From assembly GCA_949297775.1 (NCBI GenBank), contig CASFTM010000002.1, forward strand, positions 1 to 64,000: a DNA stretch of 64,000 bases, in the 5' to 3' direction. Positions 1 through 64,000 of the stretch are shown here, one piece after another. The position numbers were made by a program, and so were the translations under genes. Origin of the DNA: an uncultured bacterium (lineage in GTDB: Bacteria; Elusimicrobiota; Elusimicrobia; Elusimicrobiales; Elusimicrobiaceae). The notes under the pieces were generated by a model, which saw only the letters and a list, made by a program, of their open reading frames with translations, searched no databases and had not been told where the DNA came from. How positions within the stretch are numbered: position 1 is the first letter of the stretch; each line of letters opens with the position of its first letter.

Positions 1-56
1 CAATTTATTATACAAAAGGAGTTTTTTTATCTTCCTTACCGGTGAAACCTTTACCG

Positions 57-81
57 AACCCCCAGCCTAGCTGGGGGTTTT
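57..81 (+). terminator. Intrinsic terminator
   Basis: A GC-rich hairpin (AACCCCCAGC, loop CTA, GCTGGGGGTT) is followed by a T run on the plus strand. It probably ends a gene to the left of the window. Bases 1-56 hold a purine-rich AAAGGAG but no start codon at a usable distance, and I see no gene there. Confidence 0.75.
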
Positions 82-90
82 CACAACATA

Positions 91-118
91 CAAAAACCGG
101 GGTTTATAAAACCCCGGT
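91..118 (-). terminator. Intrinsic terminator of the lysA-lysC operon
   Basis: The inverted repeat ACCGGGGTTT / AAACCCCGGT has a 3-nt loop. Read on the minus strand it is followed by a T run (plus-strand A run at 92-96). It lies directly after the small membrane-protein ORF and closes the lysine operon. Confidence 0.8.
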
Positions 119-123
119 AGCTG

Positions 124-300
124 TTACTTAAATTTAACCACTACAAAACACGCACTAAACGCCACGACCAGAAACACCCCGTACACCGTATAGCGCAGCA
201 CCGGCTGGCCGATAGCCGGGCACAGCCAATAAAACAGCGCGCACAATACGGCAAAAGAGATGATACCCACTGCATTGAATTTAAACGTTGGCTTCATCAT
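124..300 (-). CDS. Small two-TM membrane protein, lysA-lysC operon
   Basis: This 58-aa ORF reads MMKPTFKFNAVGII at its start and contains two hydrophobic stretches (about residues 9-27 and 36-54), so a two-pass inner-membrane protein is likely. Its ATG overlaps the lysC stop codon by one base (TAATG), which suggests translational coupling to the aspartate kinase, and a terminator follows at once. I do not recognise the family and assign no function. The ORF is short, but its position, coupling and hydrophobic profile argue that it is real. Confidence 0.55.
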   Translation of the reverse strand: MMKPTFKFNAVGIISFAVLCALFYWLCPAIGQPVLRYTVYGVFLVVAFSACFVVVKFK

Positions 301-1028
301 TATTTGATAACCGTCCCGGTCTGGCCCGTTTGATAGTGGACAATACGAATTTCCACCCCTTTTTCTTTCGCCAAACGCACCGCGTCCGGGTGCAGCACAT
401 TGGCGCCGTTTAAAGCGAGCTTGTACATTTCGTCAAAATCCAAGACTTCATACTTTTGAGCCTGCAAGTCTTTATTGGGATCGGCGGAGTAGACTCCGTC
501 CACATCTTTGACCATTTCCACATGGTCCGCCCCCAGCTGAGCCGCTAAAAACACGGCCGACACATCGCTCCCGCCGCGTTTTAAAGTGGTGATTTCTTTA
601 TTTTCGCCAATCCCCTGGAACCCCGCCACTATCGGCACATGTCCATCCTGGATCTCCCGCACCAGTCGGTTGCCTTTCAGCTCCAAAATATCGGCCCGAG
701 TATGGGTGCAGGTAGTAATTAAACCAATTTGCGAACCCGTCAGCGAAACAGACGGCACCCCTATCGCGCGCAAAGCGATGGACAACAACGCCACGCTGAC
801 GCGTTCGCCGGTAGTTACAAGCATATCCAGCTCGCGTTTATCGGGCGTAGGCGTAATGCTAAAAGCGTGGTCCAGCAGCACATCGGTCAAATTGCCGTTG
901 GCGGACGCTACTACGACCGGAATGAAGTTATTGTCATAGCGGGATTTAATCAAATCCGCCGCCATCAGGAGTTTTTGTTTATTGGCCAGCGTATTGCCGC
1001 CGAATTTCATAATGCAAATTTTTCTCAT
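300..1028 (-). CDS. lysC: Aspartate kinase, catalytic domain only
   Basis: This 242-aa protein phosphorylates aspartate, the first step toward lysine and diaminopimelate. The amino-acid-kinase fold is clear: KFGG near residue 8, a GERVS motif, TTLKRGGSDVSA, KDVDGVYSADP and GANVLHPDAV. Usual bacterial aspartokinases are about 400 aa or more because they carry C-terminal ACT domains that bind lysine or threonine. This one stops right after the kinase domain (GTVIK), so ACT-mediated feedback is not encoded here. The ATG at 1028 is chosen over a GTG at 1037 because GAGGTG lies upstream at good spacing. That site overlaps the lysA stop, which indicates coupling. Confidence 0.9.
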   Translation of the reverse strand: MRKICIMKFGGNTLANKQKLLMAADLIKSRYDNNFIPVVVASANGNLTDVLLDHAFSITPTPDKRELDMLVTTGERVSVALLSIALRAIGVPSVSLTGSQIGLITTCTHTRADILELKGNRLVREIQDGHVPIVAGFQGIGENKEITTLKRGGSDVSAVFLAAQLGADHVEMVKDVDGVYSADPNKDLQAQKYEVLDFDEMYKLALNGANVLHPDAVRLAKEKGVEIRIVHYQTGQTGTVIK

Positions 1029-1038
1029 AGTATACACC

Positions 1039-2289
1039 TCACAACCACGGCGCCAGCGCGTGGCCGCTGATCATTTCTTCGTACGAAGTACGTCTGCGTA
1101 CAACGGCGAATTGGTCCCCGTGCACCATCACTTCGGGCACGAGCGGGCGGAAGTTGTAAATGGACGACATCGCCGCCCCATAAGCCCCAGCACACATTAT
1201 AGCAAGTAGGCCGCCTTCCTGGACAGGCTCAATAATACGTTCGTGCGCAAAGACATCGCCCGACTCGCAAATCGGCCCGACGATGTCCGCAATAATGGGA
1301 GCCACGCCTTGTTTGGAAACGGGCAAAATGGTGTGCCACGCGTCATACAGGGCGGGGCGGACCAAATCGTTCATCCCGGCGTCCACAATGATAAAGTTCT
1401 TCTCGCCGTTAGATTTGGCGCAAATAACCTCCGTTACCAAAATCCCGGCGTTCCCGGCGATAGAACGGCCCGGCTCCACAATGATATGTTTGTGTAAATC
1501 GCCCAACGTTTCGCGCACCACTTCGGCATAAGCCTCGCAGGTGGGCGGGAGTTCCACATTGTAATTAATACCCATACCGCCGCCCAGGTCCACATTTTCA
1601 ATCGTGATACCGTCGGCCTCCAATGCGCGTACCATAGACGCAATTTTGGTAAACGCCAAGCGGAACGGTTCCAAATCCAACAACTGCGAACCGATATGCA
1701 CGGCAATCCCTGCAATGCGGATACCCGGCAGTTGGGAAGCTTTTACATACAGTTCGTGGGCTTCCTGCCACGGTACGCCAAATTTGTTTTCTTTGGTGCC
1801 GGTCGTGATTTTGACGTGCGTCAAAGCGTCCACATCCGGGTTGACGCGCAAAGCTAAATTGGCTTTTTTGCCTTGCGCCACGGCAATGCGGTTAATCATT
1901 TCCACTTCGGCGGCGGATTCGGCATTGATTTGCAAAATTCCCAGCCGCACGGCTTCTTCCAGTTCGGCTGCGGTTTTGCCTACACCCGAAAAAACGATTT
2001 TATCCGCCGGTATCCCCGCTTTAAGCGCTACATACATCTCCCCCGCGGACACTACGTCCGCCCCGCCGCCCAGCCGGGCCAGCGCCGCCACCACGCTCAG
2101 GTTCGGGTTGGCTTTTACGGAATAGCAGACCGTACCGTTCAAATCCGCCAAGGCGGTGCGGTACGCTTCAAAATTACGGGTGAGCTTATCGGTGGAATAG
2201 CAATAAAAGGGCGTACCCACTTTTTGGGCTATTTGTTTGATGTCCACTCCCTCCGCAAAAAGTTCTCCGCCTTGATAATGGAAACACAT
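1039..2289 (-). CDS. lysA: Diaminopimelate decarboxylase
   Basis: A PLP-dependent fold-III decarboxylase of 416 aa converts meso-diaminopimelate to lysine. Visible family motifs are YSVKANPN with the PLP-binding lysine, the HIGSQ segment, the VEPGRSIAGNAG loop, CESGDVFA and GAYGAAMSS near the C terminus. The start at 2289 is used because AAGGAG precedes it by a few bases; an upstream in-frame ATG at 2322 lies inside the terminator tail and is unlikely. It is the first structural gene after the lysine-codon attenuator and is followed by lysC at 10 bp. Confidence 0.95.
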   Translation of the reverse strand: MCFHYQGGELFAEGVDIKQIAQKVGTPFYCYSTDKLTRNFEAYRTALADLNGTVCYSVKANPNLSVVAALARLGGGADVVSAGEMYVALKAGIPADKIVFSGVGKTAAELEEAVRLGILQINAESAAEVEMINRIAVAQGKKANLALRVNPDVDALTHVKITTGTKENKFGVPWQEAHELYVKASQLPGIRIAGIAVHIGSQLLDLEPFRLAFTKIASMVRALEADGITIENVDLGGGMGINYNVELPPTCEAYAEVVRETLGDLHKHIIVEPGRSIAGNAGILVTEVICAKSNGEKNFIIVDAGMNDLVRPALYDAWHTILPVSKQGVAPIIADIVGPICESGDVFAHERIIEPVQEGGLLAIMCAGAYGAAMSSIYNFRPLVPEVMVHGDQFAVVRRRTSYEEMISGHALAPWL

Positions 2290-2328
2290 ACTTTTCTCCT
2301 TATATAATAATTGCAACCTCATAAAAAA

Positions 2329-2403
2329 CCCCCGCTTACAATTAAGCGGGGGTGTTGCAAATTTGTTTAAATGGGGCCGTTATTTATCCGCATAATTGTA
2401 AGC
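2329..2403 (-). promoter_or_regulatory. Lysine-codon transcription attenuator
   Basis: On the minus strand, a leader peptide with clustered lysine codons precedes a terminator (2329-2352: 9-bp stem CCCCCGCTT / AAGCGGGGG, loop of 6, six U). The segment at 2393-2403 is perfectly complementary over 11 bases to the terminator loop and 3' arm (2334-2344), forming an antiterminator. Its GCTTAC core can instead pair with GTAAGC inside the Lys codons (2397-2405 with 2438-2446, 9 bp). A ribosome stalled at Lys codons 12-18 would mask the latter and allow the antiterminator to form. This is classical attenuation logic inferred from sequence, and not tested. Confidence 0.75.
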
Positions 2404-2472
2404 AAGACCGCAAGAGCACTTTTTGCTCTTGATCTGTTTGCTTACACGTTTAACGGATAGAATCATTGCCAT
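2380..2472 (-). CDS. Lysine-rich leader peptide of lysA
   Basis: This 30-codon ORF has six lysines, five of them within codons 8-18 (codons 8, 12, 15, 17 and 18), overlapping the attenuator stem. It ends before the terminator at 2329-2352. There is no Shine-Dalgarno sequence, and the promoter places the transcript start at or next to the ATG, so translation is probably leaderless. An alternative start is the ATG two codons later. The peptide also has a C-S-C-G motif, so a small metal-binding protein cannot be excluded. The perfectly matched antiterminator makes a regulatory leader peptide much more likely. Confidence 0.65.
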   Translation of the reverse strand: MAMILSVKRVSKQIKSKKCSCGLAYNYADK

Positions 2473-2478
2473 AGATTT

Positions 2479-2507
2479 AGTATAGAAAAATTTTTCACAG
2501 CACGCAA
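2479..2507 (-). promoter_or_regulatory. Sigma70-type promoter of the lysA operon
   Basis: On the minus strand the -35 element TTGCGT (2507-2502) is separated by 17 bp from the -10 element TATACT (2484-2479). Transcription should begin about 7 bases further, at the leader-peptide ATG (2472). Confidence 0.7.
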
Positions 2508-2550
2508 GAATTTATTTTAACTCGCACCGGTAGCCGCATTAAAATTTCAG

Positions 2551-2594
2551 GGCACACCGTTCCCGTACTGTCGCCCTTTGTGCAACGGAGCGCG
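2551..2594 (+). repeat. Partial copy of interspersed repeat
   Basis: The stretch GGCACACCGTTCCCGTACTG followed by TCGCCC, TTTGTGCAACGG and AGCGCG matches the tail of the repeat units at 18.8 kb and 35.2 kb (CCACACTGTTC, then TCGCGCTCTTGCGCAACGG). It lies in the intergenic space between def and the lysA leader, and only the tail of the unit is present. Confidence 0.5.
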
Positions 2595-2620
2595 TTTTTC
2601 TTGCGACAGAAAAAAGCTGT

Positions 2621-2656
2621 AAAAACCCCCGCCGAATTTTCATCCGGCAGGGTTTT
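2621..2656 (-). terminator. Intrinsic terminator of def
   Basis: Minus-strand hairpin ACCCTGCCGG / CGGCGGGGGT (imperfect) followed by five T, located just after the def stop codon. Confidence 0.65.
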
Positions 2657-2669
2657 AACATAAAACAAA

Positions 2670-3194
2670 CTAATTCCAATTTTTTCGTAACTTCTTAATG
2701 GCCTTTTTTACTTCCGGCTTTAAAGCGGGGTCCACCAAATCAATAAATAATTTCCCGTCCAAGTGGTCTACTTCGTGCTGGAACGCTTTGGCCAACAGTC
2801 CGCGGGCGCGCTTGACTTGCTCCTGCCCGTTTTCGTCTATATATTTAATCGTTACGTCCGTGGCGCGTTTTACTTCCGCCCACAAACCCGGCAGGGACAA
2901 ACAGCCTTCCTCTTCCAGTTTTTCCCCGCGTTTGGAAATAATTTCCGGGTTGATAATGACATAACGTTTGAGCGGGGCGTTTTCTTCGTCCGACTCGGGA
3001 ATCAAAATCACCGCCATCCGGTAATCCAACCCAATTTGGTTTGCCGCCAGCCCCACACCGCGCACCGCCAGACAGGTTTCTTCCATATCCTTCAGCAGTT
3101 GGGGCAGCAAGGGCTCCAGCTTTTTAAAATCAACGGGTTTTAATTTTTGGCGCAAGATATTTTCGCCATATTTCGTTACACGCAAGATAGCCAT
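2670..3194 (-). CDS. def: Peptide deformylase
   Basis: This 174-aa metalloenzyme removes the N-formyl group from nascent proteins. All three family motifs are present: GVGLAANQ (residues 46-53), EEGCLSLP with the metal-ligand Cys98, and HEVDH (140-144) with the two metal histidines and the catalytic Glu. Its length is typical. No good ribosome-binding site is visible. It starts 25 bp after the permease gene on the same strand and is probably the last gene of the ptsN-permease-def run. Confidence 0.95.
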   Translation of the reverse strand: MAILRVTKYGENILRQKLKPVDFKKLEPLLPQLLKDMEETCLAVRGVGLAANQIGLDYRMAVILIPESDEENAPLKRYVIINPEIISKRGEKLEEEGCLSLPGLWAEVKRATDVTIKYIDENGQEQVKRARGLLAKAFQHEVDHLDGKLFIDLVDPALKPEVKKAIKKLRKNWN

Positions 3195-3219
3195 ATTTTT
3201 ATTTTATCATATTGGGAAT

Positions 3220-5247
3220 TTACCGCGTAAACCGGTACGAAACTTCCCGCCCTTCCCACAAAATACGCAACGTAACCGGGTGCTTTAATTCGTGGTCTTT
3301 TACGGCGCCCCACGTCATTACGGCGCGTTCAATTTGCGGGTTGGCGCCATGCCGGCCGGAAACGCCCATCACCACTTCGTCCGCGTCCGCTACCGCCGCC
3401 GCTTGGGCCATAGCATAATAAGCATCGTTGGAATGGACCAGCACTGGGGTTACGGGCAGGCCGTATTTTTCCGCCATAAAAATAACCGCCGTAAACACTT
3501 CCTGCTCGTCCACCGCCGCCGAACGCATATCCTGGCGGTAGAGCACGTTTTCCACCGGCTTGCAATACAGCACAATCACGTCCGTATCGTCGGCGTTCAC
3601 CTTGCTGAGCACTTCTTCCAAATGGTATAAGTTTTCCGGGTCTTTTACCGCCACCAAAATCCGGTGGGGGCGGTCCAAATCCGAAAAAGCTTGTTTTAAA
3701 TCGTCTACGGTTTCGGCATTAATGCGCTCGCGGTAGCCTTCTTCAAACATCGTATTGGCCCGCTTGGCGTTAAGCCGCTCGGACAGCGAAAACACCGCAA
3801 ACAAAAACGCCGTAAATCCCAACCCCGCCACCGTGGCGACCTGTTTGGTAGTCAAATTGACCAAGGCCACCGTCAGCAAAGCGCCGCACAGCAAAATCAG
3901 CCCCACGGGGATATAATAATTTTCGTATTTAATATTCAGCGGGAACATAAAATCCCGCTTTTGGGCAGCCATCTTCCAGCGCAGGCGGATAATGGCGGAT
4001 ACTTCAAAAACAAAGCACCACATTACCCCAAAAGCATACGCTTCCCCCAACAAATACACGTTGCCGCGGGAAAGCAAAATCACCGCCAGCTGCACCACGG
4101 CAATCAAATGAATAATATGGTAAGAAGTTCCGTAGCGGCGGTGAATTTTGCGGAACCAATCCGTCAAAATGCCGTCCTCGGCAATGCGGTTCATCAACGC
4201 ATTGGAACCGATAAGAGACGTATTCACCGCACCCGAAAGCATCGCCACACCGCACACCACAATCATCGCCTGCATCAGCAGTTTTAAAATATCCGGCCCG
4301 GCCATACTCATCGCCAGCCCGGAAAGGAGGTTATCGTTGTATTTGGTGGCAATCAAATCGGGCGGGATAATGAGGGCGGACAAAAACGTCAGCCCGCCGG
4401 TGAATAATAACGCAAAACCAAAAATAAGCCACGCCGCCTTTTTAAGGTTCACGGCTTTAGGGTATTCAATTTCCCGGTACACCTGCGAAAGGGTTTCAAT
4501 GCCTGAAAGCGCCAACACGCTGTGCCCAAAGGCCATAATCATCCCCACCAGGCCAATAGTCTGCAGCCAGTCAATTTTGCCCGCCCAGCCCAAGGCTTCG
4601 GGGGCAAAATTTAAATGGGTCGGCGGCATATGGGCCCCTTTAAGGGCAATGGTGATAAACGACCATATCGCCAGCAAAAAACAAACCGCCAGCGAAAACG
4701 CAATGATTTTGGCGCTTTTGGAGCTGGATTCCTCTATCCCTTTTACGTTCTGCCGCCAAAAATAAAGCGTCACCAACATTCCAAATGCTACCGATACCAC
4801 GCTTACCGGCAATTGTATACCCAATCCGGCTATTTCCAAAAATGAGTTAATCAGCCCGCAAAGATAATGCCCCGCCGTTACGGCGCTGATGGGGCCTGTT
4901 AAAATAAAATCAAAAATTAACGCCGACGCCGCCAATTTGGCCGCAGTATCGCCCAATCCTTCGCGCACAATTTTATAAGCCCCTCCGCGCACGAACAGAG
5001 AACAGGCTTCCAGCTCCAGCATGAGCAGCAGCCCGGAGAACAACATCACCGCCAAAATGTACCACGGAAACGCCGGCCCAAAAGCGCGCATAGCAATACC
5101 GCCCGCGTAAAACGCGCTGGAGCCGAAATCGCACAGCACCACGGCGGCGGCTTTCCAAAAGGGAATAAAGGTAAGCATAGCGGTCGTGAGTACGACCACT
5201 TTTTTAACGCGGGAAGAACCGGAAACGGTTTCGGAAGAATTTTTCAT
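3220..5247 (-). CDS. APC-family permease with C-terminal soluble domain
   Basis: A 675-aa protein with about 12 hydrophobic segments over residues 15-500 and a cytoplasmic C-terminal part. The APC-type fold is suggested by the unwound TM1-like start (TFIPFWKAAAVVLCDFGSS) and the GIETLSQVYREIEYPKAV loop. Residues from about 530 (HRILVAVKDPENLYHLEEVL, then TDVIVLYCKPV) resemble a universal-stress-protein-like nucleotide-binding fold, as in some APC transporters. The substrate, probably an amino acid or cation, cannot be read from the sequence. The gene starts 8 bp after a PTS IIA gene, which suggests phosphorelay control of transport. Confidence 0.8.
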   Translation of the reverse strand: MKNSSETVSGSSRVKKVVVLTTAMLTFIPFWKAAAVVLCDFGSSAFYAGGIAMRAFGPAFPWYILAVMLFSGLLLMLELEACSLFVRGGAYKIVREGLGDTAAKLAASALIFDFILTGPISAVTAGHYLCGLINSFLEIAGLGIQLPVSVVSVAFGMLVTLYFWRQNVKGIEESSSKSAKIIAFSLAVCFLLAIWSFITIALKGAHMPPTHLNFAPEALGWAGKIDWLQTIGLVGMIMAFGHSVLALSGIETLSQVYREIEYPKAVNLKKAAWLIFGFALLFTGGLTFLSALIIPPDLIATKYNDNLLSGLAMSMAGPDILKLLMQAMIVVCGVAMLSGAVNTSLIGSNALMNRIAEDGILTDWFRKIHRRYGTSYHIIHLIAVVQLAVILLSRGNVYLLGEAYAFGVMWCFVFEVSAIIRLRWKMAAQKRDFMFPLNIKYENYYIPVGLILLCGALLTVALVNLTTKQVATVAGLGFTAFLFAVFSLSERLNAKRANTMFEEGYRERINAETVDDLKQAFSDLDRPHRILVAVKDPENLYHLEEVLSKVNADDTDVIVLYCKPVENVLYRQDMRSAAVDEQEVFTAVIFMAEKYGLPVTPVLVHSNDAYYAMAQAAAVADADEVVMGVSGRHGANPQIERAVMTWGAVKDHELKHPVTLRILWEGREVSYRFTR

Positions 5248-5255
5248 GCGGCTAA

Positions 5256-5726
5256 CTAACGCGCCAAACGCGCGGCAATTTCCCGGGCGTCCGGCAGAGA
5301 CACCAATTCTTCAATAAATTCGGGTTTAAAGGTTTCTGCCAACGCTGAAAGAATTTGTAAATGCTGCTGAAAAAACACCGGTTTGGCCGGCGATAAAAAC
5401 AAAAACATCACCCGCACGGGTAATTCGTTATCGGCCGACACCAACGGGCGGCGCAGCACCGCCATAGCGGCAGCGAAATCCGTCAATTCTTCCAAGCGCG
5501 CATGCGGAATGGCAAGCCCCGTATCCAGAGTGGTACTGATGCCTTCTTCGCGCTTTAACACCTGGGAGGCTACATAAGCAGGGTCCAGCTGCGGGTATTC
5601 CCGGCAGACGGCCTGAACCAACGACTCTATTAATTCTTTTTTGCCCGGGTATTCGTCCGCCACAATCACGCGCGACGGGCTAATCAAACGCCCCAGGCTT
5701 ACTTTGCTTTGTTTAGTTTGTGACAT
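5256..5726 (-). CDS. ptsN: PTS IIA (nitrogen-type) domain protein
   Basis: A 156-aa single-domain EIIA of the fructose/nitrogen type. The phosphorylated histidine is His75 in the LAIPHAR motif, preceded by the EEGISTTLDTGLAIPHA region characteristic of EIIA-Ntr. Known members are phosphorylated by a PTS phosphorelay and regulate transporters, notably potassium systems. Being directly upstream of the APC permease (8-bp gap) suggests it controls that permease; this is inference. No sigma-54 gene or hpr is in the window, so the symbol reflects family only. Confidence 0.85.
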   Translation of the reverse strand: MSQTKQSKVSLGRLISPSRVIVADEYPGKKELIESLVQAVCREYPQLDPAYVASQVLKREEGISTTLDTGLAIPHARLEELTDFAAAMAVLRRPLVSADNELPVRVMFLFLSPAKPVFFQQHLQILSALAETFKPEFIEELVSLPDAREIAARLAR

Positions 5727-5820
5727 ACGTTATAATTTTTTATGGTAGCAAATAACCCGCAGCCCTGGCAAGGTGCCGGACACCTTTTATTCCCGTTTCA
5801 AAAAAGCTAAAATATGAATA

Positions 5821-7311
5821 ATGACAGATAACGAAATACAAGCTTTATTTGATACCCTTTCCGCCGGCCGCACGCCCGGCAAACAAGATTTTAACGCTTC
5901 CAAAATGTTTTCCCTGCTGGAGGACCCGTTTAGCATTTGGTGTTCCTTCCACGCCCCCAAAGAAGCCGCCGTGCCCGAAACCAACCGTTACGAAAATTTA
6001 AAAATCCGTACCGACCGCCACACCCGCGACCAATGGATTAAGAGCGAATTTCCCGGCGTGGTGTTTGTGTCGGGCGAGAACGAAACCGAACGCTTCCAAA
6101 ACACTCTCCGCGCAATGGCAAAAGGCGAAAGCGCCATTGCCAACGGGCTTCTATGGAACCTGCCCGAAAGCGCCTACGGCAGCGTAAACCTGTTGGTCCG
6201 CTCGGATGCGGCTCCCAGCGTGTTTGGGGCGTATCATTACCATATTTACCAATTCAAGCGCGCGCATGATTTAAAAGAACACTACGCCCTGCAGGTAAGC
6301 CTGCTGAACCACATTTTGGGCAAGGCCCAGCAGTTTACGCCTGCCACCGCCCGCGTCTTTTTAAAAGACCGCACGCTGGACGTACCCTACCGGGACCACC
6401 AGAAACGCTTGGAACGGGAATTGGCGTTTTGGCGCAGTATCCGCGACGGGCTGGCTAAGCCCGAAGCCCACAAACCGCCCAAAGCCGCCGCTGCCCCGTG
6501 GCGCGTGTACGCCAATAAAATGGTGGCGCAGAGCAAAGACCTGCTGATGCTGCCCGGCTTAAATACCGAAATGCGCCAATGCCTGAAAATAAACGGAATG
6601 TTCACTACGGACGATGTGGCCCGCGCCGGACTGGAAAAACTGCGCGGTATTTTGGAAGAACCCCACGCCACCAATTCCTATTACAATGCGCTGGCCTATT
6701 TGCATAACAAGCCCGTCTTGCGCGAAGCGGGGCACTTCCCCCCTCCTGTTAAAAAATACAACCTGTATTTTGATTTTGAAGCCACGGAAACATTTACCAA
6801 AGACAATGTTTCCTTTGTCTACCTCATCGGCATTTGGGACAAGGAAGAAGATAAATACGTCAGTTTCGTAGCCAAAACGCCGGAAGAAGAAATCAAGATT
6901 TTTGAACAATTTTACGATTACGTTAAAGATTTTTCCGACACCGCCCTGTACCACTGGACGGAATACGAGGTAAAAAAGATGAAAAACCTCGCCGCCAAGA
7001 ACCCGCAGGACGAAGCCAAACTAAAAGCATTATGTTCCATTTGCTACGACTTGAAAGTAGCCGTTAACAAACAATTCTACCTGCCCGCGCCGAGTTTTTC
7101 GCTCAAAGCCGCGGCGCCGGCCTTCGGTTTTAACTGGCGGCAGGACGACTGCGGCGCAATGGACAGTATGGTTTATTTTACCAACTGGCTTAAAACCGGC
7201 AACGACGAGCTGCTCAACAAAGTACTGATGTACAACGAGGACGATTGCAAAGCTATGCTGGATTTGGAAAATAAACTCAAAACCGCCGAAGTGCTGGAGT
7301 TTAAAGAATGA
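5821..7311 (+). CDS. RecB-like / RNase H-like (TM0106 type) protein
   Basis: A 496-aa protein of the putative RecB-family nuclease type. The N-terminal half matches the PD-(D/E)XK layout, but key positions look degraded: the usual G-x-D-L-L segment reads GSVNLLVR and the usual D/E-x-K reads YQFKRA. Residues about 235-290 form a short helical (helix-hairpin-helix-like) segment (LLMLPGLNTEMRQCLK). The C-terminal RNase H-like DEDD exonuclease fold keeps YFDFEAT near 323 and YNEDDC near 475. The exonuclease half may therefore be active and the RecB half structural. The last codons overlap the next gene by 4 bp, so the two are coupled. Confidence 0.7.
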   Translation: MTDNEIQALFDTLSAGRTPGKQDFNASKMFSLLEDPFSIWCSFHAPKEAAVPETNRYENLKIRTDRHTRDQWIKSEFPGVVFVSGENETERFQNTLRAMAKGESAIANGLLWNLPESAYGSVNLLVRSDAAPSVFGAYHYHIYQFKRAHDLKEHYALQVSLLNHILGKAQQFTPATARVFLKDRTLDVPYRDHQKRLERELAFWRSIRDGLAKPEAHKPPKAAAAPWRVYANKMVAQSKDLLMLPGLNTEMRQCLKINGMFTTDDVARAGLEKLRGILEEPHATNSYYNALAYLHNKPVLREAGHFPPPVKKYNLYFDFEATETFTKDNVSFVYLIGIWDKEEDKYVSFVAKTPEEEIKIFEQFYDYVKDFSDTALYHWTEYEVKKMKNLAAKNPQDEAKLKALCSICYDLKVAVNKQFYLPAPSFSLKAAAPAFGFNWRQDDCGAMDSMVYFTNWLKTGNDELLNKVLMYNEDDCKAMLDLENKLKTAEVLEFKE

Positions 7312-8117
7312 AAAAGGAATTTGCCGTTTTACAAACCTGCCTGCAAACCGCCGCCCAAACGGTGCGCCGGCGCTTTGGCAAGGTAGGCTACGAATTAAAA
7401 GGAAAAGCCAACCTGGTGACCGCGGCTGACGTCGCCAGCCAAAAAGCGATTTTGTCCATCATCCGCAAAAATTTTCCAGACCACGATTACCTGGCTGAAG
7501 AAAACGGCACCAAACAAACCGGCTCGGATTACAAATGGGTGATTGACCCCATTGACGGAACCACCAACTTTGCGCACACGTTTCCCCAATGTTCCGTATC
7601 TATTGCCTTGTTTTATAAAAACGAACCGGTGCTGGGCGGCGTCATCAACCCGGTAACCGGCGAAACCTTCCTGGCGCAAAAAGGCAAGGGCGCCACTTTA
7701 AACGGCAAGAAAATCCACGTGTCACAAACCCCCAAGCTGGAACAATCCCTCTTAATTACCGGATTTCCGTATGACCGCTTTGCCCGTATGCCGCAATTGC
7801 TAAACCGCTTTGGCTCTTTCTTAAATGCCTGCCACGATGTGCGCCGGCTGGGTTCAGCCGCGCTGGATTTGTGCTGGCTGGCCGCCGGACGCGCCGACGG
7901 ATACTGGGAAGACGCTTTAAACCCGTGGGACGTAAGCGCAGGCGTACTCATTTTGCAGGAAGCCGGCGGGAAAGTAACCGATTTTGACGGGAAAAAATAC
8001 AAAAATATATCCGCCTACGGGCGCACGATCTTAGCCTCCAATGGGAAGATCCATTCCCAAATGTTGGCGGTATTGCGCCAGACGCAAAGCGCTCCGGGCG
8101 AGGATGCCGCTGTATAG
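7308..8117 (+). CDS. suhB: Inositol monophosphatase family protein
   Basis: A 269-aa Mg2+- and Li+-sensitive type phosphatase. Metal-site motifs are present: AEENGT (Glu65), WVIDPIDGTTNFAH (Asp80, Asp83) and NPWDVSAGVLILQEAGG near 218-234. Members dephosphorylate inositol phosphate, fructose 1,6-bisphosphate or histidinol phosphate, so the substrate is open; SuhB also binds ribosomal antitermination complexes in enterobacteria. It overlaps the preceding nuclease-like gene (ATGA). Confidence 0.85.
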   Translation: MKKEFAVLQTCLQTAAQTVRRRFGKVGYELKGKANLVTAADVASQKAILSIIRKNFPDHDYLAEENGTKQTGSDYKWVIDPIDGTTNFAHTFPQCSVSIALFYKNEPVLGGVINPVTGETFLAQKGKGATLNGKKIHVSQTPKLEQSLLITGFPYDRFARMPQLLNRFGSFLNACHDVRRLGSAALDLCWLAAGRADGYWEDALNPWDVSAGVLILQEAGGKVTDFDGKKYKNISAYGRTILASNGKIHSQMLAVLRQTQSAPGEDAAV

Positions 8118-8217
8118 ACCAGCAGCAGGGCACCAAATGTTGGTCGGGCTGAGCCCAGACACAAGGACAAGGGAAAGTGCATTTTTACCTCTTTTGTCGC
8201 CGGGGAACGGCACAGTG

Positions 8218-8226
8218 TGATATAAT
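8218..8226 (+). promoter_or_regulatory. Extended -10 promoter of the ACT gene
   Basis: TGATATAAT is a TGN-type extended -10 box 34 bp before the ATG of the ACT protein. No good -35 is seen at 17 bp. Confidence 0.5.
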
Positions 8227-8260
8227 TTTAGTAGAGGAACTTTGTTGTAAAGGGGTTTGA

Positions 8261-8671
8261 ATGGCTATTAGTGTAGTGAAACAATACAGCGTGTTTCTGA
8301 TTAACGAACCGGGCGCGCTGAAAAATTTTGCCGAGCTGTTCGTGCGCGAGAATGTGGACGTGATTGCCATTTCTCAGGACGTACGGTACGACGCGGCTGT
8401 CGTACGCTTAGCCGTTAAATACGACCAGGAAATCAGCCACGCGCTGACCAAAGCCGGGTTTACCAGCGTCAAGACGGATGCCGTCTGCCTGGATGCACCC
8501 AACCGCGTGGGATTGGTACGGGATATCGGTTCCGTCCTATCCGGCAACGGCATCAACATTACCACCATTTACGGTACCGCCGGCGCGGGAACGGACACCC
8601 GGTGGATTATTGTGGTAAACGATATTACCAAAGCCTTAAATGCGCTGGAAGCGTCCGGCTTGTTTAATTAA
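8261..8671 (+). CDS. Stand-alone tandem ACT-domain protein
   Basis: A 136-aa protein made of two ACT folds (about residues 5-70 and 72-136) with the turn motifs NEPGALKNFAEL and DAPNRVGLVRDIGSVLSGNGINI. ACT pairs bind amino acids and transmit the signal to an enzyme or regulator. There is no catalytic part. It has its own promoter, and a terminator follows. It is tempting to connect it to the ACT-less LysC 7 kb away, but similar two-ACT proteins are common in anaerobes with unknown partners. Confidence 0.85.
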   Translation: MAISVVKQYSVFLINEPGALKNFAELFVRENVDVIAISQDVRYDAAVVRLAVKYDQEISHALTKAGFTSVKTDAVCLDAPNRVGLVRDIGSVLSGNGINITTIYGTAGAGTDTRWIIVVNDITKALNALEASGLFN

Positions 8672-8690
8672 CACTCTGCCGCTTATGACA

Positions 8691-8716
8691 GCCCGGCTTT
8701 CAAGCCGGGCTTTTTG
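8691..8716 (+). terminator. Intrinsic terminator
   Basis: GCCCGGCTT / AAGCCGGGC hairpin with a five-T tail after the ACT-protein gene. Confidence 0.85.
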
Positions 8717-8776
8717 TTGCCTGACAGGCACCTAACCCCGGCCTTCCGCCCCATATTGCTCGGCTTCAAAACAACC

Positions 8777-8812
8777 AAAAAAGATACCCCCGGCCTCGCC
8801 CAGGGGTATCTT
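8777..8812 (-). terminator. Intrinsic terminator of the rlmN operon
   Basis: GATACCCC / GGGGTATC stem, followed on the minus strand by a T run, placed after the coiled-coil protein gene. Confidence 0.8.
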
Positions 8813-8834
8813 CGCGTACATCAAAGCGGTGTTC

Positions 8835-9329
8835 TTATTGGATATTCTTTTTGGCTTCTTTTAATTGTTTTTTCCAAGCTTTCTTAGCCGCCTTATATTT
8901 GCGTTCCGCCTCGCCGGAAAGCAAGTCTTCCACCCGTTTGTTTTTATAGACATCCAAATTTTGCTCGGTTTCCTGCAGTTTGGATTCCCAATTATCCAAG
9001 TTGGCGCGCTCGGCGGCAATGCGGCGTTTGGCATACGCTAAATTAGCGTCTACGCTTGCAGACACCACTTCCGCCAGCTGGGCCTTGATAGCCGGTTTTT
9101 CCGCCTCGGAGGCTTTGCGGTATTGTTTAATTAATTTTTTAACTTGTTTCTGGCGCGCTTTTAACGCCTTTTTCTGTTCCGCCCGGCTCATTTCACGGGC
9201 GGGCTGGACCTGTTGCTCCTGTGCAGGAGCCTTTACCTCGGCAGGTTGCACGGTCTGCGCCGCGTTGTCTGCCGCAAACGCCACCCCGCATACGCCGCAT
9301 AAAACCAATGGAAAAATAAGTTTTTTCAT
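8835..9329 (-). CDS. Exported coiled-coil protein
   Basis: A 164-aa protein with a clear Sec signal peptide (MKKLIFPLVLCGVCGVAFA, cleavage near residue 20). After a Gln/Pro-rich stretch (to about residue 46) it is almost entirely charged helix, rich in Lys, Glu and Ala, and likely a periplasmic coiled coil. The function is unknown. It lies 10 bp after the SMR exporter with AAGGAG upstream, the last gene of the rlmN-lipoprotein-queC-SMR run. An Skp/OmpH-like chaperone is one possibility, but no diagnostic motif was seen. Confidence 0.6.
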   Translation of the reverse strand: MKKLIFPLVLCGVCGVAFAADNAAQTVQPAEVKAPAQEQQVQPAREMSRAEQKKALKARQKQVKKLIKQYRKASEAEKPAIKAQLAEVVSASVDANLAYAKRRIAAERANLDNWESKLQETEQNLDVYKNKRVEDLLSGEAERKYKAAKKAWKKQLKEAKKNIQ

Positions 9330-9339
9330 ACAATCTCCT

Positions 9340-9675
9340 TTAATGTGATACTGTCTTGGAAAATAAATGAATAACCGCCACCCCGGCGATAATCAACCCC
9401 ATTCCCAACAACGCCGGGAAATCAGGCCTTTCCTTAAAAACAATAAATCCGGCCACTGCCGTCAAAACCGTGCCCACTCCGGCCCAAATAGCGTAAGCAA
9501 TGCCTAAGGACATTCCCTTCAGCGTCAGCCCCAGCAGCCAGAATGAACCGCCATAAGCCGCCGCGGTAAGTACGGCCCAGGCGGGAATGGTAAAACCACG
9601 GGAAGCTTTTAGCGCGCTCGTCCCCACAATTTCACACACAATCGCCCCGGCAAGCAACAGATAATATTTCCACAT
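9340..9675 (-). CDS. SMR-family small multidrug/guanidinium exporter
   Basis: A 111-aa four-TM protein of the EmrE/Gdx (DMT) type. The essential membrane carboxylate is Glu15 in GAIVCEIVGTSALK; the GIAYAIWAGVGTVL motif of TM3 and the C-terminal GVAVIHLFS match the family. The start at 9675 is two bases after the queC stop (TGATATG), so it is coupled; upstream ATGs belong to the queC frame. EmrE-like versus guanidinium exporter cannot be decided here. Confidence 0.9.
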   Translation of the reverse strand: MWKYYLLLAGAIVCEIVGTSALKASRGFTIPAWAVLTAAAYGGSFWLLGLTLKGMSLGIAYAIWAGVGTVLTAVAGFIVFKERPDFPALLGMGLIIAGVAVIHLFSKTVSH

Positions 9676-9676
9676 A

Positions 9677-11605
9677 TCAGTCCAGGGCCGTATCGTGCAC
9701 GCCGGCTTCGGCAAAGCCCTTGGCGCGCAGTTTACAGGAATCGCAATGCCCGCACGGTTTTTGTCCGCCGGCGTAACAGCTCCAGGTCAGCTCAAAAGGA
9801 ACTTTCAGCTGGGCAGCCAATTTAACAATCTGTGCCTTGGAAAGCCGCATCAGCGGGGCCAGCACTTCAATTCCTTCGCTTACCCCGGTTTTGGTCCCGC
9901 GGTTTAACGCTTCGGCCGCGGCTTTAAAAAACGCCGGGGTGCAATCCGGATAGCCCGAAAAATCCACAGCATTGGGCCCCGCAATAATGGCGGTCGCGCC
10001 CACCGCATCCAACAAGGACCCGGCAATCGCCAAGAACATCAAATTCCGCCCCGGTACGTAAGTGGACGGAATACCCTCTTTTGGGATATCTTCCACCGCA
10101 ACATCGGGCAATGCTTGTTTTTTATCCACCAACGAGCAGCAGGACAACCAAGGCAGCTCCAAGGTGATTAAATGGTGCTTTACCCCCAAATTGCGTGCAA
10201 TCATCTGCGCGGCCAGCACTTCGCGGTCGTGGCGCTGCCCGTAGGAAACGGTCAGCGCTTCACAAGTGTACCCGTGCGCCAACGCCCAATATAAACATGT
10301 GGTGGAATCCAAACCGCCCGAAAAGAGCACAATGGCTTTTTTCTTGCGTCCGGCAGAAACGGGCGACGGCACGCTGGAAAAAGTTACTTCTCCCGGCTGG
10401 ACGGATTCTCCTTGCGCCGGTGAGGCCGACAACGAACCCCGCGACGGTTGTTCCGGCTGGGAAACAGGCTCAGGCTCGGAAGCGGGGTTATTAGTCTGCG
10501 GCGCCTGTTTTAATACAGCGTCCAACAAATCATCCGACTGGGGTTCCGCCCCCGCAGGCGGTTGTGCACTTTGCGGCTGGTGCAAGAGGGAGGCCGCATC
10601 CTTGGCCAATTCCTCTTTTTCTTCTTTCACGACTTTCAAAATATCGCTGAAAAAGTTTTTCAAGCGTTTAGGTGCTTTTTCTTTCAGGGAAGAAATCCCC
10701 TCCGCCGCCGCTTTTTCTAAAGAAGAAACCGCCGGTTTAAGTTTGGAAGCAGCCGTTTGCGGTTTCTCGGTTTGCTCCGGCTGCTGCGCGTTTTGAAGGG
10801 AAGGCTCCGCCTCCGTCAAGCGGCTGTCCGCTTGCGGCTGCGAAGCGGACGGGGCGGCTTCTTCGGTTGGTATCTGCGGCATTTGCCCCGGAACTTCGGC
10901 AGGAGCGGGAGCTCCCAGCCATTGGGAGGGCGCAGGCTGGCCATATAGATGGCATACGCCGTACCCTTCCGCAGAAAAACTCACCTGCGGAACCACCGGC
11001 AGACTGTTTAATTTAAAAGCGATTTTGGCGTCTTTGTCGGCCGTTTTAGGTCCGTTCTTTTTAAATTCCACATACCGCATCGTATTCTGAAATTCGGCAA
11101 TAGCGCTCTGCGGCTTGCCAATTCCCTGGATATAATCCTTCAGCGCGGCCACACACAGGCCGTCTTCCACATCATCGGAGGTTCCATAAAGAACAGCGGG
11201 AATAAGCAGCACGTCTTTCGGCTGTGCACACAACGCGTCAGCCAAAGCCTCAAAATTGCAAAATCCGCCCACCAATATAGTGGAAGCGTTCTTGGCACGC
11301 AGAATGGCTTTCGTTCCGCACTGCGTCAGCAGCAAAGCCGGGGTGCGGGCATCAGCCTTGGAAGCCAAATAAGGGGAATTGTCTTTATGCTCCGCGGTAA
11401 GACTCACATCGCTATACACTTCAAATTGGGAATGGGTCTGCAAAAAATTGTCCGCCCGGGAAGAATCCTCAAAAATCAACACTTCCTTCTTGCCGCGGCG
11501 CATCAAAGCGCAGGCCGTAGTTCCGGCGCGCAGCACATCTATTACCACCGCCACTTCGGACCATTGTTCACATTCCGCAATACTTTTAGCTACCAGAATA
11601 TTCAT
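9677..11605 (-). CDS. queC: ComB-like phosphatase fused to QueC
   Basis: A 642-aa single ORF with two enzymes. Residues 1-222 resemble 2-phosphosulfolactate phosphatase (ComB family): VVIDVLRAGTTACAL, LLLTQCGTKAIL, ILVGGFCNFEALADAL and the VEDGL segment. Residues 223-420 are a Pro/Gln/Ala/Glu-rich linker with one amphipathic Lys-rich stretch. Residues 421-642 are a complete QueC (preQ0 synthase): PP-loop FSGGLDSTT at 428 and the Zn site CYAGGQKPCGHCDSCK near the end. QueC makes 7-cyano-7-deazaguanine for queuosine. I do not know of this fusion as a standard arrangement. It sits between a lipoprotein and an SMR gene; no queD, queE or queF is in the window. Confidence 0.85.
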   Translation of the reverse strand: MNILVAKSIAECEQWSEVAVVIDVLRAGTTACALMRRGKKEVLIFEDSSRADNFLQTHSQFEVYSDVSLTAEHKDNSPYLASKADARTPALLLTQCGTKAILRAKNASTILVGGFCNFEALADALCAQPKDVLLIPAVLYGTSDDVEDGLCVAALKDYIQGIGKPQSAIAEFQNTMRYVEFKKNGPKTADKDAKIAFKLNSLPVVPQVSFSAEGYGVCHLYGQPAPSQWLGAPAPAEVPGQMPQIPTEEAAPSASQPQADSRLTEAEPSLQNAQQPEQTEKPQTAASKLKPAVSSLEKAAAEGISSLKEKAPKRLKNFFSDILKVVKEEKEELAKDAASLLHQPQSAQPPAGAEPQSDDLLDAVLKQAPQTNNPASEPEPVSQPEQPSRGSLSASPAQGESVQPGEVTFSSVPSPVSAGRKKKAIVLFSGGLDSTTCLYWALAHGYTCEALTVSYGQRHDREVLAAQMIARNLGVKHHLITLELPWLSCCSLVDKKQALPDVAVEDIPKEGIPSTYVPGRNLMFLAIAGSLLDAVGATAIIAGPNAVDFSGYPDCTPAFFKAAAEALNRGTKTGVSEGIEVLAPLMRLSKAQIVKLAAQLKVPFELTWSCYAGGQKPCGHCDSCKLRAKGFAEAGVHDTALD

Positions 11606-12023
11606 TTAAAATCCCCAATACTTTAAAATCTTCAATGGCTTTTTCGTCTTCTTCCGTCAAATTGTCTACGTACTTAATCGCATAGATAATCAGCGTTACG
11701 CGCGGGTCCGTTGCGCCGTCCTCGGCGCTGTTATACTGACCGATGAGCATTGCATCCGCCCCTTTGGACGCCACAAACCGGCGGCCCTTTTCCACCCCCA
11801 TTTTAAGCACATCCCGGTCCGGCTGTAAATTTTTAATACGCAACAGCCCCAAATTGCCGTACGGGCGGGTAATCTCGCTTTTACTTCCCACAATTTCCAC
11901 ATTTTTGGCTTTAGTCGCCGGGAAATCAGGCCCTATGGGAATCCAGTCCAAATTGCTTTGCTCCAATGTGGCACAACCCGCCAACAACAGCGGGATGACA
12001 GCCCAAGCTAAAAATTTTCTCAT
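11586..12023 (-). CDS. Lipoprotein of unknown function
   Basis: A 145-aa protein with a lipobox (LLLAGC) after a short signal peptide. The mature part contains no motif I recognise; the phrase GADAMLIGQYNS suggests a small sandwich domain as in YjfN/YdgH or DUF4156-like lipoproteins, which is weak. The start at 12023 has a strong AGGAGGG. Its 3' end overlaps the start of the ComB-QueC gene by 20 bp, and it starts 8 bp after rlmN. Confidence 0.65.
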   Translation of the reverse strand: MRKFLAWAVIPLLLAGCATLEQSNLDWIPIGPDFPATKAKNVEIVGSKSEITRPYGNLGLLRIKNLQPDRDVLKMGVEKGRRFVASKGADAMLIGQYNSAEDGATDPRVTLIIYAIKYVDNLTEEDEKAIEDFKVLGILNEYSGS

Positions 12024-12031
12024 ATACCCTC

Positions 12032-13054
12032 CTATTTTTTCTGCGAAGCCAACTGCCCGCACGCCGCTAAAATATCGTTGCCCATACTTTTGCGGATGGT
12101 CACGCCGATACCCATGGCTTTTAAGCCGGCGGCAAAATCTTTTACCACCCGGTCGGCGGTTTTTTCGCCGCGGCCCAGGTTGCAGGCAATCAAATTTACA
12201 TGCAGCAAATAATTATCTTTAATACTGTAAATCCAGTCCGCCAGTTTGCGGATGTGTTCCGGACGGCTGTTGACGTTTTCAATGACGGAATATTCCAAAA
12301 ACACCTGACGGCCCGTCATGGCGATGTATTCTTCCAACGCTTTTTTTAAATCGTCCAAATCAAACTTGCGGTTAACAGGCATTATTTGGCTGCGTTCGGC
12401 ATTGTCGGCATTGTGCAGCGACACCGCCAAATTGGCCTGGGGCAAATCCACCGCCAGTTTGTGCAGTTTGTCGGCAATACCGGAAGTAGAAACCGAAATG
12501 TGCCGCGCGCCGATGTTCAGATAATTCGGGTCGGACAAATCCTTCGCCGCTTTGATAACGTTTAAATAATTTAACAGCGGTTCGCCCATCCCCATAAACA
12601 CCACGCTGGAAATCCGCTCTCCCAGTTTTTCCCGCCGCACATACTGGTACCACATCAGCACCTGATCGGTAATTTCTTCCTGCGTCAAATCCCGCTTAAA
12701 GCCCATCTTGCCCGTACTGCAAAACGAACAGCGCAGCGGGCAGCCCACCTGGCTGGATACGCACACGCTCCAGGTATCCTGCGGTTTTAACAGCACGGTT
12801 TCAATGCGCCAGCCGTCTTTCAGCGTCAACAAGGCTTTGGCTACTTTGTCGTGTTTGGAACAAGTAATTTCGGTTACTTCAAAACTAAGCAAGGGGCAGT
12901 CTTTTTTCAGTTGCTCCCGCAGGGACGCGGGCAGGTTGGTGGCTTCATCCCACGAAGAAATCCCCTTCTTAAAAATAGCTTCCTGAACCTGCGCAATGCG
13001 GAAATTGGGCAGGCCGGCTTCTTTGATGTATTTTTTTACAGACTCAAAATTCAT
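12032..13054 (-). CDS. rlmN: Dual-specificity 23S rRNA/tRNA A2503/A37 methyltransferase
   Basis: A 340-aa radical-SAM methyltransferase that puts a C2-methyl group on A2503 of 23S rRNA. The [4Fe-4S] motif is CPLRCSFC (C-x3-C-x2-C), followed by STGKMGF. GMGEPLLNY and the late ACGQL with the second catalytic cysteine are present. Length and motif order are normal. It is first in a five-gene minus-strand run. Confidence 0.95.
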   Translation of the reverse strand: MNFESVKKYIKEAGLPNFRIAQVQEAIFKKGISSWDEATNLPASLREQLKKDCPLLSFEVTEITCSKHDKVAKALLTLKDGWRIETVLLKPQDTWSVCVSSQVGCPLRCSFCSTGKMGFKRDLTQEEITDQVLMWYQYVRREKLGERISSVVFMGMGEPLLNYLNVIKAAKDLSDPNYLNIGARHISVSTSGIADKLHKLAVDLPQANLAVSLHNADNAERSQIMPVNRKFDLDDLKKALEEYIAMTGRQVFLEYSVIENVNSRPEHIRKLADWIYSIKDNYLLHVNLIACNLGRGEKTADRVVKDFAAGLKAMGIGVTIRKSMGNDILAACGQLASQKK

Positions 13055-13138
13055 TTTTCTTTCCTTATTATGGATGATATATATTTTACCATTTTGCCAG
13101 GGGCTTCCTCCCTTATTTATACCATTTTTGACCCCTGC

Positions 13139-13167
13139 GTGAAAAAATGCCTGTTTTTTAGTATAAT
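13139..13167 (+). promoter_or_regulatory. Promoter of the phosphohexomutase gene
   Basis: The -10 TATAAT at 13162-13167 is preceded at 17 bp by GTGAAA. The ATG follows 10 bp after the -10, so the mRNA leader is very short or absent. Confidence 0.55.
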
Positions 13168-13176
13168 ACCAGCACG

Positions 13177-14664
13177 ATGAGTGAAGATATCAAGTTTAGC
13201 ACCGCCGGCTTTCGGGCCGTTACCGCAGACGGGCTCACCGCCCAGTCCGTACAACGTTTGGCTTACGGGATTTCCGAACATATTTTGGAACATCCCTTCT
13301 ACGGTTTTGAGGGTGAGGGATACCGCAAGCACTGCGCGGAGCAAGGCAAAAAACCCAAAAAGCCCCTCGTGTTGGTGGGGTTTGACACCCGTTTTTTCTC
13401 CAAACAATTCGCCTATATTGCCGCCAACGCCCTGGTGCAGAGCGGCATTACCGTAAAAGTGGCCGAACTTCCCCTTCCGACCCCCGTGGCGGAATGGGCC
13501 GTATTAAATGAATGCGCCGTAGGCGCGATTGTCATTACCGGCAGCGAAGCCGAGTATTACGTAAACGGCGTAAAATGGATTTCCTATTACGGAGGCATTG
13601 CCAATAACGAGATTGTAGAAGACATAGAGAAAAGGATTCCTTCTCCCAATGCTCAAATTTTAAAAGCTTCTTCCACCGAGTTTGGCTATCTAAACGCCGC
13701 GGCAGTCGTCACGAAAGACCTGCGCAAGAGTTATCTGGCACGCTTGGAAAAGATGATTGACGTTAAAGCGTTAAAAAAATCCAAACTTAAAATTGCGGTG
13801 GACCCACTGTTTGGCACGGCCAAAAATTATTTCCGCGATTTCTTGGAAAAATATGGAGTAACGGTGGAAGGCATTCACGAAGGGGACGACGTCCTTTTCG
13901 GCGGGCATACACCCAACGCCGGGCCGGTAAGCTTGACGGATTTGAGCAAGCTGGTAACCTCCAAAAAAATGCATTTGGGCATTGCCTGCAACCCCGACTG
14001 TGACAAATTCGGTATTATTGACGCCGACGGGAAATGGGTTTCGCCCAACGAAATAGCCCCTATGCTGTTGGAACATTTGGTCCGCAACAAAAAGCTTAAA
14101 GGACGCGTGTGCCGCAGCGTGATTACCTCCAACCTGATTGACCAGGTAGCCAAAACCAACGGGCTGATGCTGCGCGAAACGCCGGTAGGATTTAAATACA
14201 TCACCGAACTGATGACCACCGGGCAGTATATTATGGGAATGGAAGAATCCGGCGGGATCGCCGTAGCCAACCACATCCCGGACAAAGACGGCCTGTTGGC
14301 CTGTCTGTTGGTGGTAGATATGATGGCCTCGGAAGGCAAAACGTTCAAACAGCTTAAGAAGGATTTTTATAAGAAATACAAACAACTGTTTGATCAAAAA
14401 GTCAGTATGCCTAAAACGGAAACGGAAATCAACCGTATTATGGAACGGCTGGATATCCGCCCGCCGCTGTCTATCAATAAAACATCCGTCTGGCGCATTG
14501 ACTCCACCGACGGATTCAAGTTTATTTTAAAAGGCGGCAGCTGGCTGGCGATACGCCCTTCCAGCACCGAACGCCTGATTCGTATGTATGCGGAATCGCA
14601 GGATGAAAAACTGCCGGCCGCATTAATCAAAGAAGGCAAAAAAATTATTGACAGTATTGTCTAA
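13177..14664 (+). CDS. Divergent phosphoglucomutase/phosphomannomutase
   Basis: A 495-aa alpha-D-phosphohexomutase. The phospho-serine loop, usually T-A-S-H-N-P, reads VITGSEAEYYVNGVKW with Ser123 retained but His-Asn-Pro lost. The metal loop, usually D-P-D-A-D-R, reads N-P-D-C-D-K (272-277), so its first Asp is Asn. The sugar loop GMEESGGIA and phosphate loop RPSSTER are standard. The enzyme may have altered metal or substrate preference. It is transcribed from its own promoter, with eno 33 bp downstream. Confidence 0.85.
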   Translation: MSEDIKFSTAGFRAVTADGLTAQSVQRLAYGISEHILEHPFYGFEGEGYRKHCAEQGKKPKKPLVLVGFDTRFFSKQFAYIAANALVQSGITVKVAELPLPTPVAEWAVLNECAVGAIVITGSEAEYYVNGVKWISYYGGIANNEIVEDIEKRIPSPNAQILKASSTEFGYLNAAAVVTKDLRKSYLARLEKMIDVKALKKSKLKIAVDPLFGTAKNYFRDFLEKYGVTVEGIHEGDDVLFGGHTPNAGPVSLTDLSKLVTSKKMHLGIACNPDCDKFGIIDADGKWVSPNEIAPMLLEHLVRNKKLKGRVCRSVITSNLIDQVAKTNGLMLRETPVGFKYITELMTTGQYIMGMEESGGIAVANHIPDKDGLLACLLVVDMMASEGKTFKQLKKDFYKKYKQLFDQKVSMPKTETEINRIMERLDIRPPLSINKTSVWRIDSTDGFKFILKGGSWLAIRPSSTERLIRMYAESQDEKLPAALIKEGKKIIDSIV

Positions 14665-14697
14665 CACTCAGCCCGAAACGGGCAAAAGGGGGATTTT

Positions 14698-15966
14698 ATG
14701 GCTCGCATCAGAAAAATAACGGCAAGAGAAATTTTGGATTCGCGCGGTTATCCCACCATCGCGGCGGACGTTATGCTAGATGACGGAAACACCGGCACCG
14801 CTGCCGTGCCCAGCGGTGCGTCCACCGGTTCGCACGAAGCGTTGGAATTGCGCGACGGGGGCGAACGCTACAACGGCAAAGGCGTCTTGAACGCTGTAAC
14901 CAATGTGGAACGTATTTCCCAGCAACTCGCCGGAATGGACCCCTTTGATATCCGCTTGGTAGACGAAAGTATGATTGCCTTGGACGGCACGGATAACAAA
15001 TCCCGCCTGGGCGCCAACGCCATGCTGGCGGTTTCTATGGCTGTCCTGCGCGCCGGCTGCCACAGCGCCAAACTGCCCCTGTACCAGCACATCCGCAATG
15101 TGTACGGATTGCACTACGACGATTACGTCATCCCGGCCCCGATGCTCAACATCATTAACGGTGGCAAACACGCCGACTCGGGCCTGGACGTGCAGGAATT
15201 TATGATTGTCCCCACTGCCCCCAAAACATTCGCCGAAGCGCTGCGCCAAGCCAGCGAAACTTACCACGCGCTGCGCAGTTTGCTGAAAGAACAGGGAATG
15301 GTCATCGCCGTGGGTGACGAAGGCGGGTTTGCCCCCAAAATTACCAAACACGAAGACGTGTTAAAAACCATTTTAGCCGCCGCCAAAAAAGCCGGACACC
15401 CGGAAATGTCCTTGGCGATGGACTGCGCCGCCAGCGAATTTTTCCACGAAGGGGCGTACCGCTTTGAAGGCAAAATGTATTCCGCCGAACAAATGACGGA
15501 CATCTACGCCGCCTGGTGCAGCGCCTACCCGCTGATTTCCATTGAAGACCCGTTGCAGGAAGACGATTGGAACGGCTGGCAGCTGATTACCAAAAAACTC
15601 GGCAAAAAAATTAACCTGGTAGGGGACGATTTGTTCGTTACCAACATCAAACGCCTGGAAAAAGGCATCGCCGAAAAAGCCGCAAACTCCATTTTAATCA
15701 AAGTCAACCAAATCGGCACCGTGTCCGAAACGATTGACGTAATGGAACTGGCCAAAAAGAGCGGCTATTCGTGCATTGTGTCACACCGGTCGGGCGAAAC
15801 GGAAGACACGTTTATCGCCGATTTGGCCGTCGCCACCAATGCCGGCGCCATCAAGACCGGCGCGCCGGCCCGTGCGGAACGGACCGCCAAATACAACCGC
15901 CTGCTGCAAATTGAAGCGGAACTGGGAGACAAAGCCGTCTACGCCCAGGAAAAGGCTTTTAAATAA
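14698..15966 (+). CDS. eno: Enolase
   Basis: A 422-aa glycolytic enzyme interconverting 2-phosphoglycerate and phosphoenolpyruvate. Motifs include EILDSRGYPT, VPSGASTGSHEALELRD, GDEGGFAPKI with the catalytic Glu, SIEDPLQEDDW, GDDLFVTN, LIKVNQIGT with the catalytic Lys, and SHRSGETEDT. An AAAAGGGGG site precedes the ATG. The stop overlaps the FtsB-like ORF start (TAATG). Confidence 0.97.
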   Translation: MARIRKITAREILDSRGYPTIAADVMLDDGNTGTAAVPSGASTGSHEALELRDGGERYNGKGVLNAVTNVERISQQLAGMDPFDIRLVDESMIALDGTDNKSRLGANAMLAVSMAVLRAGCHSAKLPLYQHIRNVYGLHYDDYVIPAPMLNIINGGKHADSGLDVQEFMIVPTAPKTFAEALRQASETYHALRSLLKEQGMVIAVGDEGGFAPKITKHEDVLKTILAAAKKAGHPEMSLAMDCAASEFFHEGAYRFEGKMYSAEQMTDIYAAWCSAYPLISIEDPLQEDDWNGWQLITKKLGKKINLVGDDLFVTNIKRLEKGIAEKAANSILIKVNQIGTVSETIDVMELAKKSGYSCIVSHRSGETEDTFIADLAVATNAGAIKTGAPARAERTAKYNRLLQIEAELGDKAVYAQEKAFK

Positions 15967-16265
15967 TGCCGCAGGATTTAACAGACATTTTACTGCGCAA
16001 TAAAAAACCACTGCTATGGGCCGCCGGGCTGATAGCAGTGGTTGTATTTTTTTTGGGGAGCAGTTTCCTAAGCCTGGTACACAACAAGCTGGAAATGCGC
16101 AAACTGGCCAAACAAAGCGCTGCGCTGGATCAACAACACCAGGAATTGCTGCGCAAATTGGAACTGCTTAAAAAACAAGATACGGCGTACCTGGAAGAAA
16201 TCGCGCGCACGCAATACAATATGGTCAAACCCGGCGAAATACAATTCCGTATTCCACAAAACTAG
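15966..16265 (+). CDS. ftsB: FtsB/DivIC-like septum protein
   Basis: A 99-aa bitopic membrane protein: one TM helix (about 17-37) followed by a coiled coil (40-78) and the short conserved end IARTQYNMVKPGEIQFRI, as in FtsB/DivIC. These form a complex with FtsL and FtsQ at the division site. Location directly after eno is the arrangement known for ftsB in many bacteria. It overlaps eno by one base. Confidence 0.85.
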   Translation: MPQDLTDILLRNKKPLLWAAGLIAVVVFFLGSSFLSLVHNKLEMRKLAKQSAALDQQHQELLRKLELLKKQDTAYLEEIARTQYNMVKPGEIQFRIPQN

Positions 16266-16272
16266 AGGATTT

Positions 16273-16881
16273 ATGCAAATAGACGCAATTAACCTGGGTC
16301 CGATGGACAACTGCACTTATTTGGTGAGCGAAGGAAATGACGCTTTGCTGATTGACCCGGCCTGGGATATGAATTTTTTGGAACACACCTTAGAAGAAAA
16401 AAAATTAAACCTGCTGGCGGTATTTTTTACACACGGTCATTTTGACCACGTCAAATTCGCCCAGCAACTGCTGGAAAACCACCACCTAAAAGCCTATATT
16501 GAAAAACAGGACGTCGTGCTCTGCGGCATTGACTCGCATATGCTTGCCGCCTATGAAGGCGCCCAACAGCTGCACATCGGCCCGTTTGAGGTGGAAATTA
16601 TCCCCACCCCCGGGCATACGGCAGGCGGCGTGTGCATTAAAATCGGCAATGCGGTTTTTACGGGGGATACGTTATTCCCCGGGGCATGCGGGCGGGTGGA
16701 TTTGCCGTCGTCCAACCCGCGCGAAATGCGCAAAAGTTTGCTGAAGCTTTCCGAACTGCCCGAAGACACGCAAATTTTCGCCGGGCATAGCTACGGCGGC
16801 AAATGCAGCTCCACCATCGGCTATGAACGGCTGAAAAACCCGTTTATGCGAAACGCCATCCGCGATAAGGATCTCCTCTAA
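16273..16881 (+). CDS. MBL-fold hydrolase (glyoxalase II-like)
   Basis: A 202-aa metallo-beta-lactamase-fold protein with the dinuclear metal motif THGHFDH (residues 53-59), PGHTAGG (His), FTGDTLFPGACGR (Asp) and a late AGHSYGG. Such small stand-alone forms hydrolyse thioesters or have unknown substrates. It lies 7 bp after ftsB and overlaps lgt by one base. Confidence 0.85.
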   Translation: MQIDAINLGPMDNCTYLVSEGNDALLIDPAWDMNFLEHTLEEKKLNLLAVFFTHGHFDHVKFAQQLLENHHLKAYIEKQDVVLCGIDSHMLAAYEGAQQLHIGPFEVEIIPTPGHTAGGVCIKIGNAVFTGDTLFPGACGRVDLPSSNPREMRKSLLKLSELPEDTQIFAGHSYGGKCSSTIGYERLKNPFMRNAIRDKDLL

Positions 16882-17666
16882 TGCACCCGGTATTTTTGCA
16901 CATCGGCTCTTTTGAACTGGCCAGCTACGGCCTGATGACCGCCCTCGGCTACGCCGCGGCGGCTTTGTATTTATTGCCGCGGCTGAAAAAAATCGGTCTG
17001 GACCAGGATACCTTTTGGAACCTTATTTTTATTGCGTTTATCGGAGCCTTGGCGGGCAGCAAACTGCTCTATATTATTGTTTCCTGGCCCCAGCTGGGCG
17101 CTACATTGGCAGAAAAATTAACCAACATCGTGCGCGATTTCCGCTATGGGTTTGTGTTCTTTGGCGGGATGATAGTTTCCGTCGGGGCGCTGGTTTGGTA
17201 TATCAAAAAGAAAAAACTGCCCTTATTTAAAACGGCCGATTTCCTGATTGTCGGCCTGCCTTTGGGGCACGCGTTTGGGCGCATTGGCTGTTTTTTAGCT
17301 GGTTGTTGTTATGGACGCCCGACGGATATGCCCTGGGGTGTTACGTTTACGGACCCGCATTCGCTGGTACCGCCGGAATTGCTGGGCACCGCCCTGCATC
17401 CCACCCAGCTTTATGAAGCGGCGGGAAACCTGATTTTGTTTTTCCTGCTGCACGCCGCTTATAAAAAACCGCATCGCGCCGGTACGGTATTGGTAGAATA
17501 TATTTGGGGCTACAGTTTAATGCGGTTTATCATTGAATTTTTCCGCGGCGACTTCCGGGGCGAATACCTGCTGTGGTTTTCCCCCTCGCAGGCGATTGCC
17601 CTGCTGGCTGCCATAGCTGCATTTGTGTTGTGGATACGTTTAAGGAAGGGTAAACAAAATGGCTGA
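16881..17666 (+). CDS. lgt: Prolipoprotein diacylglyceryl transferase
   Basis: A 261-aa seven-TM enzyme that attaches diacylglycerol to the lipobox cysteine of prolipoproteins. The Lgt signature GRIGCFLAGCCYG (133-145) is present with conserved HPTQLYE and the YSLMRFIIEFFRGD end. Lipoprotein substrates are encoded in this window. It overlaps both neighbours. Confidence 0.95.
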   Translation: MHPVFLHIGSFELASYGLMTALGYAAAALYLLPRLKKIGLDQDTFWNLIFIAFIGALAGSKLLYIIVSWPQLGATLAEKLTNIVRDFRYGFVFFGGMIVSVGALVWYIKKKKLPLFKTADFLIVGLPLGHAFGRIGCFLAGCCYGRPTDMPWGVTFTDPHSLVPPELLGTALHPTQLYEAAGNLILFFLLHAAYKKPHRAGTVLVEYIWGYSLMRFIIEFFRGDFRGEYLLWFSPSQAIALLAAIAAFVLWIRLRKGKQNG

Positions 17667-18570
17667 AACTAAAAAAATCGTTTTTGACGGGTATTCCCGC
17701 CGGTTGGACGTCTTTGCCGCCGACGAGCTGGCGGATTTTTCGCGCGCCATCGTGCAAAAAATGATTAAGGACGGCAAAATCACCGTCAACGGCAAAAAGG
17801 TAAAACCTTCCTGGCCGCTCACGCCGGGCGAAGTGGTGGAAATTGAACTGCCGCAAGCCCGCGCAAAAACTAATTTAAAAGATTTAATCATCCACGACGC
17901 AAAAGATTTTTTTGTGCTCATCAAACCCGCCGGTATGCTCGTCCACCCGCAAAGCCCCGTGTGGGAAGAACACCCGGAAGCGGTATTCTCGTCGGAAGAA
18001 ACATTGGTATCGGTCATTTTAGCCAATCCCCCCAAGGGCTTTGATACGGCTATGCCGCGCGCGGGCCTGGTGCACCGCCTGGACCGCGAAACCAGCGGGG
18101 TAATGCTGGTAGCCAAAAACGCGGAATTTCAGGCCGAAATGGTGGCCTTGTTTGCCAACCGCGACGTACACAAAACGTATCACTCCATCGCCTGCGGCAA
18201 AGTGCCGGACGACGAAGGCACCATTGACGTACCCATCGGGCGTGTGGCGGGCGGCAAGATAAAAGCCTCGGACGTCGGGCGCGAAGCCGTAACCGACTAC
18301 AAAGTGCTGGAGCGCAAAAACGGATTTACCTATATTGAGCTCTACCCGCGCACGGGCCGCACCAACCAGCTGCGCGTGCATTTAAGCTGGCTGGGATACC
18401 CCGTGCTGGGGGACTGGCTGTACCGCGGCGCCACGGCGGACCGGTTGATGCTGCACGCGCGGCGCATAGAATTCAAGCACCCGCTGACGGGCAAAAAATT
18501 AATGTTTGAAGCACCCGTCCCGCCGGATTTTTTGGCGGCGTGGGAACGCGTAACACAAAGCAAAAAATAA
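17659..18570 (+). CDS. RluA/RluD-family pseudouridine synthase
   Basis: A 303-aa protein with an N-terminal S4 RNA-binding domain (1-65) and the RluA catalytic core. The catalytic Asp142 sits in HRLDRETSG. LYPRTGRTNQLRVH and the later HARRIEFKHP are also family motifs. The target uridines of rRNA or tRNA cannot be assigned from sequence. It overlaps lgt by 8 bp and ends the eno operon. Confidence 0.9.
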   Translation: MAETKKIVFDGYSRRLDVFAADELADFSRAIVQKMIKDGKITVNGKKVKPSWPLTPGEVVEIELPQARAKTNLKDLIIHDAKDFFVLIKPAGMLVHPQSPVWEEHPEAVFSSEETLVSVILANPPKGFDTAMPRAGLVHRLDRETSGVMLVAKNAEFQAEMVALFANRDVHKTYHSIACGKVPDDEGTIDVPIGRVAGGKIKASDVGREAVTDYKVLERKNGFTYIELYPRTGRTNQLRVHLSWLGYPVLGDWLYRGATADRLMLHARRIEFKHPLTGKKLMFEAPVPPDFLAAWERVTQSKK

Positions 18571-18730
18571 TCTCTGGCTGCGCTGGAAACATTCCGCCCG
18601 GCTCCCATCCCAGGCCAGAGGCTGGTTTCCCATTTCTTTTCCCGCTGGCACAACGCATAGAGCTCCCTTTTTGCCGGGAGCAAGGCCTTCCAGACCGCGG
18701 AGTCCTGCTTCGGACAGGGGGTCTGCCAAA

Positions 18731-18985
18731 TACGGTACTTACGCAATCAGGAAACAAATTGTTGGGAATGTTCACGCAACGGCACCGAGCCAGTGCGCCC
18801 CTCTCTATGTCCATTAGCGCGATTAGTTTGGGCCACACTGTTTGGGCAATGTCGCGCTCTTGCGCAACGGCATGTCGCGCTCTTGCGCAACGGCACCGAG
18901 CCGGGGCTCCCTCCTCTATACCCGCCAACACGACTAATTCAAGCCACTCTGTTTTAGAAATGCCGCTCCCTGGGGCAGAGCAGAG
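18731..18985 (+). repeat. Interspersed repeat cluster (two units)
   Basis: Two units share the blocks TACGGTACT-ACGCAAT, ACAAATTGTT-GAATGTTC, CGAGCC, CTCTATnCCC-TAGCGCGA-TAG and CCACACTGTTT-TCGCGCTCTTGCGCAACGG. The second unit lacks the first blocks. A 23-bp tandem duplication (18849-18871 and 18872-18894) lies in the middle. Similar units occur at 34.7-35.3 kb. Confidence 0.7.
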
Positions 18986-19204
18986 CCTCCCCTCGCCTTT
19001 TGCCAGTTTTTCCCTTCCGGGAAAAGCACATTCCCGCCTAAACTAATCCTTTTTTCCGCTTTTCAGCTGCCGCCAAAACTTTTATGTTATAAAAGTACGG
19101 CTCCCCGCTTTTTGTATCCATTCTCCGCCCCTTCCCGGGCGTACCCAAAAACGTTTTTATCCGTCCGGACGCGAGTGGGGACTCGCCGCTCCGGCAACTG
19201 CTAC

Positions 19205-19240
19205 AAAGGCCCTGTTTCCGTGGGAAGAGCAGGGCCTTTT
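19205..19240. terminator. Bidirectional hairpin, AAAGGCCCTG stem
   Basis: AAAGGCCCTG / CAGGGCCTTT stem with A and T flanks, usable in either direction; no gene directly adjacent on the plus strand. Confidence 0.6.
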
Positions 19241-19317
19241 GATATTTTCTCCAACGGGTTAGCCGGCGGGCCCCGCTTGCCGGCTCAAAACGGCGCGGCC
19301 TGTTTGCCCGCAAATAC

Positions 19318-19346
19318 AAAAAGCGGAGCCGAAGCTCCGCTTTTTT
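19318..19346 (-). terminator. Intrinsic terminator
   Basis: AAGCGGAGC / GCTCCGCTT stem with loop CGAA and A/T tails on both sides, after the acyltransferase-like gene. Confidence 0.8.
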
Positions 19347-19361
19347 CGGTTTCTCCCGCTG

Positions 19362-20468
19362 TTATAAACTCTTTTGATACAGCCGGTAGCGTTTGCTTAA
19401 GTGGCAGCCGCATTCCGTAATGCCGCGGATAATGCCGTCGTTATCTTCCAGCACCCAGGAAAGCTCCGCCTCGTTCCATACGGCTACGCCGTGGTCTATG
19501 ATGTGCTTAATCAAAATCAGGTCAATGCCGCGCTTTCTAAACTGAGGCGATACCCCCAGCATAATCATCCGCGCGTCCTTAATTTTGCGCCACGCCCACA
19601 ACGCTTTAACCAGCCGCCACGGATGCCATAGCGAACCGTTCAACTCTTTAAGCACGTGGTTCATATTGGGAATTAAAATATAAAATCCGGCGGGAACGCC
19701 TTTTTCTTCCAATACGCAGGTGCCTTCGGGGCGGACAATCATTTTAAGCTCATTCACCACATCGGCCATTTCCTGTTGGCTCATCGGCACAAAACCCCAG
19801 TTTTCGGCCCAGGCCTCGTTATAAATTTTGCGGATGATTTCGGCCTCTTCGTCAATTTTCTTCAGGTTCAGCCGCCTAAGCGTAATTCCTTCCGCGCGGG
19901 CACAACGTGCGCAGACTTTTAAAAACCGCTCGGAAAACTTGTCGTCTTTTGTACGGTGGAAAGCCAGCAAATCCTTGATTTTGCCATACCCCACATGCGT
20001 GATGAGCGCTTCGTAATACGGGTAGTTATACGGCATCATAATAGCCGGCATACTGTCAAACCCATCTACCAGCAGGCCGTACACGTGGTTGCTGGACGGG
20101 TTTGCCGGGCCGCGTACCGCGCTGACGCCTTGGCCGCGCAGCCAATTTTCGGCCGCGGCAAAGAGCGCCTGGGAGACTTCCGGATCGTTTATGCAATCAA
20201 AAAAGCCAAAAAAACCGATATTTTCGTGGTGGTAGTCGTTATGCGCTTGGTTAACCAAGGCCATAATCCGCCCGACGGGTTTTTCACCCCGGTATGCCAT
20301 AAACAACGCGCGTTTACCGTGCGTCCAAAAGATGTTATCCCGCAGCAGGTGTTTGGTGTCGGCCTTCAGTTCCCCCACCCAGTACGGATCTTTCTTATAC
20401 AGTTCAAAAGGAAAATCTACAAACGCGTCTAGTTCTTTATCGGAAATTTCCCGCACATTCACAGCCAT
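19362..20468 (-). CDS. YghO-like GNAT acyltransferase (ceramide synthase-like)
   Basis: A 368-aa protein of the YghO/GNAT-like group. It has a tandem GNAT-like layout (early VGRIMALVNQAHNDYH and GFFGFFDCINDPEV, late GVSPQFRKRGIDLILI, the acyl-CoA loop). YghO-type proteins next to a serine palmitoyltransferase include the bacterial ceramide synthase of Caulobacter; that link is established knowledge, its application here is inference. The upstream gene is exactly such a PLP enzyme, 71 bp away, with a terminator between, so partial read-through is expected. GAGG precedes the ATG. Confidence 0.65.
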   Translation of the reverse strand: MAVNVREISDKELDAFVDFPFELYKKDPYWVGELKADTKHLLRDNIFWTHGKRALFMAYRGEKPVGRIMALVNQAHNDYHHENIGFFGFFDCINDPEVSQALFAAAENWLRGQGVSAVRGPANPSSNHVYGLLVDGFDSMPAIMMPYNYPYYEALITHVGYGKIKDLLAFHRTKDDKFSERFLKVCARCARAEGITLRRLNLKKIDEEAEIIRKIYNEAWAENWGFVPMSQQEMADVVNELKMIVRPEGTCVLEEKGVPAGFYILIPNMNHVLKELNGSLWHPWRLVKALWAWRKIKDARMIMLGVSPQFRKRGIDLILIKHIIDHGVAVWNEAELSWVLEDNDGIIRGITECGCHLSKRYRLYQKSL

Positions 20469-20481
20469 AAGATACCTCGCT

Positions 20482-20530
20482 AAAAAAAACGAAACCCCGG
20501 TCTGGAAAGCGGCTCTAAGAACGGGGTTTC
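20482..20530 (-). terminator. Internal terminator between spt-like and acyltransferase
   Basis: Minus-strand stem GAAACCCCG / CGGGGTTTC with a long loop and an eight-T tail. It would attenuate the distal acyltransferase gene. Confidence 0.65.
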
Positions 20531-20539
20531 GGAAAACAA

Positions 20540-21730
20540 CTATTTAATAATACCGATGGAACGCCCAGCCTGGGCAAATGCATCAATAATTTTAGCCACG
20601 TGTTCGTCGGTATGGGTAGCCATCAGCGTCAGGCGCATTAACGCGCGGCCGGGCGGCACCGCCGGGCTGACAACCGGATTGGAAAAGATACCCAGTTCGT
20701 GCAGCGCGCGCCACATTTTAAAGCAGTTTTCGTTGCTGCCCACGTGCACCGGCAAAATAGGCGTTGTGCTGGTGCCCAAGTCATACCCTAAATCTTCCAG
20801 CCCTTTTTTAAGTTTAGCCGTCAGGCGGAACAAATTATCGCGGCGGGAAGTGTCGTTTTCAATCAGCTCTAACGCTTTGGTAATGGACGCCACTGAAGCA
20901 GGCGGCAACGCCGCGGAAAAAATCTGGCTGCGGGCGTTGTGGCGGATGTAGTGAATGATATCCGCATCGCCCACGACAAATCCGCCCACCGTAGCAAACG
21001 TTTTGGAACAGGTTCCTACCACCAAATCCACTTCGCCGTTTTCCAGGCCAAAATATTCGCAGGTACCGCGGCCCGTTTTGCCGATAATACCCGTAGCGTG
21101 CGCGTCGTCCACGATAATGCGCGCGCCGTATTTTTTGGCGATTTTCACAATTTCCGGCAGCGGGCAGATATCCCCTTCCATACTAAATACGCCATCTACA
21201 ATAATCAGTTTTCCCGCTTCTTCGGGCAGTCTGGAAATAACGCGTTCCAAATCTTCCGGGTCGTTATGTTTAAAGCGGACCATCTCCCCTTCGGAAAGTT
21301 TCACGCCGTCCAAAATGCTGGCGTGGTCCAATTTATCCACGATGGCATAGTCGCCTTTTTTGACCAAGCAAGACACCACGCCCAAATTCATCTGATACCC
21401 GGTAGAGAAAATCAACCCCGCTTCTTTGCGTTTAAAACGCGCCAACCGCGCTTCCAGCTCTTCGGCGGCTTTGGTATTCCCGTTTAAAAAGCGCGAACCC
21501 GCACAGCCGGTACCGTACTTTAAAGCGGCTTCGCTGGCGGCTTTTTTCATTTCAGGGTCGTCCGCCAATCCCAAGTAGTTGTTGGACCCGGCCATAATAT
21601 ATTTTTTGCCGTCCAACATTACTTCCGGCCCCTGCGCGGATTCAATCGGCTGGAAATAACCGTAAATTCCCATGCGCATAGCCAGTTTGGCGTCCTTGTA
21701 ATTTCTGCATTTCTCAAAAATATCAGACAT
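20540..21730 (-). CDS. spt: Serine palmitoyltransferase-like alpha-oxoamine synthase
   Basis: A 396-aa PLP enzyme of the alpha-oxoamine synthase family (SPT, KBL, BioF). Family motifs: SNNYLGL (49-55), GTGCAGSRFLNGN (73-85), VDDAHATG (208-215) and the PLP lysine Lys243 in GTCSKTFATVGGFVVG. The S-K-T/S-F-A-T/S-x-G-G-F lysine loop resembles SPT more than BioF or KBL loops, and no biotin genes are adjacent. The neighbouring YghO-like acyltransferase supports SPT. A glycine C-acetyltransferase or BioF role remains possible. The start at 21730 has GAGGA upstream. Confidence 0.65.
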   Translation of the reverse strand: MSDIFEKCRNYKDAKLAMRMGIYGYFQPIESAQGPEVMLDGKKYIMAGSNNYLGLADDPEMKKAASEAALKYGTGCAGSRFLNGNTKAAEELEARLARFKRKEAGLIFSTGYQMNLGVVSCLVKKGDYAIVDKLDHASILDGVKLSEGEMVRFKHNDPEDLERVISRLPEEAGKLIIVDGVFSMEGDICPLPEIVKIAKKYGARIIVDDAHATGIIGKTGRGTCEYFGLENGEVDLVVGTCSKTFATVGGFVVGDADIIHYIRHNARSQIFSAALPPASVASITKALELIENDTSRRDNLFRLTAKLKKGLEDLGYDLGTSTTPILPVHVGSNENCFKMWRALHELGIFSNPVVSPAVPPGRALMRLTLMATHTDEHVAKIIDAFAQAGRSIGIIK

Positions 21731-21790
21731 ATTTTTATCCTCGTGGCGCAACAACCCGCCGCGCAGCCTCCCAAACGAGGCCTCCGGCGG

Positions 21791-22255
21791 TTATTTACTA
21801 ACCTTTTTAATTATATTCGTGGTGGAACGTCCTTTTAACAAAGGGAAACGCACCACTTTCTTTGCAAATTCGCGGCCGACGATTTCGTCGGTCTTGTAAT
21901 CGCCGCCTTTTACCAGTACATCCGGACGGACAAGTTTTATCAGTTCATACGGCGTGTCTTGGTCAAACACACTTACCGCCGACACGCTTTCCAACCCCGC
22001 CAGCACCAATGCCCGGTCCGCCTGGGTGTTTACGGGGCGGGTGGGGCCTTTCAAGCGGCGCACGGAAGCATCGCTGTTTAAGCCCACCACCAACACGTCC
22101 CCTTTGGAACGCGAAAATTCCAACACGCTTACGTGCCCGGCGTGCAAAATATCAAAGCATCCGTTGGTAAAAACAATTTTCCGGCCTTCCCGGCGGGCTT
22201 CTTCTACAAATTTTTTGAGCGCGCGCGGGCCCAAGATTTTATTTTTTGCTTTCAC
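21791..22255 (-). CDS. hldE: D-glycero-beta-D-manno-heptose 1-phosphate adenylyltransferase
   Basis: A 154-aa stand-alone nucleotidyltransferase equal to the C-terminal (RfaE2) half of HldE. It makes ADP-heptose for lipopolysaccharide cores. Motifs: [14 protein letters not shown] (29-42) with the HxGH ATP site, [29 protein letters not shown]. The start is GTG at 22255 with AAGGAA before it. It overlaps accC by 17 bp. The kinase half is not in the window. Confidence 0.85.
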
Positions 22256-23630
22256 TGGGTTCCTTCTCTTGGGCCATCATACGTTCAATCAGGCCGGTAT
22301 CCATGTTTCCGCGGATAAAATCTTCGTTATTGACAATTTTTTGATGAAAGGGAATCGTCGTTTTCACGCCGCCCACCAAAAATTCACCCAAACAGCGGCG
22401 GCTGCGCGCAAGCAAATGTTCGCGGTCCGGCGCGGTAACAATCAGCTTGGCAATCAAGCTGTCGTAATAGCTGGGGATGGTATAGCCAGTGTACATATGG
22501 CTGTCCACCCGCACCCCTAATCCGCCGGCGGGAATCCATTCTTCAATCGTGCCCGGGCACGGCGTAAAATTGTGTTCGCTGTCCTCGGCGTTGATGCGGT
22601 GTTCAATGGCGTGGCACTTAATTACGGAAGCTTCCTGCTGGCTGATGTGCAGCGGTTCGCCCTGGGCAATTTGGATTTGCATTTTTACCAAATCCTGCCC
22701 GCATACGGATTCCGTTACCGGGTGTTCCACCTGCAGACGGGTGTTTACTTCCATAAAATAAAATTCTTTATTTTGCGCCATCAAAAATTCTACGGTTCCC
22801 ACCCCGCGGTATTGGGCGGCTTTGACAAGTTTGCAAGCCGCTTCCTGGAGTTTGCGGCGGGTAACCGCGTCCACAAACGGAGAAGGAGATTCTTCCACTA
22901 ATTTTTGGTGGCGGCGCTGCATACTGCAGTCGCGCTCGGCAAAAGCCACCACGTTGCCGTAATTGTCACCCGCCACCTGCACTTCAATATGGCGCGGATT
23001 TAAAACGAGTTTTTCAAAGTATACGCGGTCGTCGCCAAAGTTGGCTTTGGCTTCGCCCTGCGCGGTTTTCATCATCCGTTCCAAGTCTTCTTCTTTCAGG
23101 CAGGCGCGCATTCCTTTGCCGCCGCCCCCCAAAGAAGCTTTAATCATAATAGGGAACCCGATTTTACGGGCCACTTCGCGGAAATCTTTGCCTACCACGC
23201 CGTCCGAACCGGGAGTAATCGGCACGCCGGCCTTGACGGCAATTTCACGCGCGGTGGATTTGACGCCCAGCATATCAATAGCTTCGGCGGTCGGCCCGAT
23301 AAACGTCATGCCGGCTTTAGTAACGGCGGCGGCAAAATCGGCATTTTCGGACAAGAACCCATACCCGGGGTGCACCGCATCGGCGCCGGTGATTTTGGCA
23401 GCCGTTACGATAGCGTCAATATTTAAATAGCTGACCGGCGAAGGCGCCGCCCCAATGCAAACGGCTTCATCCGCCATACGCACGTGCAGGCTGTTACGGT
23501 CGGCTTCGGAATAAATAGCTACGGATTTAATGCCCATTTCTTTGAGCGTACGGATTACACGCAAGGCAATTTCGCCACGGTTGGCGATAAGAACTTTTTT
23601 AAATGGAGTGACGGTAATGTTAGCAGACAT
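22239..23630 (-). CDS. accC: Biotin carboxylase subunit of acetyl-CoA carboxylase
   Basis: A 463-aa ATP-grasp enzyme that carboxylates biotin on the carrier protein. Motifs: [38 protein letters not shown] (ATP loop), [32 protein letters not shown] and EHRINAED. Translation starts at 23630, 10 bp after accB-like. It is followed by hldE-type and spt-like genes in the same direction. Confidence 0.95.
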
Positions 23631-23640
23631 AGCAAAACCC

Positions 23641-24015
23641 CTACTTTTCAATAAAAAACAACGGCAGTCCAAATTCCACCGGAGCGCCTTCCTGCGCCGT
23701 CACTACTTGCAGTTTTCCGGACACGGGAGCCGTAATGACGTGCTTTTGGGAAACCGTTTCCACCAGGCCCAATACGTCTCCTTCTTTGACGGTTTGGCCT
23801 TCTTTAAGCACCAAATTTTTGCCCTTATCCGCCGCGTAGTAAATACCAATCGCAGGCGCGGTAACCGCTGTAAGAGAGCAGGCAAAATGCGCCGGTTCCG
23901 GCAAAGCCTCGGCGGTTTTTACTTCAATACAATCGCCGTCTTTTTCGTAGCAAAATTCAGCCAAATCGGTGGTTTTGAGCCAATCGGTTACTTCCGTAAT
24001 TAATTTCGTGTCCAT
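23641..24015 (-). CDS. Biotin-carrier-like protein without the biotinyl lysine
   Basis: A 124-aa protein shaped like AccB: an N-terminal part, a short linker and a C-terminal biotinyl-lipoyl fold (PAIGIYY, KEGQTVKEGDVLGLVE, TAPVSGKL). The hairpin normally carrying E-A-M-K-M reads E86-T-V-S-Q-K91. The residue aligned with the biotinylated lysine is Ser89, and a lysine is two positions later, with no length change in the hairpin. Biotinylation is therefore doubtful. It starts the acc operon with AGAGGG upstream. A normal BCCP may exist elsewhere. Confidence 0.75.
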   Translation of the reverse strand: MDTKLITEVTDWLKTTDLAEFCYEKDGDCIEVKTAEALPEPAHFACSLTAVTAPAIGIYYAADKGKNLVLKEGQTVKEGDVLGLVETVSQKHVITAPVSGKLQVVTAQEGAPVEFGLPLFFIEK

Positions 24016-24146
24016 AAAGCCCTCTGGTTAAAAGGTTAAAATACGTTTTAGTTATTTTACCATTTTTACAGCCAAACAGTATACAACCCTGCCCTAACCC
24101 TTTTTTTAACATTCCAGGCACTGCCGGAAAATGCTAGCGTGTGAAT

Positions 24147-24620
24147 ATGAAACATATAATTACTTTGCTGAAGTTGGTGTTTTGGCTGGCGTTGTGCCAG
24201 CTGCCGGGCATAGTGGGCGCCGGAGCAGTACGCCCCAATTTGGAATGGTTCCATTCCTTGCAAATGCCGCCCTTGATGCCGCCGGATATGGTTTTTGGGC
24301 TGATGTGGAGCATTCTGTATGTACTGTTGGGAGTGGCGGCCTTTTTGGCGTTTCGCAACGGACTGAAAAAAAGCCGCACGGCGCTTATTTTGTTTATTGT
24401 ACAGCTGGCGCTTAACGCGTGGTGGACGCCGGTGTTCTTTGGCGACCAAAACCCCGGCGCCGCCTTGGTGCTGCTGGTGTTTATGCTGGTGCAAGGGGCG
24501 TGGATGGCGCATGCGTTTTGGCGCAAAAACCGGGCGGCGGCGTGGTTGCTTTTGCCCTATGGGGTGTGGCTGTTGTTTGCCGGATATTTAAATGCCGGCG
24601 TATGGATCTTGAATGCTTAA
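24147..24620 (+). CDS. tspO: TspO/MBR-family protein
   Basis: A 157-aa protein with five TM helices of the TspO/peripheral benzodiazepine receptor type. It has the MPPLMPPDMVFGLMWSILYVLLG motif region around residues 40-62 and the LNAWWTPVFFGDQNPGAAL motif. Members bind porphyrins and affect tetrapyrrole and redox physiology. The ATG at 24147 is preferred to an in-frame GTG six bases upstream. It is monocistronic and ends in a long terminator hairpin. Confidence 0.85.
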   Translation: MKHIITLLKLVFWLALCQLPGIVGAGAVRPNLEWFHSLQMPPLMPPDMVFGLMWSILYVLLGVAAFLAFRNGLKKSRTALILFIVQLALNAWWTPVFFGDQNPGAALVLLVFMLVQGAWMAHAFWRKNRAAAWLLLPYGVWLLFAGYLNAGVWILNA

Positions 24621-24631
24621 ACAGAAACAGC

Positions 24632-24678
24632 ACTCCAAACAAAACCCCCTCTTATTAAGAGGGGGTTTTGTTTGGAGT
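24632..24678. terminator. Bidirectional terminator with 22-bp stem
   Basis: A perfect inverted repeat with 22-bp arms and a 3-base loop (ATT) lies between convergent tspO and the small membrane-protein gene. A/T-rich outer parts provide T tails in both directions. Confidence 0.85.
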
Positions 24679-24689
24679 ACACAAACCTT

Positions 24690-24947
24690 TTATTTTGCAC
24701 GGTAATGTTTAATAACATCCATCCCCAGCTTCATCACTTTATAAAAAGTAGAATCCAAAAGAGTAGAAACATTGTCAATCAAATCAAACGCGCTTTTGGT
24801 TTTGTCCACATTTTCCGCCGTGGAAACCGCCAAATATTCCACCGCTTCGGCCGTGCGTGTAATTTGTAAAAACGCCCGTACCGCAAATACCACAAACACC
24901 ACAAACGCCACTACCGCCACTAATACACACCACTGATAAAAATCCAT
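24690..24947 (-). CDS. Small membrane protein, DUF948-like
   Basis: An 85-aa protein with one N-terminal TM helix (5-27) and a following amphipathic helix. The layout resembles short DUF948-like proteins, but no diagnostic motif is present. It faces tspO across a shared terminator and has a weak G-rich ribosome site. Function unknown. Confidence 0.55.
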   Translation of the reverse strand: MDFYQWCVLVAVVAFVVFVVFAVRAFLQITRTAEAVEYLAVSTAENVDKTKSAFDLIDNVSTLLDSTFYKVMKLGMDVIKHYRAK

Positions 24948-25367
24948 ATCCGGCCCCCTTTACTCTTTTTTCTTATTTTAACCAGTTCCCCCGCCGCCGT
25001 CAAGCCCCGAATTCAATTAGCTTGGACATATTCCCAAATTGCGATTCCAAGCCGTTGTAAAGCCGTTTTTGGGCATCTAGGTCCTTTTTATATTTATTCC
25101 TTATTTTTTAGGAAAAAAATGCGTCTAGGACCTCAAAAAAATTGACAAGTTATTACGCTATTAGTAATAATTACTAATAAGCAAATTTGGACCTTAAGCC
25201 TTTATGAAAGTTTGAAAAAGGCTTTTTCCCGACGAAAAAAAATTTTTTTAGGGTGCCCGTTCAACGCGGTTTAAGACGGGATTTGCAATTTCAGTCCGTT
25301 TTTGCCAAAATTTTAAAAGCCGTTGACTTTTCTAAACGGTCAATTATTTCTACCAGGACAACATATT
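24948..25367. promoter_or_regulatory. Regulatory region upstream of nrdD
   Basis: This 420-bp AT-rich non-coding region contains two related 12-mers, GCATCTAGGTCC (25073-25084) and GCGTCTAGGACC (25121-25132). A promoter and operator follow at 25142-25179. The transcript leader contains a hairpin (AAGCCTTT 25196-25203 / AAAGGCTT 25217-25224) followed by TTT, possibly an attenuator, then A/T-rich tracts. The motif AAGCCGTT occurs three times, near 25049, 25061 and 25317. No ORF is supported. Confidence 0.6.
25142..25179 (+). promoter_or_regulatory. nrdD promoter with Fur-family-like operator
   Basis: A -35 TTGACA (25142-25147) is 17 bp before TAATAA (25165-25170). The -10 lies inside a near-perfect palindrome with 10-bp arms, TATTAGTAAT (25159-25168) and ATTACTAATA (25170-25179), separated by one base. 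The 7-1-7 core TAGTAAT-A-ATTACTA has the geometry of Fur, PerR and Zur boxes and is one base per half-site from the Bacillus Zur consensus. Confidence 0.6.
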
Positions 25368-27428
25368 ATGGAAAACTCTGAAGTAATCACACATATCGTC
25401 AAGAGAGACGGCACTACGCAACGTTTTGACTCCAAAAAAATAACAAAGGCCATCGCCAAAGCAGCTGAAGCGACAGGGGAATTTGATCTGGAAACCGCCA
25501 AAAAATTGACGATTCGCGCCATTAACATTATTCAACAGCTTTATTCGGATACCGTGCCGAATGTGGAAAACGTGCAGGATATTGTGGAAGACGTTTTGCT
25601 GACGTCCAACTACCACAAAACCGCAAAAGCTTATATTTTGTACCGCGACCAGCACGCCCGCATGCGCGAGATTTCTTCCAAATTTAACGTGGACCTGGTG
25701 GACCAGTACCTGCAAAAAATTGACTGGCAAGTAAACGAAAACAGCAATATGGGCTATTCGCTGCAAGGGCTGAACAACTATATCTCATCCGAAATCAGCA
25801 AAGTCTATTGGTTAAACAAAATTTACCCGGATAACGTGCGCCGTATGCACACGGAAGGGGATTTCCACCTGCACGACTTGGGCCTGCTGGGCGCTTATTG
25901 CGTAGGTTGGGATTTGCAGGACTTGCTGTTAAGCGGTTTTACGGGTGTAGTCGGCAAAGCCGAAAGCAAACCCGCCAAACACTTGCGCACGGCATTGGGG
26001 CAGGTAGTCAACTTTTTCTATACCCTGCAGGGTGAAAGCGCAGGCGCGCAGGCTTTTTCCAACTTTGATACGCTCTTGGCGCCGTTTATCTACTACGATA
26101 AACTTTCTTACGACGAAGTAAAACAGGCACTGCAGGAATTTTTGTTCAACGTCAACGTTCCCACCCGTGTAGGTTTCCAAACGCCGTTTACCAACCTGAC
26201 GCTGGACTTGACAGTTCCTTCTTACTATAAAGATCAGCCCGTCATCATCGGCGGCAAACTGCAGGACAAAACTTACGGCGAATTTCAGAACGAAATGGAT
26301 ATGCTCAACCGCGCCTTCTGCGAAGTAATGCTCGCGGGTGACGCCAAGGGCCGCGTGTTTACGTTCCCTATCCCGACGTACAACATCACCAAGGATTTTG
26401 ACTGGAACAACCCCAAACTTACCCCGCTGTGGGAAATGACGGCTAAATACGGTATTCCGTACTTTGCCAACTTCATCAACTCCGATATGAACCCGGAAGA
26501 CGCCCGCTCTATGTGCTGCCGCTTGCGCATTGACAACCGCGAACTGAGAAAACGCGGCGGCGGATTGTTTGGTTCCGCCCCGCTGACGGGCTCCATCGGC
26601 GTGGTAACCATTAACCTGCCGCGCTTGGGGTATTTGTCCAAAAACGAAGAAGAATTCTTCGCCAATTTAAAAGACCGGATGGAAGTAGCCAAAACCAGCT
26701 TGGAAATTAAACGCAAAGTAATTGAACGCTTTACCAAAGGCAATCTCTATCCGTATATGAGCTTTTATTTGCGTTCGGTGCGCCAGCGGTTCAACGAATT
26801 CTGGAAAAACCACTTTTCCACCATTGGGCTGGTAGGCCTCAACGAAGCCTCCGTCAACCTGATTGGGGAAGACATCGGCTCCGAAAAAGGCCGCGCGTTT
26901 GCGGAAAAAGTACTCACGTTTATGCGCGAAACCCTGGTCAAATTCCAAGAAGAAACTGGCAACAACTACAACCTGGAAGCCACACCGGCCGAGGGTACCT
27001 CGTACCGCTTAGCCAAGCTGGATAAAGAACGCTACCCGGAAATTAAATGCGCCAACGAAGAACTGTACAAACAAGGGCACCAGCCGTTCTATACGAACTC
27101 GTCGCAGCTGCCCGTCAACTATACCGACGACGTATTTGAAATGCTGGATCTGCAAAGCAGCATCCAGTCCAAATACACCGGCGGCACGGTACAGCACATC
27201 TTCACCGGCGAAAAAATCAAAGATTTGGAAGCGATGAAGAAATTCATCAAAACCGTGTGCGAAAAGTACACCTTGCCGTACTTCTCCATCACGCCTACGT
27301 TCAGCGTCTGCCCCAAATGCGGCTACATTGAAGGCGAACATTTTGAATGCCCCAAATGCAAAGCCGAACGGATGCAGGAGCTGGAACGCCAAGTAAAACT
27401 TTTGGAAGAACAGCTTTACAGCAAATAG
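25368..27428 (+). CDS. nrdD: Anaerobic ribonucleoside-triphosphate reductase, large part
   Basis: A 686-aa class III ribonucleotide reductase that reduces ribonucleoside triphosphates without oxygen. It has an N-terminal ATP-cone (1-95), catalytic barrel motifs (GDFHLHDLGLLGAYCVGWDL, ARSMCCRLRIDNREL) and a four-cysteine zinc ribbon (C648, C651, C661, C664). It ends about 22 residues after the ribbon and lacks the glycyl-radical loop (R-V-x-G-Y) that class III enzymes carry at this end. That loop is encoded by the next gene. The start at 25368 has AGGA upstream. Confidence 0.9.
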   Translation: MENSEVITHIVKRDGTTQRFDSKKITKAIAKAAEATGEFDLETAKKLTIRAINIIQQLYSDTVPNVENVQDIVEDVLLTSNYHKTAKAYILYRDQHARMREISSKFNVDLVDQYLQKIDWQVNENSNMGYSLQGLNNYISSEISKVYWLNKIYPDNVRRMHTEGDFHLHDLGLLGAYCVGWDLQDLLLSGFTGVVGKAESKPAKHLRTALGQVVNFFYTLQGESAGAQAFSNFDTLLAPFIYYDKLSYDEVKQALQEFLFNVNVPTRVGFQTPFTNLTLDLTVPSYYKDQPVIIGGKLQDKTYGEFQNEMDMLNRAFCEVMLAGDAKGRVFTFPIPTYNITKDFDWNNPKLTPLWEMTAKYGIPYFANFINSDMNPEDARSMCCRLRIDNRELRKRGGGLFGSAPLTGSIGVVTINLPRLGYLSKNEEEFFANLKDRMEVAKTSLEIKRKVIERFTKGNLYPYMSFYLRSVRQRFNEFWKNHFSTIGLVGLNEASVNLIGEDIGSEKGRAFAEKVLTFMRETLVKFQEETGNNYNLEATPAEGTSYRLAKLDKERYPEIKCANEELYKQGHQPFYTNSSQLPVNYTDDVFEMLDLQSSIQSKYTGGTVQHIFTGEKIKDLEAMKKFIKTVCEKYTLPYFSITPTFSVCPKCGYIEGEHFECPKCKAERMQELERQVKLLEEQLYSK

Positions 27429-27443
27429 TTCTTCGCAAATATC

Positions 27444-27480
27444 TTTTTGGGTTAGATTGCCCGGCAGCCTAACCCAAAAA
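27444..27480 (+). other. Hairpin between nrdD and the glycyl-radical gene
   Basis: The inverted repeat TTTTTGGGTTAG / CTAACCCAAAAA has 12-bp arms. There is no T tail after the stem on the plus strand, so it may be a processing or stability hairpin and not a strong terminator. Confidence 0.5.
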
Positions 27481-27485
27481 AGCGG

Positions 27486-27514
27486 TTGAAACGGATGTGG
27501 CAAAGTGCCATAAT
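27486..27514 (+). promoter_or_regulatory. Putative promoter of the glycyl-radical subunit
   Basis: TTGAAA and CATAAT with a 17-bp spacer, 68 bp before the small ORF. This would allow the radical subunit to be made separately from NrdD. Confidence 0.5.
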
Positions 27515-27581
27515 AAAGTAACGGGTTTTCACGGGCCCGGAACCGTTTTAACGGCCCGACATACAGCTAGGAGACATTACC

Positions 27582-27782
27582 ATGACTGCACAGGAAAGAC
27601 AAGTAGTAGAAAACAAAATTGCGGAACTGAAAAAAGAAATGAACGAAGTCCACGGTTCTAAATGCGAAGTATACTCCCGGGTGGTGGGATATCTGCGCCC
27701 CGTCCAGAACTGGAACAAAGGCAAAAAAGAAGAATTTGCCATGAGAAAAACCATGCATCTGGGATGCGGCTGCGATAAATAA
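27582..27782 (+). CDS. Stand-alone glycyl-radical segment of NrdD
   Basis: A 66-aa protein whose core, SKCEVYSRVVGYLRPVQNWN followed by KGKKEEFAMRKTM, matches the C-terminal glycyl-radical region of full-length class III reductases. Gly36 in R-V-V-G-Y is the expected radical residue. Residues 1-24 are helical (ENKIAELKKEMNEV) and could pair with the helical end of the truncated NrdD. It ends in CGC. TAGGAG precedes the ATG, and nrdG follows in 29 bp. I infer that NrdD, this subunit and NrdG form one enzyme; the alternative is a spare radical domain as with GrcA/YfiD for pyruvate formate-lyase. Confidence 0.8.
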   Translation: MTAQERQVVENKIAELKKEMNEVHGSKCEVYSRVVGYLRPVQNWNKGKKEEFAMRKTMHLGCGCDK

Positions 27783-27811
27783 ATTTCTCTTTCTCTGCAA
27801 CGGGTTCTCGT

Positions 27812-28435
27812 ATGAAGATAGGCGGACTGATTAAATTTACACTGATTGACTTCCCGGGCCGGCCGGCGGCTGTGATTTTTACACAGGGTTGCAACTTTCG
27901 CTGCCGCTACTGCCACAACCCGGAATTAGTGTACCCGCATATGTTCGCGGAACCCGTTGCTGAAGAGGAAATTGACGCTTTTCTAAAACGCCGCCAAGGC
28001 ACGCTGGAAGGAGTTGTAGTATCCGGCGGAGAACCCACCTTGCACGATGATTTGCCCCAATTTTTAGCAAAACTAAAATCTATGGGCTACGCCGTAAAGC
28101 TGGACACAAACGGCACACGCCCGGAAATGCTAAAGGAATTAATCCAAAACAAATTAGTGGATTTTATCGCGATGGATTTAAAAGCCCCGCTGGAAAAGTA
28201 TGTACAGATTACGGGCGTAGATTTTAATCCGGCTGTTTTACGCGAGTCCATGGACCTTATCCGCCAGGCGGGCATTGGCTACGAATTCCGCACCACCTAT
28301 GACAAAGAGGTTTTGACCGATGCCGATATTGCCGCATTATCCCAATTGGCCGGCGGTAAAAACTACCGCGTACAGGAATGCCTGCCGGTAGCCAAAGAGA
28401 AAGCGGCCCTCAAAGTCTTGCATAAAGAATTGTAA
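27812..28435 (+). CDS. nrdG: Anaerobic ribonucleotide reductase activase
   Basis: A 207-aa radical-SAM protein that generates the glycyl radical. The [4Fe-4S] motif CNFRCRYC is at residues 27-34, preceded by KFTLIDFPGRPAAVIFTQG and followed by the GGEPTLHDDL SAM-binding loop. This is the NrdG/pflA-like short type. Located directly after the radical subunit, which should be its substrate. Confidence 0.9.
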   Translation: MKIGGLIKFTLIDFPGRPAAVIFTQGCNFRCRYCHNPELVYPHMFAEPVAEEEIDAFLKRRQGTLEGVVVSGGEPTLHDDLPQFLAKLKSMGYAVKLDTNGTRPEMLKELIQNKLVDFIAMDLKAPLEKYVQITGVDFNPAVLRESMDLIRQAGIGYEFRTTYDKEVLTDADIAALSQLAGGKNYRVQECLPVAKEKAALKVLHKEL

Positions 28436-28457
28436 CTTTCCCCTTTTTCCCAGACTC

Positions 28458-28482
28458 CCGGCGTATTTACGCCGGTTTTTTA
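28458..28482 (+). terminator. Intrinsic terminator of the nrd operon
   Basis: CCGGCGT / ACGCCGG stem with loop ATTT and a six-T tail after nrdG. Confidence 0.85.
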
Positions 28483-28586
28483 TGCCTTTTTGAATGAGGC
28501 AGCGCGGCGGATGAACCCGCTGCCAGCAAAACTCCGGCGTAGGCGCCCCAACCGCTGCCTGCGGATAACGTACATTTGCCATAGCC

Positions 28587-28625
28587 GCAAAAACCGCCCA
28601 GAGCGAAAGCTCCGGGCGGTTTGGT
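28587..28625 (-). terminator. Intrinsic terminator
   Basis: CCGCCC-AGC / GCT-GGGCGG hairpin with GAAA loop and a minus-strand T tail, following the next minus gene. Confidence 0.75.
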
Positions 28626-28637
28626 TCACACACAAAT

Positions 28638-29396
28638 TTATTTGGACAGCTGGACCAATTTATTGCCAAAGGCTTCCAGGTCGTCCTGGATGGTCCACAT
28701 TTCGCAAGCGTGGTCCGTAATAAATTGGGAAGTCACTACCCATTTACCCCAACCCGCCTGAATAGGTTTTTGGATTTCTTTTGCCAATACGGGGGCCAAA
28801 TCCGGCTGTTCCTGCACCGTTCTGTTAAAGATATCCATCACCGGCATCAAGCCTTGCAGCACCCAGGATACATTCATTTCCCGGCTGTCTTCCACATATT
28901 CCCGGAAGGACGTTACCGCCCCTACAAAATCGGCAGGAAGAGGTTTGGCTTTGCGTAAATCCTCCGCCAGCGCGCGTCCGAAAGCATCAAATTTTTCCTG
29001 TTCGCTGGGCGCCAAATTACAAGTTTCCATATTAATATAAGAAACCAATCGGATGGCTCTTTTATGCCCGTTCAAATACACCAACTCATTAATCCGCGGC
29101 GCAAAAGCGACAGCCGCGTCGGGCGAGGCTTTCCGCAATGCCATATAAGCCTGGCGCAAAGCATCCATAGACTGGAACATAAAAGAATAGTTGTGATAGG
29201 CAAACTTGTTGGCCTGTTTGCAAAAGATTTTCCACGCGTTCCACGCGTTCTTTTCCAACAGTCTTTCTTCTGCGTATTTGGTATCAAGCCCTTGTTTTGC
29301 CGCCCGCTCAATAGCAGCAGAGTCCACTTGGCACTGGGCGAAAGAAACCGTAGATAAGCCCGCCAAAACCGTCAGCAGTAGCAGTAGTTTTTTCAT
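28638..29396 (-). CDS. Exported protein of unknown function
   Basis: A 252-aa protein with a typical signal peptide (MKKLLLLLTVLAGLSTVSFA, then Gln-Cys). The mature part is helical with scattered cysteines and no recognised domain. Start at 29396 with AAGGAG. It is transcribed alone and ends in a terminator. Probably a periplasmic protein particular to this lineage. Confidence 0.6.
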   Translation of the reverse strand: MKKLLLLLTVLAGLSTVSFAQCQVDSAAIERAAKQGLDTKYAEERLLEKNAWNAWKIFCKQANKFAYHNYSFMFQSMDALRQAYMALRKASPDAAVAFAPRINELVYLNGHKRAIRLVSYINMETCNLAPSEQEKFDAFGRALAEDLRKAKPLPADFVGAVTSFREYVEDSREMNVSWVLQGLMPVMDIFNRTVQEQPDLAPVLAKEIQKPIQAGWGKWVVTSQFITDHACEMWTIQDDLEAFGNKLVQLSK

Positions 29397-29456
29397 AACA
29401 AGCTCCTTGGGTATAAGTATTACTTTTATTGTATTTTTTCCCTTTTTAGGCAACAA

Positions 29457-29494
29457 GAGCCATAAGACCTATTTGGGGTTAGGTCTTATGGCTC
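29457..29494. terminator. Terminator-like 15-bp inverted repeat
   Basis: GAGCCATAAGACCTA / TAGGTCTTATGGCTC with an 8-base loop, between the 3' end of the aminopeptidase gene and the start of the exported-protein gene. No strong T tail on either side. Confidence 0.55.
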
Positions 29495-29509
29495 ATATTT
29501 ATACTTTTG

Positions 29510-30715
29510 TTAATACAGAAACTGCCCTTTTTCGTAGATAATTTGGGAGGATCCGTCTTTTAACTGCGCCGTGACGGTTTTATTCTCGGTATTAATTAAA
29601 TCCCAGTGCAGGGAAGAATCGTTAAAGCCAAGTTTTTCTTTCAGTTTTTTATCCAACTTACTTTGCGGCCCGGCAAACGTATCGGCATAGCTGGCGCCCA
29701 CCGCCACGTGGCAGTTGCCATATTTTCCGCCAAAGTTTTCGTCGTACAAAATATCCGCCATAAATTTGGTGATTTTGGAAAACCGTCGGTCCGTAAGCGA
29801 AAATTCTCCTATTTGCGCCGCGCCTTTATCCATTGCCAGCATTTTGCGTACAAACTCTTGCCCTTGCTGGGCGGTAGCTTTAACAACCCGGCCGTTTTTA
29901 AACTCCAGCCGCACGCCTTTTACATAATTGCCGCTGCGGTAAGAAGACAAATCGGCAAAGTATACGCCGCGCGTACCGCGCCAATCGGGCGAAGTAAAAA
30001 TTTCAAACGACGGGACATTGCAGCCGCCGCCCGCAATAAATTTGCGTTTTTCGCCGAGCAGCACCTCCAAATCCATATGTTCCGATTCTACCCGCAGCGT
30101 TTTAACGGGCAGAGAGGAAAGCCACTTCCCGATTTCGGTAATTTGTTGGGTAACTTCCTGCCATTTTTTGACGGGGTCTTTCTCGTTTAAAAAGCACGCC
30201 CGCGCCACTTGGTTGGCGTATTCTTTGCCGGATAGACCCGCCCGTTTGGCAAGTTCTTCGGTGGGGTAATTGCACAACGTCCAGGAGAACAATCCTTTCT
30301 GTTCGCGTACGTCCAAAATCTCACGCAAAGGTTTGCGGGCCACCGCGCTTTTGGCGATGCGGGACGGGTCGGCATTTTTTAAATGGGTTAAATCTTCCGG
30401 CGCGCGCAGGGAAATAAGCCCATTGACGGCGTTTTGAAATTCTTTTTCCCCTGCGGCCACAAAAGCCAGTTGTTTATCGTCTGCGTGCAGATAAAATTCC
30501 TTGGCAAACTCTTCCGGCGCGTTCACGCGCAGCACCACATTATAGCGCCGGGCCAACAGCTTGGCGTACAAAGCGCGGGCCAGCGGCAGAGCGGATAAAT
30601 CACTGCGAAGCAGCACCGCATCATAAGGTTTACATTTTCCGTTGCGGCGGGCGGTTTCCAGGGCCCAAATCATCACGTCGGCGTATTTTTCATTTTGCAT
30701 TTTCGTAAAAAACAT
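29510..30715 (-). CDS. M29-family aminopeptidase
   Basis: A 401-aa leucyl aminopeptidase of clan MQ (AmpS/PepS type). Metal-site motifs: NVPSFEIFTSP (Glu), IGEFSLTD (Glu), DENFGGKYGNCHVAVG (His) and SSLHWDLI with the H-x-D pair. The usual G-E of the first motif is F-E here. No signal peptide, so it is cytosolic. AAAGGGGG precedes the ATG. Confidence 0.85.
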   Translation of the reverse strand: MFFTKMQNEKYADVMIWALETARRNGKCKPYDAVLLRSDLSALPLARALYAKLLARRYNVVLRVNAPEEFAKEFYLHADDKQLAFVAAGEKEFQNAVNGLISLRAPEDLTHLKNADPSRIAKSAVARKPLREILDVREQKGLFSWTLCNYPTEELAKRAGLSGKEYANQVARACFLNEKDPVKKWQEVTQQITEIGKWLSSLPVKTLRVESEHMDLEVLLGEKRKFIAGGGCNVPSFEIFTSPDWRGTRGVYFADLSSYRSGNYVKGVRLEFKNGRVVKATAQQGQEFVRKMLAMDKGAAQIGEFSLTDRRFSKITKFMADILYDENFGGKYGNCHVAVGASYADTFAGPQSKLDKKLKEKLGFNDSSLHWDLINTENKTVTAQLKDGSSQIIYEKGQFLY

Positions 30716-30777
30716 TTTGGTTCCCCCTTTGGTTCATTAATGTTATAATACAAAATAAAGAATACCGAGAGAAAAAA

Positions 30778-31536
30778 ATGAAAAAATTATTTTTGCTGAC
30801 GCTTTTTTTCTGCTTGTTTTCCCCGCTGTGGGCGGATGTATCCCCCAAGCCGGAAATGGAATTTTCTTTTATTTATAACACCGCCGAAAAAACTCCGATA
30901 GACGCTCTGCACAGCGAGCAAATCCAATGCCGCGACAACCAATGCATAGAAAGCAAGCCCTTGGGCGTATACGGCCTGCAGAAATTATATTGCCAGCCGG
31001 ACGGATGCTTTTCCATCGCTTACAGTTACGACAATTACCAAAAATTAATCATTGCGTTTTCCGACGGAACCACCCGGGAAAGTAATGTTTTTGCCGCGCC
31101 GGACAGTCTGCGCGCGCGTTTTAACGTGTATGTCAATGAAGACGATTTAACCGTAAAACCGTCCGCCCAAAAAGCAGACAGCCGCGCCTGGGCCCGGCGG
31201 GATGCGTGGGTGTCGCTTGGGTTGATTTTGATAATAGAATTGCTGGCAGCGGCGGCTTATCTTTCGTACCGGAAAAAAAGCTTTACCATTCTCTACAGCG
31301 TGGGGCTTTCCAATTTGCTTACCACTGCTGTTTCGTGGCTGGTGCTGTCTATGTACGTTAAGGAAACGGCCTTTTTGTGGATTTTCTGCTTAGCGGCGGA
31401 AACGCTGATTATCCGGTTGATGAACCTGCGGAAAATTTCGCTCTACGATTCTTTTATGCTCAGCTTAACCACCAACGTTACCAGTTATTCGTTGGGGATG
31501 ATTATTTCCTTTCTGCTGGCGCCGCTGATTTTTTAA
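30778..31536 (+). CDS. Exported/membrane protein of unknown function
   Basis: A 252-aa protein with a signal peptide (to about residue 19), an extracytoplasmic domain with four closely spaced cysteines (Cys51, Cys56, Cys72, Cys77, pattern CRDNQC and CQPDGC) and four TM helices from residue 140. The N-terminal domain could be disulfide-stabilised. I do not recognise the family. A TATAAT at 30744-30749 lies upstream of GAGAG. Confidence 0.6.
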   Translation: MKKLFLLTLFFCLFSPLWADVSPKPEMEFSFIYNTAEKTPIDALHSEQIQCRDNQCIESKPLGVYGLQKLYCQPDGCFSIAYSYDNYQKLIIAFSDGTTRESNVFAAPDSLRARFNVYVNEDDLTVKPSAQKADSRAWARRDAWVSLGLILIIELLAAAAYLSYRKKSFTILYSVGLSNLLTTAVSWLVLSMYVKETAFLWIFCLAAETLIIRLMNLRKISLYDSFMLSLTTNVTSYSLGMIISFLLAPLIF

Positions 31537-31550
31537 AAGTATGCCACACA

Positions 31551-31580
31551 AAACCGGGGTTTTTAAAACCCCGGTTTTTT
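31551..31580. terminator. Bidirectional terminator
   Basis: AAACCGGGGTTTT / AAAACCCCGGTTT stem between convergent genes, T tails on both strands. Confidence 0.85.
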
Positions 31581-32332
31581 TAATTCTCTTCGCCAGAAAA
31601 TTGATAACTGGGATAGCGGGTAATGGAATACACTTGCTCGTCAAAATACCGGCAGGCGCTGAAACGCGCGTTTTCTTTTTCCGAAAGCGGACGCAAGTCC
31701 TTATCTTCCAGGTATTTTAAAAACAGGCGGCGCACCTCTTTTTTCCGTTCAATGTTGCGCGGCAGATTTTCCACCAAATCGCCCGAAGGCAGGCGGTATT
31801 TTTCCGGCAGCAACAGGCCGTCCTCCCACCCCGGTTTATACCATTGGTCTTTGTCGTGCTGTGCACGGTAGGCCCACATCCGCGCTTCCAGCTCGGCACA
31901 TTCCTGCTGCGTGAGCGAAGAGAGAAGTTTTTTGTCCTGCATGTGCGGGTTGAACACAGCGGTTACTTGCCGCTGGGCTTCCAACAGTTGCCGGTGCTCC
32001 TCCGGCGTCAACGGCGCGGCGTGCCCCGTTTGTACGGCTTCTTCAATCAGTCGGTATTGGCGTTCGCCGTCCCCTACCCAGCCTTGCGAAAAATCTTTCA
32101 GCTCTTCCAGCGTTATGTCCTTTTGGTTCAGCACGCGGTTTGCCCAATAGCGCGCCTGCAACTCTTCCACTCCCCGCAGCACCGCACGGACCTTTTGCTG
32201 ATTTTGTTCCGCCAGGCTTGGTCCCAACGGTTTAAGCGGGGGCAATTTCTTTTTGACGAGGGTTTCCGCACACAATACCCCGCCGCACAACCCCACCATC
32301 AATAATCCTGCCATCATTTTATGCATTTTCAT
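31580..32332 (-). CDS. Exported protein of ECF module 1
   Basis: A 250-aa protein with a signal peptide ending near LCGGVLCAE (residue 22). The mature part is helical, rich in Gln, Glu and Arg, with no known motif. The start at 32332 has AGGAGG. Its start overlaps the anti-sigma gene end by 4 bp, so it belongs to the ECF operon and may be the periplasmic partner or effector. Confidence 0.6.
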   Translation of the reverse strand: MKMHKMMAGLLMVGLCGGVLCAETLVKKKLPPLKPLGPSLAEQNQQKVRAVLRGVEELQARYWANRVLNQKDITLEELKDFSQGWVGDGERQYRLIEEAVQTGHAAPLTPEEHRQLLEAQRQVTAVFNPHMQDKKLLSSLTQQECAELEARMWAYRAQHDKDQWYKPGWEDGLLLPEKYRLPSGDLVENLPRNIERKKEVRRLFLKYLEDKDLRPLSEKENARFSACRYFDEQVYSITRYPSYQFSGEEN

Positions 32333-32640
32333 ATATCCCTCCTGGGTGCCGGAACCAATAGTTCTCCGTCGGGAGACAGGTACATTGAAAAATCCGCCTG
32401 CTCCGCCAGCCATTGCGGTGCGGGCAATACTGGGATTTCTTCCGGGCGGTGTGTTGCTTTCCACGCAGGCACGGCACACAGGGCCAACACCGCCGCCGCG
32501 CACGCGGCCCATACCGCCCGCCGCCACCGCCGTACCGGGCGTACCCGCAACCGGCGGTAGGTGGCTTGCTGTAAAGAGCCGTTTGGGTCTAAGTCTATTT
32601 GCTTATACAAGGTTTCCAATTCGTTATCAGACAGTTTCAT
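32329..32640 (-). CDS. Membrane-bound anti-sigma-like protein
   Basis: A 103-aa protein: a cytoplasmic N-terminal part (1-40, LSDNELETLYKQIDLDPNGS), one TM helix (41-59) and a short outer tail. This layout, and a start overlapping the ECF sigma gene by 4 bp, indicates an anti-sigma factor. No zinc-binding (ZAS) motif is present. The parallel gene at 45.4 kb has a longer outer domain. Confidence 0.65.
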   Translation of the reverse strand: MKLSDNELETLYKQIDLDPNGSLQQATYRRLRVRPVRRWRRAVWAACAAAVLALCAVPAWKATHRPEEIPVLPAPQWLAEQADFSMYLSPDGELLVPAPRRDI

Positions 32641-33131
32641 AAGCCCCCCAACAGCGTACGCAGTTTATGCACGGCGCGGCTGATAATTGTGCCTACGTTG
32701 GACTCGCTGTACCCCGTCAGGCGCGCGATTTGGCGGTTATTCAATCCGCCGTAAAACTTAAGGGATACCAAATCCCGCTCCCGGCTGTCCAGCCGCTGCA
32801 AAGCGCCTAACAGACGTCGGTTTAATTCCTGCCGTTCCAGTTGCTCCGGTGGTATATCCTCTTTGGATGAAAAAATTTCTTCCTGTGGGGTAAGCGATAA
32901 AAACCGCTTAATTCCCCAAAAGCCAAAGTATTTGTTTACTTCGTTACGCGCAATGCCGAATATCCACTGGTCCGCAAGGCCCTTTTCCGGCCGGTATTGG
33001 TGCCGGTGCTCAAACGCTTTCTGCCACACGCGGGAAGCAATATCCGCCGCGGCTGCCGCATTTTGCACGCGGCTTTGCACATACGCCAATACCGGTTTAA
33101 ACAAACGGTTATATATTTCTTCAAAATTCAT
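32637..33131 (-). CDS. ECF-type RNA polymerase sigma factor, module 1
   Basis: A 164-aa group-4 sigma factor with region 2 (NRLFKPVLAYVQSRV, then WIFGIARNEVNKYF) and region 4 (LDSRERDLVSLKFYGGLNNR, then QIARLTGYSESNVG). It is a paralogue of the sigma at 44.9 kb, with which it shares SLKFY-GLNNRQIA-LT. The operon order is sigma, anti-sigma, exported protein. A shared upstream motif TGTGATACTTTT (33193-33182) suggests autoregulation. The chosen start is M18 of the longest frame. Confidence 0.85.
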   Translation of the reverse strand: MNFEEIYNRLFKPVLAYVQSRVQNAAAAADIASRVWQKAFEHRHQYRPEKGLADQWIFGIARNEVNKYFGFWGIKRFLSLTPQEEIFSSKEDIPPEQLERQELNRRLLGALQRLDSRERDLVSLKFYGGLNNRQIARLTGYSESNVGTIISRAVHKLRTLLGGL

Positions 33132-33181
33132 AACACGCTCTGCCTGTAAGGTTGCCTGCACCTTTATTATCCGGTAAAGCA

Positions 33182-33193
33182 AAAAGTATCACA
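33182..33193 (-). promoter_or_regulatory. Putative ECF promoter element, module 1
   Basis: TGTGATACTTTT on the minus strand, followed after 10 bases by GATAATA. The identical 12-mer and a similar -10 (CATAGTA at the same distance) precede the second ECF gene. Confidence 0.5.
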
Positions 33194-33195
33194 AA

Positions 33196-33969
33196 TTAAA
33201 ATAATAGGAGAGAAACCGCCATCACCATCATTCCGCCCACTACGCCCCAAATCACTTTATGACCGTCGCCGTATTCGTGCGCGGTGGGCAGAAGTTCGTC
33301 CAGTGCAATGTAGACCATAATGCCGGCAATCAGCGCAAACAGTACGCCAAACGCCGCTTCGTGCAAGAAAGCTTTCAGCAGGAAAAACCCCAACACCGCC
33401 CCCACCGGTTCCGCCAGGCCGGAGCCCGCGCTGTACCAAAATGCCTGTGCACGTTTACCGGTGGCGTGATAAATAGGCAAGGCAACGGCTACGCCTTCGG
33501 GAATATTGTGGATAGCCACCGCTACCGCAATAGAAACCCCCAACGCCGGTTCCTGCATAGCGGCCATAAACGTAGCTAACCCTTCGGGGAAATTATGTAT
33601 GGCAAGCGCCAGCGCGGTAAACAAACCCAAATGCTTTAACTTGGCGGATTTATCCAAGGTATGCGCTTCCACGTGGTGGGAAGGCAAGAGCGTATCAATC
33701 AGCCACGCCGCCACTATCCCTGCAAAAAATAATCCCACCGCGGCCCATGCGCCGGGCTTTTGCCCATACAAAAGGCCCAAAGACTGCGTGGCCTGCGGCA
33801 GTATTTCCATAAACGATACGTAAATCATTACCCCCGCCGAAAACCCCAGCCCCAGGGACAAGGCGGATAAATTTTCCTTTTTAATAACAAACGCCAGCGC
33901 GCCGCCCACGGCGGTCGCCGCGCCCGCCAAAAAGCTAAGCGTAAATGCGGTAAAAACAGAGTTTTCCAT
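33196..33969 (-). CDS. zupT: ZIP-family divalent metal transporter
   Basis: A 257-aa protein with eight TM helices. The ZIP metal-site motifs HNFPEGLATF (TM4) and HNIPEGVAVALPIY (TM5) are present. ZupT-type proteins import zinc and other divalent metals. The loop after TM3 contains SHHVEAHT, a likely metal-binding stretch. Confidence 0.9.
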   Translation of the reverse strand: MENSVFTAFTLSFLAGAATAVGGALAFVIKKENLSALSLGLGFSAGVMIYVSFMEILPQATQSLGLLYGQKPGAWAAVGLFFAGIVAAWLIDTLLPSHHVEAHTLDKSAKLKHLGLFTALALAIHNFPEGLATFMAAMQEPALGVSIAVAVAIHNIPEGVAVALPIYHATGKRAQAFWYSAGSGLAEPVGAVLGFFLLKAFLHEAAFGVLFALIAGIMVYIALDELLPTAHEYGDGHKVIWGVVGGMMVMAVSLLLF

Positions 33970-34020
33970 AGCTATACTATACCAAAAACCCCGCCTGGCG
34001 GACAGCTATGGTTTTGCATT

Positions 34021-34050
34021 AAAAAGGCCTTCCAAACAACAAGGAAGGCC
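34021..34050 (-). terminator. Intrinsic terminator of the pilin gene
   Basis: GGCCTTCC / GGAAGGCC stem with a T run on the minus strand. Confidence 0.75.
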
Positions 34051-34077
34051 CAAAACAAAAAAGTTGCGCTACTGTCT

Positions 34078-34644
34078 TTACGGCATTTTATACACACGCA
34101 AACAGCCGTTTGTTTTATAAAAAGGAGCCTTGAACAGTTTGGTGCAGTAGGCTCCGGCGGGTTCTTCAAACAATACCCCGTTGCAGGTGCGTTCCACACA
34201 CCAAATAACATCGTGCTCCACATTCCCGGCGTTCGTGTTAAAAATGGCAAATCCCGCGCCTTTATATTTGCCGGTCAGCCGTCCGGTATACAGTCCAAAA
34301 TCTAAGCTGGTACCAATAAATTGTAATGACCAATCCCCGTTGGAACGCGTATCCGTAGCTTGGGAAAACCATTTTTCGTTTCCGTTCCAATCCATTTCCA
34401 CATCCAGCTGGTCAAACCGGGTGGCGGGCTCGCCATTGGCCATATAGTAAGTTTGGTACGAAGCCCCCAACGATTTAAGCGCGCTTAACGCTTGGGCTGC
34501 GCGGGATTTTTCCACCGCTTTTTCGTACTGCGGCAGCGCCACCGCCGCCAAGATGCCAATAATTAAAACCACCACTAACAGCTCTATTAGCGTAAATCCG
34601 GCGTTTTTCCCCGTCGGGTGGGTTTTTTGATAAATTTTGGTCAT
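34078..34644 (-). CDS. Type IV pilin-like protein
   Basis: A 188-aa class III-signal prepilin with a 16-residue leader ending Lys-Asn-Ala-Gly, then FTLIELLVVVLIIGILAAVA (Glu5) and a helix SAALSALKSL-like stem. The globular part has four cysteines, two near the end. The start codon lies in the loop of an 18-bp hairpin, with no Shine-Dalgarno site, so translation may be controlled. It is solitary; the peptidase is at 58 kb. Confidence 0.85.
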   Translation of the reverse strand: MTKIYQKTHPTGKNAGFTLIELLVVVLIIGILAAVALPQYEKAVEKSRAAQALSALKSLGASYQTYYMANGEPATRFDQLDVEMDWNGNEKWFSQATDTRSNGDWSLQFIGTSLDFGLYTGRLTGKYKGAGFAIFNTNAGNVEHDVIWCVERTCNGVLFEEPAGAYCTKLFKAPFYKTNGCLRVYKMP

Positions 34645-34664
34645 AGCCAAAATTTATCAAAAAA
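34623..34664 (-). promoter_or_regulatory. 18-bp inverted repeat around the pilin start codon
   Basis: Perfect arms (34623-34640 and 34647-34664) enclose the six-base loop TCATAG, in which the minus-strand ATG lies. As RNA it would present AUG in a loop; as DNA it is a palindromic operator candidate. Confidence 0.65.
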
Positions 34665-34699
34665 AAAAAACAAATCAACCCCCTCGCCGGGGGCAGGCA

Positions 34700-34765
34700 C
34701 TCTATACCCGCTAACGCGACTAGTTTAGACCACACTGTTCCCGTAATGTTGCACCCTAACGGAAA
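34700..34765 (+). repeat. Interspersed repeat, partial unit
   Basis: CTCTATACCCGCTAACGCGA, then CTAGTTTAGACC and CACTGTTCCCGTAATGTTGC. Matches the middle and tail of the unit at 18.8 kb. Confidence 0.65.
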
Positions 34766-34813
34766 AGCTCTTGCCGGGGGCAGGCATTTTGGCCTTGCCC
34801 AAGGAAACGCTAT

Positions 34814-34950
34814 GTACGGTACTAACGCAATATGGGAACAAATTGTTATGAATGTTCTTGCAGGGGACGAGCCGGACCAAAGCTTGGTCTCCCTTCTCTA
34901 TACCCGTTAGCGCGACTAGTGGAGCCACATTGTTCCCGCACTGCCGCGCT
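34814..34950 (+). repeat. Interspersed repeat, nearly complete unit
   Basis: Contains TACGGTACTAACGCAAT, ACAAATTGTTATGAATGTTC, CGAGCC, CTCTATACCCGTTAGCGCGA and CCACATTGTTCCCGCACTGC, in the order seen at 18.73 kb. Confidence 0.7.
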
Positions 34951-35132
34951 ATTTTAAAAGGAAAGTCGTTTCCGCTTATGTTGTTGCCGTTTAACCGCCC
35001 CTTTAGAGCCGTCTACAAAAAGCCTTTCAAACGAAAAAGAAATTTTATTGTTTGAGCACGGGAACTACGCGAGTTATAAAATTTCCCGTTTGAAAGTGAT
35101 TTTTGTGGCTCCCTGGGGCGGCGCTCTTTTTC

Positions 35133-35160
35133 GCCCTTTTTCTGGCGCCAGAAAAAGGGC
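35133..35160. repeat. 28-bp perfect palindrome
   Basis: GCCCTTTTTCTGGC immediately followed by its reverse complement GCCAGAAAAAGGGC, no spacer. It lies in a repeat-rich intergenic region and has no T tail. Confidence 0.7.
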
Positions 35161-35165
35161 CCCTT

Positions 35166-35310
35166 CAAGCCACACTGTTCCGATATGTCACGCTCTTATG
35201 CAACGGCCCAGAGCCTGGGCACCGGGCCGGTGCTCCCCTCTCTATGCCGGCTGGCACAACTAACGGGGCCACAGTGTTTTCGGAATCTCACGTCCTTGCG
35301 CCCTTGGATA
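35166..35310 (+). repeat. Interspersed repeat, permuted unit
   Basis: Tail block CACACTGTTCCGATATGTCA and CGCTCTTATGCAACGG, then the CTCTATGCCGGCTGGCACAA core and a second CCACAGTGTTT tail. Same family as the copies at 2.5, 18.7 and 34.8 kb. Confidence 0.6.
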
Positions 35311-35361
35311 CTTTTCCCGCCGGAAAAAGTACGATAAGGCACGAATTGCTATAATAAAAGT

Positions 35362-36675
35362 ATGCCAGCAAGTAAGCCCGACATTATTCTAACCGACGAA
35401 TTTAAAGACGCCCTGGCCCTCTTGGAGGCCAAACCGTCCGTCAAGCCGCTTATTTTTATCACGGGCCGCGCGGGCACGGGCAAAACCACCCTTTTACGCT
35501 ACTTTGCCGAACATACCGCCCAAAATACCGTTGTGTTGGCTACCACGGGCCTGGCGGCTATTAATGTGCATGGGCAGACGGTACATTCATTCTTCCGTTT
35601 AAAACCCGGCAACTTGTTGGATAAAAGCAACCTAAAGCGCCTGCCGCGCAAAACGGTGGACGCGCTGGATACCATCATCATTGATGAAGCTTCTATGCTC
35701 CGCGCCGATTTGTTGGATGCCATAGACCATATTTTGCAAATTTCCACTTATTCGGAAGAACCTTTCGGCGGCAAAAAAATTGTTTTGTTTGGCGATTTGT
35801 TTCAATTGCCGCCGGTAGAAGAACAACCTGCCGGCGGGCTGTTTGATTATTTCCGCTCCGTCTATCCCAGCCCGTATTTTTTTGAAGCGCACGTCCTGCG
35901 CCGCCTGCCGACGGAAGTATTTGAACTGCGCCGCATTTTCCGCCAGCGGGAAGACCGGGATTTTACCCGCCTGCTAAACCTCATCCGTGAGGGGCAGGCC
36001 ACCCAGCCGGAGTTGGATGCCCTGCTTAATACGCGCAAAACATTTGAACTGCCTGAAAAATTTGAAAACAGCATTATTCTTGCCCCCACCAACCGCGATG
36101 CCGCTTGGCGCAACGTACACTATCTTTCCCAACTGCCGGGGCAGGAATTTGCCTACACCGCGGCGGCGGATGAGTCGTTCCAAACCAAAACGCCGCCGGC
36201 GGACCCGGTACTTCGCCTAAAGAAAGGGGCTAAAATTATGATGCTCGTCAACGACGACAATTGGGTAAACGGCGATATCGGCACCGTTTACGATTTGGGA
36301 CCGGATTTTATTAAAGTGGAGCTCAAAGGCGCGGTCTATCAGGTGGAACCACACGTGTGGGAAGACGTGCGCTACGAATTTAATCCGCTGATGCAAAAAC
36401 TGCAGCCCAAAGTGAAAGGGTTCTTTAAACAATACCCGCTCAAACTGGCCTGGGCCATTACTATCCATAAATCCCAGGGGCTGACGTTTGACAGCATTTA
36501 TTTGGACATCGGCGGCGGCGCGTTTGCCCCCGGGCAAACCTATGTGGCGCTGAGCCGCTGCCGTACCTTAGCCGGCGTACATTTAAAAAAGGAAATTTCC
36601 GTCAAAGACATTTTGTGCGACAGCCGCGTAAAACAATTTTTTGAATACGTCCGCGGCAACCGCCGGCTGAATTAA
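35362..36675 (+). CDS. Pif1/RecD-like DNA helicase
   Basis: A 437-aa superfamily 1B helicase. Walker A GRAGTGKTTLL (35-45), Walker B IIIDEASML (100-108), GDLFQLPPV (motif III), AITIHKSQGLTFD (motif V) and YVALSRCRTLAGV (motif VI) are present. Such PIF1-like proteins unwind DNA with 5'-3' polarity. It is a short form without added domains. It is monocistronic with a terminator downstream. Confidence 0.85.
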   Translation: MPASKPDIILTDEFKDALALLEAKPSVKPLIFITGRAGTGKTTLLRYFAEHTAQNTVVLATTGLAAINVHGQTVHSFFRLKPGNLLDKSNLKRLPRKTVDALDTIIIDEASMLRADLLDAIDHILQISTYSEEPFGGKKIVLFGDLFQLPPVEEQPAGGLFDYFRSVYPSPYFFEAHVLRRLPTEVFELRRIFRQREDRDFTRLLNLIREGQATQPELDALLNTRKTFELPEKFENSIILAPTNRDAAWRNVHYLSQLPGQEFAYTAAADESFQTKTPPADPVLRLKKGAKIMMLVNDDNWVNGDIGTVYDLGPDFIKVELKGAVYQVEPHVWEDVRYEFNPLMQKLQPKVKGFFKQYPLKLAWAITIHKSQGLTFDSIYLDIGGGAFAPGQTYVALSRCRTLAGVHLKKEISVKDILCDSRVKQFFEYVRGNRRLN

Positions 36676-36700
36676 ACTTTTGCAAGAGCCATACCAAAAT

Positions 36701-36733
36701 AAAAAACCCCGGTCGTTAGGACCGGGGTTTTTT
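36701..36733. terminator. Bidirectional terminator
   Basis: AAAACCCCGGT / ACCGGGGTTTT stem between convergent genes. Confidence 0.85.
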
Positions 36734-36745
36734 CGTAAAAACACC

Positions 36746-37960
36746 TTATTTGTTATACGGTTTGAGCGATTCGGTGTAAATCGCGCGGACCGCTTCCGGG
36801 GTGGCTTCTGTCGGGGCAATGCCTAACAAACCGCCCAAGGAAGGCGTATTGAAAGCCAAGTCCACCAGCTTGTCCACGTCTTCTGCTTTAAAGCCTTCAT
36901 CTTCCAGTTTGTGTGTGGCTCCCACGGAAAACAGCCATTTTTCCACGCCCACCGCCACTTGCTCCGCCTCGCAGGCGCAGCCGGTCAAACCGGGCACAAT
37001 CGGGGCCAGCACATCCGCCAAGGTGGCAGGTTTGGCGGTATAGATATTTTTAATCACAGCGGGTAACAACATCGCCAAACCCAAGCCGTGGGTCAAGTTC
37101 GGGTTTACGCCGGAAAGCGGATGCTCCAACGCGTGCGTATAATGCAGGAGCCCGTTGTCAAAGCTGATGCCGGCAATCAACGCCGCATACGCCAGGAAAT
37201 AGCGCGCTTCCAAATTGGCCGGGTCTTTCAAGGCCACAGGCAGATATTCGCTGACGAGCTTTACCACGGAAATAGCCAAGTCAATCGCATACGGCGAAGT
37301 GGCTTTGGTGGTAGCGGCTTCCACGACGTGGTTGACGGCGTCGATGGATACATAGCGGGTCTGGTTGTCGGCCAGGCCAGTCATCAGGGCCGGGTCGTCA
37401 ATGGAGTAGAGCGGATAAATGCAATCGTAGGCGATAGCGGGCTTGAAGTTTTTTTCTTCAATGCTGACTACCGCAAAGCGGTTGGCTTCGGAACCGGTGC
37501 CGTGCGTAAGGTTAATGGCGATAATCGGCGCGGCTTCAGTCGGTGTGAATTTAAATTCGTATAGGTCTTCCGCCGTTTTGCCGGGGTTTTTCATCAAAAT
37601 AGCCACGCTTTTGCCGGCGTCAATAGCGGACCCGCCGCCAATAGCAAGCATCGCCTGGGCGCCAAAATCCATCGCCATTTTGGTCGCTTCGTTGACGTGG
37701 TGCGTGTTCGGGTTCGGGGTTACTTTGTCGTAGTGGACGTATTCAATCCCGTTGTCGGCAAACGCTTTTATAACGTGGTCCCACGCACCTGTTTTCTTAT
37801 ACGCGCCGCGGCCCGTCATCACTATTACTTTAGAAATCCCCCTAGCTTTCAAATCTTTGCAGATATCCGAAATTTTCGTAATGGCCCCTACGCCAAAATA
37901 AACCAGCGTGCGGCTGCGAATCTCGCGGACTTCATTAATATTAATATCTTTTTCCCACAT
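36746..37960 (-). CDS. Iron-containing alcohol dehydrogenase
   Basis: A 404-aa group III NAD(P)-dependent alcohol dehydrogenase. GGGSAIDAGKS binds NAD; the iron ligands lie in SIDAVNHVVEA and in HALEHPLSGVNPNLTHGLGLAM. The fermentation product it makes, such as ethanol or butanol, is not evident. AGGAGGGG precedes the ATG. Separate from gldA at 50 kb. Confidence 0.9.
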   Translation of the reverse strand: MWEKDININEVREIRSRTLVYFGVGAITKISDICKDLKARGISKVIVMTGRGAYKKTGAWDHVIKAFADNGIEYVHYDKVTPNPNTHHVNEATKMAMDFGAQAMLAIGGGSAIDAGKSVAILMKNPGKTAEDLYEFKFTPTEAAPIIAINLTHGTGSEANRFAVVSIEEKNFKPAIAYDCIYPLYSIDDPALMTGLADNQTRYVSIDAVNHVVEAATTKATSPYAIDLAISVVKLVSEYLPVALKDPANLEARYFLAYAALIAGISFDNGLLHYTHALEHPLSGVNPNLTHGLGLAMLLPAVIKNIYTAKPATLADVLAPIVPGLTGCACEAEQVAVGVEKWLFSVGATHKLEDEGFKAEDVDKLVDLAFNTPSLGGLLGIAPTEATPEAVRAIYTESLKPYNK

Positions 37961-38102
37961 AAACTCCCCTCCTTTAATATGGTACTTCCTTCCCTTTTAC
38001 TATACCATATTGCACGAAGCAGGGAAACGGATATTTTTATGTGTTTCGGCGGCACACCCCGCCCGTCAAGAACGTATCCCCACCGGGGCTTCTTGGGCAA
38101 AC

Positions 38103-38132
38103 AAAAAGCCGGGCGGCAATGCCGGCCCGGCT
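38103..38132 (-). terminator. Intrinsic terminator
   Basis: AGCCGGGC / GCCCGGCT stem with T run on the minus strand, after the HAD gene. Confidence 0.75.
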
Positions 38133-38147
38133 GGCGCAGGGTTTCTA

Positions 38148-39092
38148 TTATTTCTGCAAACGGGAAGAAACAAACGAATGGATATAATAATCCGCTTCGG
38201 TAAGTAAGGCGGGGCGGTCGGCTATGGAATGTTCATCCGCCACGGCTGCCGTTAAAAACCCGGCTTTGCGCGCCGTGCGCAGCGCGTACAAGGCATCTTC
38301 CGCCACCAGCGTGCGCGCTCTGTCGGTTCCCAGTTTTTTGAGGGCGGCTTCATACACGGCAGGCGTAGATTTGCCGGAACCGACTTCATCGCAGGTAATA
38401 ATAAAATCAAAAAAATCCAAAAGCCCCGTCCGTTTTAAAGCAGCTTCCGCCAACTCCCGGTCAGATGCCGTGGCAATACACAACTTAACCCCTTGCGCCC
38501 GCAACAAACGCAAGATATACGGTACGCCGGGTTTAGGCTGAATGTCGGTATAATAGCGGTTACGGATAGGCTGCAGGGTTTGGCGCAGCAATTCTTCGGG
38601 CGATTCGGAAAAATGATATTTTTCCTTGATCCAGCGCGCCCCGTCCATCAACGACATCTGCACCAGCTGTTCTTGCAATCCTTCCGGAGGTTCTATACCG
38701 CGGGAACGCAAAAAATTCACGCCGGAATTATCCCAGGCTCCTAGCGAATCCAACAGCGTCCCATCCAAATCAAAAATAATGGCATCCACTTTCCCTTTAT
38801 CGGGAAGGACATTAAAAGTCTGTTCCGCACGCCGCATCGCCACTAAGCGGGCAATGGAGGAAACCGGCGCAACCGGTTTTGCACCAACTGCCGCAACAGG
38901 CAAAAACGAAACGGATTTCGGCCATACCGGGCCGCGCCGCAAAAAAGAAGCCGAAGAAAACTTGTCGTATGCGTGGGAAGTATGCCAGCGCAACAGGGCA
39001 GATTGCCATTTTTGGGCAAAGGCAGTTTGTTCTGCCCCCAGCGGGCAGCAAACAGCTGTAATTAGCAGCAGCAAACGAAACAAATGATTCAT
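38148..39092 (-). CDS. Exported HAD-superfamily hydrolase
   Basis: A 314-aa protein with a signal-like N terminus (MNHLFRLLLLITAVCCPLGA) and a 75-residue linker, followed by a beta-phosphoglucomutase/Gph-type HAD domain: FDLDGTLLDS (motif I, Asp-x-Asp), ATASDRELAEAALKRTG (motif II) and GSGKSTPAVYEAALKKLG with VAEDALYALRTARKAG (III/IV). HAD phosphatases are usually cytosolic. An exported or membrane-anchored form is therefore inferred. Confidence 0.75.
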   Translation of the reverse strand: MNHLFRLLLLITAVCCPLGAEQTAFAQKWQSALLRWHTSHAYDKFSSASFLRRGPVWPKSVSFLPVAAVGAKPVAPVSSIARLVAMRRAEQTFNVLPDKGKVDAIIFDLDGTLLDSLGAWDNSGVNFLRSRGIEPPEGLQEQLVQMSLMDGARWIKEKYHFSESPEELLRQTLQPIRNRYYTDIQPKPGVPYILRLLRAQGVKLCIATASDRELAEAALKRTGLLDFFDFIITCDEVGSGKSTPAVYEAALKKLGTDRARTLVAEDALYALRTARKAGFLTAAVADEHSIADRPALLTEADYYIHSFVSSRLQK

Positions 39093-39214
39093 ATATATAT
39101 TGTACTTTTTTATAAACTTCCCCCACAACCGGACATGGGCCGCAAAGGGATTTTTTGCCGGTTTTCAGACGGTTCAGTTTGAAAATTCCATTCAGAAAAA
39201 GATACAATAAAGTA

Positions 39215-40468
39215 ATGATAAATAATCAGAAAATCTGGCAGGGAATCTCCAAAAAAAGGCACAATTCGGCCTTTTTTATTTTTGTCTTTTTGGGCATGCT
39301 TACCGCGTTCGGCCCGTTCGTAACCGATATGTACTTGCCCAGCCTTCCGGCAATGACCGACTTCTTTCATACCAGCACTTCGTTGGTTCAGCTGGGGCTT
39401 ACGGCCTCCATGCTGGGGCTGGCCGCCGGACAGATCGTATTCGGTCCGCTAAGCGATAAATTCGGGCGGAGAATGCCGCTGTTAGCGTCTATGCTTTTAT
39501 TTTTGGCGGCTACGCTAGCGTGTATCTTTGCTCCGACGATAGAAATTTTCATTGCGCTGCGCCTGCTGCAAGGCATCGCCGCGGCGGGCGGGATTGTCAT
39601 TTCCCGCTCTATCGCCACGGACAAATTTAAAGGATCCAATTTAGCCAAAGCGCTGGCGATTATTGGCGCCATCAACGGCGTGGCCCCAGTAGCCGCACCC
39701 GTTGTTGGCGGAGCCGTGCTGAAAGTAACGGGCTGGCAGGGAGTGTTCGTTATTTTGCTGGTATTGGGCCTGTGTTTGACCGGCGCGTGTATCCATTTTA
39801 ATGAATCCCTTTCCGCGGCCCGGCGTTCCCGGGAAAAACTCTCCCGCACTTTGGGACTGTTTAAAACTATTCTGCAAAAACGAAAATATGTATTGTATGT
39901 CTTGCAAATGGCATTTGCCCAGGCTATTTTATTTGGGTATATTGCCGCATCCCCGTTTATCATCCAACAGCACTACGGCTTCAGTCCGTTTGCCTTTAGT
40001 TTGTTTTTTGCCGGGAATTCCCTTGCTATTATGACGGGGGCGGGTATGTCGGTTAAATTCAAAAAACTGGAAACCTGCATCTTGGTCAGTTGCGCGGGGA
40101 TGCTGGTGTACAGCGTGTTGGTGCTGGCGGCGCTGGCGGGCCAAGCCTCCATTTTGCTGTTTGAAAGCTTGCTTTTTACCCTGCTTTTTATGATGGGCCT
40201 TACGTTTACCGCCGCCACTACCCTGGCTATGGATGCCGCCCGCGAACAGGCGGGGACGGCTTCGGCCTTGTTGGGCGCGGCGGGATTTTTGTTTGGCAGC
40301 ATCGTTTCCCCGCTGGTGGGGATGGGCGATATCCTCATTTCCACCGGGATTACGTTCGTTATCGCCGCGCTGGCCTCCGGCGTTTGCGGGGTAATGGCTG
40401 TCCGCGGGAAGAAGCCGGTTGCCAACCAGGCCGCCCGTTCCGCCTGTTGGCCCCAAATACGTATTTAA
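39215..40468 (+). CDS. MFS transporter, Bcr/CflA drug-efflux type
   Basis: A 417-aa 12-TM major facilitator of the DHA1 subfamily. Motifs: GPFVTDMYLPSLPAM in TM1 and GPLSDKFGRRMPLL (motif A) after TM2; ALRLLQGIAAAGGIVISRSIATD follows in TM4. Likely an exporter of antibiotics or sulfonamide-like compounds; the substrate is unknown. The start is chosen at the first ATG after the 5' flank, but its ribosome site is weak. Confidence 0.85.
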   Translation: MINNQKIWQGISKKRHNSAFFIFVFLGMLTAFGPFVTDMYLPSLPAMTDFFHTSTSLVQLGLTASMLGLAAGQIVFGPLSDKFGRRMPLLASMLLFLAATLACIFAPTIEIFIALRLLQGIAAAGGIVISRSIATDKFKGSNLAKALAIIGAINGVAPVAAPVVGGAVLKVTGWQGVFVILLVLGLCLTGACIHFNESLSAARRSREKLSRTLGLFKTILQKRKYVLYVLQMAFAQAILFGYIAASPFIIQQHYGFSPFAFSLFFAGNSLAIMTGAGMSVKFKKLETCILVSCAGMLVYSVLVLAALAGQASILLFESLLFTLLFMMGLTFTAATTLAMDAAREQAGTASALLGAAGFLFGSIVSPLVGMGDILISTGITFVIAALASGVCGVMAVRGKKPVANQAARSACWPQIRI

Positions 40469-40476
40469 ATCCAGCT

Positions 40477-40505
40477 AAGAGCTTCCGCAAGGAAGCTCTT
40501 TTTTT
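40477..40505 (+). terminator. Intrinsic terminator of the MFS gene
   Basis: AAGAGCTTCC / GGAAGCTCTT hairpin with loop GCAA and seven T. Confidence 0.9.
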
Positions 40506-40515
40506 CAAATAACGC

Positions 40516-40546
40516 TTGACCTGGAGTTAACTCTAAATATTACAAT
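40516..40546 (+). promoter_or_regulatory. MerR-type promoter, merR gene
   Basis: -35 TTGACC, 19-bp spacer, -10 TACAAT; the spacer contains the palindrome GAGTTAACTC. Elongated spacers of 19-20 bp are the hallmark of MerR-activated promoters. It precedes the regulator gene, suggesting autoregulation. Confidence 0.75.
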
Positions 40547-40566
40547 ATAAAAAACAGGAGGCTTTT

Positions 40567-40944
40567 ATGACCATATCGGAAGTGAGTGAAAAATACGGTC
40601 TGTCGCCCGATACCCTGCGTTATTATGAAAAAGCGGGCCTCATTCCGCCGGTGCACCGCAAGGAAAACGGCATCCGCGATTATACGCCGGAAGACTGCGG
40701 CTGGGTGGAATTTATCAAATGTATGCGCGAAGCAGGCCTTTCCATAGAAGTACTTACGGAATATATCGCCCTCTACGCCAAAGGGAACCGAACTCTACAA
40801 AAACGTAAAAACCTGTTGGTAACGGAACGGGACCGGTTAAAAGAGCGCATTGAGCAAATGCAAAAAACGCTGGAGCGGCTGAATTATAAAATTTCAGTCT
40901 ATGACAAAAAAATCGTCGCGTGCGAAAAAAAACTCTTAAAGTGA
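40567..40944 (+). CDS. MerR-family regulator of the AdhR/NmlR type
   Basis: A 125-aa regulator: winged helix-turn-helix (1-70: TISEVSEKYGLSPDTLRYYE) and a dimerising coiled coil (75-117). Cys52 in EFIKCMREAGLS occupies the position of the electrophile-sensing cysteine of AdhR and NmlR, which detect aldehydes. There are no metal-binding cysteines at the C terminus except Cys119. GGAGG precedes the ATG. It likely controls its own gene and the 41.6-kb operon. Confidence 0.85.
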   Translation: MTISEVSEKYGLSPDTLRYYEKAGLIPPVHRKENGIRDYTPEDCGWVEFIKCMREAGLSIEVLTEYIALYAKGNRTLQKRKNLLVTERDRLKERIEQMQKTLERLNYKISVYDKKIVACEKKLLK

Positions 40945-40954
40945 GGTTTTCAAA

Positions 40955-41494
40955 ATGTCCAAAAATGTACTGATTATTTCCGCCAGCCCCCGCCGGGGCG
41001 GCAACTCTGATTTATTGTGCGACCAATTTTTAAAAGGCGCGCAGGAAGCCGGGCACCGGGTAGAAAAAATTTCCCTGCGCGAACGACAGATAAACTACTG
41101 CACCGGCTGTGGCGTCTGCAACGAAACGCACCGCTGCGTGCAAAAAGACGATATGGCGGCGTTGTTGGAAAAATTGGTGGAAGCGGACGTGATTGTGCTG
41201 GCAACGCCGGTGTATTTTTATTCTATGGACGGACAGCTTAAAACGTTCATTGACCGCACCGTTCCGCGGTACACGGAGATTTCCAACAAGGACTTTTATT
41301 TTATTCTCTCCGCAGCCGACACCCAAAAGAAAAACCTGGAACGCACCGTGGAAGCCCTGCGCGGATTTACCGAGGACTGCCTGGAAAACGCGCACGAAAA
41401 GGCCGTCATCTACGGCACCGGCGCCTGGCAAAAAGGAGAAATTAAAAATACGCTTGCTTTTGACGAAGCCTACCAAGCCGGCAAACGCTGTTAA
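40955..41494 (+). CDS. NADPH-dependent FMN reductase-family flavoprotein
   Basis: A 179-aa flavodoxin-fold protein: SASPRRGGNSDLL is the phosphate-binding loop for FMN. The cluster YCTGCGVCNETHRC may bind an iron-sulfur cluster as in Isf-type flavoproteins. PVYFYSMDGQLKTFIDRT matches the NAD(P)H-dependent oxidoreductase group. It is 10 bp after merR and should be in its operon. Probably reduces quinones or electrophiles. Confidence 0.85.
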   Translation: MSKNVLIISASPRRGGNSDLLCDQFLKGAQEAGHRVEKISLRERQINYCTGCGVCNETHRCVQKDDMAALLEKLVEADVIVLATPVYFYSMDGQLKTFIDRTVPRYTEISNKDFYFILSAADTQKKNLERTVEALRGFTEDCLENAHEKAVIYGTGAWQKGEIKNTLAFDEAYQAGKRC

Positions 41495-41558
41495 CCTGGC
41501 TTTCCCCAACGCTCGGCGCGCCCAACCGCGGCGCGCCGATTTTCTTTTAAATTAGGCC

Positions 41559-41589
41559 TTGACTTGGAGCCAACTCCAGGCTGTATACT
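41559..41589 (+). promoter_or_regulatory. MerR-type promoter, CMD operon
   Basis: -35 TTGACT, 19-bp spacer, -10 TATACT; the spacer contains GGAG-CCAA-CTCC. Almost the same layout as the merR promoter, which ties this operon to the regulator. Confidence 0.75.
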
Positions 41590-41614
41590 GTTATAAAAAC
41601 ACAAAGGAGGTTGT

Positions 41615-42352
41615 ATGAATCTGACGCATAAACGCATCACGGGTTTAGTAGCCGCCAGCCTGCTAGGCGGCAGCTGCCTGCACGCTTACGACTGGAAAGC
41701 CGCACGGGAAGCACTTTCCCCCCAAGAACAATCCATCGCTGAAACCGCGGCCCTGTCCGCGGTGGGCGATTTAAAAAAACTGGCCCCGGCTTTTGACCGT
41801 GCGCTGGATAACGGACTGACGGTAAACGAACTGAAAGAAATTGTCTTGCAGCTCTATGCTTATGTCGGGTTTCCGCGCTGTTTAAATGCCGCCGGCGTGT
41901 TGGAGCAGGTGGTTAAATCCCGCCAAGCCGCCCAAAAAGGCGATTTAACCGGCCCCGAAGCCCAGCCCATCCCCGCCGGAACCGATAGGTACGAACTGGG
42001 CAAAAAGAATTTGGAAGTGCTGGTTGCCGCTCCGCTGCCCAGCCATCCGCCCGTGTTTATCCAAGGAACGGATACGTTCTTAAAAGAACATTTATTTGCC
42101 GATATTTTTGCACGCGGTGTTTTGTCCTACGCCCAGCGCGAAACCGCTACCGTAGCCGCTTTGGCGGCGCTGGGCAATGTGGCCCCACAGCTGCAGGCGC
42201 ATATGGGAATGGCGATAAATGTGGGCGTTACGCCCGCCAAAATAGCAGGCATTTTGGCGGTTATCAAGCAAACCGTCGGGCGCAAAACCGCACGGCTGGG
42301 GTTAAAATCCCTGCAGCAGGTAACGGCGGCACGCACCCCTTCCAAGGAGTAA
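41615..42352 (+). CDS. Exported carboxymuconolactone decarboxylase-family protein
   Basis: A 245-aa protein with a signal peptide (to about residue 25, SLLGGSCLHAYDW) and two CMD/AhpD-like helical domains. It lacks the AhpD C-x-x-C motif; a single cysteine (GFPRCLNAA) is left. Its role, perhaps handling lactones or peroxides, is not shown. AAGGAGG before ATG. First gene of the MerR-controlled operon. Confidence 0.8.
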   Translation: MNLTHKRITGLVAASLLGGSCLHAYDWKAAREALSPQEQSIAETAALSAVGDLKKLAPAFDRALDNGLTVNELKEIVLQLYAYVGFPRCLNAAGVLEQVVKSRQAAQKGDLTGPEAQPIPAGTDRYELGKKNLEVLVAAPLPSHPPVFIQGTDTFLKEHLFADIFARGVLSYAQRETATVAALAALGNVAPQLQAHMGMAINVGVTPAKIAGILAVIKQTVGRKTARLGLKSLQQVTAARTPSKE

Positions 42353-42354
42353 AT

Positions 42355-42849
42355 ATGAAACACACCAAATGGCTTATTTTCTGCGCCGTCGCCATATTGC
42401 TGGCCGGCGCGATGTCCCCCAAACCGCACCCAAAGGAGAACTCTATGCAAAAAGCACCGATTGACACTGTTTTTGCCCAAGGCGAACCCAACCCCTACGG
42501 TAAATTTTTTACCGGGCAGACCTACTTAAATATGCTCAGCCCGAAGGACGATGTATTCAACGCCCCGATTGGCAACGTTACCTTTGAACCCGGCGCCCGC
42601 ACAAATTGGCACAAACACGACGGCGGACAGATTTTGCTTGTCCTTAACGGCGAGGGCCGCTACCAGGAAAAAGACAAAGAAATCCAAATCCTGCACAAAG
42701 GCGACATCGTCCGCATTGCGCCCGGTGTTATCCACTGGCACGGCGCCGCACCGAAAAGCTGGTTTGTGCACCTCTCACTGGAAACCAACGCCCACCAGAA
42801 CGGAAAAACCGACTGGCTGGACCCGGTAACCGACGAACAATACCAATAA
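42355..42849 (+). CDS. Cupin protein with two potential starts
   Basis: A 164-aa single-cupin protein. His residues HKHDGGQ and GVIHWHGAAP form the metal site typical of cupin 2. It starts with a hydrophobic signal-like stretch (4-20). A second ATG at 42445 follows AAAGGAG with a 6-base gap, exactly the cupin start, so a cytosolic short form may also be made. The first ATG has AAGGAG as well. The two-start idea is inference. Confidence 0.8.
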   Translation: MKHTKWLIFCAVAILLAGAMSPKPHPKENSMQKAPIDTVFAQGEPNPYGKFFTGQTYLNMLSPKDDVFNAPIGNVTFEPGARTNWHKHDGGQILLVLNGEGRYQEKDKEIQILHKGDIVRIAPGVIHWHGAAPKSWFVHLSLETNAHQNGKTDWLDPVTDEQYQ

Positions 42850-42885
42850 CCGGTTACTTACGCACCCAGTAGAAAAAGGAGAATT

Positions 42886-43485
42886 ATGAAAAGATTTACC
42901 CATTTGATTTGGTCAGGTATGATGATGTTTTCCGCCGCCGCCTGCGGAAACCCGCCGGCGGACACGGGCACCGGCACCGCGGCAACACCGCCGGAAAAGC
43001 CCTTCTCCGGCAAAAAAGTGCTGGTGGCGTATTATTCGCACTCCGGCAATACGCAAGCCGTAGCACGCCAAATTGCCCAAGCTACCGGCGGGGAGTTGTT
43101 TCAAATAGAAACGGTACAAACCTACCCGAGCGCTTATAACCAGCTGACCGACCAGGCCAAAAAAGAAATCCGCGCCGGATTTATGCCGGAACTTAAAAAC
43201 GCAGTACCGAATATGGCGCAATACGACGTGGTGTTCATCGGTTCGCCCAATTGGTGGGGTACTTATGCACCGGCGGTAAAATCGTTCTTGGCGCAGTATG
43301 ATTTTGCCGGCAAACAGCTGGTGCCGTTTTTCACACACGGCGGCGGCGGAATGCAAAATTGCGAAAGCGATATGCACGCCCAGCTGCCCCAGGCTGTTTT
43401 TTTGCGGGCGGCCTCGTTCCCCGGGCGTTCCCGCGGGGCGGATGAGGAGCAACTGACCGGCTGGCTGAACAAACTGGCCCAATAA
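42886..43485 (+). CDS. Lipoprotein flavodoxin
   Basis: A 199-aa flavodoxin with a lipobox-type start (FSAAACGN, Cys20). The FMN loop is SHSGNT (51-56) and GSPNWWGT follows. It should be anchored in the envelope, which is uncommon for flavodoxins, and needs FMN outside the cytoplasm. AAGGAG before ATG. Likely an electron carrier of the module. Confidence 0.8.
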   Translation: MKRFTHLIWSGMMMFSAAACGNPPADTGTGTAATPPEKPFSGKKVLVAYYSHSGNTQAVARQIAQATGGELFQIETVQTYPSAYNQLTDQAKKEIRAGFMPELKNAVPNMAQYDVVFIGSPNWWGTYAPAVKSFLAQYDFAGKQLVPFFTHGGGGMQNCESDMHAQLPQAVFLRAASFPGRSRGADEEQLTGWLNKLAQ

Positions 43486-43516
43486 ACGCTATAATAAATA
43501 AAAAAGGAGGGCGGTT

Positions 43517-44191
43517 ATGACGCCGAAACTATATATAAAATTAGGAGTGGACGCGCTGATGACCGTCCTCTTTTTAATATGCATGGACTATCCGCTGCTG
43601 CGCAGCCTGCCGCACGAGATTTTAGGCACGGCTCTGGCCCTGTGTATTTTGGCGCACAACGGACTGAATTGGACTTGGTACCGCCATTTGTTCACGGGGA
43701 AATACACCCCCTTGCGCGGAGTACTGACGGCCGTCAATTTACTGCTTTTGGCGGCTATGGCGGGAATGATTATAAGCGGGATTATGCTGTCTCGCGACGT
43801 GTTTGCCTTTTTGCAGTTGGACGGATCTTTTGCGGCGCGGCGGCTGCACCCGTTTTTTGCCTGCTGGAGTTTGGCGCTTATGGGCATACACCTGGGGCTG
43901 AATGGAGGGCTGGTAAAACTGTTTTTCCCGCAGCAAGCTGCTCCCTCCGTCAAACACGCGGTTTACGTCCTATGGGGGATCATCGTACTATACGGGCTGT
44001 ACGCGTTTATCCGGCTGGACCTGGCGGATAAAATGTTGATGCAATCCCTGCATGTGGGCAGAGGAACCAACGGCTGGGTATTGCTGGCGGATTCTGCCGC
44101 TATCCTGTTGGGTACAGCGTTTATCACGTATCAAATTACTAAATGGGCGAGTTATAAACCCGCGCCCAAAAGGGAGGAAGCAAATGTTTAA
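43517..44191 (+). CDS. DUF4405-like membrane protein
   Basis: A 224-aa protein with about six TM helices. HNGLNWTWYRH, RRLHPFFACWSLALMGIHLGLN and the QSLHVGRG loop resemble DUF4405 proteins of the cytochrome b561-like group, in which histidines ligate heme. It could pass electrons across the membrane to the neighbouring flavodoxins. AAGGAGG precedes the ATG; the stop overlaps the next start by 8 bp. Confidence 0.7.
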   Translation: MTPKLYIKLGVDALMTVLFLICMDYPLLRSLPHEILGTALALCILAHNGLNWTWYRHLFTGKYTPLRGVLTAVNLLLLAAMAGMIISGIMLSRDVFAFLQLDGSFAARRLHPFFACWSLALMGIHLGLNGGLVKLFFPQQAAPSVKHAVYVLWGIIVLYGLYAFIRLDLADKMLMQSLHVGRGTNGWVLLADSAAILLGTAFITYQITKWASYKPAPKREEANV

Positions 44192-44804
44192 AACCATCCT
44201 TTTTGCTGTTGTTGGCATAGCTGTAATTGTCGGGATAATCAGCGGCATACATTTAATGCGGGTGGCTTACCGCAACAAAATGGAAATGGCTCCGTTTCAG
44301 GGAGCCCCGGTGCCCTACACCGCTAACCTGGGAAAAACATTGGTTATTTATTATTCCTGGACGGGCCACACCCAGGATATCGCCCAGCGCATTGCCCAGC
44401 GCACCCAGGCGGACCTGTACCGCATTGAAACCCAAGAACCGCTTGCCAAAACGCCCTGGATTTATTTAACCCTCAAACGCCAGCTGTCTACCAAAGCCTA
44501 CCCGGCTGTCAAACAGCCGCTTCCGGATGTGTCTTCCTATGATACGGTATTTGTCGGGTCTCCCATTTGGTGGTACACGGCGGCTACGCCGGTGCTGCAA
44601 TTTTTACAGGAAATGGATTTTCAGAACAAAAAAGTGGTTCCCTTTTCCACCCAAGGCAGCAACTACGGCACCTTCTTTGAAGATTTCGCCGCACGCGCCA
44701 AAAACGCCCGCCTGCTAAAAGGGGCTTCGTTTAACAACCTGGGCCCGGAATATGACCCGGCGGTGGACAGCAAAATCACCGCGTGGCTAAATACGCTTTC
44801 CTAA
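44184..44804 (+). CDS. Membrane-anchored flavodoxin
   Basis: A 206-aa protein with an N-terminal TM helix (4-24) and a flavodoxin domain whose FMN loop is SWTGHT (58-63), then GSPIWWYTAATP. The basic residues just after the helix (RVAYRNK) would place the domain in the cytoplasm by the positive-inside rule, unlike the lipoprotein flavodoxin. GGGAGG precedes the ATG. Last gene of the operon. Confidence 0.8.
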   Translation: MFKTILFAVVGIAVIVGIISGIHLMRVAYRNKMEMAPFQGAPVPYTANLGKTLVIYYSWTGHTQDIAQRIAQRTQADLYRIETQEPLAKTPWIYLTLKRQLSTKAYPAVKQPLPDVSSYDTVFVGSPIWWYTAATPVLQFLQEMDFQNKKVVPFSTQGSNYGTFFEDFAARAKNARLLKGASFNNLGPEYDPAVDSKITAWLNTLS

Positions 44805-44807
44805 TTA

Positions 44808-44840
44808 AATACTCCCCGGCAAAAAACGGGGAGTATTTTT
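44808..44840 (+). terminator. Intrinsic terminator
   Basis: AATACTCCCCG / CGGGGAGTATT stem and T tail ending the flavodoxin operon. Confidence 0.9.
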
Positions 44841-44867
44841 ATCGTTTCATAAAAGCTACAATAAAAG

Positions 44868-44879
44868 TGTGATACTTTT
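44868..44879 (+). promoter_or_regulatory. Putative ECF promoter element, module 2
   Basis: TGTGATACTTTT, identical to the motif upstream of ECF module 1. CATAGTA follows after 10 bases and the sigma ATG 9 bases later, so transcripts would be nearly leaderless. Confidence 0.5.
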
Positions 44880-44904
44880 CCCCAAGCCGCATAGTATAAG
44901 TAGA

Positions 44905-45405
44905 ATGACGTCATTTGAAGAACTGTACCAAACGCATTTTAAATCCGTATACGCCTATGTATTTGCACGCGTGCGCAACGCCGCCATAGCCGAAGATATA
45001 TGCGCCAATATATGGAAAAAATGCTACGAACATTTCGCTTCATTTGACTCTGAAAAAGGCGTTTTCTCCCAGTGGCTGTTTACAGTAGCCCGCAACGAAA
45101 CCAATATGCACTGGCGGCTGTTTTGGGTAAAACATATTTTTTCCCTGCCGGAATCGGACGATGAGTTGATGCCGGGGACGGACAAAACCCCGCTGGAAAA
45201 CCTGGAAGAAAATACCTTCCGCACCGGATTAATCCGTGCATTGGGACGGCTGTCCGATAAAGAGCGGGACATCATCTCGCTTAAATTTTACTCGGGTTTA
45301 AACAACCGCCAAATTGCCGAACTTACCCGGCTGAGCGAAACAAACATCGGTACTATATTGCACCGGGCCGTACAAAAATTACGCCGGTATATGGAGCTTA
45401 TATGA
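44905..45405 (+). CDS. ECF-type RNA polymerase sigma factor, module 2
   Basis: A 166-aa group-4 sigma, region 2 (YQTHFKSVYAYVFARVRNAA, then WLFTVARNETNMHW) and region 4 (LSDKERDIISLKFYSGLNNR, then QIAELTRLSETNIGTIL). A paralogue of module 1. ATG at 44905 is taken because upstream GTG lies in the promoter motif. It overlaps the anti-sigma gene by 4 bp. Confidence 0.85.
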   Translation: MTSFEELYQTHFKSVYAYVFARVRNAAIAEDICANIWKKCYEHFASFDSEKGVFSQWLFTVARNETNMHWRLFWVKHIFSLPESDDELMPGTDKTPLENLEENTFRTGLIRALGRLSDKERDIISLKFYSGLNNRQIAELTRLSETNIGTILHRAVQKLRRYMELI

Positions 45406-45884
45406 ATATGCCCAAAGATTGGATGGAAAAAGCCTCCCGCCTGGATTTTGACCCGCAGGCCAAAGCCCAGCAACGCGTATGGGCGCGTTTAAACGGCTGG
45501 CAGCCCCGCCGCAGCTGGGTGCGCCCGCTGGCGTGGGGTATGTGCTCCGCTTTATTTGTACTGTTAGGCGGCTGGGCCGGCGTACGCTGGAGCGCCTATT
45601 TGCATTGTCCGGTTCAACAACCGGCGGACGAAGTGTTTGCCGCCGCCCAATGCAAAAACGCAGATGGTCATTTTTTGATTTCCACCCAACTGGAATGCAA
45701 CGGGAAAGACTGTTCCTGCACCAAAACCTTGACTATATGCGATGAACACCCCGTCACGCGCGTAACCCGCAAAACCTGCACCAACGCCGCGCCCGACTTT
45801 GACCCGCAGGATCCTTGGAACCTGCTGGAAAATCGTTCTCAAGAAGAATTGAAAAACTTGGCTACTTGCCAAAACCAATGCTAG
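45402..45884 (+). CDS. Cysteine-rich anti-sigma-like protein
   Basis: A 160-aa protein: cytoplasmic 1-40, TM 41-62 and an outer domain of about 95 residues with nine cysteines (including C-N-G-K-D-C-S-C). Position after the ECF gene indicates an anti-sigma factor. The cysteines could make the outer domain a thiol or disulfide sensor, supported by the adjacent thioredoxin-DsbD gene. Not a known zinc anti-sigma. Confidence 0.65.
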   Translation: MNMPKDWMEKASRLDFDPQAKAQQRVWARLNGWQPRRSWVRPLAWGMCSALFVLLGGWAGVRWSAYLHCPVQQPADEVFAAAQCKNADGHFLISTQLECNGKDCSCTKTLTICDEHPVTRVTRKTCTNAAPDFDPQDPWNLLENRSQEELKNLATCQNQC

Positions 45885-45895
45885 GAGTTTAGTGT

Positions 45896-47242
45896 ATGAT
45901 GTTTAGACGTTTCTTGAAGTCATTTTTCGCCACGGCCCTGTTTTTAGGGCTTGCTTGCGCCGTTTGGGCGGAGCCCGTGGTGCAGGCGGTATTGTTTACC
46001 TCGCCTTACTGTCCACACTGCCGCCATCTCAAACAGGACGGCTTTCCCCAGCAGTTTCGGGACCAATATGGCGATGCAGTGGAACTGCTGGAATATGATT
46101 TAACGGAAAATGCAAACAATGTGCTCTTTTCCCAAACGCTGGCGGCATATCAATTAGAGTCGGCGGGAATTCCGATGTTAGTGGTAGGCGAAACGGTGCT
46201 GCAGGGCTATCCCACGCAAATTGCCACCGGAGCGGACGAGGCGGTTAAAAAAGCCCTCGCCAACAAAGAAACAACCCATATTCCCGGTTTAAAACCGCTG
46301 TCTAAGCCCAAACCTGCCCCGTTGACTTCTAAAACCAGCCCGACAAAGCTAACGGCGGAAGAATCTGCCAAGGCCCCTGCTGCAACGGATGCATCGCAGC
46401 CGGAACCGGCCCCCTCCACCCCCAAAGAACCGGCTCAACCGCCAGCCGAAGAAACGGCCCAATCCGCCAAAGACGCCCAGCTGCAAGCCCACGAAAATTT
46501 GTTCAGCCAAATTACGCTGTGGGCCATCATCGGTGCGGGGCTGGCTGACGGTATTAACCCCTGTGCCTTTGCGGTGATTGTATTTTTCGTATCCTTCTTG
46601 GCGGCTTACAAATATACTAAAAAAGAAATTATTATCGTCGGAACAGCCTATTGCGTATCTGTTTTCTTGGCGTATCTGCTGATGGGGCTGGGCGCATTTC
46701 ACGCGCTGTATGCAATGAAAGGCTTCCGCTATGTTACGCTCGCCGTACAATGGGGAACCATTGGGCTGTGTGTGATTTTCCTGGCGCTTAGCTTATATGA
46801 TTTTATCATTTACCAGCGCACCAAAAAATCCGAAAAAATGCTCCTGCAGCTGCCCAAAAGCTACAAGGAATATATCCACAAAGTAATGCGCTTCTTCCTG
46901 CGCGACAAACACAGCTCCATGTGGCGGCTGATGCTGGCCGCGTTTGCGGTAGGGTTTGTGGTATCGGGCGTGGAAGCGGTGTGCACGGGGCAAGTTTATC
47001 TGCCTACTTGTGTGGTTATTCTGAAAGAAGCCGGCAGCCAATCGTGGAAAGCGGCTGAGTATTTAATTATGTACAACCTGATGTTCGTACTGCCGCTGGT
47101 GCTGGTTTTTGTGCTGACGCTGTGCGGCAAAGAATCGGCCACGTTTAACAACTGGCTTAAAAACCATCTGGGATTATCCAAATTCCTGCTGTGCTGTGTG
47201 TTTTTGGGTTTGTTGCTCCTGATGTTAGCCAATATGTTTTAA
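45896..47242 (+). CDS. Thioredoxin-DsbD/CcdA-like fusion
   Basis: A 448-aa protein: signal peptide (to about 25), glutaredoxin-like domain with CPHC (39-42), Pro/Ala-rich linker (125-195) and six to eight TM helices. GINPCAFAVIVFF and AVCTGQVYLPTC carry the membrane cysteine pair of DsbD/CcdA. It should move reducing power from cytoplasm to periplasm. It has the reverse order of DsbD, where thioredoxin-like domains flank the membrane part. Either of two tandem ATGs could start it; GGAG lies upstream. Confidence 0.85.
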   Translation: MMFRRFLKSFFATALFLGLACAVWAEPVVQAVLFTSPYCPHCRHLKQDGFPQQFRDQYGDAVELLEYDLTENANNVLFSQTLAAYQLESAGIPMLVVGETVLQGYPTQIATGADEAVKKALANKETTHIPGLKPLSKPKPAPLTSKTSPTKLTAEESAKAPAATDASQPEPAPSTPKEPAQPPAEETAQSAKDAQLQAHENLFSQITLWAIIGAGLADGINPCAFAVIVFFVSFLAAYKYTKKEIIIVGTAYCVSVFLAYLLMGLGAFHALYAMKGFRYVTLAVQWGTIGLCVIFLALSLYDFIIYQRTKKSEKMLLQLPKSYKEYIHKVMRFFLRDKHSSMWRLMLAAFAVGFVVSGVEAVCTGQVYLPTCVVILKEAGSQSWKAAEYLIMYNLMFVLPLVLVFVLTLCGKESATFNNWLKNHLGLSKFLLCCVFLGLLLLMLANMF

Positions 47243-47253
47243 CCCGTAAAAAT

Positions 47254-47282
47254 AAATTCCCCCGGCTGCGCCGGGGGAATTT
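47254..47282 (+). terminator. Intrinsic terminator
   Basis: ATTCCCCCGGC / GCCGGGGGAAT hairpin downstream of the fusion gene. Confidence 0.85.
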
Positions 47283-47290
47283 ATAGCAGA

Positions 47291-47316
47291 AATACATTGA
47301 TATTTATCGATGTATT
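47291..47316 (+). promoter_or_regulatory. ArsR-type operator 1
   Basis: Inverted repeat AATACATTGAT / ATCGATGTATT (one mismatch) upstream of arsR. Half-sites ATACATTGA and TCGATGTAT are separated by 6 bp. Confidence 0.65.
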
Positions 47317-47341
47317 TGCTATATTTAAAAAGAGGGAAAAA

Positions 47342-47635
47342 ATGACTTCACCCCAACATACCGCCCGCTTATTTAAAGCGTTATGCGACGAACACCGCGT
47401 GCAAATTATGCAGCTGCTCTGCCGCGGGGAAATGTGTGCCTGCCACTTGCAGCAAGAGCTGCAAATCGGGCAGTCTACGCTGTCGCACCATATGAAAATT
47501 CTGTGTGACGGCGGGCTGGTGTCCGCCCGAAAAGAAGGCCGTTGGATGCATTATTCCTTAAAGCAGTCCGGTTTACAGGAAATGCAAAAATATGTTGTTT
47601 CGTTGTTGAGCGCACAAGAAAAAAGGGAAAAGTAA
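47342..47635 (+). CDS. ArsR/SmtB-family metalloid-type repressor
   Basis: A 97-aa winged-helix regulator. C32-A-C34 in GEMCACHLQQEL corresponds to the Cys-x-Cys As(III)/Sb(III) site of ArsR. QSTLSHHMKILCDGGLV is the recognition helix. It should repress its own gene and the permease behind a second identical-geometry operator. The start at 47342 was chosen after a purine-rich site. Confidence 0.85.
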   Translation: MTSPQHTARLFKALCDEHRVQIMQLLCRGEMCACHLQQELQIGQSTLSHHMKILCDGGLVSARKEGRWMHYSLKQSGLQEMQKYVVSLLSAQEKREK

Positions 47636-47653
47636 AGAAAATTTTTTTCGCCA

Positions 47654-47677
47654 ATACATCTATATATTTAGATATAT
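47654..47677 (+). promoter_or_regulatory. ArsR-type operator 2
   Basis: ATACATCTA / TAGATATAT with a 6-bp spacer (one mismatch), the same geometry as operator 1, upstream of the permease gene. Confidence 0.6.
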
Positions 47678-47693
47678 AAATAAAGGAGCCGTT

Positions 47694-48665
47694 ATGTTTC
47701 AAACCTTCACACATTTGGCAGACTGGGGTACCACGCGCCTGGGGCTTTCCACGCAAACGCCGTTGGGCAGTTCTGTCCATTTTTTTATAGAGGACGCAAG
47801 CAAAATTTTTGTTTTAATTTACGTGCTTATTTTTGTCGTTTCGCTGTTCCGCGCCCAACTGTCGCCCGAAAAAGTGCGCGATTATCTGTCCGGCAAAAAC
47901 CGCTGGTACGGGTATTTTTTGGCTGTATTTTTGGGAATTGTAACTCCCTTTTGTTCTTGTTCATCTATCCCGTTGTTCATCGGGTTCATTACAGCGGGTA
48001 TCCCGTTTGGCATTACGATGGCCTTTTTGATCAGCTCCCCCTTAGTCAGTGAAATTGCAACTTTTATGCTTATTGGCATGCAAGGGGCTGGCCTGGGGGT
48101 GGCGTTGGTGTATGTAGCAAGCGGCACGGTAATTGCCGTGATAGGCGGCTGGCTGGCGGACCGGCTGCACTTGGAAAAATTATGTATCTACCGCCCCCCC
48201 GTGCAACCTGCACCCGCATGCACCTGCCGCCAACAAACATTTACGCAGCGCGCGCAGGATTTGGTGTGTTACGCCCATACGTTTGCCTGGGACACACTTA
48301 AAAACCTGTGGGTCTACATTATTTTAGGTCTCTTGGTAGGAGCCGCCATACACGGCTTCGTGCCGGTGGAAATTTTAAGCAAATATTTGGGGGCTGATAA
48401 CCCTTGGGCCGTGCCGTTGGCATCCGTTATCGGCGCGCCGCTATACGCCAACCACGCGGGCGTAATCCCCGTTATACAGGCGCTGTTGTTAAAGGGCGTT
48501 CCGCTGGGGACGGCATTGGTAATCCTAATGAGCATTACCGCTATCTCCCTGCCGGAAATGATGATGTTAAAAAAAGTACTTTCCGGCAAAATGATAGGGC
48601 TGTTTTTACTATATTTAATTGTGGCGTTTATGCTGGTAGGATATTTATTAAACGCCATTTTATAG
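47694..48665 (+). CDS. Permease of the ArsP/YraQ type
   Basis: A 323-aa protein with eight TM helices. TPFCSCSSIPLFIGF and a second ANHAGVIPVIQALL motif mark the ArsP/SO_0444/YraQ family, which exports organoarsenicals or metals. A central Cys-rich loop (PAPACTCRQQ) is present. Together with ArsR and the next thioredoxin-like gene it forms a metal/metalloid efflux operon. Confidence 0.8.
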   Translation: MFQTFTHLADWGTTRLGLSTQTPLGSSVHFFIEDASKIFVLIYVLIFVVSLFRAQLSPEKVRDYLSGKNRWYGYFLAVFLGIVTPFCSCSSIPLFIGFITAGIPFGITMAFLISSPLVSEIATFMLIGMQGAGLGVALVYVASGTVIAVIGGWLADRLHLEKLCIYRPPVQPAPACTCRQQTFTQRAQDLVCYAHTFAWDTLKNLWVYIILGLLVGAAIHGFVPVEILSKYLGADNPWAVPLASVIGAPLYANHAGVIPVIQALLLKGVPLGTALVILMSITAISLPEMMMLKKVLSGKMIGLFLLYLIVAFMLVGYLLNAIL

Positions 48666-48674
48666 GAGAGCATA

Positions 48675-48935
48675 ATGGAAATAAAAGTATTGGGAATGGG
48701 CTGCGCCAAATGCAGCCTGCTGTTTAACCATACCCAGCAAGCCATCCAATTGCTGGGCTGGAACGAAACCGTGGAAAAAGTGGAAGACCTGGACCGTATT
48801 TTGCAATACGGTGTTTTGCACACGCCGGCACTGCTGATAGATGGGCAAGTGGTATTATCAGGCCAAACCGCCACCGTGGAAACCCTGCGGGATTTGCTGG
48901 TACAACACGGTATCAACCCGCCAAACAAACCGTAA
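48675..48935 (+). CDS. Small thioredoxin-like redox protein (CAKC)
   Basis: An 86-aa thioredoxin-fold protein with C10-A-K-C13 and cis-Pro in HTPALLIDG. This small type (redox-active disulfide protein 2-like) is typically found beside ArsR and such permeases. 9 bp after the permease gene. Confidence 0.85.
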   Translation: MEIKVLGMGCAKCSLLFNHTQQAIQLLGWNETVEKVEDLDRILQYGVLHTPALLIDGQVVLSGQTATVETLRDLLVQHGINPPNKP

Positions 48936-49009
48936 TTCCCGTCTGAAAATATACACATAAAAATTAATTTGCTATAATAAATAGGTACTTATTCCGCAAC
49001 ACACTTTTG

Positions 49010-49098
49010 GAGAGGTGGCCGAGCGGTTTAAGGCACAGTCCTGGAAAGACTGCATACGGGAAACCGTATCGAGAGTTCGAATCTCTCCCTCTCCGCCA
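49010..49098 (+). tRNA. tRNA-Ser (GGA anticodon)
   Basis: An 89-nt class II tRNA: acceptor GGAGAGG / CCTCTCC, D arm, anticodon stem CAGTC / GACTG with loop CTGGAAA (anticodon GGA), long variable arm and T arm GAGAGTTCGAATCTCTC. CCA is encoded. TATAAT is 31 bp upstream of the 5' end, at 48974-48979. Confidence 0.97.
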
Positions 49099-49102
49099 TT
49101 TC

Positions 49103-49126
49103 AAAGCCCCCTTGCGGGGCTTTTTT
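49103..49126 (+). terminator. Intrinsic terminator after tRNA-Ser
   Basis: AAAGCCCC / GGGGCTTT hairpin and T tail five bases after the tRNA. Confidence 0.85.
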
Positions 49127-49155
49127 AGTCAATCTTTTCTATCTCGTGAGGTTCT

Positions 49156-49911
49156 ATGCGTAAACACATTCTGCTATTATGCGTGCTTTTTTGCGCCCTG
49201 CCTGGATGCGCCCAACTGCAAGAAAATTTACAAGTATTAGGTATTTTACCAACGGAAAATATCACTTCGCTGGAATTTAAACCCCGCTTAAAAGCCAAAA
49301 ACGACGCGAAAAACGATATGTCTGCCACGCTGGAAATTAAACCGTCGTTTAAGCTTAACAAACATTGGAAATTCGGGGCAGAAATTCCCGTCGCCCGTGT
49401 GGGGAACGATGAAACTTCCGCCAAAGGATTGGGGGATATTATGGTATCAGGCAGTTATGTCAATTACACCCCCAGCAAAGTTTTTTCTTACGGTCTGGCG
49501 GTAGAGCTAACCACCCCTACGGCCACCGACCGCAGCCTGGGAGACGGCAAATGGGTGGCTGAACCGGAAATTTTTACCGTGTGGAAACTTTCTCCGTCTT
49601 TCTTTGTGGAAGCGGAATACCGCCATATCTTTTCCTTTGCCGGCAGCAGCGGGCGGGAGGACATCAACGAAAGCCGCTACCGGATGATTTTTGGAGTCAT
49701 CGGGCCGGACGGCTGGTGGTTTGAATTTGACCCGCGCTACACCGTGGATTACCAAAACCCCGGGGAAGCGGAACTGATTGGCGAGTTTGAACTCGGTACA
49801 ATGGTAAACGTCGGTTCGTCCATGTATGTCCGCGGGGGCTGGCATTTAGGCGGCAATAAATACTCCTACGATTGGGAATTTATGCTAGGTTTTAAAATCT
49901 TGTATTTGTAA
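49156..49911 (+). CDS. Putative outer-membrane beta-barrel protein
   Basis: A 251-aa protein with a signal peptide whose end could be a lipobox (ALPGC). The mature part alternates polar and aromatic residues in beta strands and ends in FKILYL, as outer-membrane barrels often do. No family recognised; phenol-degradation MetA-like barrels have a similar look. Monocistronic with a terminator. Confidence 0.55.
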   Translation: MRKHILLLCVLFCALPGCAQLQENLQVLGILPTENITSLEFKPRLKAKNDAKNDMSATLEIKPSFKLNKHWKFGAEIPVARVGNDETSAKGLGDIMVSGSYVNYTPSKVFSYGLAVELTTPTATDRSLGDGKWVAEPEIFTVWKLSPSFFVEAEYRHIFSFAGSSGREDINESRYRMIFGVIGPDGWWFEFDPRYTVDYQNPGEAELIGEFELGTMVNVGSSMYVRGGWHLGGNKYSYDWEFMLGFKILYL

Positions 49912-49914
49912 CGA

Positions 49915-49942
49915 AAAAAGCCCCCGCTTCCGGGGGCTTTTT
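49915..49942. terminator. Bidirectional terminator
   Basis: AAAAAGCCCCCG / CGGGGGCTTTTT stem with loop CTTC between convergent genes. Confidence 0.9.
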
Positions 49943-49971
49943 ATTGCGCAAAATTTTTATTCCTTCCGTCA

Positions 49972-50235
49972 TTACCTCCGGAATGTTTTTACCTGCATGC
50001 CCAACAGCCGCCCCAACAGCATCAGCGGCAACAGCACGCAGATACTAAAAACCGCCACCAGCATCGTCATAATAAACCCAAACGCCAACACAAACACTCC
50101 ACCGATAATTCCCCCGTTGTCTCCTTTGGGGCGGGCGGAATCTTTAGCGGGCCCGGTATGAATGGGGCGTCCGTGTTCGTCCAAAATTTCCGGTTCAATA
50201 ATTTCTTCGGTTTGGATGATTTCTTTTTCTTCCAT
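49972..50235 (-). CDS. Small membrane protein
   Basis: An 87-aa protein with an acidic N terminus (EEKEIIQTEEIIEPEILDEH) and a hydrophobic stretch (46-80), probably two tight TM helices. No family is recognised. AAGGAT-like site absent; a plausible gene only by length and composition. Confidence 0.45.
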   Translation of the reverse strand: MEEKEIIQTEEIIEPEILDEHGRPIHTGPAKDSARPKGDNGGIIGGVFVLAFGFIMTMLVAVFSICVLLPLMLLGRLLGMQVKTFRR

Positions 50236-50362
50236 ACTTATATTATCGCATAATCCGACCTCTTTTGCTCAACCGGATAAATAACTAGAAGCTAACCTCT
50301 TTTCCCCCCTTGTTTTCTTTTGCCAAACAGGTACAATAAAAGAAAAAAACAAAGGGGGATGT

Positions 50363-51448
50363 ATGGACAAAATTATCTATTCGCCGATGAAATACGTACA
50401 AGGGCCCGGGGCCTGGGAACGGCTGGCGGAATACGCCGGCACGCTGGGCGCCAAAAGCGCTTACGCCGTAGCCGGCCCGCATGTACTAAAACACTATTGG
50501 AATACCGTGGAAAAAGGATTTACAGCAAACAACATCGCCTTGCACGCGCACCGCTTTGGCGGGGAATGCTCCATGGCAGAAATCAAACGCATTGTAAATG
50601 AAATTCACGAGAAAGGCTGTGAGGTGGTTATCGGTATTGGCGGCGGAAAAACGCTGGACACCGCCAAAGCCGCCGCTTATTATGCCAAACTGCCCGTGAT
50701 TATTGCCCCGTCTATTGCGTCCACGGACGCACCCTGCAGTGCGCTGTCGGTCATCTATACGGAAGAAGGCGCCTTTGAAAGCTATCTGATTTTGCGCAAC
50801 AACCCGGAAGTCGTACTGGTGGATACCACCATTATTGCCCAGTCGCCGGTGCGTATGTTGGTAGCCGGCATGGGGGACGCCTTAGCCACTTATTACGAAG
50901 CCCGCGCCTGTTTTGCATCGGGCAAAGCCACCACCGCAGGCGGCCGCTCGTCCCTTTCTGCTTTAGCAATTGCCCGCGGCTGCCGCGACAGCCTGTTTAA
51001 AAACGGCCTGCGCGCCAAACTGGCGGCGCAAGCCAAGGCCGTTTCCGGTGCGCTGGACGACATTGTGGAAACCAACACCTATATGAGCGGCGTAGGGTTT
51101 GAAAGCGGCGGTTTAGCGGCGGCGCACGCCATTCATAACGGCTTAACCGTCCTGCCGCAGACGCACGAAGCTATGCACGGGGAAAAGGTGGCCTTTGGCC
51201 TTTTGGCCCAGCTGGCATTGGAAAACGCCCCGCAGGCGGAATTTGACGAAGTGCTCGCTTTCTGCCGGGCGGTCGGCCTGCCTACGAACTTAGCCGCGCT
51301 GGGGCTTAAGAATGTTTCGGATGAAGAGCTTAAAAAAGTGGCCGCCGCCAGCTGCGCCGAAGGCGAAACCATACACAATATGCCGTTTAAGGTTACGCCC
51401 GAGGACGTCTTTGCCGCCATCAAAGTAGCCGATCAGCTGGGCTCCTGA
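50363..51448 (+). CDS. gldA: Glycerol dehydrogenase
   Basis: A 361-aa NAD-dependent enzyme of the iron-ADH/DHQ fold. GIGGGKTLDTAKA binds NAD; metal ligands are in GMGDALATYYEA (Asp), AAAHAIHNGL (His) and HEAMHGEKVAFG (His). Closer to GldA than to the ADH at 37 kb. GGGGG precedes ATG. Confidence 0.9.
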   Translation: MDKIIYSPMKYVQGPGAWERLAEYAGTLGAKSAYAVAGPHVLKHYWNTVEKGFTANNIALHAHRFGGECSMAEIKRIVNEIHEKGCEVVIGIGGGKTLDTAKAAAYYAKLPVIIAPSIASTDAPCSALSVIYTEEGAFESYLILRNNPEVVLVDTTIIAQSPVRMLVAGMGDALATYYEARACFASGKATTAGGRSSLSALAIARGCRDSLFKNGLRAKLAAQAKAVSGALDDIVETNTYMSGVGFESGGLAAAHAIHNGLTVLPQTHEAMHGEKVAFGLLAQLALENAPQAEFDEVLAFCRAVGLPTNLAALGLKNVSDEELKKVAAASCAEGETIHNMPFKVTPEDVFAAIKVADQLGS

Positions 51449-51472
51449 CCCCGCCCCAAACACGCTTAAATT

Positions 51473-51507
51473 ACAGCCGTTCCGCCTATGCGGGACGGCT
51501 GTTTTTC
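51473..51507 (+). terminator. Intrinsic terminator of gldA
   Basis: ACAGCCGT-CCGC / GCGG-ACGGCTGT hairpin with T tail. Confidence 0.9.
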
Positions 51508-51537
51508 ATCCTTCTAAATTGGTAAAATGTAAATAAG

Positions 51538-51558
51538 CGCGTAACGTCACATTACGCG
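51538..51558 (+). promoter_or_regulatory. Inverted repeat in the valS leader
   Basis: CGCGTAA / TTACGCG arms with a 7-base spacer just downstream of a TAAAAT -10-like box (51523-51528). It could be a 5'-end stabilising hairpin or an operator. No T-box features. Confidence 0.35.
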
Positions 51559-51583
51559 AAGAAACCAAACCAAGAGGACTTAT

Positions 51584-54295
51584 ATGTTACCGAAAGCGTA
51601 CGAACCGCAAGAAGTAGAACAAAAACTCGCGGACAAATGGCAAAACGCCAAACTGTTCGCCGCCAAAGCCGATAAAAACAAAAAACCTTTTGTCATTGTT
51701 ATTCCCCCGCCCAACATTACAGGCGCTTTGCATATGGGGCACGCCTCCACCAATACCTTGCAGGATGTTTTAATCCGCGCCCACCGGATGTTCGGCGAGG
51801 ACGCCTACTGGGTGCCGGGCACGGACCACGGCGGTATCGCTACGCAAAACGTGATTGAAAAGAAACTCGCCAAAGAAGAACACAAATCCCGCCACGACCT
51901 GGGGCGCGAAGCCTTCGTGCAAACCGTGTGGGATTGGTATAATGAATGCGGCAACGCCATTTTCAACCAGTTCCGCAAAATGGGCTGGAGTTTGGATTTA
52001 TCCGACATCCGCTTTACCATGGACGAAAAACGCGCCAAAGCCGTGTACGAATGTTTCCGCCAATGGTGGGAGAAAAAATACATCTACCGCGGCAAACGCC
52101 TGATCAACTGGTGCGTGCGCTGTTCCACCGCCCTGTCCGACATTGAAGTAGAGCACGAACAGCACGCCGGAAAGCTGTGGCACCTGCGCTATAAAGGGGA
52201 GGACGGCTCGGACGGTATCGTCATCGCCACCACCCGCCCCGAAACCATTTACGCCGACGCCGCCATCGCCGTCAACCCGAAAGACGACCGCTACAAAAAT
52301 GTGGTGGGCAAAAAGGTCATCATTCCGCTGGCTAACCGCGCCATTCCGATTATCGCCGACGAAGCCGTGGAACTGGGCTTTGGTACCGGCGCCTTAAAAA
52401 TCACCCCGGCGCACGACGCGACCGACTACGAAGTAGGCCAACGCCACAACCTGCCTATGATGACGGTCATCAACGATAAAGGCAAAATGATTAACTGCCC
52501 CGAAAAATACCTGGGGATGGACCGCGAAGTCTGCCGCAAAGAAACCGTCAAAGATTTGGACGCGGCAGGCCTCCTCGTCAAAGAAGAAAAATACAACAAC
52601 GCCGTTTCCACCTGTTACCGCTGCCACAGCGCCATTGAACCGTTTATGAGCGAGCAGTGGTTTGTGAAAATGGACGAAATCGCCAAACCGGCTATTGAAG
52701 CGGCGGAATCGGGTGAACTGCAATTCCACCCGGCTAACTGGAAAAATCCGTTTTTAAATTGGCTGAAAAACATTCAGGATTGGTGCATCTCCCGCCAAAT
52801 TTGGTGGGGGCACCGTATCCCGGTGTGGTACTGCCGCCACTGCAGCGAAAAAGGCCTTACCTTCGCTACCGACCAGCAAGGCCACGAACAGCTTACCAAA
52901 GTGTCGTTTGAAGACGGCGCCCAGCCGATTGTTTCCTACGACAAACCGGAAAAATGCCCCGTTTGCGGCGGGCACGATTTGGTGCAGGACCCCGACGTGC
53001 TGGACACGTGGTTCTCGTCCGCCTTATGGCCGATGTCCGTATTCGGCTGGCCGGAAAAAACGCCGGAAATGGAACACTTTTATCCTACCAGCGTAATGGT
53101 TACCGGGTACGAAATTCTGTACCTGTGGGTGGCCCGTATGGTAATGACCGGACTGCAGTTTACGGGCCAGCTGCCGTTTAAAGACGTGTATTTAAACGGT
53201 ATCGTGCGCGATAAACACGGGCAAAAAATGTCCAAATCCAAAGGCAACGTCATTGACCCCTTGGATATGACCGCCAAATACGGCACTGACGCGGTGCGCT
53301 TTTCGCTGCTCATGCAAGCCGTGCCCAGCAAAGACATCCCGTATTCCGAAGAAAGCATCACCGGTGCGCGCAACTTCTGCAACAAAATCTACAACGCTTC
53401 GCGCTTTATTCTGATGAATATGGAAGGCATCCAAGGCCCGCTGGCAATGCCCGCCGACATTACCGAACTGGCCGATAAATGGATTTTGGACCGCTTTAAC
53501 AACGCCGTTAAAACCGCGCGTGAAGGCATTGAAAAATACAACCTCGCGCTGACGGCAAATACGCTGTACCACTTCCTGTGGGGCGATTTCTGCGATTGGT
53601 ACGTGGAACTGGCCAAACAGCGCTTCCAAACCGCCGAAAAAGAAAAAGTAATGGCCCTGTGCGTCAACATTCTTTACGTCACGTTAAAAGCGCTCCACCC
53701 GCTCATTCCGTTCATCACGGAAGAAATCGCTTCTTCCCTGCGCCCGTACGTCGGCGAAAAAGAAGAATTTCTGCTCAACAAGTCCTACCCGCAGTTTAAC
53801 CCGGCCTGGTGCAATAAAGAAGCCGTACGCAAAATAGAAATCATCCAGGGCGTCACGCGTGAAATCCGCACCATCCGCTCGCAGTTTAACGTGCCCCCGG
53901 GCCTAAAAATTACCGCCGTACTGACGGCTAAAGACGAAGCGGAACTGTCCGTGGTAAAAGAATACGCAAATTACATCAAGCTGATGGCCAAAGTGGATAA
54001 TCTGCAAATCGGCGTAAATTTGGAAAAACCCAAACAAACCGCCACCGCCGTGTTTGAAAACATCACGGTTTACGTTCCGTTAACGGGGCTGATTGATTTT
54101 GAAAAAGAAAGAAAACGCCTGGAAAAAGACCTCGCCGCCGCCAAAGCTAACATCGCTTCGCGCGAAGCGCGCCTGGCGCAGGAAAACTTTATCAAACACG
54201 CCCCCCAAGAACAAATAGACAAAACGAAAGCCGAACTGGCCGCCGCCAAGCTGACCTTGGCGCAGGTAACGGCTTCCTTGGAGGATTTAGCCTAA
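51584..54295 (+). CDS. valS: Valyl-tRNA synthetase
   Basis: A 903-aa class Ia synthetase. HIGH-type motif PPNITGALHMGHA (40s), GTDHGGIATQ, KMSKS at GQKMSKSKGN, the CP1 editing domain and the C-terminal coiled coil (FEKERKRLEKDLAAAKANIA) specific to ValRS. Its stop overlaps the next ATG by one base. Confidence 0.97.
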   Translation: MLPKAYEPQEVEQKLADKWQNAKLFAAKADKNKKPFVIVIPPPNITGALHMGHASTNTLQDVLIRAHRMFGEDAYWVPGTDHGGIATQNVIEKKLAKEEHKSRHDLGREAFVQTVWDWYNECGNAIFNQFRKMGWSLDLSDIRFTMDEKRAKAVYECFRQWWEKKYIYRGKRLINWCVRCSTALSDIEVEHEQHAGKLWHLRYKGEDGSDGIVIATTRPETIYADAAIAVNPKDDRYKNVVGKKVIIPLANRAIPIIADEAVELGFGTGALKITPAHDATDYEVGQRHNLPMMTVINDKGKMINCPEKYLGMDREVCRKETVKDLDAAGLLVKEEKYNNAVSTCYRCHSAIEPFMSEQWFVKMDEIAKPAIEAAESGELQFHPANWKNPFLNWLKNIQDWCISRQIWWGHRIPVWYCRHCSEKGLTFATDQQGHEQLTKVSFEDGAQPIVSYDKPEKCPVCGGHDLVQDPDVLDTWFSSALWPMSVFGWPEKTPEMEHFYPTSVMVTGYEILYLWVARMVMTGLQFTGQLPFKDVYLNGIVRDKHGQKMSKSKGNVIDPLDMTAKYGTDAVRFSLLMQAVPSKDIPYSEESITGARNFCNKIYNASRFILMNMEGIQGPLAMPADITELADKWILDRFNNAVKTAREGIEKYNLALTANTLYHFLWGDFCDWYVELAKQRFQTAEKEKVMALCVNILYVTLKALHPLIPFITEEIASSLRPYVGEKEEFLLNKSYPQFNPAWCNKEAVRKIEIIQGVTREIRTIRSQFNVPPGLKITAVLTAKDEAELSVVKEYANYIKLMAKVDNLQIGVNLEKPKQTATAVFENITVYVPLTGLIDFEKERKRLEKDLAAAKANIASREARLAQENFIKHAPQEQIDKTKAELAAAKLTLAQVTASLEDLA

Positions 54296-55677
54296 TGAAT
54301 AAACTCATTAAAATCGCCGCCTTGGCGGGCGCTGCGCTTTTCCCGCTTACCGCCGCGGCGCAGGATATGGATTGGAAATTCGTCACCCGTTACGATAAAG
54401 CCGAAGCCAAAAAACAACTGACTGAACGCTTTACCAAATACGTCACGTTTGATACCCAATCCAGCGACAAGACCGACAAAATTCCCAGCACTTCCGGTCA
54501 AACCAAATTGGCTAAAGCGCTGGCTAAAGAACTTAAGAAAAACGGCGCCAAAAATGTAAAAGTGGACAAATATTCCATTGTAACGGCGGAAATTCCCGCC
54601 AATACCGCAGCCAACGCGCCGACGGTGGCTTTTCTGGCGCATATGGATACGGCGCTGGAAGCTTCCGGCAAAGACGTTAAACCCCAGGTTCACACCAATT
54701 ACCAAGGGGGCGACCTCGTCATTAATGCGGCGCAAAATCTTATCATTAACCCCGCCAACTCCCCCCAGCTTTCCCGCGCGCGGGGGCACGATATCATCAC
54801 CGCGTCGGGCGATACTCTGTTGGGTGCGGACGATAAAACAGGCGTAGCGATTATTATGACGCTGGTCCAGTATCTCTACGACCACCCGGAAATGCAACAC
54901 GGGACAATCAAAATCGCTTTTACCCCCGACGAAGAAACCGGCGCTGGCATAGAAAAGTTTGACGTCGCTTCCTTCGGGGCCGACTATGCCTATACCGTAG
55001 ACGGCGGCGATTTGGGCCAGCTGACCAACGAAACCTTTAGCGCCAAAGCCTTTACCGCCGTATTTGAAGGAATGCGTGCCGTACACCCCGGGGAAGCTAT
55101 GAATTCCGCTTTTTCGGATAACGTGCTGATGGCGTCGGACTTTCACACCCTGCTGCCCCGCCACCGCCGGCCCGAAACCACCGCCGACCGCCGCGGATTT
55201 ATCCTAGTGGACTCCATTACCACCGTTGGCGACCGCACGGAAGTAAAAGGCATTATCCGCGCGTTTTCGGACGAAGAAATGCAGGACCTCGTCAACGAAG
55301 TCACCCGCGCTTTCAATACCGTAAAAGGGATGAACTACAAAGGCAAAAACTTTGCGCTGACGATTACCGACCAATATAAAAATATGAAACCTGTTCTGCC
55401 GGAACAGATGGTTTCGCTGGCCCAGCTGGCTATGCAAAGCGAAGATATTACCCCCGTGCTGACCGCCGCCCGCGGCGGGACGGACGGGTCCTCGCTGTCC
55501 TTTATGGGCCTGCCCACGCCGGACATTTTCGCCGGGCAATACAACATCCACAGCGTCCGGGAATATGCGGACGTGGATGTAATGGAAGCGTCGCTTCGTA
55601 CGCTCTTGCGGCTGGTTTCGCTGTGGGCTATGCAGCAACCCCAGCCGGAAGCGCGGGACGCCGCCCAAACTTTGTAG
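54295..55677 (+). CDS. Exported PepT-like M20 peptidase 1
   Basis: A 460-aa metallopeptidase close to peptidase T (tripeptidase) but with a signal peptide (to about Ala22). Zinc motifs: AHMDT, LGADDKTGV, TPDEETGAG, and late QYNIHS. HRRPETTADRRGF and RGGTDGSSLSFMGLP are PepT features. PepT is normally cytosolic, so an envelope tripeptidase is indicated. Start overlaps valS. Confidence 0.85.
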   Translation: MNKLIKIAALAGAALFPLTAAAQDMDWKFVTRYDKAEAKKQLTERFTKYVTFDTQSSDKTDKIPSTSGQTKLAKALAKELKKNGAKNVKVDKYSIVTAEIPANTAANAPTVAFLAHMDTALEASGKDVKPQVHTNYQGGDLVINAAQNLIINPANSPQLSRARGHDIITASGDTLLGADDKTGVAIIMTLVQYLYDHPEMQHGTIKIAFTPDEETGAGIEKFDVASFGADYAYTVDGGDLGQLTNETFSAKAFTAVFEGMRAVHPGEAMNSAFSDNVLMASDFHTLLPRHRRPETTADRRGFILVDSITTVGDRTEVKGIIRAFSDEEMQDLVNEVTRAFNTVKGMNYKGKNFALTITDQYKNMKPVLPEQMVSLAQLAMQSEDITPVLTAARGGTDGSSLSFMGLPTPDIFAGQYNIHSVREYADVDVMEASLRTLLRLVSLWAMQQPQPEARDAAQTL

Positions 55678-55685
55678 TTTTGCAA

Positions 55686-55713
55686 AACGCCCGCCTAAGA
55701 AGCGGGCGTTTTT
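55686..55713 (+). terminator. Intrinsic terminator
   Basis: AAACGCCCGC / GCGGGCGTTT stem between the two peptidase genes. Confidence 0.85.
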
Positions 55714-55837
55714 ATTTTTAGGTATTTTTGCCCGCGCGGTCCCGCTATAAAGGCCTAACCCTTTGTGGGCCTTTTGGCCCTTGCGTAAACCGGCGGCAGA
55801 TTCATACAATAAAGGAAAGTTACAATAAGGAGCCTGT

Positions 55838-57220
55838 ATGCAAATGAAAAAGCTGTTAGCCGTATTGTCCGTATTTATATTTGGCGCATCGTTTGCGAGC
55901 CAAGCCTATGCCGCCGCAGCGCCATACGAACGGACTTATATTAAATCCTCCGTCCGGGCTAATATCGGACGCCAAAACAACAAGTTGGCTGCCAAATACC
56001 GCGCCACCATGCTCAACCGTTTTCTGCACTACACCACTTACGACAGCCAAAGCAGCGATGCCGTTGCCATCACGCCGGAACAAATTGAAACCGCAAAAAA
56101 GCTTTATGCGGAAATTCAAAAATTCGGCTTCAAAACGGAACTGACGAAAAATTATTATATTTATGTAGAAATTCCGTCTAACGTCAGCTGGAAAACCCCT
56201 ACCTTGGGTTTCAGCTGCCACTACGACACCACCCCCGATATTTTGGGCAAAGGCATTAAAGCCCAAAAAATTGAAAAGTACGACGGCAAACCGATTGAAC
56301 TGAAAAACGGCCATGTATTAAGCACCGAAACCGACCCGTATTTAAAACAGATGATCGGCAAAACCATCGTTACCTCCGACGGGACCACTATGCTTTCCGC
56401 CGATGACAAAGCCGGAGTATCCGTGTTGGTCACGCTTATTCAAACCCTGGCGGAAAACCCGTCTAAAAAACACGGTAAAATCCAAATCGTCATCACCCCG
56501 AACGAAGACGTGGGCCGCTCGGCTGATTTTATTGAAGAAACCCCCTACAATCCGGACATTGCCTTTGACTTTGACGGCGGCGTAAACGGCGAAGTGGTGG
56601 TGGGCAACTTCAATGCGGAAAAAGTAATTTATAAAGTGCACGGCGTCAACGGGCACCAGTCTATGGCGGCGGAAAACGGCTACCGCAACGCTTGGAAACC
56701 CGCCTGCGAACTCGGCGCCGCCTGCGCCCAGGAACAATGGCTGCCCAATAACAGCACCGGCAAACAAGGCTATGTGGAACTGCACCATATGGATATGAGC
56801 GAGGGGAAAGTAAACGTAGCCGAGTTAGACTTCCGCCTGCGCGATTTCAACCAGCAAAACATTGAAAACTGGAAGAACTATGCCGACAGTGTAGCTACCC
56901 AAATCAGCAGCAAGTTCGGCGTAAAAATTGAACGCGAAATTTACAAACAATACGGCAACGTCGCCGAGAACATCCACCCGCAGGCCCGCCAGGTGGTAAC
57001 GAACGCCCTGCAGAATGCCGGAATCACCCCGAACTTTAAAGAAGAACGCGCGGGGACCACGGCTTCTATGTTAATGCTCAAATTGGGCAACGGCGCTTAT
57101 ACGCTGTTTACGGGGCAGAACAATCCGCACGCGTTTACGGAATGGCTCAGCGAAGAAGATATGTACAAAGCCTTCCTCGTTGCGCTGAACTTGACGGACG
57201 AAGTAGTCATGATGAAATAA
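55838..57220 (+). CDS. Exported PepT-like M20 peptidase 2
   Basis: A paralogue of the preceding gene, 460 aa with a signal peptide (to about Ala26). Zinc motifs have diverged: SCHYDT for HMDT, SADDKAGV, TPNEDVG for TPDEETG, NNPHAF at the last histidine; the PepT arginine motif is lost. It may have another specificity or weak activity. AAGGAG before ATG; the terminator upstream means separate transcription. Confidence 0.8.
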   Translation: MQMKKLLAVLSVFIFGASFASQAYAAAAPYERTYIKSSVRANIGRQNNKLAAKYRATMLNRFLHYTTYDSQSSDAVAITPEQIETAKKLYAEIQKFGFKTELTKNYYIYVEIPSNVSWKTPTLGFSCHYDTTPDILGKGIKAQKIEKYDGKPIELKNGHVLSTETDPYLKQMIGKTIVTSDGTTMLSADDKAGVSVLVTLIQTLAENPSKKHGKIQIVITPNEDVGRSADFIEETPYNPDIAFDFDGGVNGEVVVGNFNAEKVIYKVHGVNGHQSMAAENGYRNAWKPACELGAACAQEQWLPNNSTGKQGYVELHHMDMSEGKVNVAELDFRLRDFNQQNIENWKNYADSVATQISSKFGVKIEREIYKQYGNVAENIHPQARQVVTNALQNAGITPNFKEERAGTTASMLMLKLGNGAYTLFTGQNNPHAFTEWLSEEDMYKAFLVALNLTDEVVMMK

Positions 57221-57233
57221 CGCGGACGCGCCG

Positions 57234-57848
57234 ATGAAAATTTTAATCGCTACAGGCAACCCGCATAAATTCCAGGAACTTATAGATATTCTTCCGTCCC
57301 GATTAAAAGACGGGACGGAAATTGAATACCTAAGTTTGCAAGCCTACCCGGGCTTGTCGCTCCCGCCGGAAACGGGAACCACACTGGAAGAAAATGCGGA
57401 AATAAAAGCGGTTTATGCCGCCCGTCAAAGCGGGTTGCCTGCCGTGTCGGACGACACGGGGCTGGAAGTAAAATTTCTGCACGGCGCCCCGGGCGTACAC
57501 ACCGCCCGCTATGCCGGCGAGCACGCCGACGCGGACGATAACAACCGCAAACTGCTGGGCGCTTTGGAAGGGCAGCTGCTGCCGGAACGTGCGGCGCGCT
57601 TCCGCACCATTGCCTGCTTGGCTACGCCTCAGGGCAATGTGCAGCTGTTTGACGGCACGCTGGATGGATATATCAGCTTTGGTTACCGGGGAGAAAATGG
57701 CTTTGGCTATGACCCTATTTTCCTGGTAGGAAACGGCAAAAAAACTTTAGCCGAAATGACCGAACCGGAAAAAAACAAAATCAGCCACCGCGCTAAAGCG
57801 TTTAAAAAATTAGCGGGTCATTTGGTCCAACTAAAAGACAAAAAATAA
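57234..57848 (+). CDS. rdgB: dITP/XTP pyrophosphatase
   Basis: A 204-aa Ham1/RdgB enzyme that removes non-canonical purine NTPs. Motifs: LIATGNPHKFQEL at the N terminus, TLEENAEIKA, SDDTGLEVKFLHGAPGVHTARYAG, GYDPIFL, NKISHRAKAFKKL. 13 bp after the peptidase gene. Confidence 0.95.
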   Translation: MKILIATGNPHKFQELIDILPSRLKDGTEIEYLSLQAYPGLSLPPETGTTLEENAEIKAVYAARQSGLPAVSDDTGLEVKFLHGAPGVHTARYAGEHADADDNNRKLLGALEGQLLPERAARFRTIACLATPQGNVQLFDGTLDGYISFGYRGENGFGYDPIFLVGNGKKTLAEMTEPEKNKISHRAKAFKKLAGHLVQLKDKK

Positions 57849-57864
57849 TTTGCAAGGCTCTTAT

Positions 57865-57895
57865 AAAAATCCCCCGGTTTACCGGGGGATTTTTA
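57865..57895 (+). terminator. Intrinsic terminator of rdgB
   Basis: AATCCCCCGGT / ACCGGGGGATT stem with T tail. Confidence 0.9.
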
Positions 57896-58000
57896 TGTAG
57901 TAATCTGTTGTTACGGAAACCGATGCTAGATGGAAGTATTCCTCACCGATACACCGCCCATACTTTGCCCTCCTCTTTCTGGCCTCCAATGTAATGTTAA

Positions 58001-58035
58001 AAAATCCCCGGGGCGTTTAACCGCCCCGGGGATTT
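58001..58035 (-). terminator. Terminator of the prepilin peptidase gene
   Basis: AAATCCCCGGGGCG / CGCCCCGGGGATTT stem; minus-strand T tail. Bases 57896-58000 between the two terminators hold no feature I can support. Confidence 0.8.
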
Positions 58036-58055
58036 GTATCGGCAAAACGGATATG

Positions 58056-58838
58056 TTACAACTCTATCACCAACATTCCGGGCGTGATTAAATAAAATAA
58101 ATTAATCAGCGCGCCCATACTTAAAAACGGACCGAAGGGAATTGCGTCGCCACCTTTTTTGCCTTTAAATATCATCAAAAACAACGCATAAATCAGCCCG
58201 AAGAAAGAGGCAAACACAATAGTCGTAATCACGCCCTGCCAGCCAATCAGCGCCCCTACGCCGCCCATCAGCTTCACATCGCCGCCGCCCATGGCCTCCT
58301 TTTTAAACATCCACGTACCGATAAGGGCAATCGCCAGCACGCCAAACAATCCCACGGCGGCCCCCAACAAAGAAGCCAATTCTTTCTGCCACCAGACGCC
58401 AGAAAAGTTCGGGTTGGCCCACGCAAACAGCAACCCCCACACAATCAGCCCCAGCGAAAAACGGTCCGGGATAATCATCAGTTCCAAGTCAATCACGGAC
58501 AAAATAATTAACGCATACACCGCCGCAATCGTTACAAACGTCCACAGGCTCAGCCCAAACTGCCATACACACAGCCACGTCAGCGCAGCCGTCAGCAATT
58601 CCACCATGGGATATTGGATAGAAATCGGTTTTTTGCAGTGGCGGCATTTGCCCAGCAACACCAGGTAACTCAATACCGGAATATTGTCATACCATTTAAT
58701 GTGGGCATTGCAATTCGGGCAAAACGATGGAGGCCACACAATGGATTTTTCCCGCGGAATGCGGTAAATGCACACATTTAAAAAACTGCCAAACAATAAA
58801 CCAAAAATAAAAGCAAAAGACAAAATGAATGTATCCAT
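58056..58838 (-). CDS. pilD: Prepilin peptidase / N-methyltransferase
   Basis: A 260-aa membrane aspartyl protease (TMs throughout) that cuts class III leaders. Motifs: an N-terminal pair of Cys-x-x-C (CPNC and CRHC), the catalytic aspartates in SVIDLELMIIPD and GGGDVKLMGGVGAL. Start at 58838 with GGGAGAG. It processes the pilin-like proteins at 34 and 59 kb, by inference. Confidence 0.9.
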   Translation of the reverse strand: MDTFILSFAFIFGLLFGSFLNVCIYRIPREKSIVWPPSFCPNCNAHIKWYDNIPVLSYLVLLGKCRHCKKPISIQYPMVELLTAALTWLCVWQFGLSLWTFVTIAAVYALIILSVIDLELMIIPDRFSLGLIVWGLLFAWANPNFSGVWWQKELASLLGAAVGLFGVLAIALIGTWMFKKEAMGGGDVKLMGGVGALIGWQGVITTIVFASFFGLIYALFLMIFKGKKGGDAIPFGPFLSMGALINLFYLITPGMLVIEL

Positions 58839-58880
58839 AACTCTCCCGCCGTATGCGTGACGGCGCAGTAAACAAAAACG

Positions 58881-58902
58881 GCCCCCGCCCAAAAGCGGGG
58901 GC
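58881..58902 (-). terminator. Intrinsic terminator of the pilin-like gene
   Basis: GCCCCCGC / GCGGGGGC hairpin with loop CCAAAA, followed on the minus strand by TTTTTG. It separates the pilin-like gene from the peptidase gene. Confidence 0.75.
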
Positions 58903-58906
58903 GAAA

Positions 58907-59323
58907 TTAGTGGGTATTCCAGGCTTTTCCGTAGCTGTCTTCTTTATCGGTATTTACAAAGAAGTCGCCGTAACGCGGGTCCGTCGGGTCGTTGACGTAC
59001 GCCCAACCGCCGGTTTTGGTAAAACATTCTTCGTAATTGCCGGTAGACACGTGCGAGGAAGGCGTATAGCCCGGAATGGTGGCCTGCGGAATTTTTTCAA
59101 TGTACATAGGCACCAGGCTGGAAAGATCGTCCGTGGGATAGGTTCCCTGATGCTCCCCATAATAGGCGGCAATCGCACTGCGGACTTTGACTAATTGGTG
59201 TTTGGTGCTGCCTTCCTGCGCTTTATGCACCAACATCAAGAATTTGGGTACGGTAAATCCCAGCAATACGGCAAAAATTATTACCGTAATAAGAATTTCC
59301 GTTACCGTAAAGCCTTTTTTCAT
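58907..59323 (-). CDS. Type IV pilin/pseudopilin-like protein
   Basis: A 138-aa prepilin: short leader MKKG, then FTVTEILITVIIFAVLLGFT with Glu5 and a helical stem KHQLVKVRSAIAAYYGEHQG. Closest in look to type II secretion major pseudopilins or the pilin-like proteins typical of Elusimicrobiota. Start at 59323 with GAGGTG; it overlaps no gene but is 8 bp after the M20 peptidase gene. Confidence 0.85.
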   Translation of the reverse strand: MKKGFTVTEILITVIIFAVLLGFTVPKFLMLVHKAQEGSTKHQLVKVRSAIAAYYGEHQGTYPTDDLSSLVPMYIEKIPQATIPGYTPSSHVSTGNYEECFTKTGGWAYVNDPTDPRYGDFFVNTDKEDSYGKAWNTH

Positions 59324-59330
59324 AGACACC

Positions 59331-60560
59331 TCATTTAAAATTCAGCGATACCAGTGCAAACACCTTTGCATCGCCCAGCGTATTTTTAATGCTGGAATAT
59401 TCATTGGGTTGGTGGGCCAATTCATCCAATTTGGAATATACCACCGCCGGATACCCGGCATTGCGCAAATACGAGCTGACTGTTCCACCGCCGACGCCCA
59501 TCGGGCGGGGCGTGTTTTTGTAGACGGATTTTACGGCGGTTTGAGTCAACTTTACCACCGGATGATTTTTGTCCGTCGGCTTGGAACATTCGTTGATTTG
59601 CGCTTCCGCTTTAATCTTTACTTTAAACTGTTTTTCAATGGCTTTGGAAATTTTAGCAATTTCCGCCAGTACGTCCGCATTTTTATAACACGGCAATACA
59701 CGGCAATCCAAATAAAACACATCCGTACCGGGGATGGTGTTTACGTTGGGCACATTCGCCTCCCGCTTGGTCGGTTCAAACGTGCTGCCGCTTTCCGGCG
59801 CGAAGAGTTTGTCTTTTTTATTGAATTTTTTGTACAAATCGCCCAGCTTTACCACCAAATGGGCGGAAGCCCGGTGGGCGTTGTTGCCGGAATGCGGGGT
59901 GGAAGCGTGAGTTTGCTGGCCGGAAACGGTAAATTTAACCCAGAGCATATTCTTCTCGGCGATTTCCACCATCGTACCTTCCGGATTGCCGCCGTCCGGC
60001 ACGAGGAAAGCGTCTTGCTTGCCAAAAATTTTACCGTGTTTCTTTAAAATGGCGTCAATTCCGTATGTGCTGCCGATTTCTTCGTCCGCATTGAGCAAAA
60101 GGGCATAGTTGCACGGCGGGCGGACATTGCTTTCCATCATCGCTTTTACCGCCAGCAAGCCGGACACCAACCCCTGTTGGTTGTCCTCGGAACCGCGCCC
60201 GTAAATTTTGTCGCCTTTCACCACCGCTTTGAACGGGTCCATCTTCCACAGGGCTAAATCCCCCGGCGGCACAATATCCATATGGGCCATCACCCACAGG
60301 GTTTTTTGGCGGTTTTCGCCGTAATATTTGGCCACAATATTGGGGCGTACGCCGTCCTTGGCTTTGGAATCTTTGATATTGATGACGTATAATTCGTCAA
60401 ATTTCATTTGTTTCAGTACGGAAAGCAAATACGCGGCTTTGGCATTTTCGCCCTCTCCGCCCTGATGCGGGGAAACAGCCGGGCAAGCAATCATATGTGT
60501 TTGCAAATCAATGACTGTTTGTTTATAAGAATCTATCTTCTTTAGTATTTCTTTTTCCAT
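59331..60560 (-). CDS. M20-family peptidase (DapE/ArgE/CPG2 type)
   Basis: A 409-aa zinc hydrolase without signal peptide. Motifs: MAHMDIVPPGD (His, Asp), GSEDNQQGL (Asp), NADEEIG (Glu-Glu), SKLDELAHQPNEY (His). It lacks the DapE-specific start; a dipeptidase or deacylase role fits. GGAGG precedes the ATG at 60560. Next to the pilin-like gene. Confidence 0.8.
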   Translation of the reverse strand: MEKEILKKIDSYKQTVIDLQTHMIACPAVSPHQGGEGENAKAAYLLSVLKQMKFDELYVINIKDSKAKDGVRPNIVAKYYGENRQKTLWVMAHMDIVPPGDLALWKMDPFKAVVKGDKIYGRGSEDNQQGLVSGLLAVKAMMESNVRPPCNYALLLNADEEIGSTYGIDAILKKHGKIFGKQDAFLVPDGGNPEGTMVEIAEKNMLWVKFTVSGQQTHASTPHSGNNAHRASAHLVVKLGDLYKKFNKKDKLFAPESGSTFEPTKREANVPNVNTIPGTDVFYLDCRVLPCYKNADVLAEIAKISKAIEKQFKVKIKAEAQINECSKPTDKNHPVVKLTQTAVKSVYKNTPRPMGVGGGTVSSYLRNAGYPAVVYSKLDELAHQPNEYSSIKNTLGDAKVFALVSLNFK

Positions 60561-60580
60561 TTTTTCCTCCGTACTGTGGC

Positions 60581-61336
60581 TTAAATCGGATTCGGCACAT
60601 CTATAAATTCCGTTTCTACGGCAAATTGTTTGGCTACTAAATTCATCAAAGCCAGCACGCCGGGCTTTTCGGAATTGTAATGCCCCAGCGCCAGACAGTT
60701 GATTTTTCCTTCCCGGCACCATTCCTGCGCCGGCTCGTCCAATACGCCCGTTACATACAAATCCAATTTCTGGGCGATGGCCTGCGGCAGCATACTGTAC
60801 GCCCCGCCGCTTACCACCCCCACGGTTTCCACCCGTTCCGGCCCATAGGCCAAAACCTGCGCTTTTCCTCCGCAAAAAGTTTCCAGCGCGGCGGTTATTT
60901 CCGGCAGCGGAACCGGCTGGCGCATCCGGCCGGAAAAACCAATGGTTTGCCCGTGGTATTCGCCAAACGGTTTAGCCTGTTCGGCGTGCAGGGCGCGCAT
61001 CAAACAGGCGTTATGCCCCACCACAGGGTGCATATCCAGCGGCAAGTGATACGCGGCTAAATTTAAATCGTATTTTAGCAAAAACGCAATCCGCTCGCGG
61101 AACATCCCCGTAAGGGGTTGCTCCTGCCCCCACAAAAGCCCGTGGTGCACCACAATTAAATCCGCCCCGGCGGCTTTGGCTTTGCGGAATAACTCCAGCG
61201 AAGCCGACACGCCAAACGCAATTTTGCCTACCCGCGGCGTGCCCGCCACCTGCAGCCCGTTGCGGCTGGCGTCGGGGATATGTGCACTGTTTAAATAAGT
61301 ATCCAAAAAGCGGATAACGTCTTCGCAATTAATCAT
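60581..61336 (-). CDS. Nif3-like dinuclear metal protein
   Basis: A 251-aa YbgI/Nif3/NGG1p-interacting factor. Metal motifs: VVHHGLLWG, YHLPLDMHP (His) and ALGHYNSEKPGV (His, Glu). Members may act as GTP cyclohydrolase-like enzymes or metal chaperones; function is unsettled. 20 bp before the M20 gene, in one run. Confidence 0.85.
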   Translation of the reverse strand: MINCEDVIRFLDTYLNSAHIPDASRNGLQVAGTPRVGKIAFGVSASLELFRKAKAAGADLIVVHHGLLWGQEQPLTGMFRERIAFLLKYDLNLAAYHLPLDMHPVVGHNACLMRALHAEQAKPFGEYHGQTIGFSGRMRQPVPLPEITAALETFCGGKAQVLAYGPERVETVGVVSGGAYSMLPQAIAQKLDLYVTGVLDEPAQEWCREGKINCLALGHYNSEKPGVLALMNLVAKQFAVETEFIDVPNPI

Positions 61337-61361
61337 AGATTTATGTTATCATTTTATAAGA

Positions 61362-63251
61362 ATGAAAAGAACCCTTTTTTTACTCGTTTTTCTCTTCTTA
61401 TTTGGGCTTCCTTCCCGCAGCGAAGAAATCCCCACCGCCCCCTATCTGCCGGCGCAAAGCACACCAGCAGCGGCAAAAGCTCCGATAACCGTACAGTTCC
61501 CGTATGAAAAAATGACGGTTTCCCGCGGAGCGTCTAAAATATTTATATTCGGAAAAATCAATTTGCCCGGCCCCGTTACGTTAGATATCAACGGGGAACA
61601 AGTCCCCGTGCGCAACAACGGCGCATTCTTGGCTTTTTTGCCGGTACAAAGCGGAGAATTTACGTTCGTGCTGACGGCTTCCACCCCCAAACAAACCGTA
61701 CAGGCCGTCCGGCGTGTTACTGTGCCAGGGGCGGACATACGGGATTTTTCCGCCCGGGCCGAATTTGACCCGGAAGAAGTATTCCCGCAAACGCCGGTGG
61801 AATTAATACCGGGGGATGTAATCGGCCTGTATGTGCGGGGCACGCCGGGCGCGGAAGTAACCTGTACGCTTTCCGGCTTAAAAAATGCCAAAAATATTCC
61901 GATGAAAGAAGATATTTCTTCCCCGGGGATGTACCGGGCCAAATATCTAATAGACGCCGAGCAAAAGCCTAAAACCGCGAAGGTAACGTATAGAATGGAA
62001 AACGGGCCCGAAGGAAGCGATGCCAAAATTACCGCGCCGGCAAAAATTAAAATATTGGATTTAAAAGACCCTTTTACCCACGCGCTGGTGCTGTCGCCGG
62101 GTGTAAAATTGCGCAAAATTCCCACCCCGCGGGAAAACCTATACCCCTTCTACCGCGCCTATGGCGATGTGCTGATAAACGGACGGATGAACGGACAGTA
62201 CCGCATTGCCCTAAACGAAACGGAATCCGCCTGGCTGGAAGAAGAAAAACTAAAGCCCGTTTTGTTCGCCAATTACGAACCCAACCGGATTTATTCGCTG
62301 GAATCTTCCGCCTCGGCGGAAAAAACCCGCCTTGTTTTTTCCGGCAGGAAACCGGTGCCCATCAGCATACACGAATTTAACGACCGCTTGGAACTGACGC
62401 TGTACTACGCCGAAGGATTTGATGAAAATTATAATTTGGATCCCAATAACTCTATCATAGAAAACATCGTCTGGTCCCAGCCGGCACGGGACACGTTGCT
62501 GTTCAAAATTTACTTTAAAAAAGGAAGCTCTTTGTGGGGGCACGCCTACGACTTTGACGGGCAAAACCTGGTTGTAGATCTAATGCACCGCCCGGTTATC
62601 CCCCCCACCGCCAAAGAACCGCTGAAAGGGGCGCGTATTTTGCTGGACGCCGGGCACAGCCCCCGGCGTTCCGTACCGTACGACGGGGCCGTCGGCCCAA
62701 CCGGATATTTAGAATACGAAGCCAACCTGGCGCTGGCCGAAGAACTAAAGCCTTTGCTGGAAAAAGCCGGGGCAACCGTCCTGATGACCCGCCACGGCAA
62801 CAATCACCGCAGCCTGCAAAGCCGTTACCAAATGGCCTTGGAAGAAAAAGCGCATATCTTCGTCAGCCTGCATTACAACGCCCTGCCCGAAACTATTAAT
62901 CCGCTTTCCCGCGCGCGCGGGTATTCGGTGTACTACAACTATCCGCACAGCTTTCCGCTGGCGCAGGCTGTCTACGATTCATTCACCCGCAATGTCCCCT
63001 TGCCGGACAACGGGCTTATCGCCAACGATGTGCTGTTTATCCCGCGCATTCCGCAGTTGCCCAGTATTCTGGTGGAAAACGCTTATCTGATTTTGCCTGA
63101 ACAGGAAGAAATGGCCAAAACCAAAGCCGGGCGCGCCCCTTTGGTGCAAGCTCTATACGAAGGAATTTTGAACTTCTACGGCGTCAAAACAAAGCCGAAA
63201 AAAAAGTCCGGCAAACGCCGTGCGTTTCAAAAGCCGGGCCGAAAGAAATAA
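61362..63251 (+). CDS. N-acetylmuramoyl-L-alanine amidase
   Basis: A 629-aa exported protein with a signal peptide (to about residue 20). The N-terminal 400 residues form beta domains (Ig-like PITVQFPYEKMTVSRGAS stretch, perhaps an SH3 and an AMIN-like part). The C-terminal Amidase_3 domain (about 425-605) holds LLDAGHSPRR, YEANLAL (Glu), SLHYNALP (His) and LVENAYL (Glu). It cuts septal peptidoglycan. Basic tail KPKKKSGKRRAFQKPGRKK is unusual. Confidence 0.85.
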   Translation: MKRTLFLLVFLFLFGLPSRSEEIPTAPYLPAQSTPAAAKAPITVQFPYEKMTVSRGASKIFIFGKINLPGPVTLDINGEQVPVRNNGAFLAFLPVQSGEFTFVLTASTPKQTVQAVRRVTVPGADIRDFSARAEFDPEEVFPQTPVELIPGDVIGLYVRGTPGAEVTCTLSGLKNAKNIPMKEDISSPGMYRAKYLIDAEQKPKTAKVTYRMENGPEGSDAKITAPAKIKILDLKDPFTHALVLSPGVKLRKIPTPRENLYPFYRAYGDVLINGRMNGQYRIALNETESAWLEEEKLKPVLFANYEPNRIYSLESSASAEKTRLVFSGRKPVPISIHEFNDRLELTLYYAEGFDENYNLDPNNSIIENIVWSQPARDTLLFKIYFKKGSSLWGHAYDFDGQNLVVDLMHRPVIPPTAKEPLKGARILLDAGHSPRRSVPYDGAVGPTGYLEYEANLALAEELKPLLEKAGATVLMTRHGNNHRSLQSRYQMALEEKAHIFVSLHYNALPETINPLSRARGYSVYYNYPHSFPLAQAVYDSFTRNVPLPDNGLIANDVLFIPRIPQLPSILVENAYLILPEQEEMAKTKAGRAPLVQALYEGILNFYGVKTKPKKKSGKRRAFQKPGRKK

Positions 63252-63253
63252 AC

Positions 63254-63862
63254 TTAAAATTTAAAACCTGTTTGAAACTGGGCTCCTGCCGTCCAGCGGT
63301 GTGGCACGGAAAAAAATTGGTTTAACTGCGGCGCGGTATCGTACAAACCGTACGCTTCCAACCCAATCACCCACCGGTCCGACAGTACCGCTTCAATCCC
63401 CCAGCCAATCTTTGCATATGGAGCAGAGTCCTCATCCGTATTCCAATAGGCAGACGTCAGCCGCCGCTGGATAACCCCCACACCGGTTATAATATACGCC
63501 CGGGGGTTGGTGTCTTTCGTTACCGTAAATTTTCCCGCCACCCCCGCACGCCAAACGCGGTATTCGTCTACCGCCGGAGGGGCGGATTCGGCACGAGGGA
63601 ACCCCCCTTCTACGCCCAAGGAAGCCCACCGGTTAAGGGAATATAACAAGCGGAAAGAAAACCCCAGCTCGTTTTTGAAAACGCTCCGACGGGAAGCCGT
63701 ATACAATTCGCCCGTCGTGGCAAAAACTCCCACGGAAAGTTCCCAAGGGTTATCTGCCCGGGAAGCAACCACGGGCGCAGCATTCTCTTGCACGCGGTAA
63801 ATTTGGGAAAAAGAGGGCAAACTGACTAAGCAAAATAGGCAAGCAAACCAAAAACGCCTCAT
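63254..63862 (-). CDS. Putative outer-membrane barrel protein
   Basis: A 202-aa protein with a signal peptide (MRRFWFACLFCLVSLPSFSQ). The mature part looks like a small outer-membrane beta barrel (alternating strands, final WTAGAQFQTGFKF). No family recognised, OmpA/OmpW-like N-terminal barrels being the nearest. Convergent with the amidase gene, 2 bp apart. Confidence 0.6.
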   Translation of the reverse strand: MRRFWFACLFCLVSLPSFSQIYRVQENAAPVVASRADNPWELSVGVFATTGELYTASRRSVFKNELGFSFRLLYSLNRWASLGVEGGFPRAESAPPAVDEYRVWRAGVAGKFTVTKDTNPRAYIITGVGVIQRRLTSAYWNTDEDSAPYAKIGWGIEAVLSDRWVIGLEAYGLYDTAPQLNQFFSVPHRWTAGAQFQTGFKF

Positions 63863-63922
63863 ATAGATATTTTAACAAGATAGCCCAATAGGTTAAAATA
63901 ATCCAATACTATTAGGTTCCCG

Positions 63923-63950
63923 CTCTTTCGGTTATACCGGAAAGAGTTTT
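63923..63950 (+). terminator. Terminator-like hairpin near window end
   Basis: CTCTTTC / GAAAGAG with inner GGT / ACC and a four-T tail. The following 50 bases also contain complementary blocks (CCAGG ... CCTGG and CTTAGGCCTAAG). They could be part of a structured RNA cut by the window end. Confidence 0.35.
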
Positions 63951-64000
63951 CCAGGCCCAGACTAAAAGGCCCATTCCTCCTTAGGCCTAAGGACCCTGGG

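What the first reader, a model, noticed from the sequence alone, without database searches (positions are those of the whole stretch)
2329..2472. Lysine-codon attenuator ahead of lysA-lysC
Seen: a 30-codon ORF with five Lys codons in positions 8-18; a 9-bp terminator with six T; an 11-bp perfect antiterminator pairing (2393-2403 with 2334-2344); and a competing 9-bp pairing that would be blocked by a ribosome at the Lys codons. The promoter start coincides with the ATG, so the leader is probably leaderless. Established: this logic is classical amino-acid attenuation (his, trp, leu), while lysine genes are usually controlled by lysine riboswitches or T-boxes. Inference: lysine starvation allows read-through. 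I know of no described lysine leader-peptide attenuator in this group.
Basis: partly seen in the sequence, partly recalled or inferred. Interest (0 to 1): 0.85.

Follow-up and report, generated by a model that had tools for sequence, protein, structure and literature searches.

The report
Lysine-sensing leader peptide before lysA
Gut bacteria of the Elusimicrobiota appear to switch their lysine-making genes on only when a ribosome runs short of lysine on a tiny lysine-rich leader peptide, a classic RNA switch that I found described for several other amino acids but not for lysine.

Summary
On the minus strand, a 30-codon ORF beginning where transcription should begin is followed by a terminator and lysA-lysC. 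The same leader precedes lysA in all 34 genus genomes with lysA and its upstream DNA, and is absent from the 31 without lysA. The five Lys codons show 14 inferred third-position changes (all AAA/AAG) and none at positions 1 or 2. The antiterminator (region 2, inside the ORF, with terminator loop and 3' arm) covaries at five pairs, all involving terminator-loop bases. Ribosome-mask folding gives antiterminator at A-site codons 7-20 and none from 23 on; the Lys codons lie at 8-18. Two sister-genus species, and a genome whose size matches Elusimicrobium minutum, have diverged versions keeping Lys codons, terminator and antiterminator. No lysine riboswitch or T-box was found in 90 family genomes. 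Best reading: ribosome-mediated transcription attenuation responding to lysyl-tRNA supply, with a leaderless leader ORF: a known mechanism with a specificity and phylum for which I found no description. Translation and lysine response are untested.

The parts
2502..2507 (-). -35-like hexamer TTGCGT
   Evidence: a TTGC-like box at about the same distance recurs in the relatives
2479..2484 (-). -10 hexamer TATACT, 6 nt before the leader ATG (leaderless start)
   Evidence: the -10 to ATG spacing is 6-7 nt in the leaders listed and in sister-genus leaders
2380..2472 (-). leader peptide ORF, 30 codons plus stop (MAMILSVKRVSKQIKSKKCSCGLAYNYADK)
   Evidence: conserved in 33 full leaders of the genus
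2419..2451 (-). regulatory Lys codons 8, 12, 15, 17, 18 (2451-2449, 2439-2437, 2430-2428, 2424-2422, 2421-2419)
   Evidence: 0 inferred changes at positions 1+2 and 14 at position 3 on the lysA tree; other codons 83 and 60
2438..2445 (-). region 1: pairs with region 2 (protector) when no ribosome covers it
   Evidence: 86.5% of cells paired
2411..2431 (-). hairpin CAAGAGC/GCTCTTG carrying the Lys-Lys codons in its loop
   Evidence: 95.9% paired, 2 pairs with changes on both sides; stem sequence replaced by GGGC/GCCC in sister genus
2393..2407 (-). region 2: antiterminator 5' strand, inside the ORF (codons 22-27)
2330..2344 (-). region 3: antiterminator 3' strand (terminator loop plus 3' arm)
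2323..2353 (-). intrinsic terminator hairpin (2353-2328) and T run
1039..2289 (-). lysA, diaminopimelate decarboxylase (conserved start MCFHYQ)
   Evidence: Orn_Arg_deC_N, Orn_DAP_Arg_deC
300..1037 (-). lysC, aspartokinase catalytic domain only (no ACT domain hit)
   Evidence: begins just after lysA in all 29 genus loci examined

Best explanation
A ribosome-mediated transcription attenuator that senses lysine supply. RNA polymerase starts at the A of the leader ATG and a ribosome loads on this leaderless end. When Lys-tRNA is plentiful, the ribosome reads past codons 8-18 to the end of the ORF. Region 2 is then covered by the ribosome or held by region 1, the GC-rich terminator forms, and transcription stops before lysA. 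When Lys-tRNA is scarce, the ribosome stalls at one of the five Lys codons. It covers region 1 and opens the Lys hairpin, leaving region 2 free. Region 2 captures the terminator loop as it emerges and then the 3' arm, so the terminator fails and lysA-lysC is transcribed. Shown by comparative sequence: coding-level conservation of Lys, the alternative pairings, and association with lysA. Shown only in silico: the switch window. Inferred: the leaderless start, translation, stalling and lysine dependence.
For: Leader found in 34 of 34 lysA genomes of the genus with upstream DNA and in none of 31 without lysA. Lys codons: 0 changes at positions 1+2, 14 at position 3, against 83 and 60 in the other codons (Fisher P 1.3e-5). 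Antiterminator helix 90.8% paired, 5 pairs and 23 cells changed on both sides, score reached by 0 of 500 shuffles; the five covarying pairs involve terminator-loop bases. Ribosome-mask folding: antiterminator probability ~1.0 at A-site codons 7-20 and ~0 from 23 on, robust to mask and exposure choices. A frameshift after the Lys codons (L020) and an early stop (L032) change the peptide but keep Lys codons and a terminator; L020 also keeps the pairing. Two sister-genus leaders and G078 keep Lys codons, terminator and antiterminator with different sequence. Target is lysA-lysC. No lysine riboswitch or T-box in 90 genomes.
Against: No expression data. In many leaders the complete terminator is predicted to be at least as stable as the antiterminator once fully exposed, so the switch must be kinetic. 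In the main clade the antiterminator pairs with loop and 3' arm rather than the 5' arm used in the trp operon. Covariation rests on about six independent events by tree parsimony. In L032 the pairing is only recognisable with a bulge, and in G078 the folding model does not separate 'ribosome at stop' from 'stalled'.
Confidence: 0.92

Rival explanations
1. A lysine riboswitch or a lysine T-box controls the terminator, and the ORF is incidental.
For: These are the usual RNA controls of lysine genes; a terminator sits at the usual place.
Against: No Rfam match to such an element in the window at gathering score, only sub-threshold chance hits in the leader. RF00168 and RF00230 absent in 90 family genomes while controls ring. 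Lys codons are conserved at the codon level, which an aptamer would not require.
Confidence: 0.02
2. The ORF encodes a small functional lysine-rich peptide; the terminator is just the end of its gene and lysA has read-through or its own promoter.
For: The ORF is conserved across the genus; one orphan copy with a terminator and no downstream same-strand gene exists (L066).
Against: The C-terminus is frameshifted in L020, truncated in L032, and the sequence is largely different in the sister genus and G078 except for Lys codons. Outside the Lys codons, first and second positions change freely. Region 2 covaries with the terminator loop. The leader is absent where lysA is absent.
Confidence: 0.03
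3. The leader senses a general slow-down of translation (or an antibiotic), not lysine specifically.
For: Any stall at codons 7-20 gives the antiterminator in the model.
Against: Only Lys is invariant through that window across the genus, it stays the enriched residue in two further genera, and the target is the lysine operon.
Confidence: 0.03

Closest known systems
trp/his/leu/thr/ilv/phe leader-peptide attenuators of Proteobacteria
   Same: Short ORF with codons for the product amino acid, intrinsic terminator, mutually exclusive antiterminator, ribosome position as the signal.
   Different: Lysine specificity, listed in none of the surveys read (PMC3766115: his, leu, thr, trp plus ilv and phe; PMC1262725 assigns lysine to riboswitches). 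Region 2 lies inside the ORF and in the main clade captures loop and 3' arm, not the 5' arm. The ORF is leaderless.
Leaderless trpL of Sinorhizobium meliloti (PMC10117765)
   Same: Leader ORF begins at the transcript's first AUG; attenuation of an amino-acid operon.
   Different: Tryptophan, Alphaproteobacteria, 14 codons.
Cysteine-rich upstream ORFs of mycobacteria (PMC4633059)
   Same: Upstream small ORF rich in the amino acid of the downstream pathway, in a group where leaderless transcripts are common.
   Different: Cysteine, and proposed there only as a speculation.
SEP5 small ORF of S. meliloti (PMC10117765)
   Same: Small ORF with six Thr and three Lys codons before an aspartate dehydrogenase gene, proposed as a leader peptide.
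   Different: Threonine-dominated and not upstream of lysA; the passage read names no terminator or antiterminator.
Lysine riboswitch (RF00168)
   Same: Controls lysine genes, often by premature termination (own knowledge).
   Different: Binds lysine directly; not detected here.

Membership tests
Ribosome-mediated transcription attenuator (leader-peptide type) | Short ORF enriched in codons for the amino acid made by the operon | tested here: met
   5 Lys in codons 8-18 before lysA-lysC; 8 Lys of 21 in G078
Ribosome-mediated transcription attenuator (leader-peptide type) | Regulatory codons conserved as codons, not just as RNA sequence | tested here: met
   0 changes at positions 1+2, 14 synonymous at position 3
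Ribosome-mediated transcription attenuator (leader-peptide type) | Intrinsic terminator between ORF and structural gene | tested here: met
   a terminator is present in all leaders examined
Ribosome-mediated transcription attenuator (leader-peptide type) | Antiterminator mutually exclusive with terminator | tested here: met
   covarying helix; overlap with terminator loop and 3' arm
Ribosome-mediated transcription attenuator (leader-peptide type) | Stall at the regulatory codons favours the antiterminator; ribosome at stop or absent favours the terminator | tested here: met
   in silico only; not separated in G078
Ribosome-mediated transcription attenuator (leader-peptide type) | Leader ORF is translated | not testable with these tools
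   needs ribosome profiling; codon-level selection is indirect support
Ribosome-mediated transcription attenuator (leader-peptide type) | Read-through rises on starvation for that amino acid | not testable with these tools
   needs an experiment
Lysine riboswitch RF00168 | Match to the covariance model | tested here: not met
T-box RF00230 | Match to the covariance model | tested here: not met
Rfam amino-acid leaders | Match at gathering score | tested here: not met
   (Trp_leader only 16 bits against a cut-off of 41)

The most novel reading that the evidence does not exclude
A lysine-specific leader-peptide attenuator found in three genera of one Elusimicrobiota family, read from a leaderless ORF. 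It works by a loop-first kinetic capture of the terminator's 3' arm and is the main lysine feedback in these bacteria, because the operon's aspartokinase has no ACT domain.
Probability: 0.4. Interest if true: 0.72.

Novelty: new variant of a known kind. Interest (0 to 1): 0.64.

Why it matters
Leader-peptide attenuation is textbook for several amino acids, whereas the surveys read assign lysine to riboswitches. A conserved lysine attenuator in the phylum Elusimicrobiota adds a specificity for which I found no description, and fits the idea of repeated invention of such switches raised in PMC2965389 for other lineages. Diverged versions in sister genera give natural variants for dissecting how the antiterminator must be built, including one (loop plus 3' arm) that differs from the trp layout. 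It also suggests how gut Elusimicrobiota with an aspartokinase lacking an ACT domain could adjust lysine synthesis.

Tried and rejected
Lysine riboswitch and T-box: searched in 90 family genomes, none. Weak covariance-model hits below ~40 bits were opened for several genomes and look like terminator-only chance matches. Upstream of lysA in eleven genomes from the rest of the phylum, in G079, and in most divergent g5 lysA genes: no Lys-rich leader recognised; G089 has a 26-codon ORF with five Lys and a terminator, but only a weak 7-bp alternative pairing, so not counted. Leaderless-promoter pattern scan of the own genome for other amino-acid leaders: none recognised. Concern that the main-clade antiterminator leaves the terminator's G-run free was rejected in part: the helix extends into the G-run by G-U/G-C pairs in most leaders. 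Literature searches for a lysine leader-peptide attenuator gave nothing relevant; the library covers only open-licence papers.

Full report
What is there. The feature lies on the minus strand of a 1.69-Mb genome; named near relatives are uncultured Elusimicrobiales MAGs. Reading downstream: TTGCGT - 17 nt - TATACT - 6 nt - ATG (2507 to 2470), a 30-codon ORF ending at 2380, an 11-pair terminator with a T run (2353-2323), 33 nt with a ribosome-binding site, and lysA at 2289-1039, followed directly by an aspartokinase at 1037-300. The ORF starts where transcription should start, so the leader is probably leaderless. The leader RNA folds far better than shuffles (z -7.5).

Conservation. LysA was found in 35 of 66 genomes of the genus. 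33 full leaders could be read and 31 distinct ones were aligned. A covariance model finds a strong match with lysA in 34 of the 35 lysA genomes; in the remaining one (G054) lysA is cut off by a contig end. It finds none in the 31 genomes without lysA. The leader is therefore present only where lysA is. One genome, G036, has a second, orphan copy with a terminator and no downstream same-strand gene nearby.

Lysine codons. On a LysA tree, the five Lys codons show no inferred change at codon positions 1 and 2 and 14 changes at position 3, all AAA/AAG. The other 13 codons compared show 83 and 60 (Fisher P 1.3e-5). Selection therefore acts on the codons being Lys. In L020 an inserted base right after the Lys codons changes the rest of the peptide while the RNA pairing stays; in L032 a stop follows soon after the Lys codons.

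Pairings. Region 2 (inside the ORF, codons 22-27) pairs with the terminator loop and 3' arm. 90.8% of cells are paired, five pairs show changes on both sides, 23 cells, and the covariation score is reached by none of 500 shuffles. The five covarying pairs involve terminator-loop bases, which the terminator stem itself does not constrain. By tree parsimony this amounts to about six independent compensatory changes, so it is solid but not huge. The helix extends to 13-17 bp with G-U pairs in many leaders. The protector helix (86.5% paired) and the Lys hairpin (95.9%) are also kept.

Switch model. I folded each leader with everything upstream of a ribosome's leading edge removed, at the moment when half of the terminator's 3' arm has emerged. 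The antiterminator has probability ~1.0 for A-site codons 7-20 and ~0 from codon 23 on; at the stop codon it is 0 in every leader tested except G078. With no ribosome it is 0 or low in most leaders, but high in L006 (0.76), L034, L068 and G078. The window is stable to a leading edge of 9, 12 or 15 nt and to exposing a third, half or two thirds of the arm. The Lys codons, 8-18, sit inside this window. Once the whole terminator is exposed, many leaders favour it again, so the model needs kinetic control, with the loop captured before the 3' arm is complete. That is an inference.

Wider distribution. Two genomes of a sister genus, G091 and G092, have leaders MVNLISLKKAGIKIMGIKKSPYLSACDFVGK and MLTATVLKKAGKMTMGLKKAPYTFACDFADR upstream of lysA. 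The hairpin stem is replaced by GGGC/GCCC-type pairs with Lys-Lys still in the loop, and the antiterminator is 15-17 bp. Its 13-bp pairing joins the sequence after the stop codon to the terminator 5' arm and loop, the classical layout. I saw no such leader upstream of lysA in eleven genomes sampled from the rest of the phylum, nor in G079 and most divergent g5 lysA genes.

Alternatives. No lysine riboswitch or T-box was found in 90 genomes of the family, while the controls ring. No Rfam leader matches. A functional peptide is unlikely because mainly the Lys codons survive divergence.

Context. The operon's aspartokinase is about 245 aa, with a Pfam hit to the kinase domain only, and begins just after lysA in all 29 loci examined. 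The own genome's other two AA_kinase hits are a 422-aa protein that reads as glutamate 5-kinase (my reading) and a third, likely UMP kinase (not checked). The genome therefore seems to have one aspartokinase without an ACT domain, which would make transcriptional feedback more important. That last step is inference.

Prior knowledge. The surveys read list leader-peptide attenuators for his, leu, thr, trp, ilv and phe (PMC3766115), and RNA control of tryptophan, cysteine and branched-chain genes in Actinobacteria, with lysine elsewhere assigned to riboswitches (PMC1262725). PMC2965389 extends his leaders to bacilli. Leaderless trpL is described in Sinorhizobium (PMC10117765), and cysteine-rich upstream ORFs are proposed in mycobacteria (PMC4633059). 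I found no described lysine leader-peptide attenuator, within an open-licence library only.

Verdict. It is a known mechanism with an amino-acid specificity and phylum I found undescribed, some unusual architecture, and strong comparative evidence; it lacks an experiment.

Noticed in passing
window 300-1037: Aspartokinase next to lysA has only the AA_kinase domain (no ACT hit) and is about 242 aa in all complete genus loci; no other aspartokinase was recognised in the own genome, so allosteric lysine control may be missing.
   Followed up: partly
L066 379-516 (G036:C23:12279-12415): Orphan second copy of the Lys leader with a strong terminator but no downstream same-strand gene nearby; region 2-3 pairing lost. 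Either a relic or a free-standing small RNA.
   Followed up: partly
window 2361-2311: Short complementary segments (TTGCAAC before the terminator, GTTGCAA after it) recur in several relatives and would extend the terminator stem after read-through; in L010 both sides differ yet still match. Seen by eye only.
   Followed up: no
L114 (G089, upstream of a divergent lysA): Leader-like 26-codon ORF MNTNIKPFAKQLKDKSSIKRLDFLRS with five Lys and a terminator, but only a 7-bp alternative pairing; perhaps an independent or degraded attenuator.
   Followed up: partly
own genome, loci L143, L145, L147, L152: Several full-length protein ORFs start 6 nt after a TANACT box, suggesting leaderless mRNAs are not restricted to the leader peptide here; the stricter promoter pattern has 8 matches against 1 in the reversed control.
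   Followed up: partly
genus survey: 31 of 66 genomes of the genus show no lysA match; lysine synthesis may have been lost repeatedly, with the leader lost alongside.
   Followed up: no

Follow-up and report, generated by a model that had tools for sequence, protein, structure and literature searches.

Why should a ComB-like phosphatase domain and the queuosine enzyme QueC be encoded in a single reading frame? The question is raised by one open reading frame (ORF) in the window, the whole 64,000-nucleotide stretch of contig CASFTM010000002.1 analyzed here, which comes from an uncultured member of the Elusimicrobiaceae. ComB enzymes hydrolyze phosphate esters of 2-hydroxy acids, in the route to coenzyme M they work together with ComA, and we know of no substrate assigned to members of the ComB family outside organisms that make coenzyme M or sulfolactate. 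As far as the literature searched extends, both domains are known and their fusion and operon are unreported: no paper was found that mentions 2-phosphosulfolactate phosphatase together with queuosine or QueC, and the main text of a 2026 survey of the QueC family makes no mention of a phosphatase or of PF04029. A conserved operon and a fusion with queC and queE offer a concrete context for finding the substrate of a ComB-family protein and make an accessory ComB role in queuosine synthesis testable.

The fusion protein

The fusion ORF (9677..11605, minus strand) runs uninterrupted from an ATG start and encodes 642 residues. It consists of a ComB-fold domain (residues 1–225; 10931..11605, minus strand), a mostly disordered linker (residues 226–419; 10349..10930, minus strand; pLDDT ~30 over most of it), and a canonical QueC domain (residues 420–642; 9677..10348, minus strand). 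The Pfam family 2-ph_phosp (PF04029) matches residues 10–164 at 74 bits (cut-off, 26.4), and QueC (PF06508) matches residues 423–634 at 241 bits (cut-off, 22). The original prediction, that one ORF joins a ComB-like domain with its key motifs to a full QueC through a linker of about 200 residues, was borne out by the ORF, Pfam, motif, and AlphaFold2 evidence; the linker measured ~195 residues, and most of the ComB motifs are retained. In the fusions, the region ahead of QueC holds no conserved internal start preceded by a Shine–Dalgarno site.

The canonical QueC signature comprises SGGxDS, YxQxHxxE, VPxRN, YPDC, and a four-cysteine zinc motif (PMC13329287). The QueC half carries SGGLDS, YGQRHDRE, VPGRN, YPDC, and a four-cysteine zinc site with the spacing C-x7-CxxCxxC, and it scores 213 bits against the NCBIfam equivalog TIGR00364 (cut-off, 150); the catalytic motifs are complete in all 31 fusions that we identified. 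In its full domain, catalytic motifs, and zinc site it resembles the 7-cyano-7-deazaguanine synthases (PF06508, TIGR00364; 3BL5, 2PG3), from which the protein differs by a ~420-residue N-terminal extension made up of the ComB domain and linker. We propose that the QueC half supplies preQ0 for the queuosine of tRNA. QatC and Cap9, QueC-family proteins of anti-phage systems, share the fold; unlike theirs, the signature here is canonical and complete, and the neighbors are rlmN, a lipoprotein gene, and a transporter gene rather than defense genes. A defense role for the QueC half was rejected on its canonical motifs.

The ComB half is modeled by AlphaFold2 at a pLDDT of 96.8, and the only clear PDB matches to the model are the ComB structures 1VR0, 2Z0J, and 2YYV (Z 23–26; VIA Z 25–26 to 1VR0 and 2Z0J). 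Taking family-invariant positions as a proxy for the active site, we found every position tested to be kept, except that Glu66 of the family is Asp in the window protein. It is like ComB (PF04029) in fold and in most family-invariant residues. It is unlike a ComB enzyme in that its identity to the solved members is just 20–22%, its score against the ComB equivalog TIGR00298 (40 bits) lies far below the cut-off of 175, its genome lacks ComA, it belongs to a queuosine gene block, and its conserved residues have been partly relaxed after fusion.

Distribution of the fusion

A survey of gene fusions across related genomes, which had been put forward as a check on the original prediction, yielded 31 fused ComB–QueC loci in all, in the family of the window. 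Within the genus of the window, ComB was found in 19 of 37 genomes, always inside a fused ORF of 570 to 786 residues. The remaining 18 have no ComB. QueC is present in all 37, as a plain ORF of 224 to 261 residues in those 18. Short-linker fusions also occur outside the genus, three in number: two belong to a second genus of the family (g13), and one lies on an Elusimicrobia contig (L210) that groups with them. Separate genes occur in the family as well: one member (G166) still has the separate-gene block, and in representatives of two other genera (G170 and G247) comB lies away from queC. In a sister family, ComB is separate from QueC in every case. Among a phylum sample of 248 genomes, PF04029 was restricted to this order, the Elusimicrobiales. 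G170 carries its QueC, which is divergent (165 bits), and its ComB, which looks more canonical, on different contigs (L136 and L161), possibly as a result of replacement by transfer.

The queuosine operon of the sister family

The gene order in the sister family is a lipoprotein gene (c1), comB, queC, queE, and a gene for a ~101-residue zinc-ribbon/coil protein (c15). The comB–queC–queE block is kept over about ten sister-family genera, mostly with 4-nt overlaps. In a scan of contigs, comB immediately preceded queC in 48 unfused loci, 28 of which had the exact 4-nt comB/queC overlap, and among the unfused relatives fetched comB was immediately upstream of queC in nearly all, the exception being a sister-family genome (G053) in which the two are apart. 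A 4-nt overlap is the usual sign of translational coupling, and a single indel there can yield a fusion. Since comB and queC are separate yet overlapping in a conserved block of the sister family, we infer that the fusion arose from a queuosine operon. Outside the phylum, queC was found in the fetched flanks of none of 18 ComB loci, a scan that used one degenerate peptide pattern and so sampled canonical ComBs poorly.

The c15 protein (L063:6154-6453 and relatives), present in all 24 sister-family genomes searched, is uncharacterized; it has a zinc-ribbon-like start (CPxCxxRIE) and an invariant DLD end. One sister-family genome (G052; completeness, 89%) is without comB, queC, and queD and retains TGT and c15, a gene set as expected of a queuosine-precursor salvager.

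Pathway context

ComA was found in none of the 61 genomes of relatives by a search that recovers it in B. subtilis and M. jannaschii. Because of this absence, ComA-made phosphosulfolactate is excluded as the substrate, and a role in coenzyme M synthesis was rejected. TGT was detected in 60 and QueD in 59 of the 61 genomes by family search. The genome of the window has TGT and QueD by the same search and queE- and folE-like ORFs read beside queD; its queE lies away from the fusion in a queD–queE–folE–folP–PTPS–folK-like cluster, whose genes were named from reading the ORFs, except for the two PTPS genes, which were found by family search. The cluster (L269:5870-8494; G000:C11) thus holds two PTPS-family genes, the second of which may take the place of FolB in making folate.

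The idea that ComB fills a gap before preQ0 is unsupported, since QueD was found with queE- and folE-like genes adjoining it; the route up to preQ0 appears to be complete. The suggestion that the fusion marks a role in deazapurine or phosphate handling divides into two parts. The link itself has become stronger, through the overlapping comB–queC–queE block and the absence of ComA; a catalytic role is weakened by the presence of QueD and the queE- and folE-like genes, by the frequent occurrence of QueC without ComB, and by the loss of conserved ComB residues. The search for queD or queE near other copies of the pair turned up queE in the sister-family block; the queE of the window's genome keeps company with queD.

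A possible accessory module or passenger of the operon

The explanation we favor, held tentatively and at slightly less than an even chance, is that a ComB recruited into the operon was fused to QueC as an accessory phosphatase-type module that is decaying in some lineages. An ancestor of the Elusimicrobiales would have recruited a ComB-fold phosphatase gene into a queuosine operon whose genes overlap and are probably coupled in translation, and comB and queC would then have merged into one reading frame in the window's family. In the genus, the junction would have grown into a long disordered linker with a helix like the tail of c15, and the c15 gene would have been lost. The ComB half would most likely be a phosphatase-type module that depends on metal and acts on a small phosphorylated metabolite; made in a fixed ratio with QueC, it would be useful enough to have been kept in the operon yet dispensable, and would be decaying in some lineages. 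That it is still catalytic, and on what, is conjecture. Counting against the accessory-module explanation are the 18 ComB-less genomes in the genus, the residue losses, the lack of a preQ0 gap, and the 0 of 18 links outside the phylum.

The ComB half is under purifying selection and evolves faster than QueC. Pairwise dN/dS is mostly 0.03 to 0.3 for the ComB half, ~0.13 to 0.41 for the linker, and ~0.02 to 0.1 for QueC, values that are reliable only for the closest pairs, many synonymous distances being saturated; the ComB values, well below 1 yet above those of QueC, indicate a domain that is constrained, less so than QueC. Asp23, Ser77, Pro78, Asn117, and Asp148 are unchanged in all 31 fused ComBs. 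Arg26 has been lost in 6 of the 31 and Gly97 in 13, and Thr94 also varies; the positions that vary in fusions (Arg26, Gly97) are nearly invariant in separate ComB genes.

Loss has gone further in the ComB-less genomes, in which QueC starts no more than 10 nt after the lipoprotein gene or overlaps it. In a tree of QueC and RlmN, a single clade of ComB-less genus members was rejected (p-AU, 7e-6). Six of them branch, well supported, from within the fused group; their ancestor was therefore fused and lost ComB and the linker but kept QueC. The remaining twelve form one clade next to everything else, and here ComB may equally have been lost before the fusion as after it. At least once, then, a fused gene has shed its ComB half with QueC left intact. 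Its faster evolution, its loss in several lineages of conserved residues in the active-site region, and this deletion make the ComB half an accessory module, dispensable for preQ0 synthesis. Fused, operonic, and ComB-less relatives together form a natural series of fusion, linker growth, relaxation, and loss. In the QueC ORFs of two ComB-less members of the genus (L102 of G003 and L114 of G026), the P-loop reads SSGLDS instead of SGGLDS.

Much of this record would also be expected if comB had merely hitch-hiked in the operon and been fused near-neutrally, the ComB half serving a housekeeping substrate of its own, unrelated to queuosine, and now being shed. Such an origin is quite possible, if improbable on balance, and the accessory module that we favor is little more likely than a purely neutral association. 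It would account for the trees showing more than one loss of ComB in which QueC stayed intact, for the loss in fusions of residues that separate genes keep, for the presence of preQ0 pathway genes without ComB, for the lack of any comB–queC link found outside the order, and for the distance between comB and queC in G170 and G247. It sits poorly with the retention of the comB–queC–queE block, mostly with its 4-nt overlap, across so many sister-family genera, with purifying selection on the ComB half after fusion, and with the joint absence of comB, queC, and queD in G052.

The linker and a possible scaffold

Across the fusions the linker ranges from ~12 to ~350 residues, with an abundance of Pro, Glu, Gln, Ser, and Ala. 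In the full-length AlphaFold2 model the linker is disordered, save mainly for helices at residues 314–341 and 358–366, predicted with modest confidence. These belong to a conserved motif (residues 310–369; 10499..10678, minus strand), in which the first helix, RLKNFFSDILKVVKEEKEEL, is followed by the SDDLLDAVLK helix. An RLKxFFSxIxxxVKEEKEEL-like motif, mostly followed by a DDPLDxLLK-like motif, occurs in 26 of 28 long linkers, a count made with a pattern loosened and tuned on these same linkers, strict regular expressions having missed most copies. The motif is missing from the short-linker fusions of g13, and no strong match to it was found outside fusions in 27 genomes.

The linker motif resembles the tail of c15, whose gene adjoins queE in the sister family. 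A c15 profile gave one match at E < 0.01 among the 37 genomes of the genus, located inside a fusion linker, and no other copy of c15 at that threshold. Searched against 3,288 sister-family ORFs, a linker profile ranked c15 proteins 1st to 28th, which, these being mutual homologues, amounts to one observation. An hhalign comparison of linker and c15 scored 28 (probability, 65%), compared with a maximum of 17.8 in 60 column shuffles. Chance likeness is a real risk because Lys/Glu-rich helices are involved and single E-values are weak (0.0076); on these sequence comparisons, the linker helix probably descends from the c15 tail or mimics it.

A conserved helical motif within an otherwise unalignable disordered linker, resembling a protein encoded beside queE, could mean that the ComB half is becoming a noncatalytic ligand-binding or oligomerizing domain and that the helix serves as a docking site for QueE, QueD, or some other partner, so that the fusion organizes preQ0 synthesis. 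The invariance of Asp23, Ser77, Pro78, Asn117, and Asp148 while Arg26, Thr94, and Gly97 vary would suit a scaffold or sensor of this kind, an unlikely reading given that the acidic core and Arg26 are kept in the window protein and most fusions and that the g13 fusions do without the motif. It is doubtful, if somewhat less so, that the ComB-like proteins of the Elusimicrobiales form a new component of 7-deazapurine synthesis specific to that order, the fusion merging the products of three genes from a single operon (ComB, the zinc-ribbon helix, and QueC) into one scaffolded enzyme.

A true 2-phosphosulfolactate phosphatase that serves the synthesis of coenzyme M or sulfolactate and was joined to QueC by accident would share the fold and the Pfam family; it is largely refuted, and very improbable, in view of the missing ComA and the low ComB equivalog score. 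That the fusion is an assembly or frameshift artifact is of practically negligible probability and refuted by the 31 fused loci, which span separate assemblies, including one genome in a single contig; nor do all close relatives carry separate comB and queC genes with signs of a local artifact, the pattern that had been named as telling against the fusion.

Neighborhood of the fusion in the window

Upstream, a small predicted lipoprotein gene of family c1 (11586..12062, minus strand), conserved in relatives, overlaps the start of the fusion by 20 nt; c1 was present in 48 of 59 loci examined. It belongs to no Pfam family and stays beside queC even after ComB loss. Next to it lies rlmN, encoding a 23S rRNA methyltransferase (12032..13054, minus strand), assigned by Pfam and conserved family-wide. 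The downstream neighbor is a gene for a small multidrug resistance-type transporter (9340..9714, minus strand; Pfam), kept in some relatives and not in all. An Rfam scan of the window found no preQ1 riboswitch at gathering score, one tRNA being the sole match. Elsewhere in the window (54295-57220) there are two adjacent genes for M20-type peptidases of 460 residues each.
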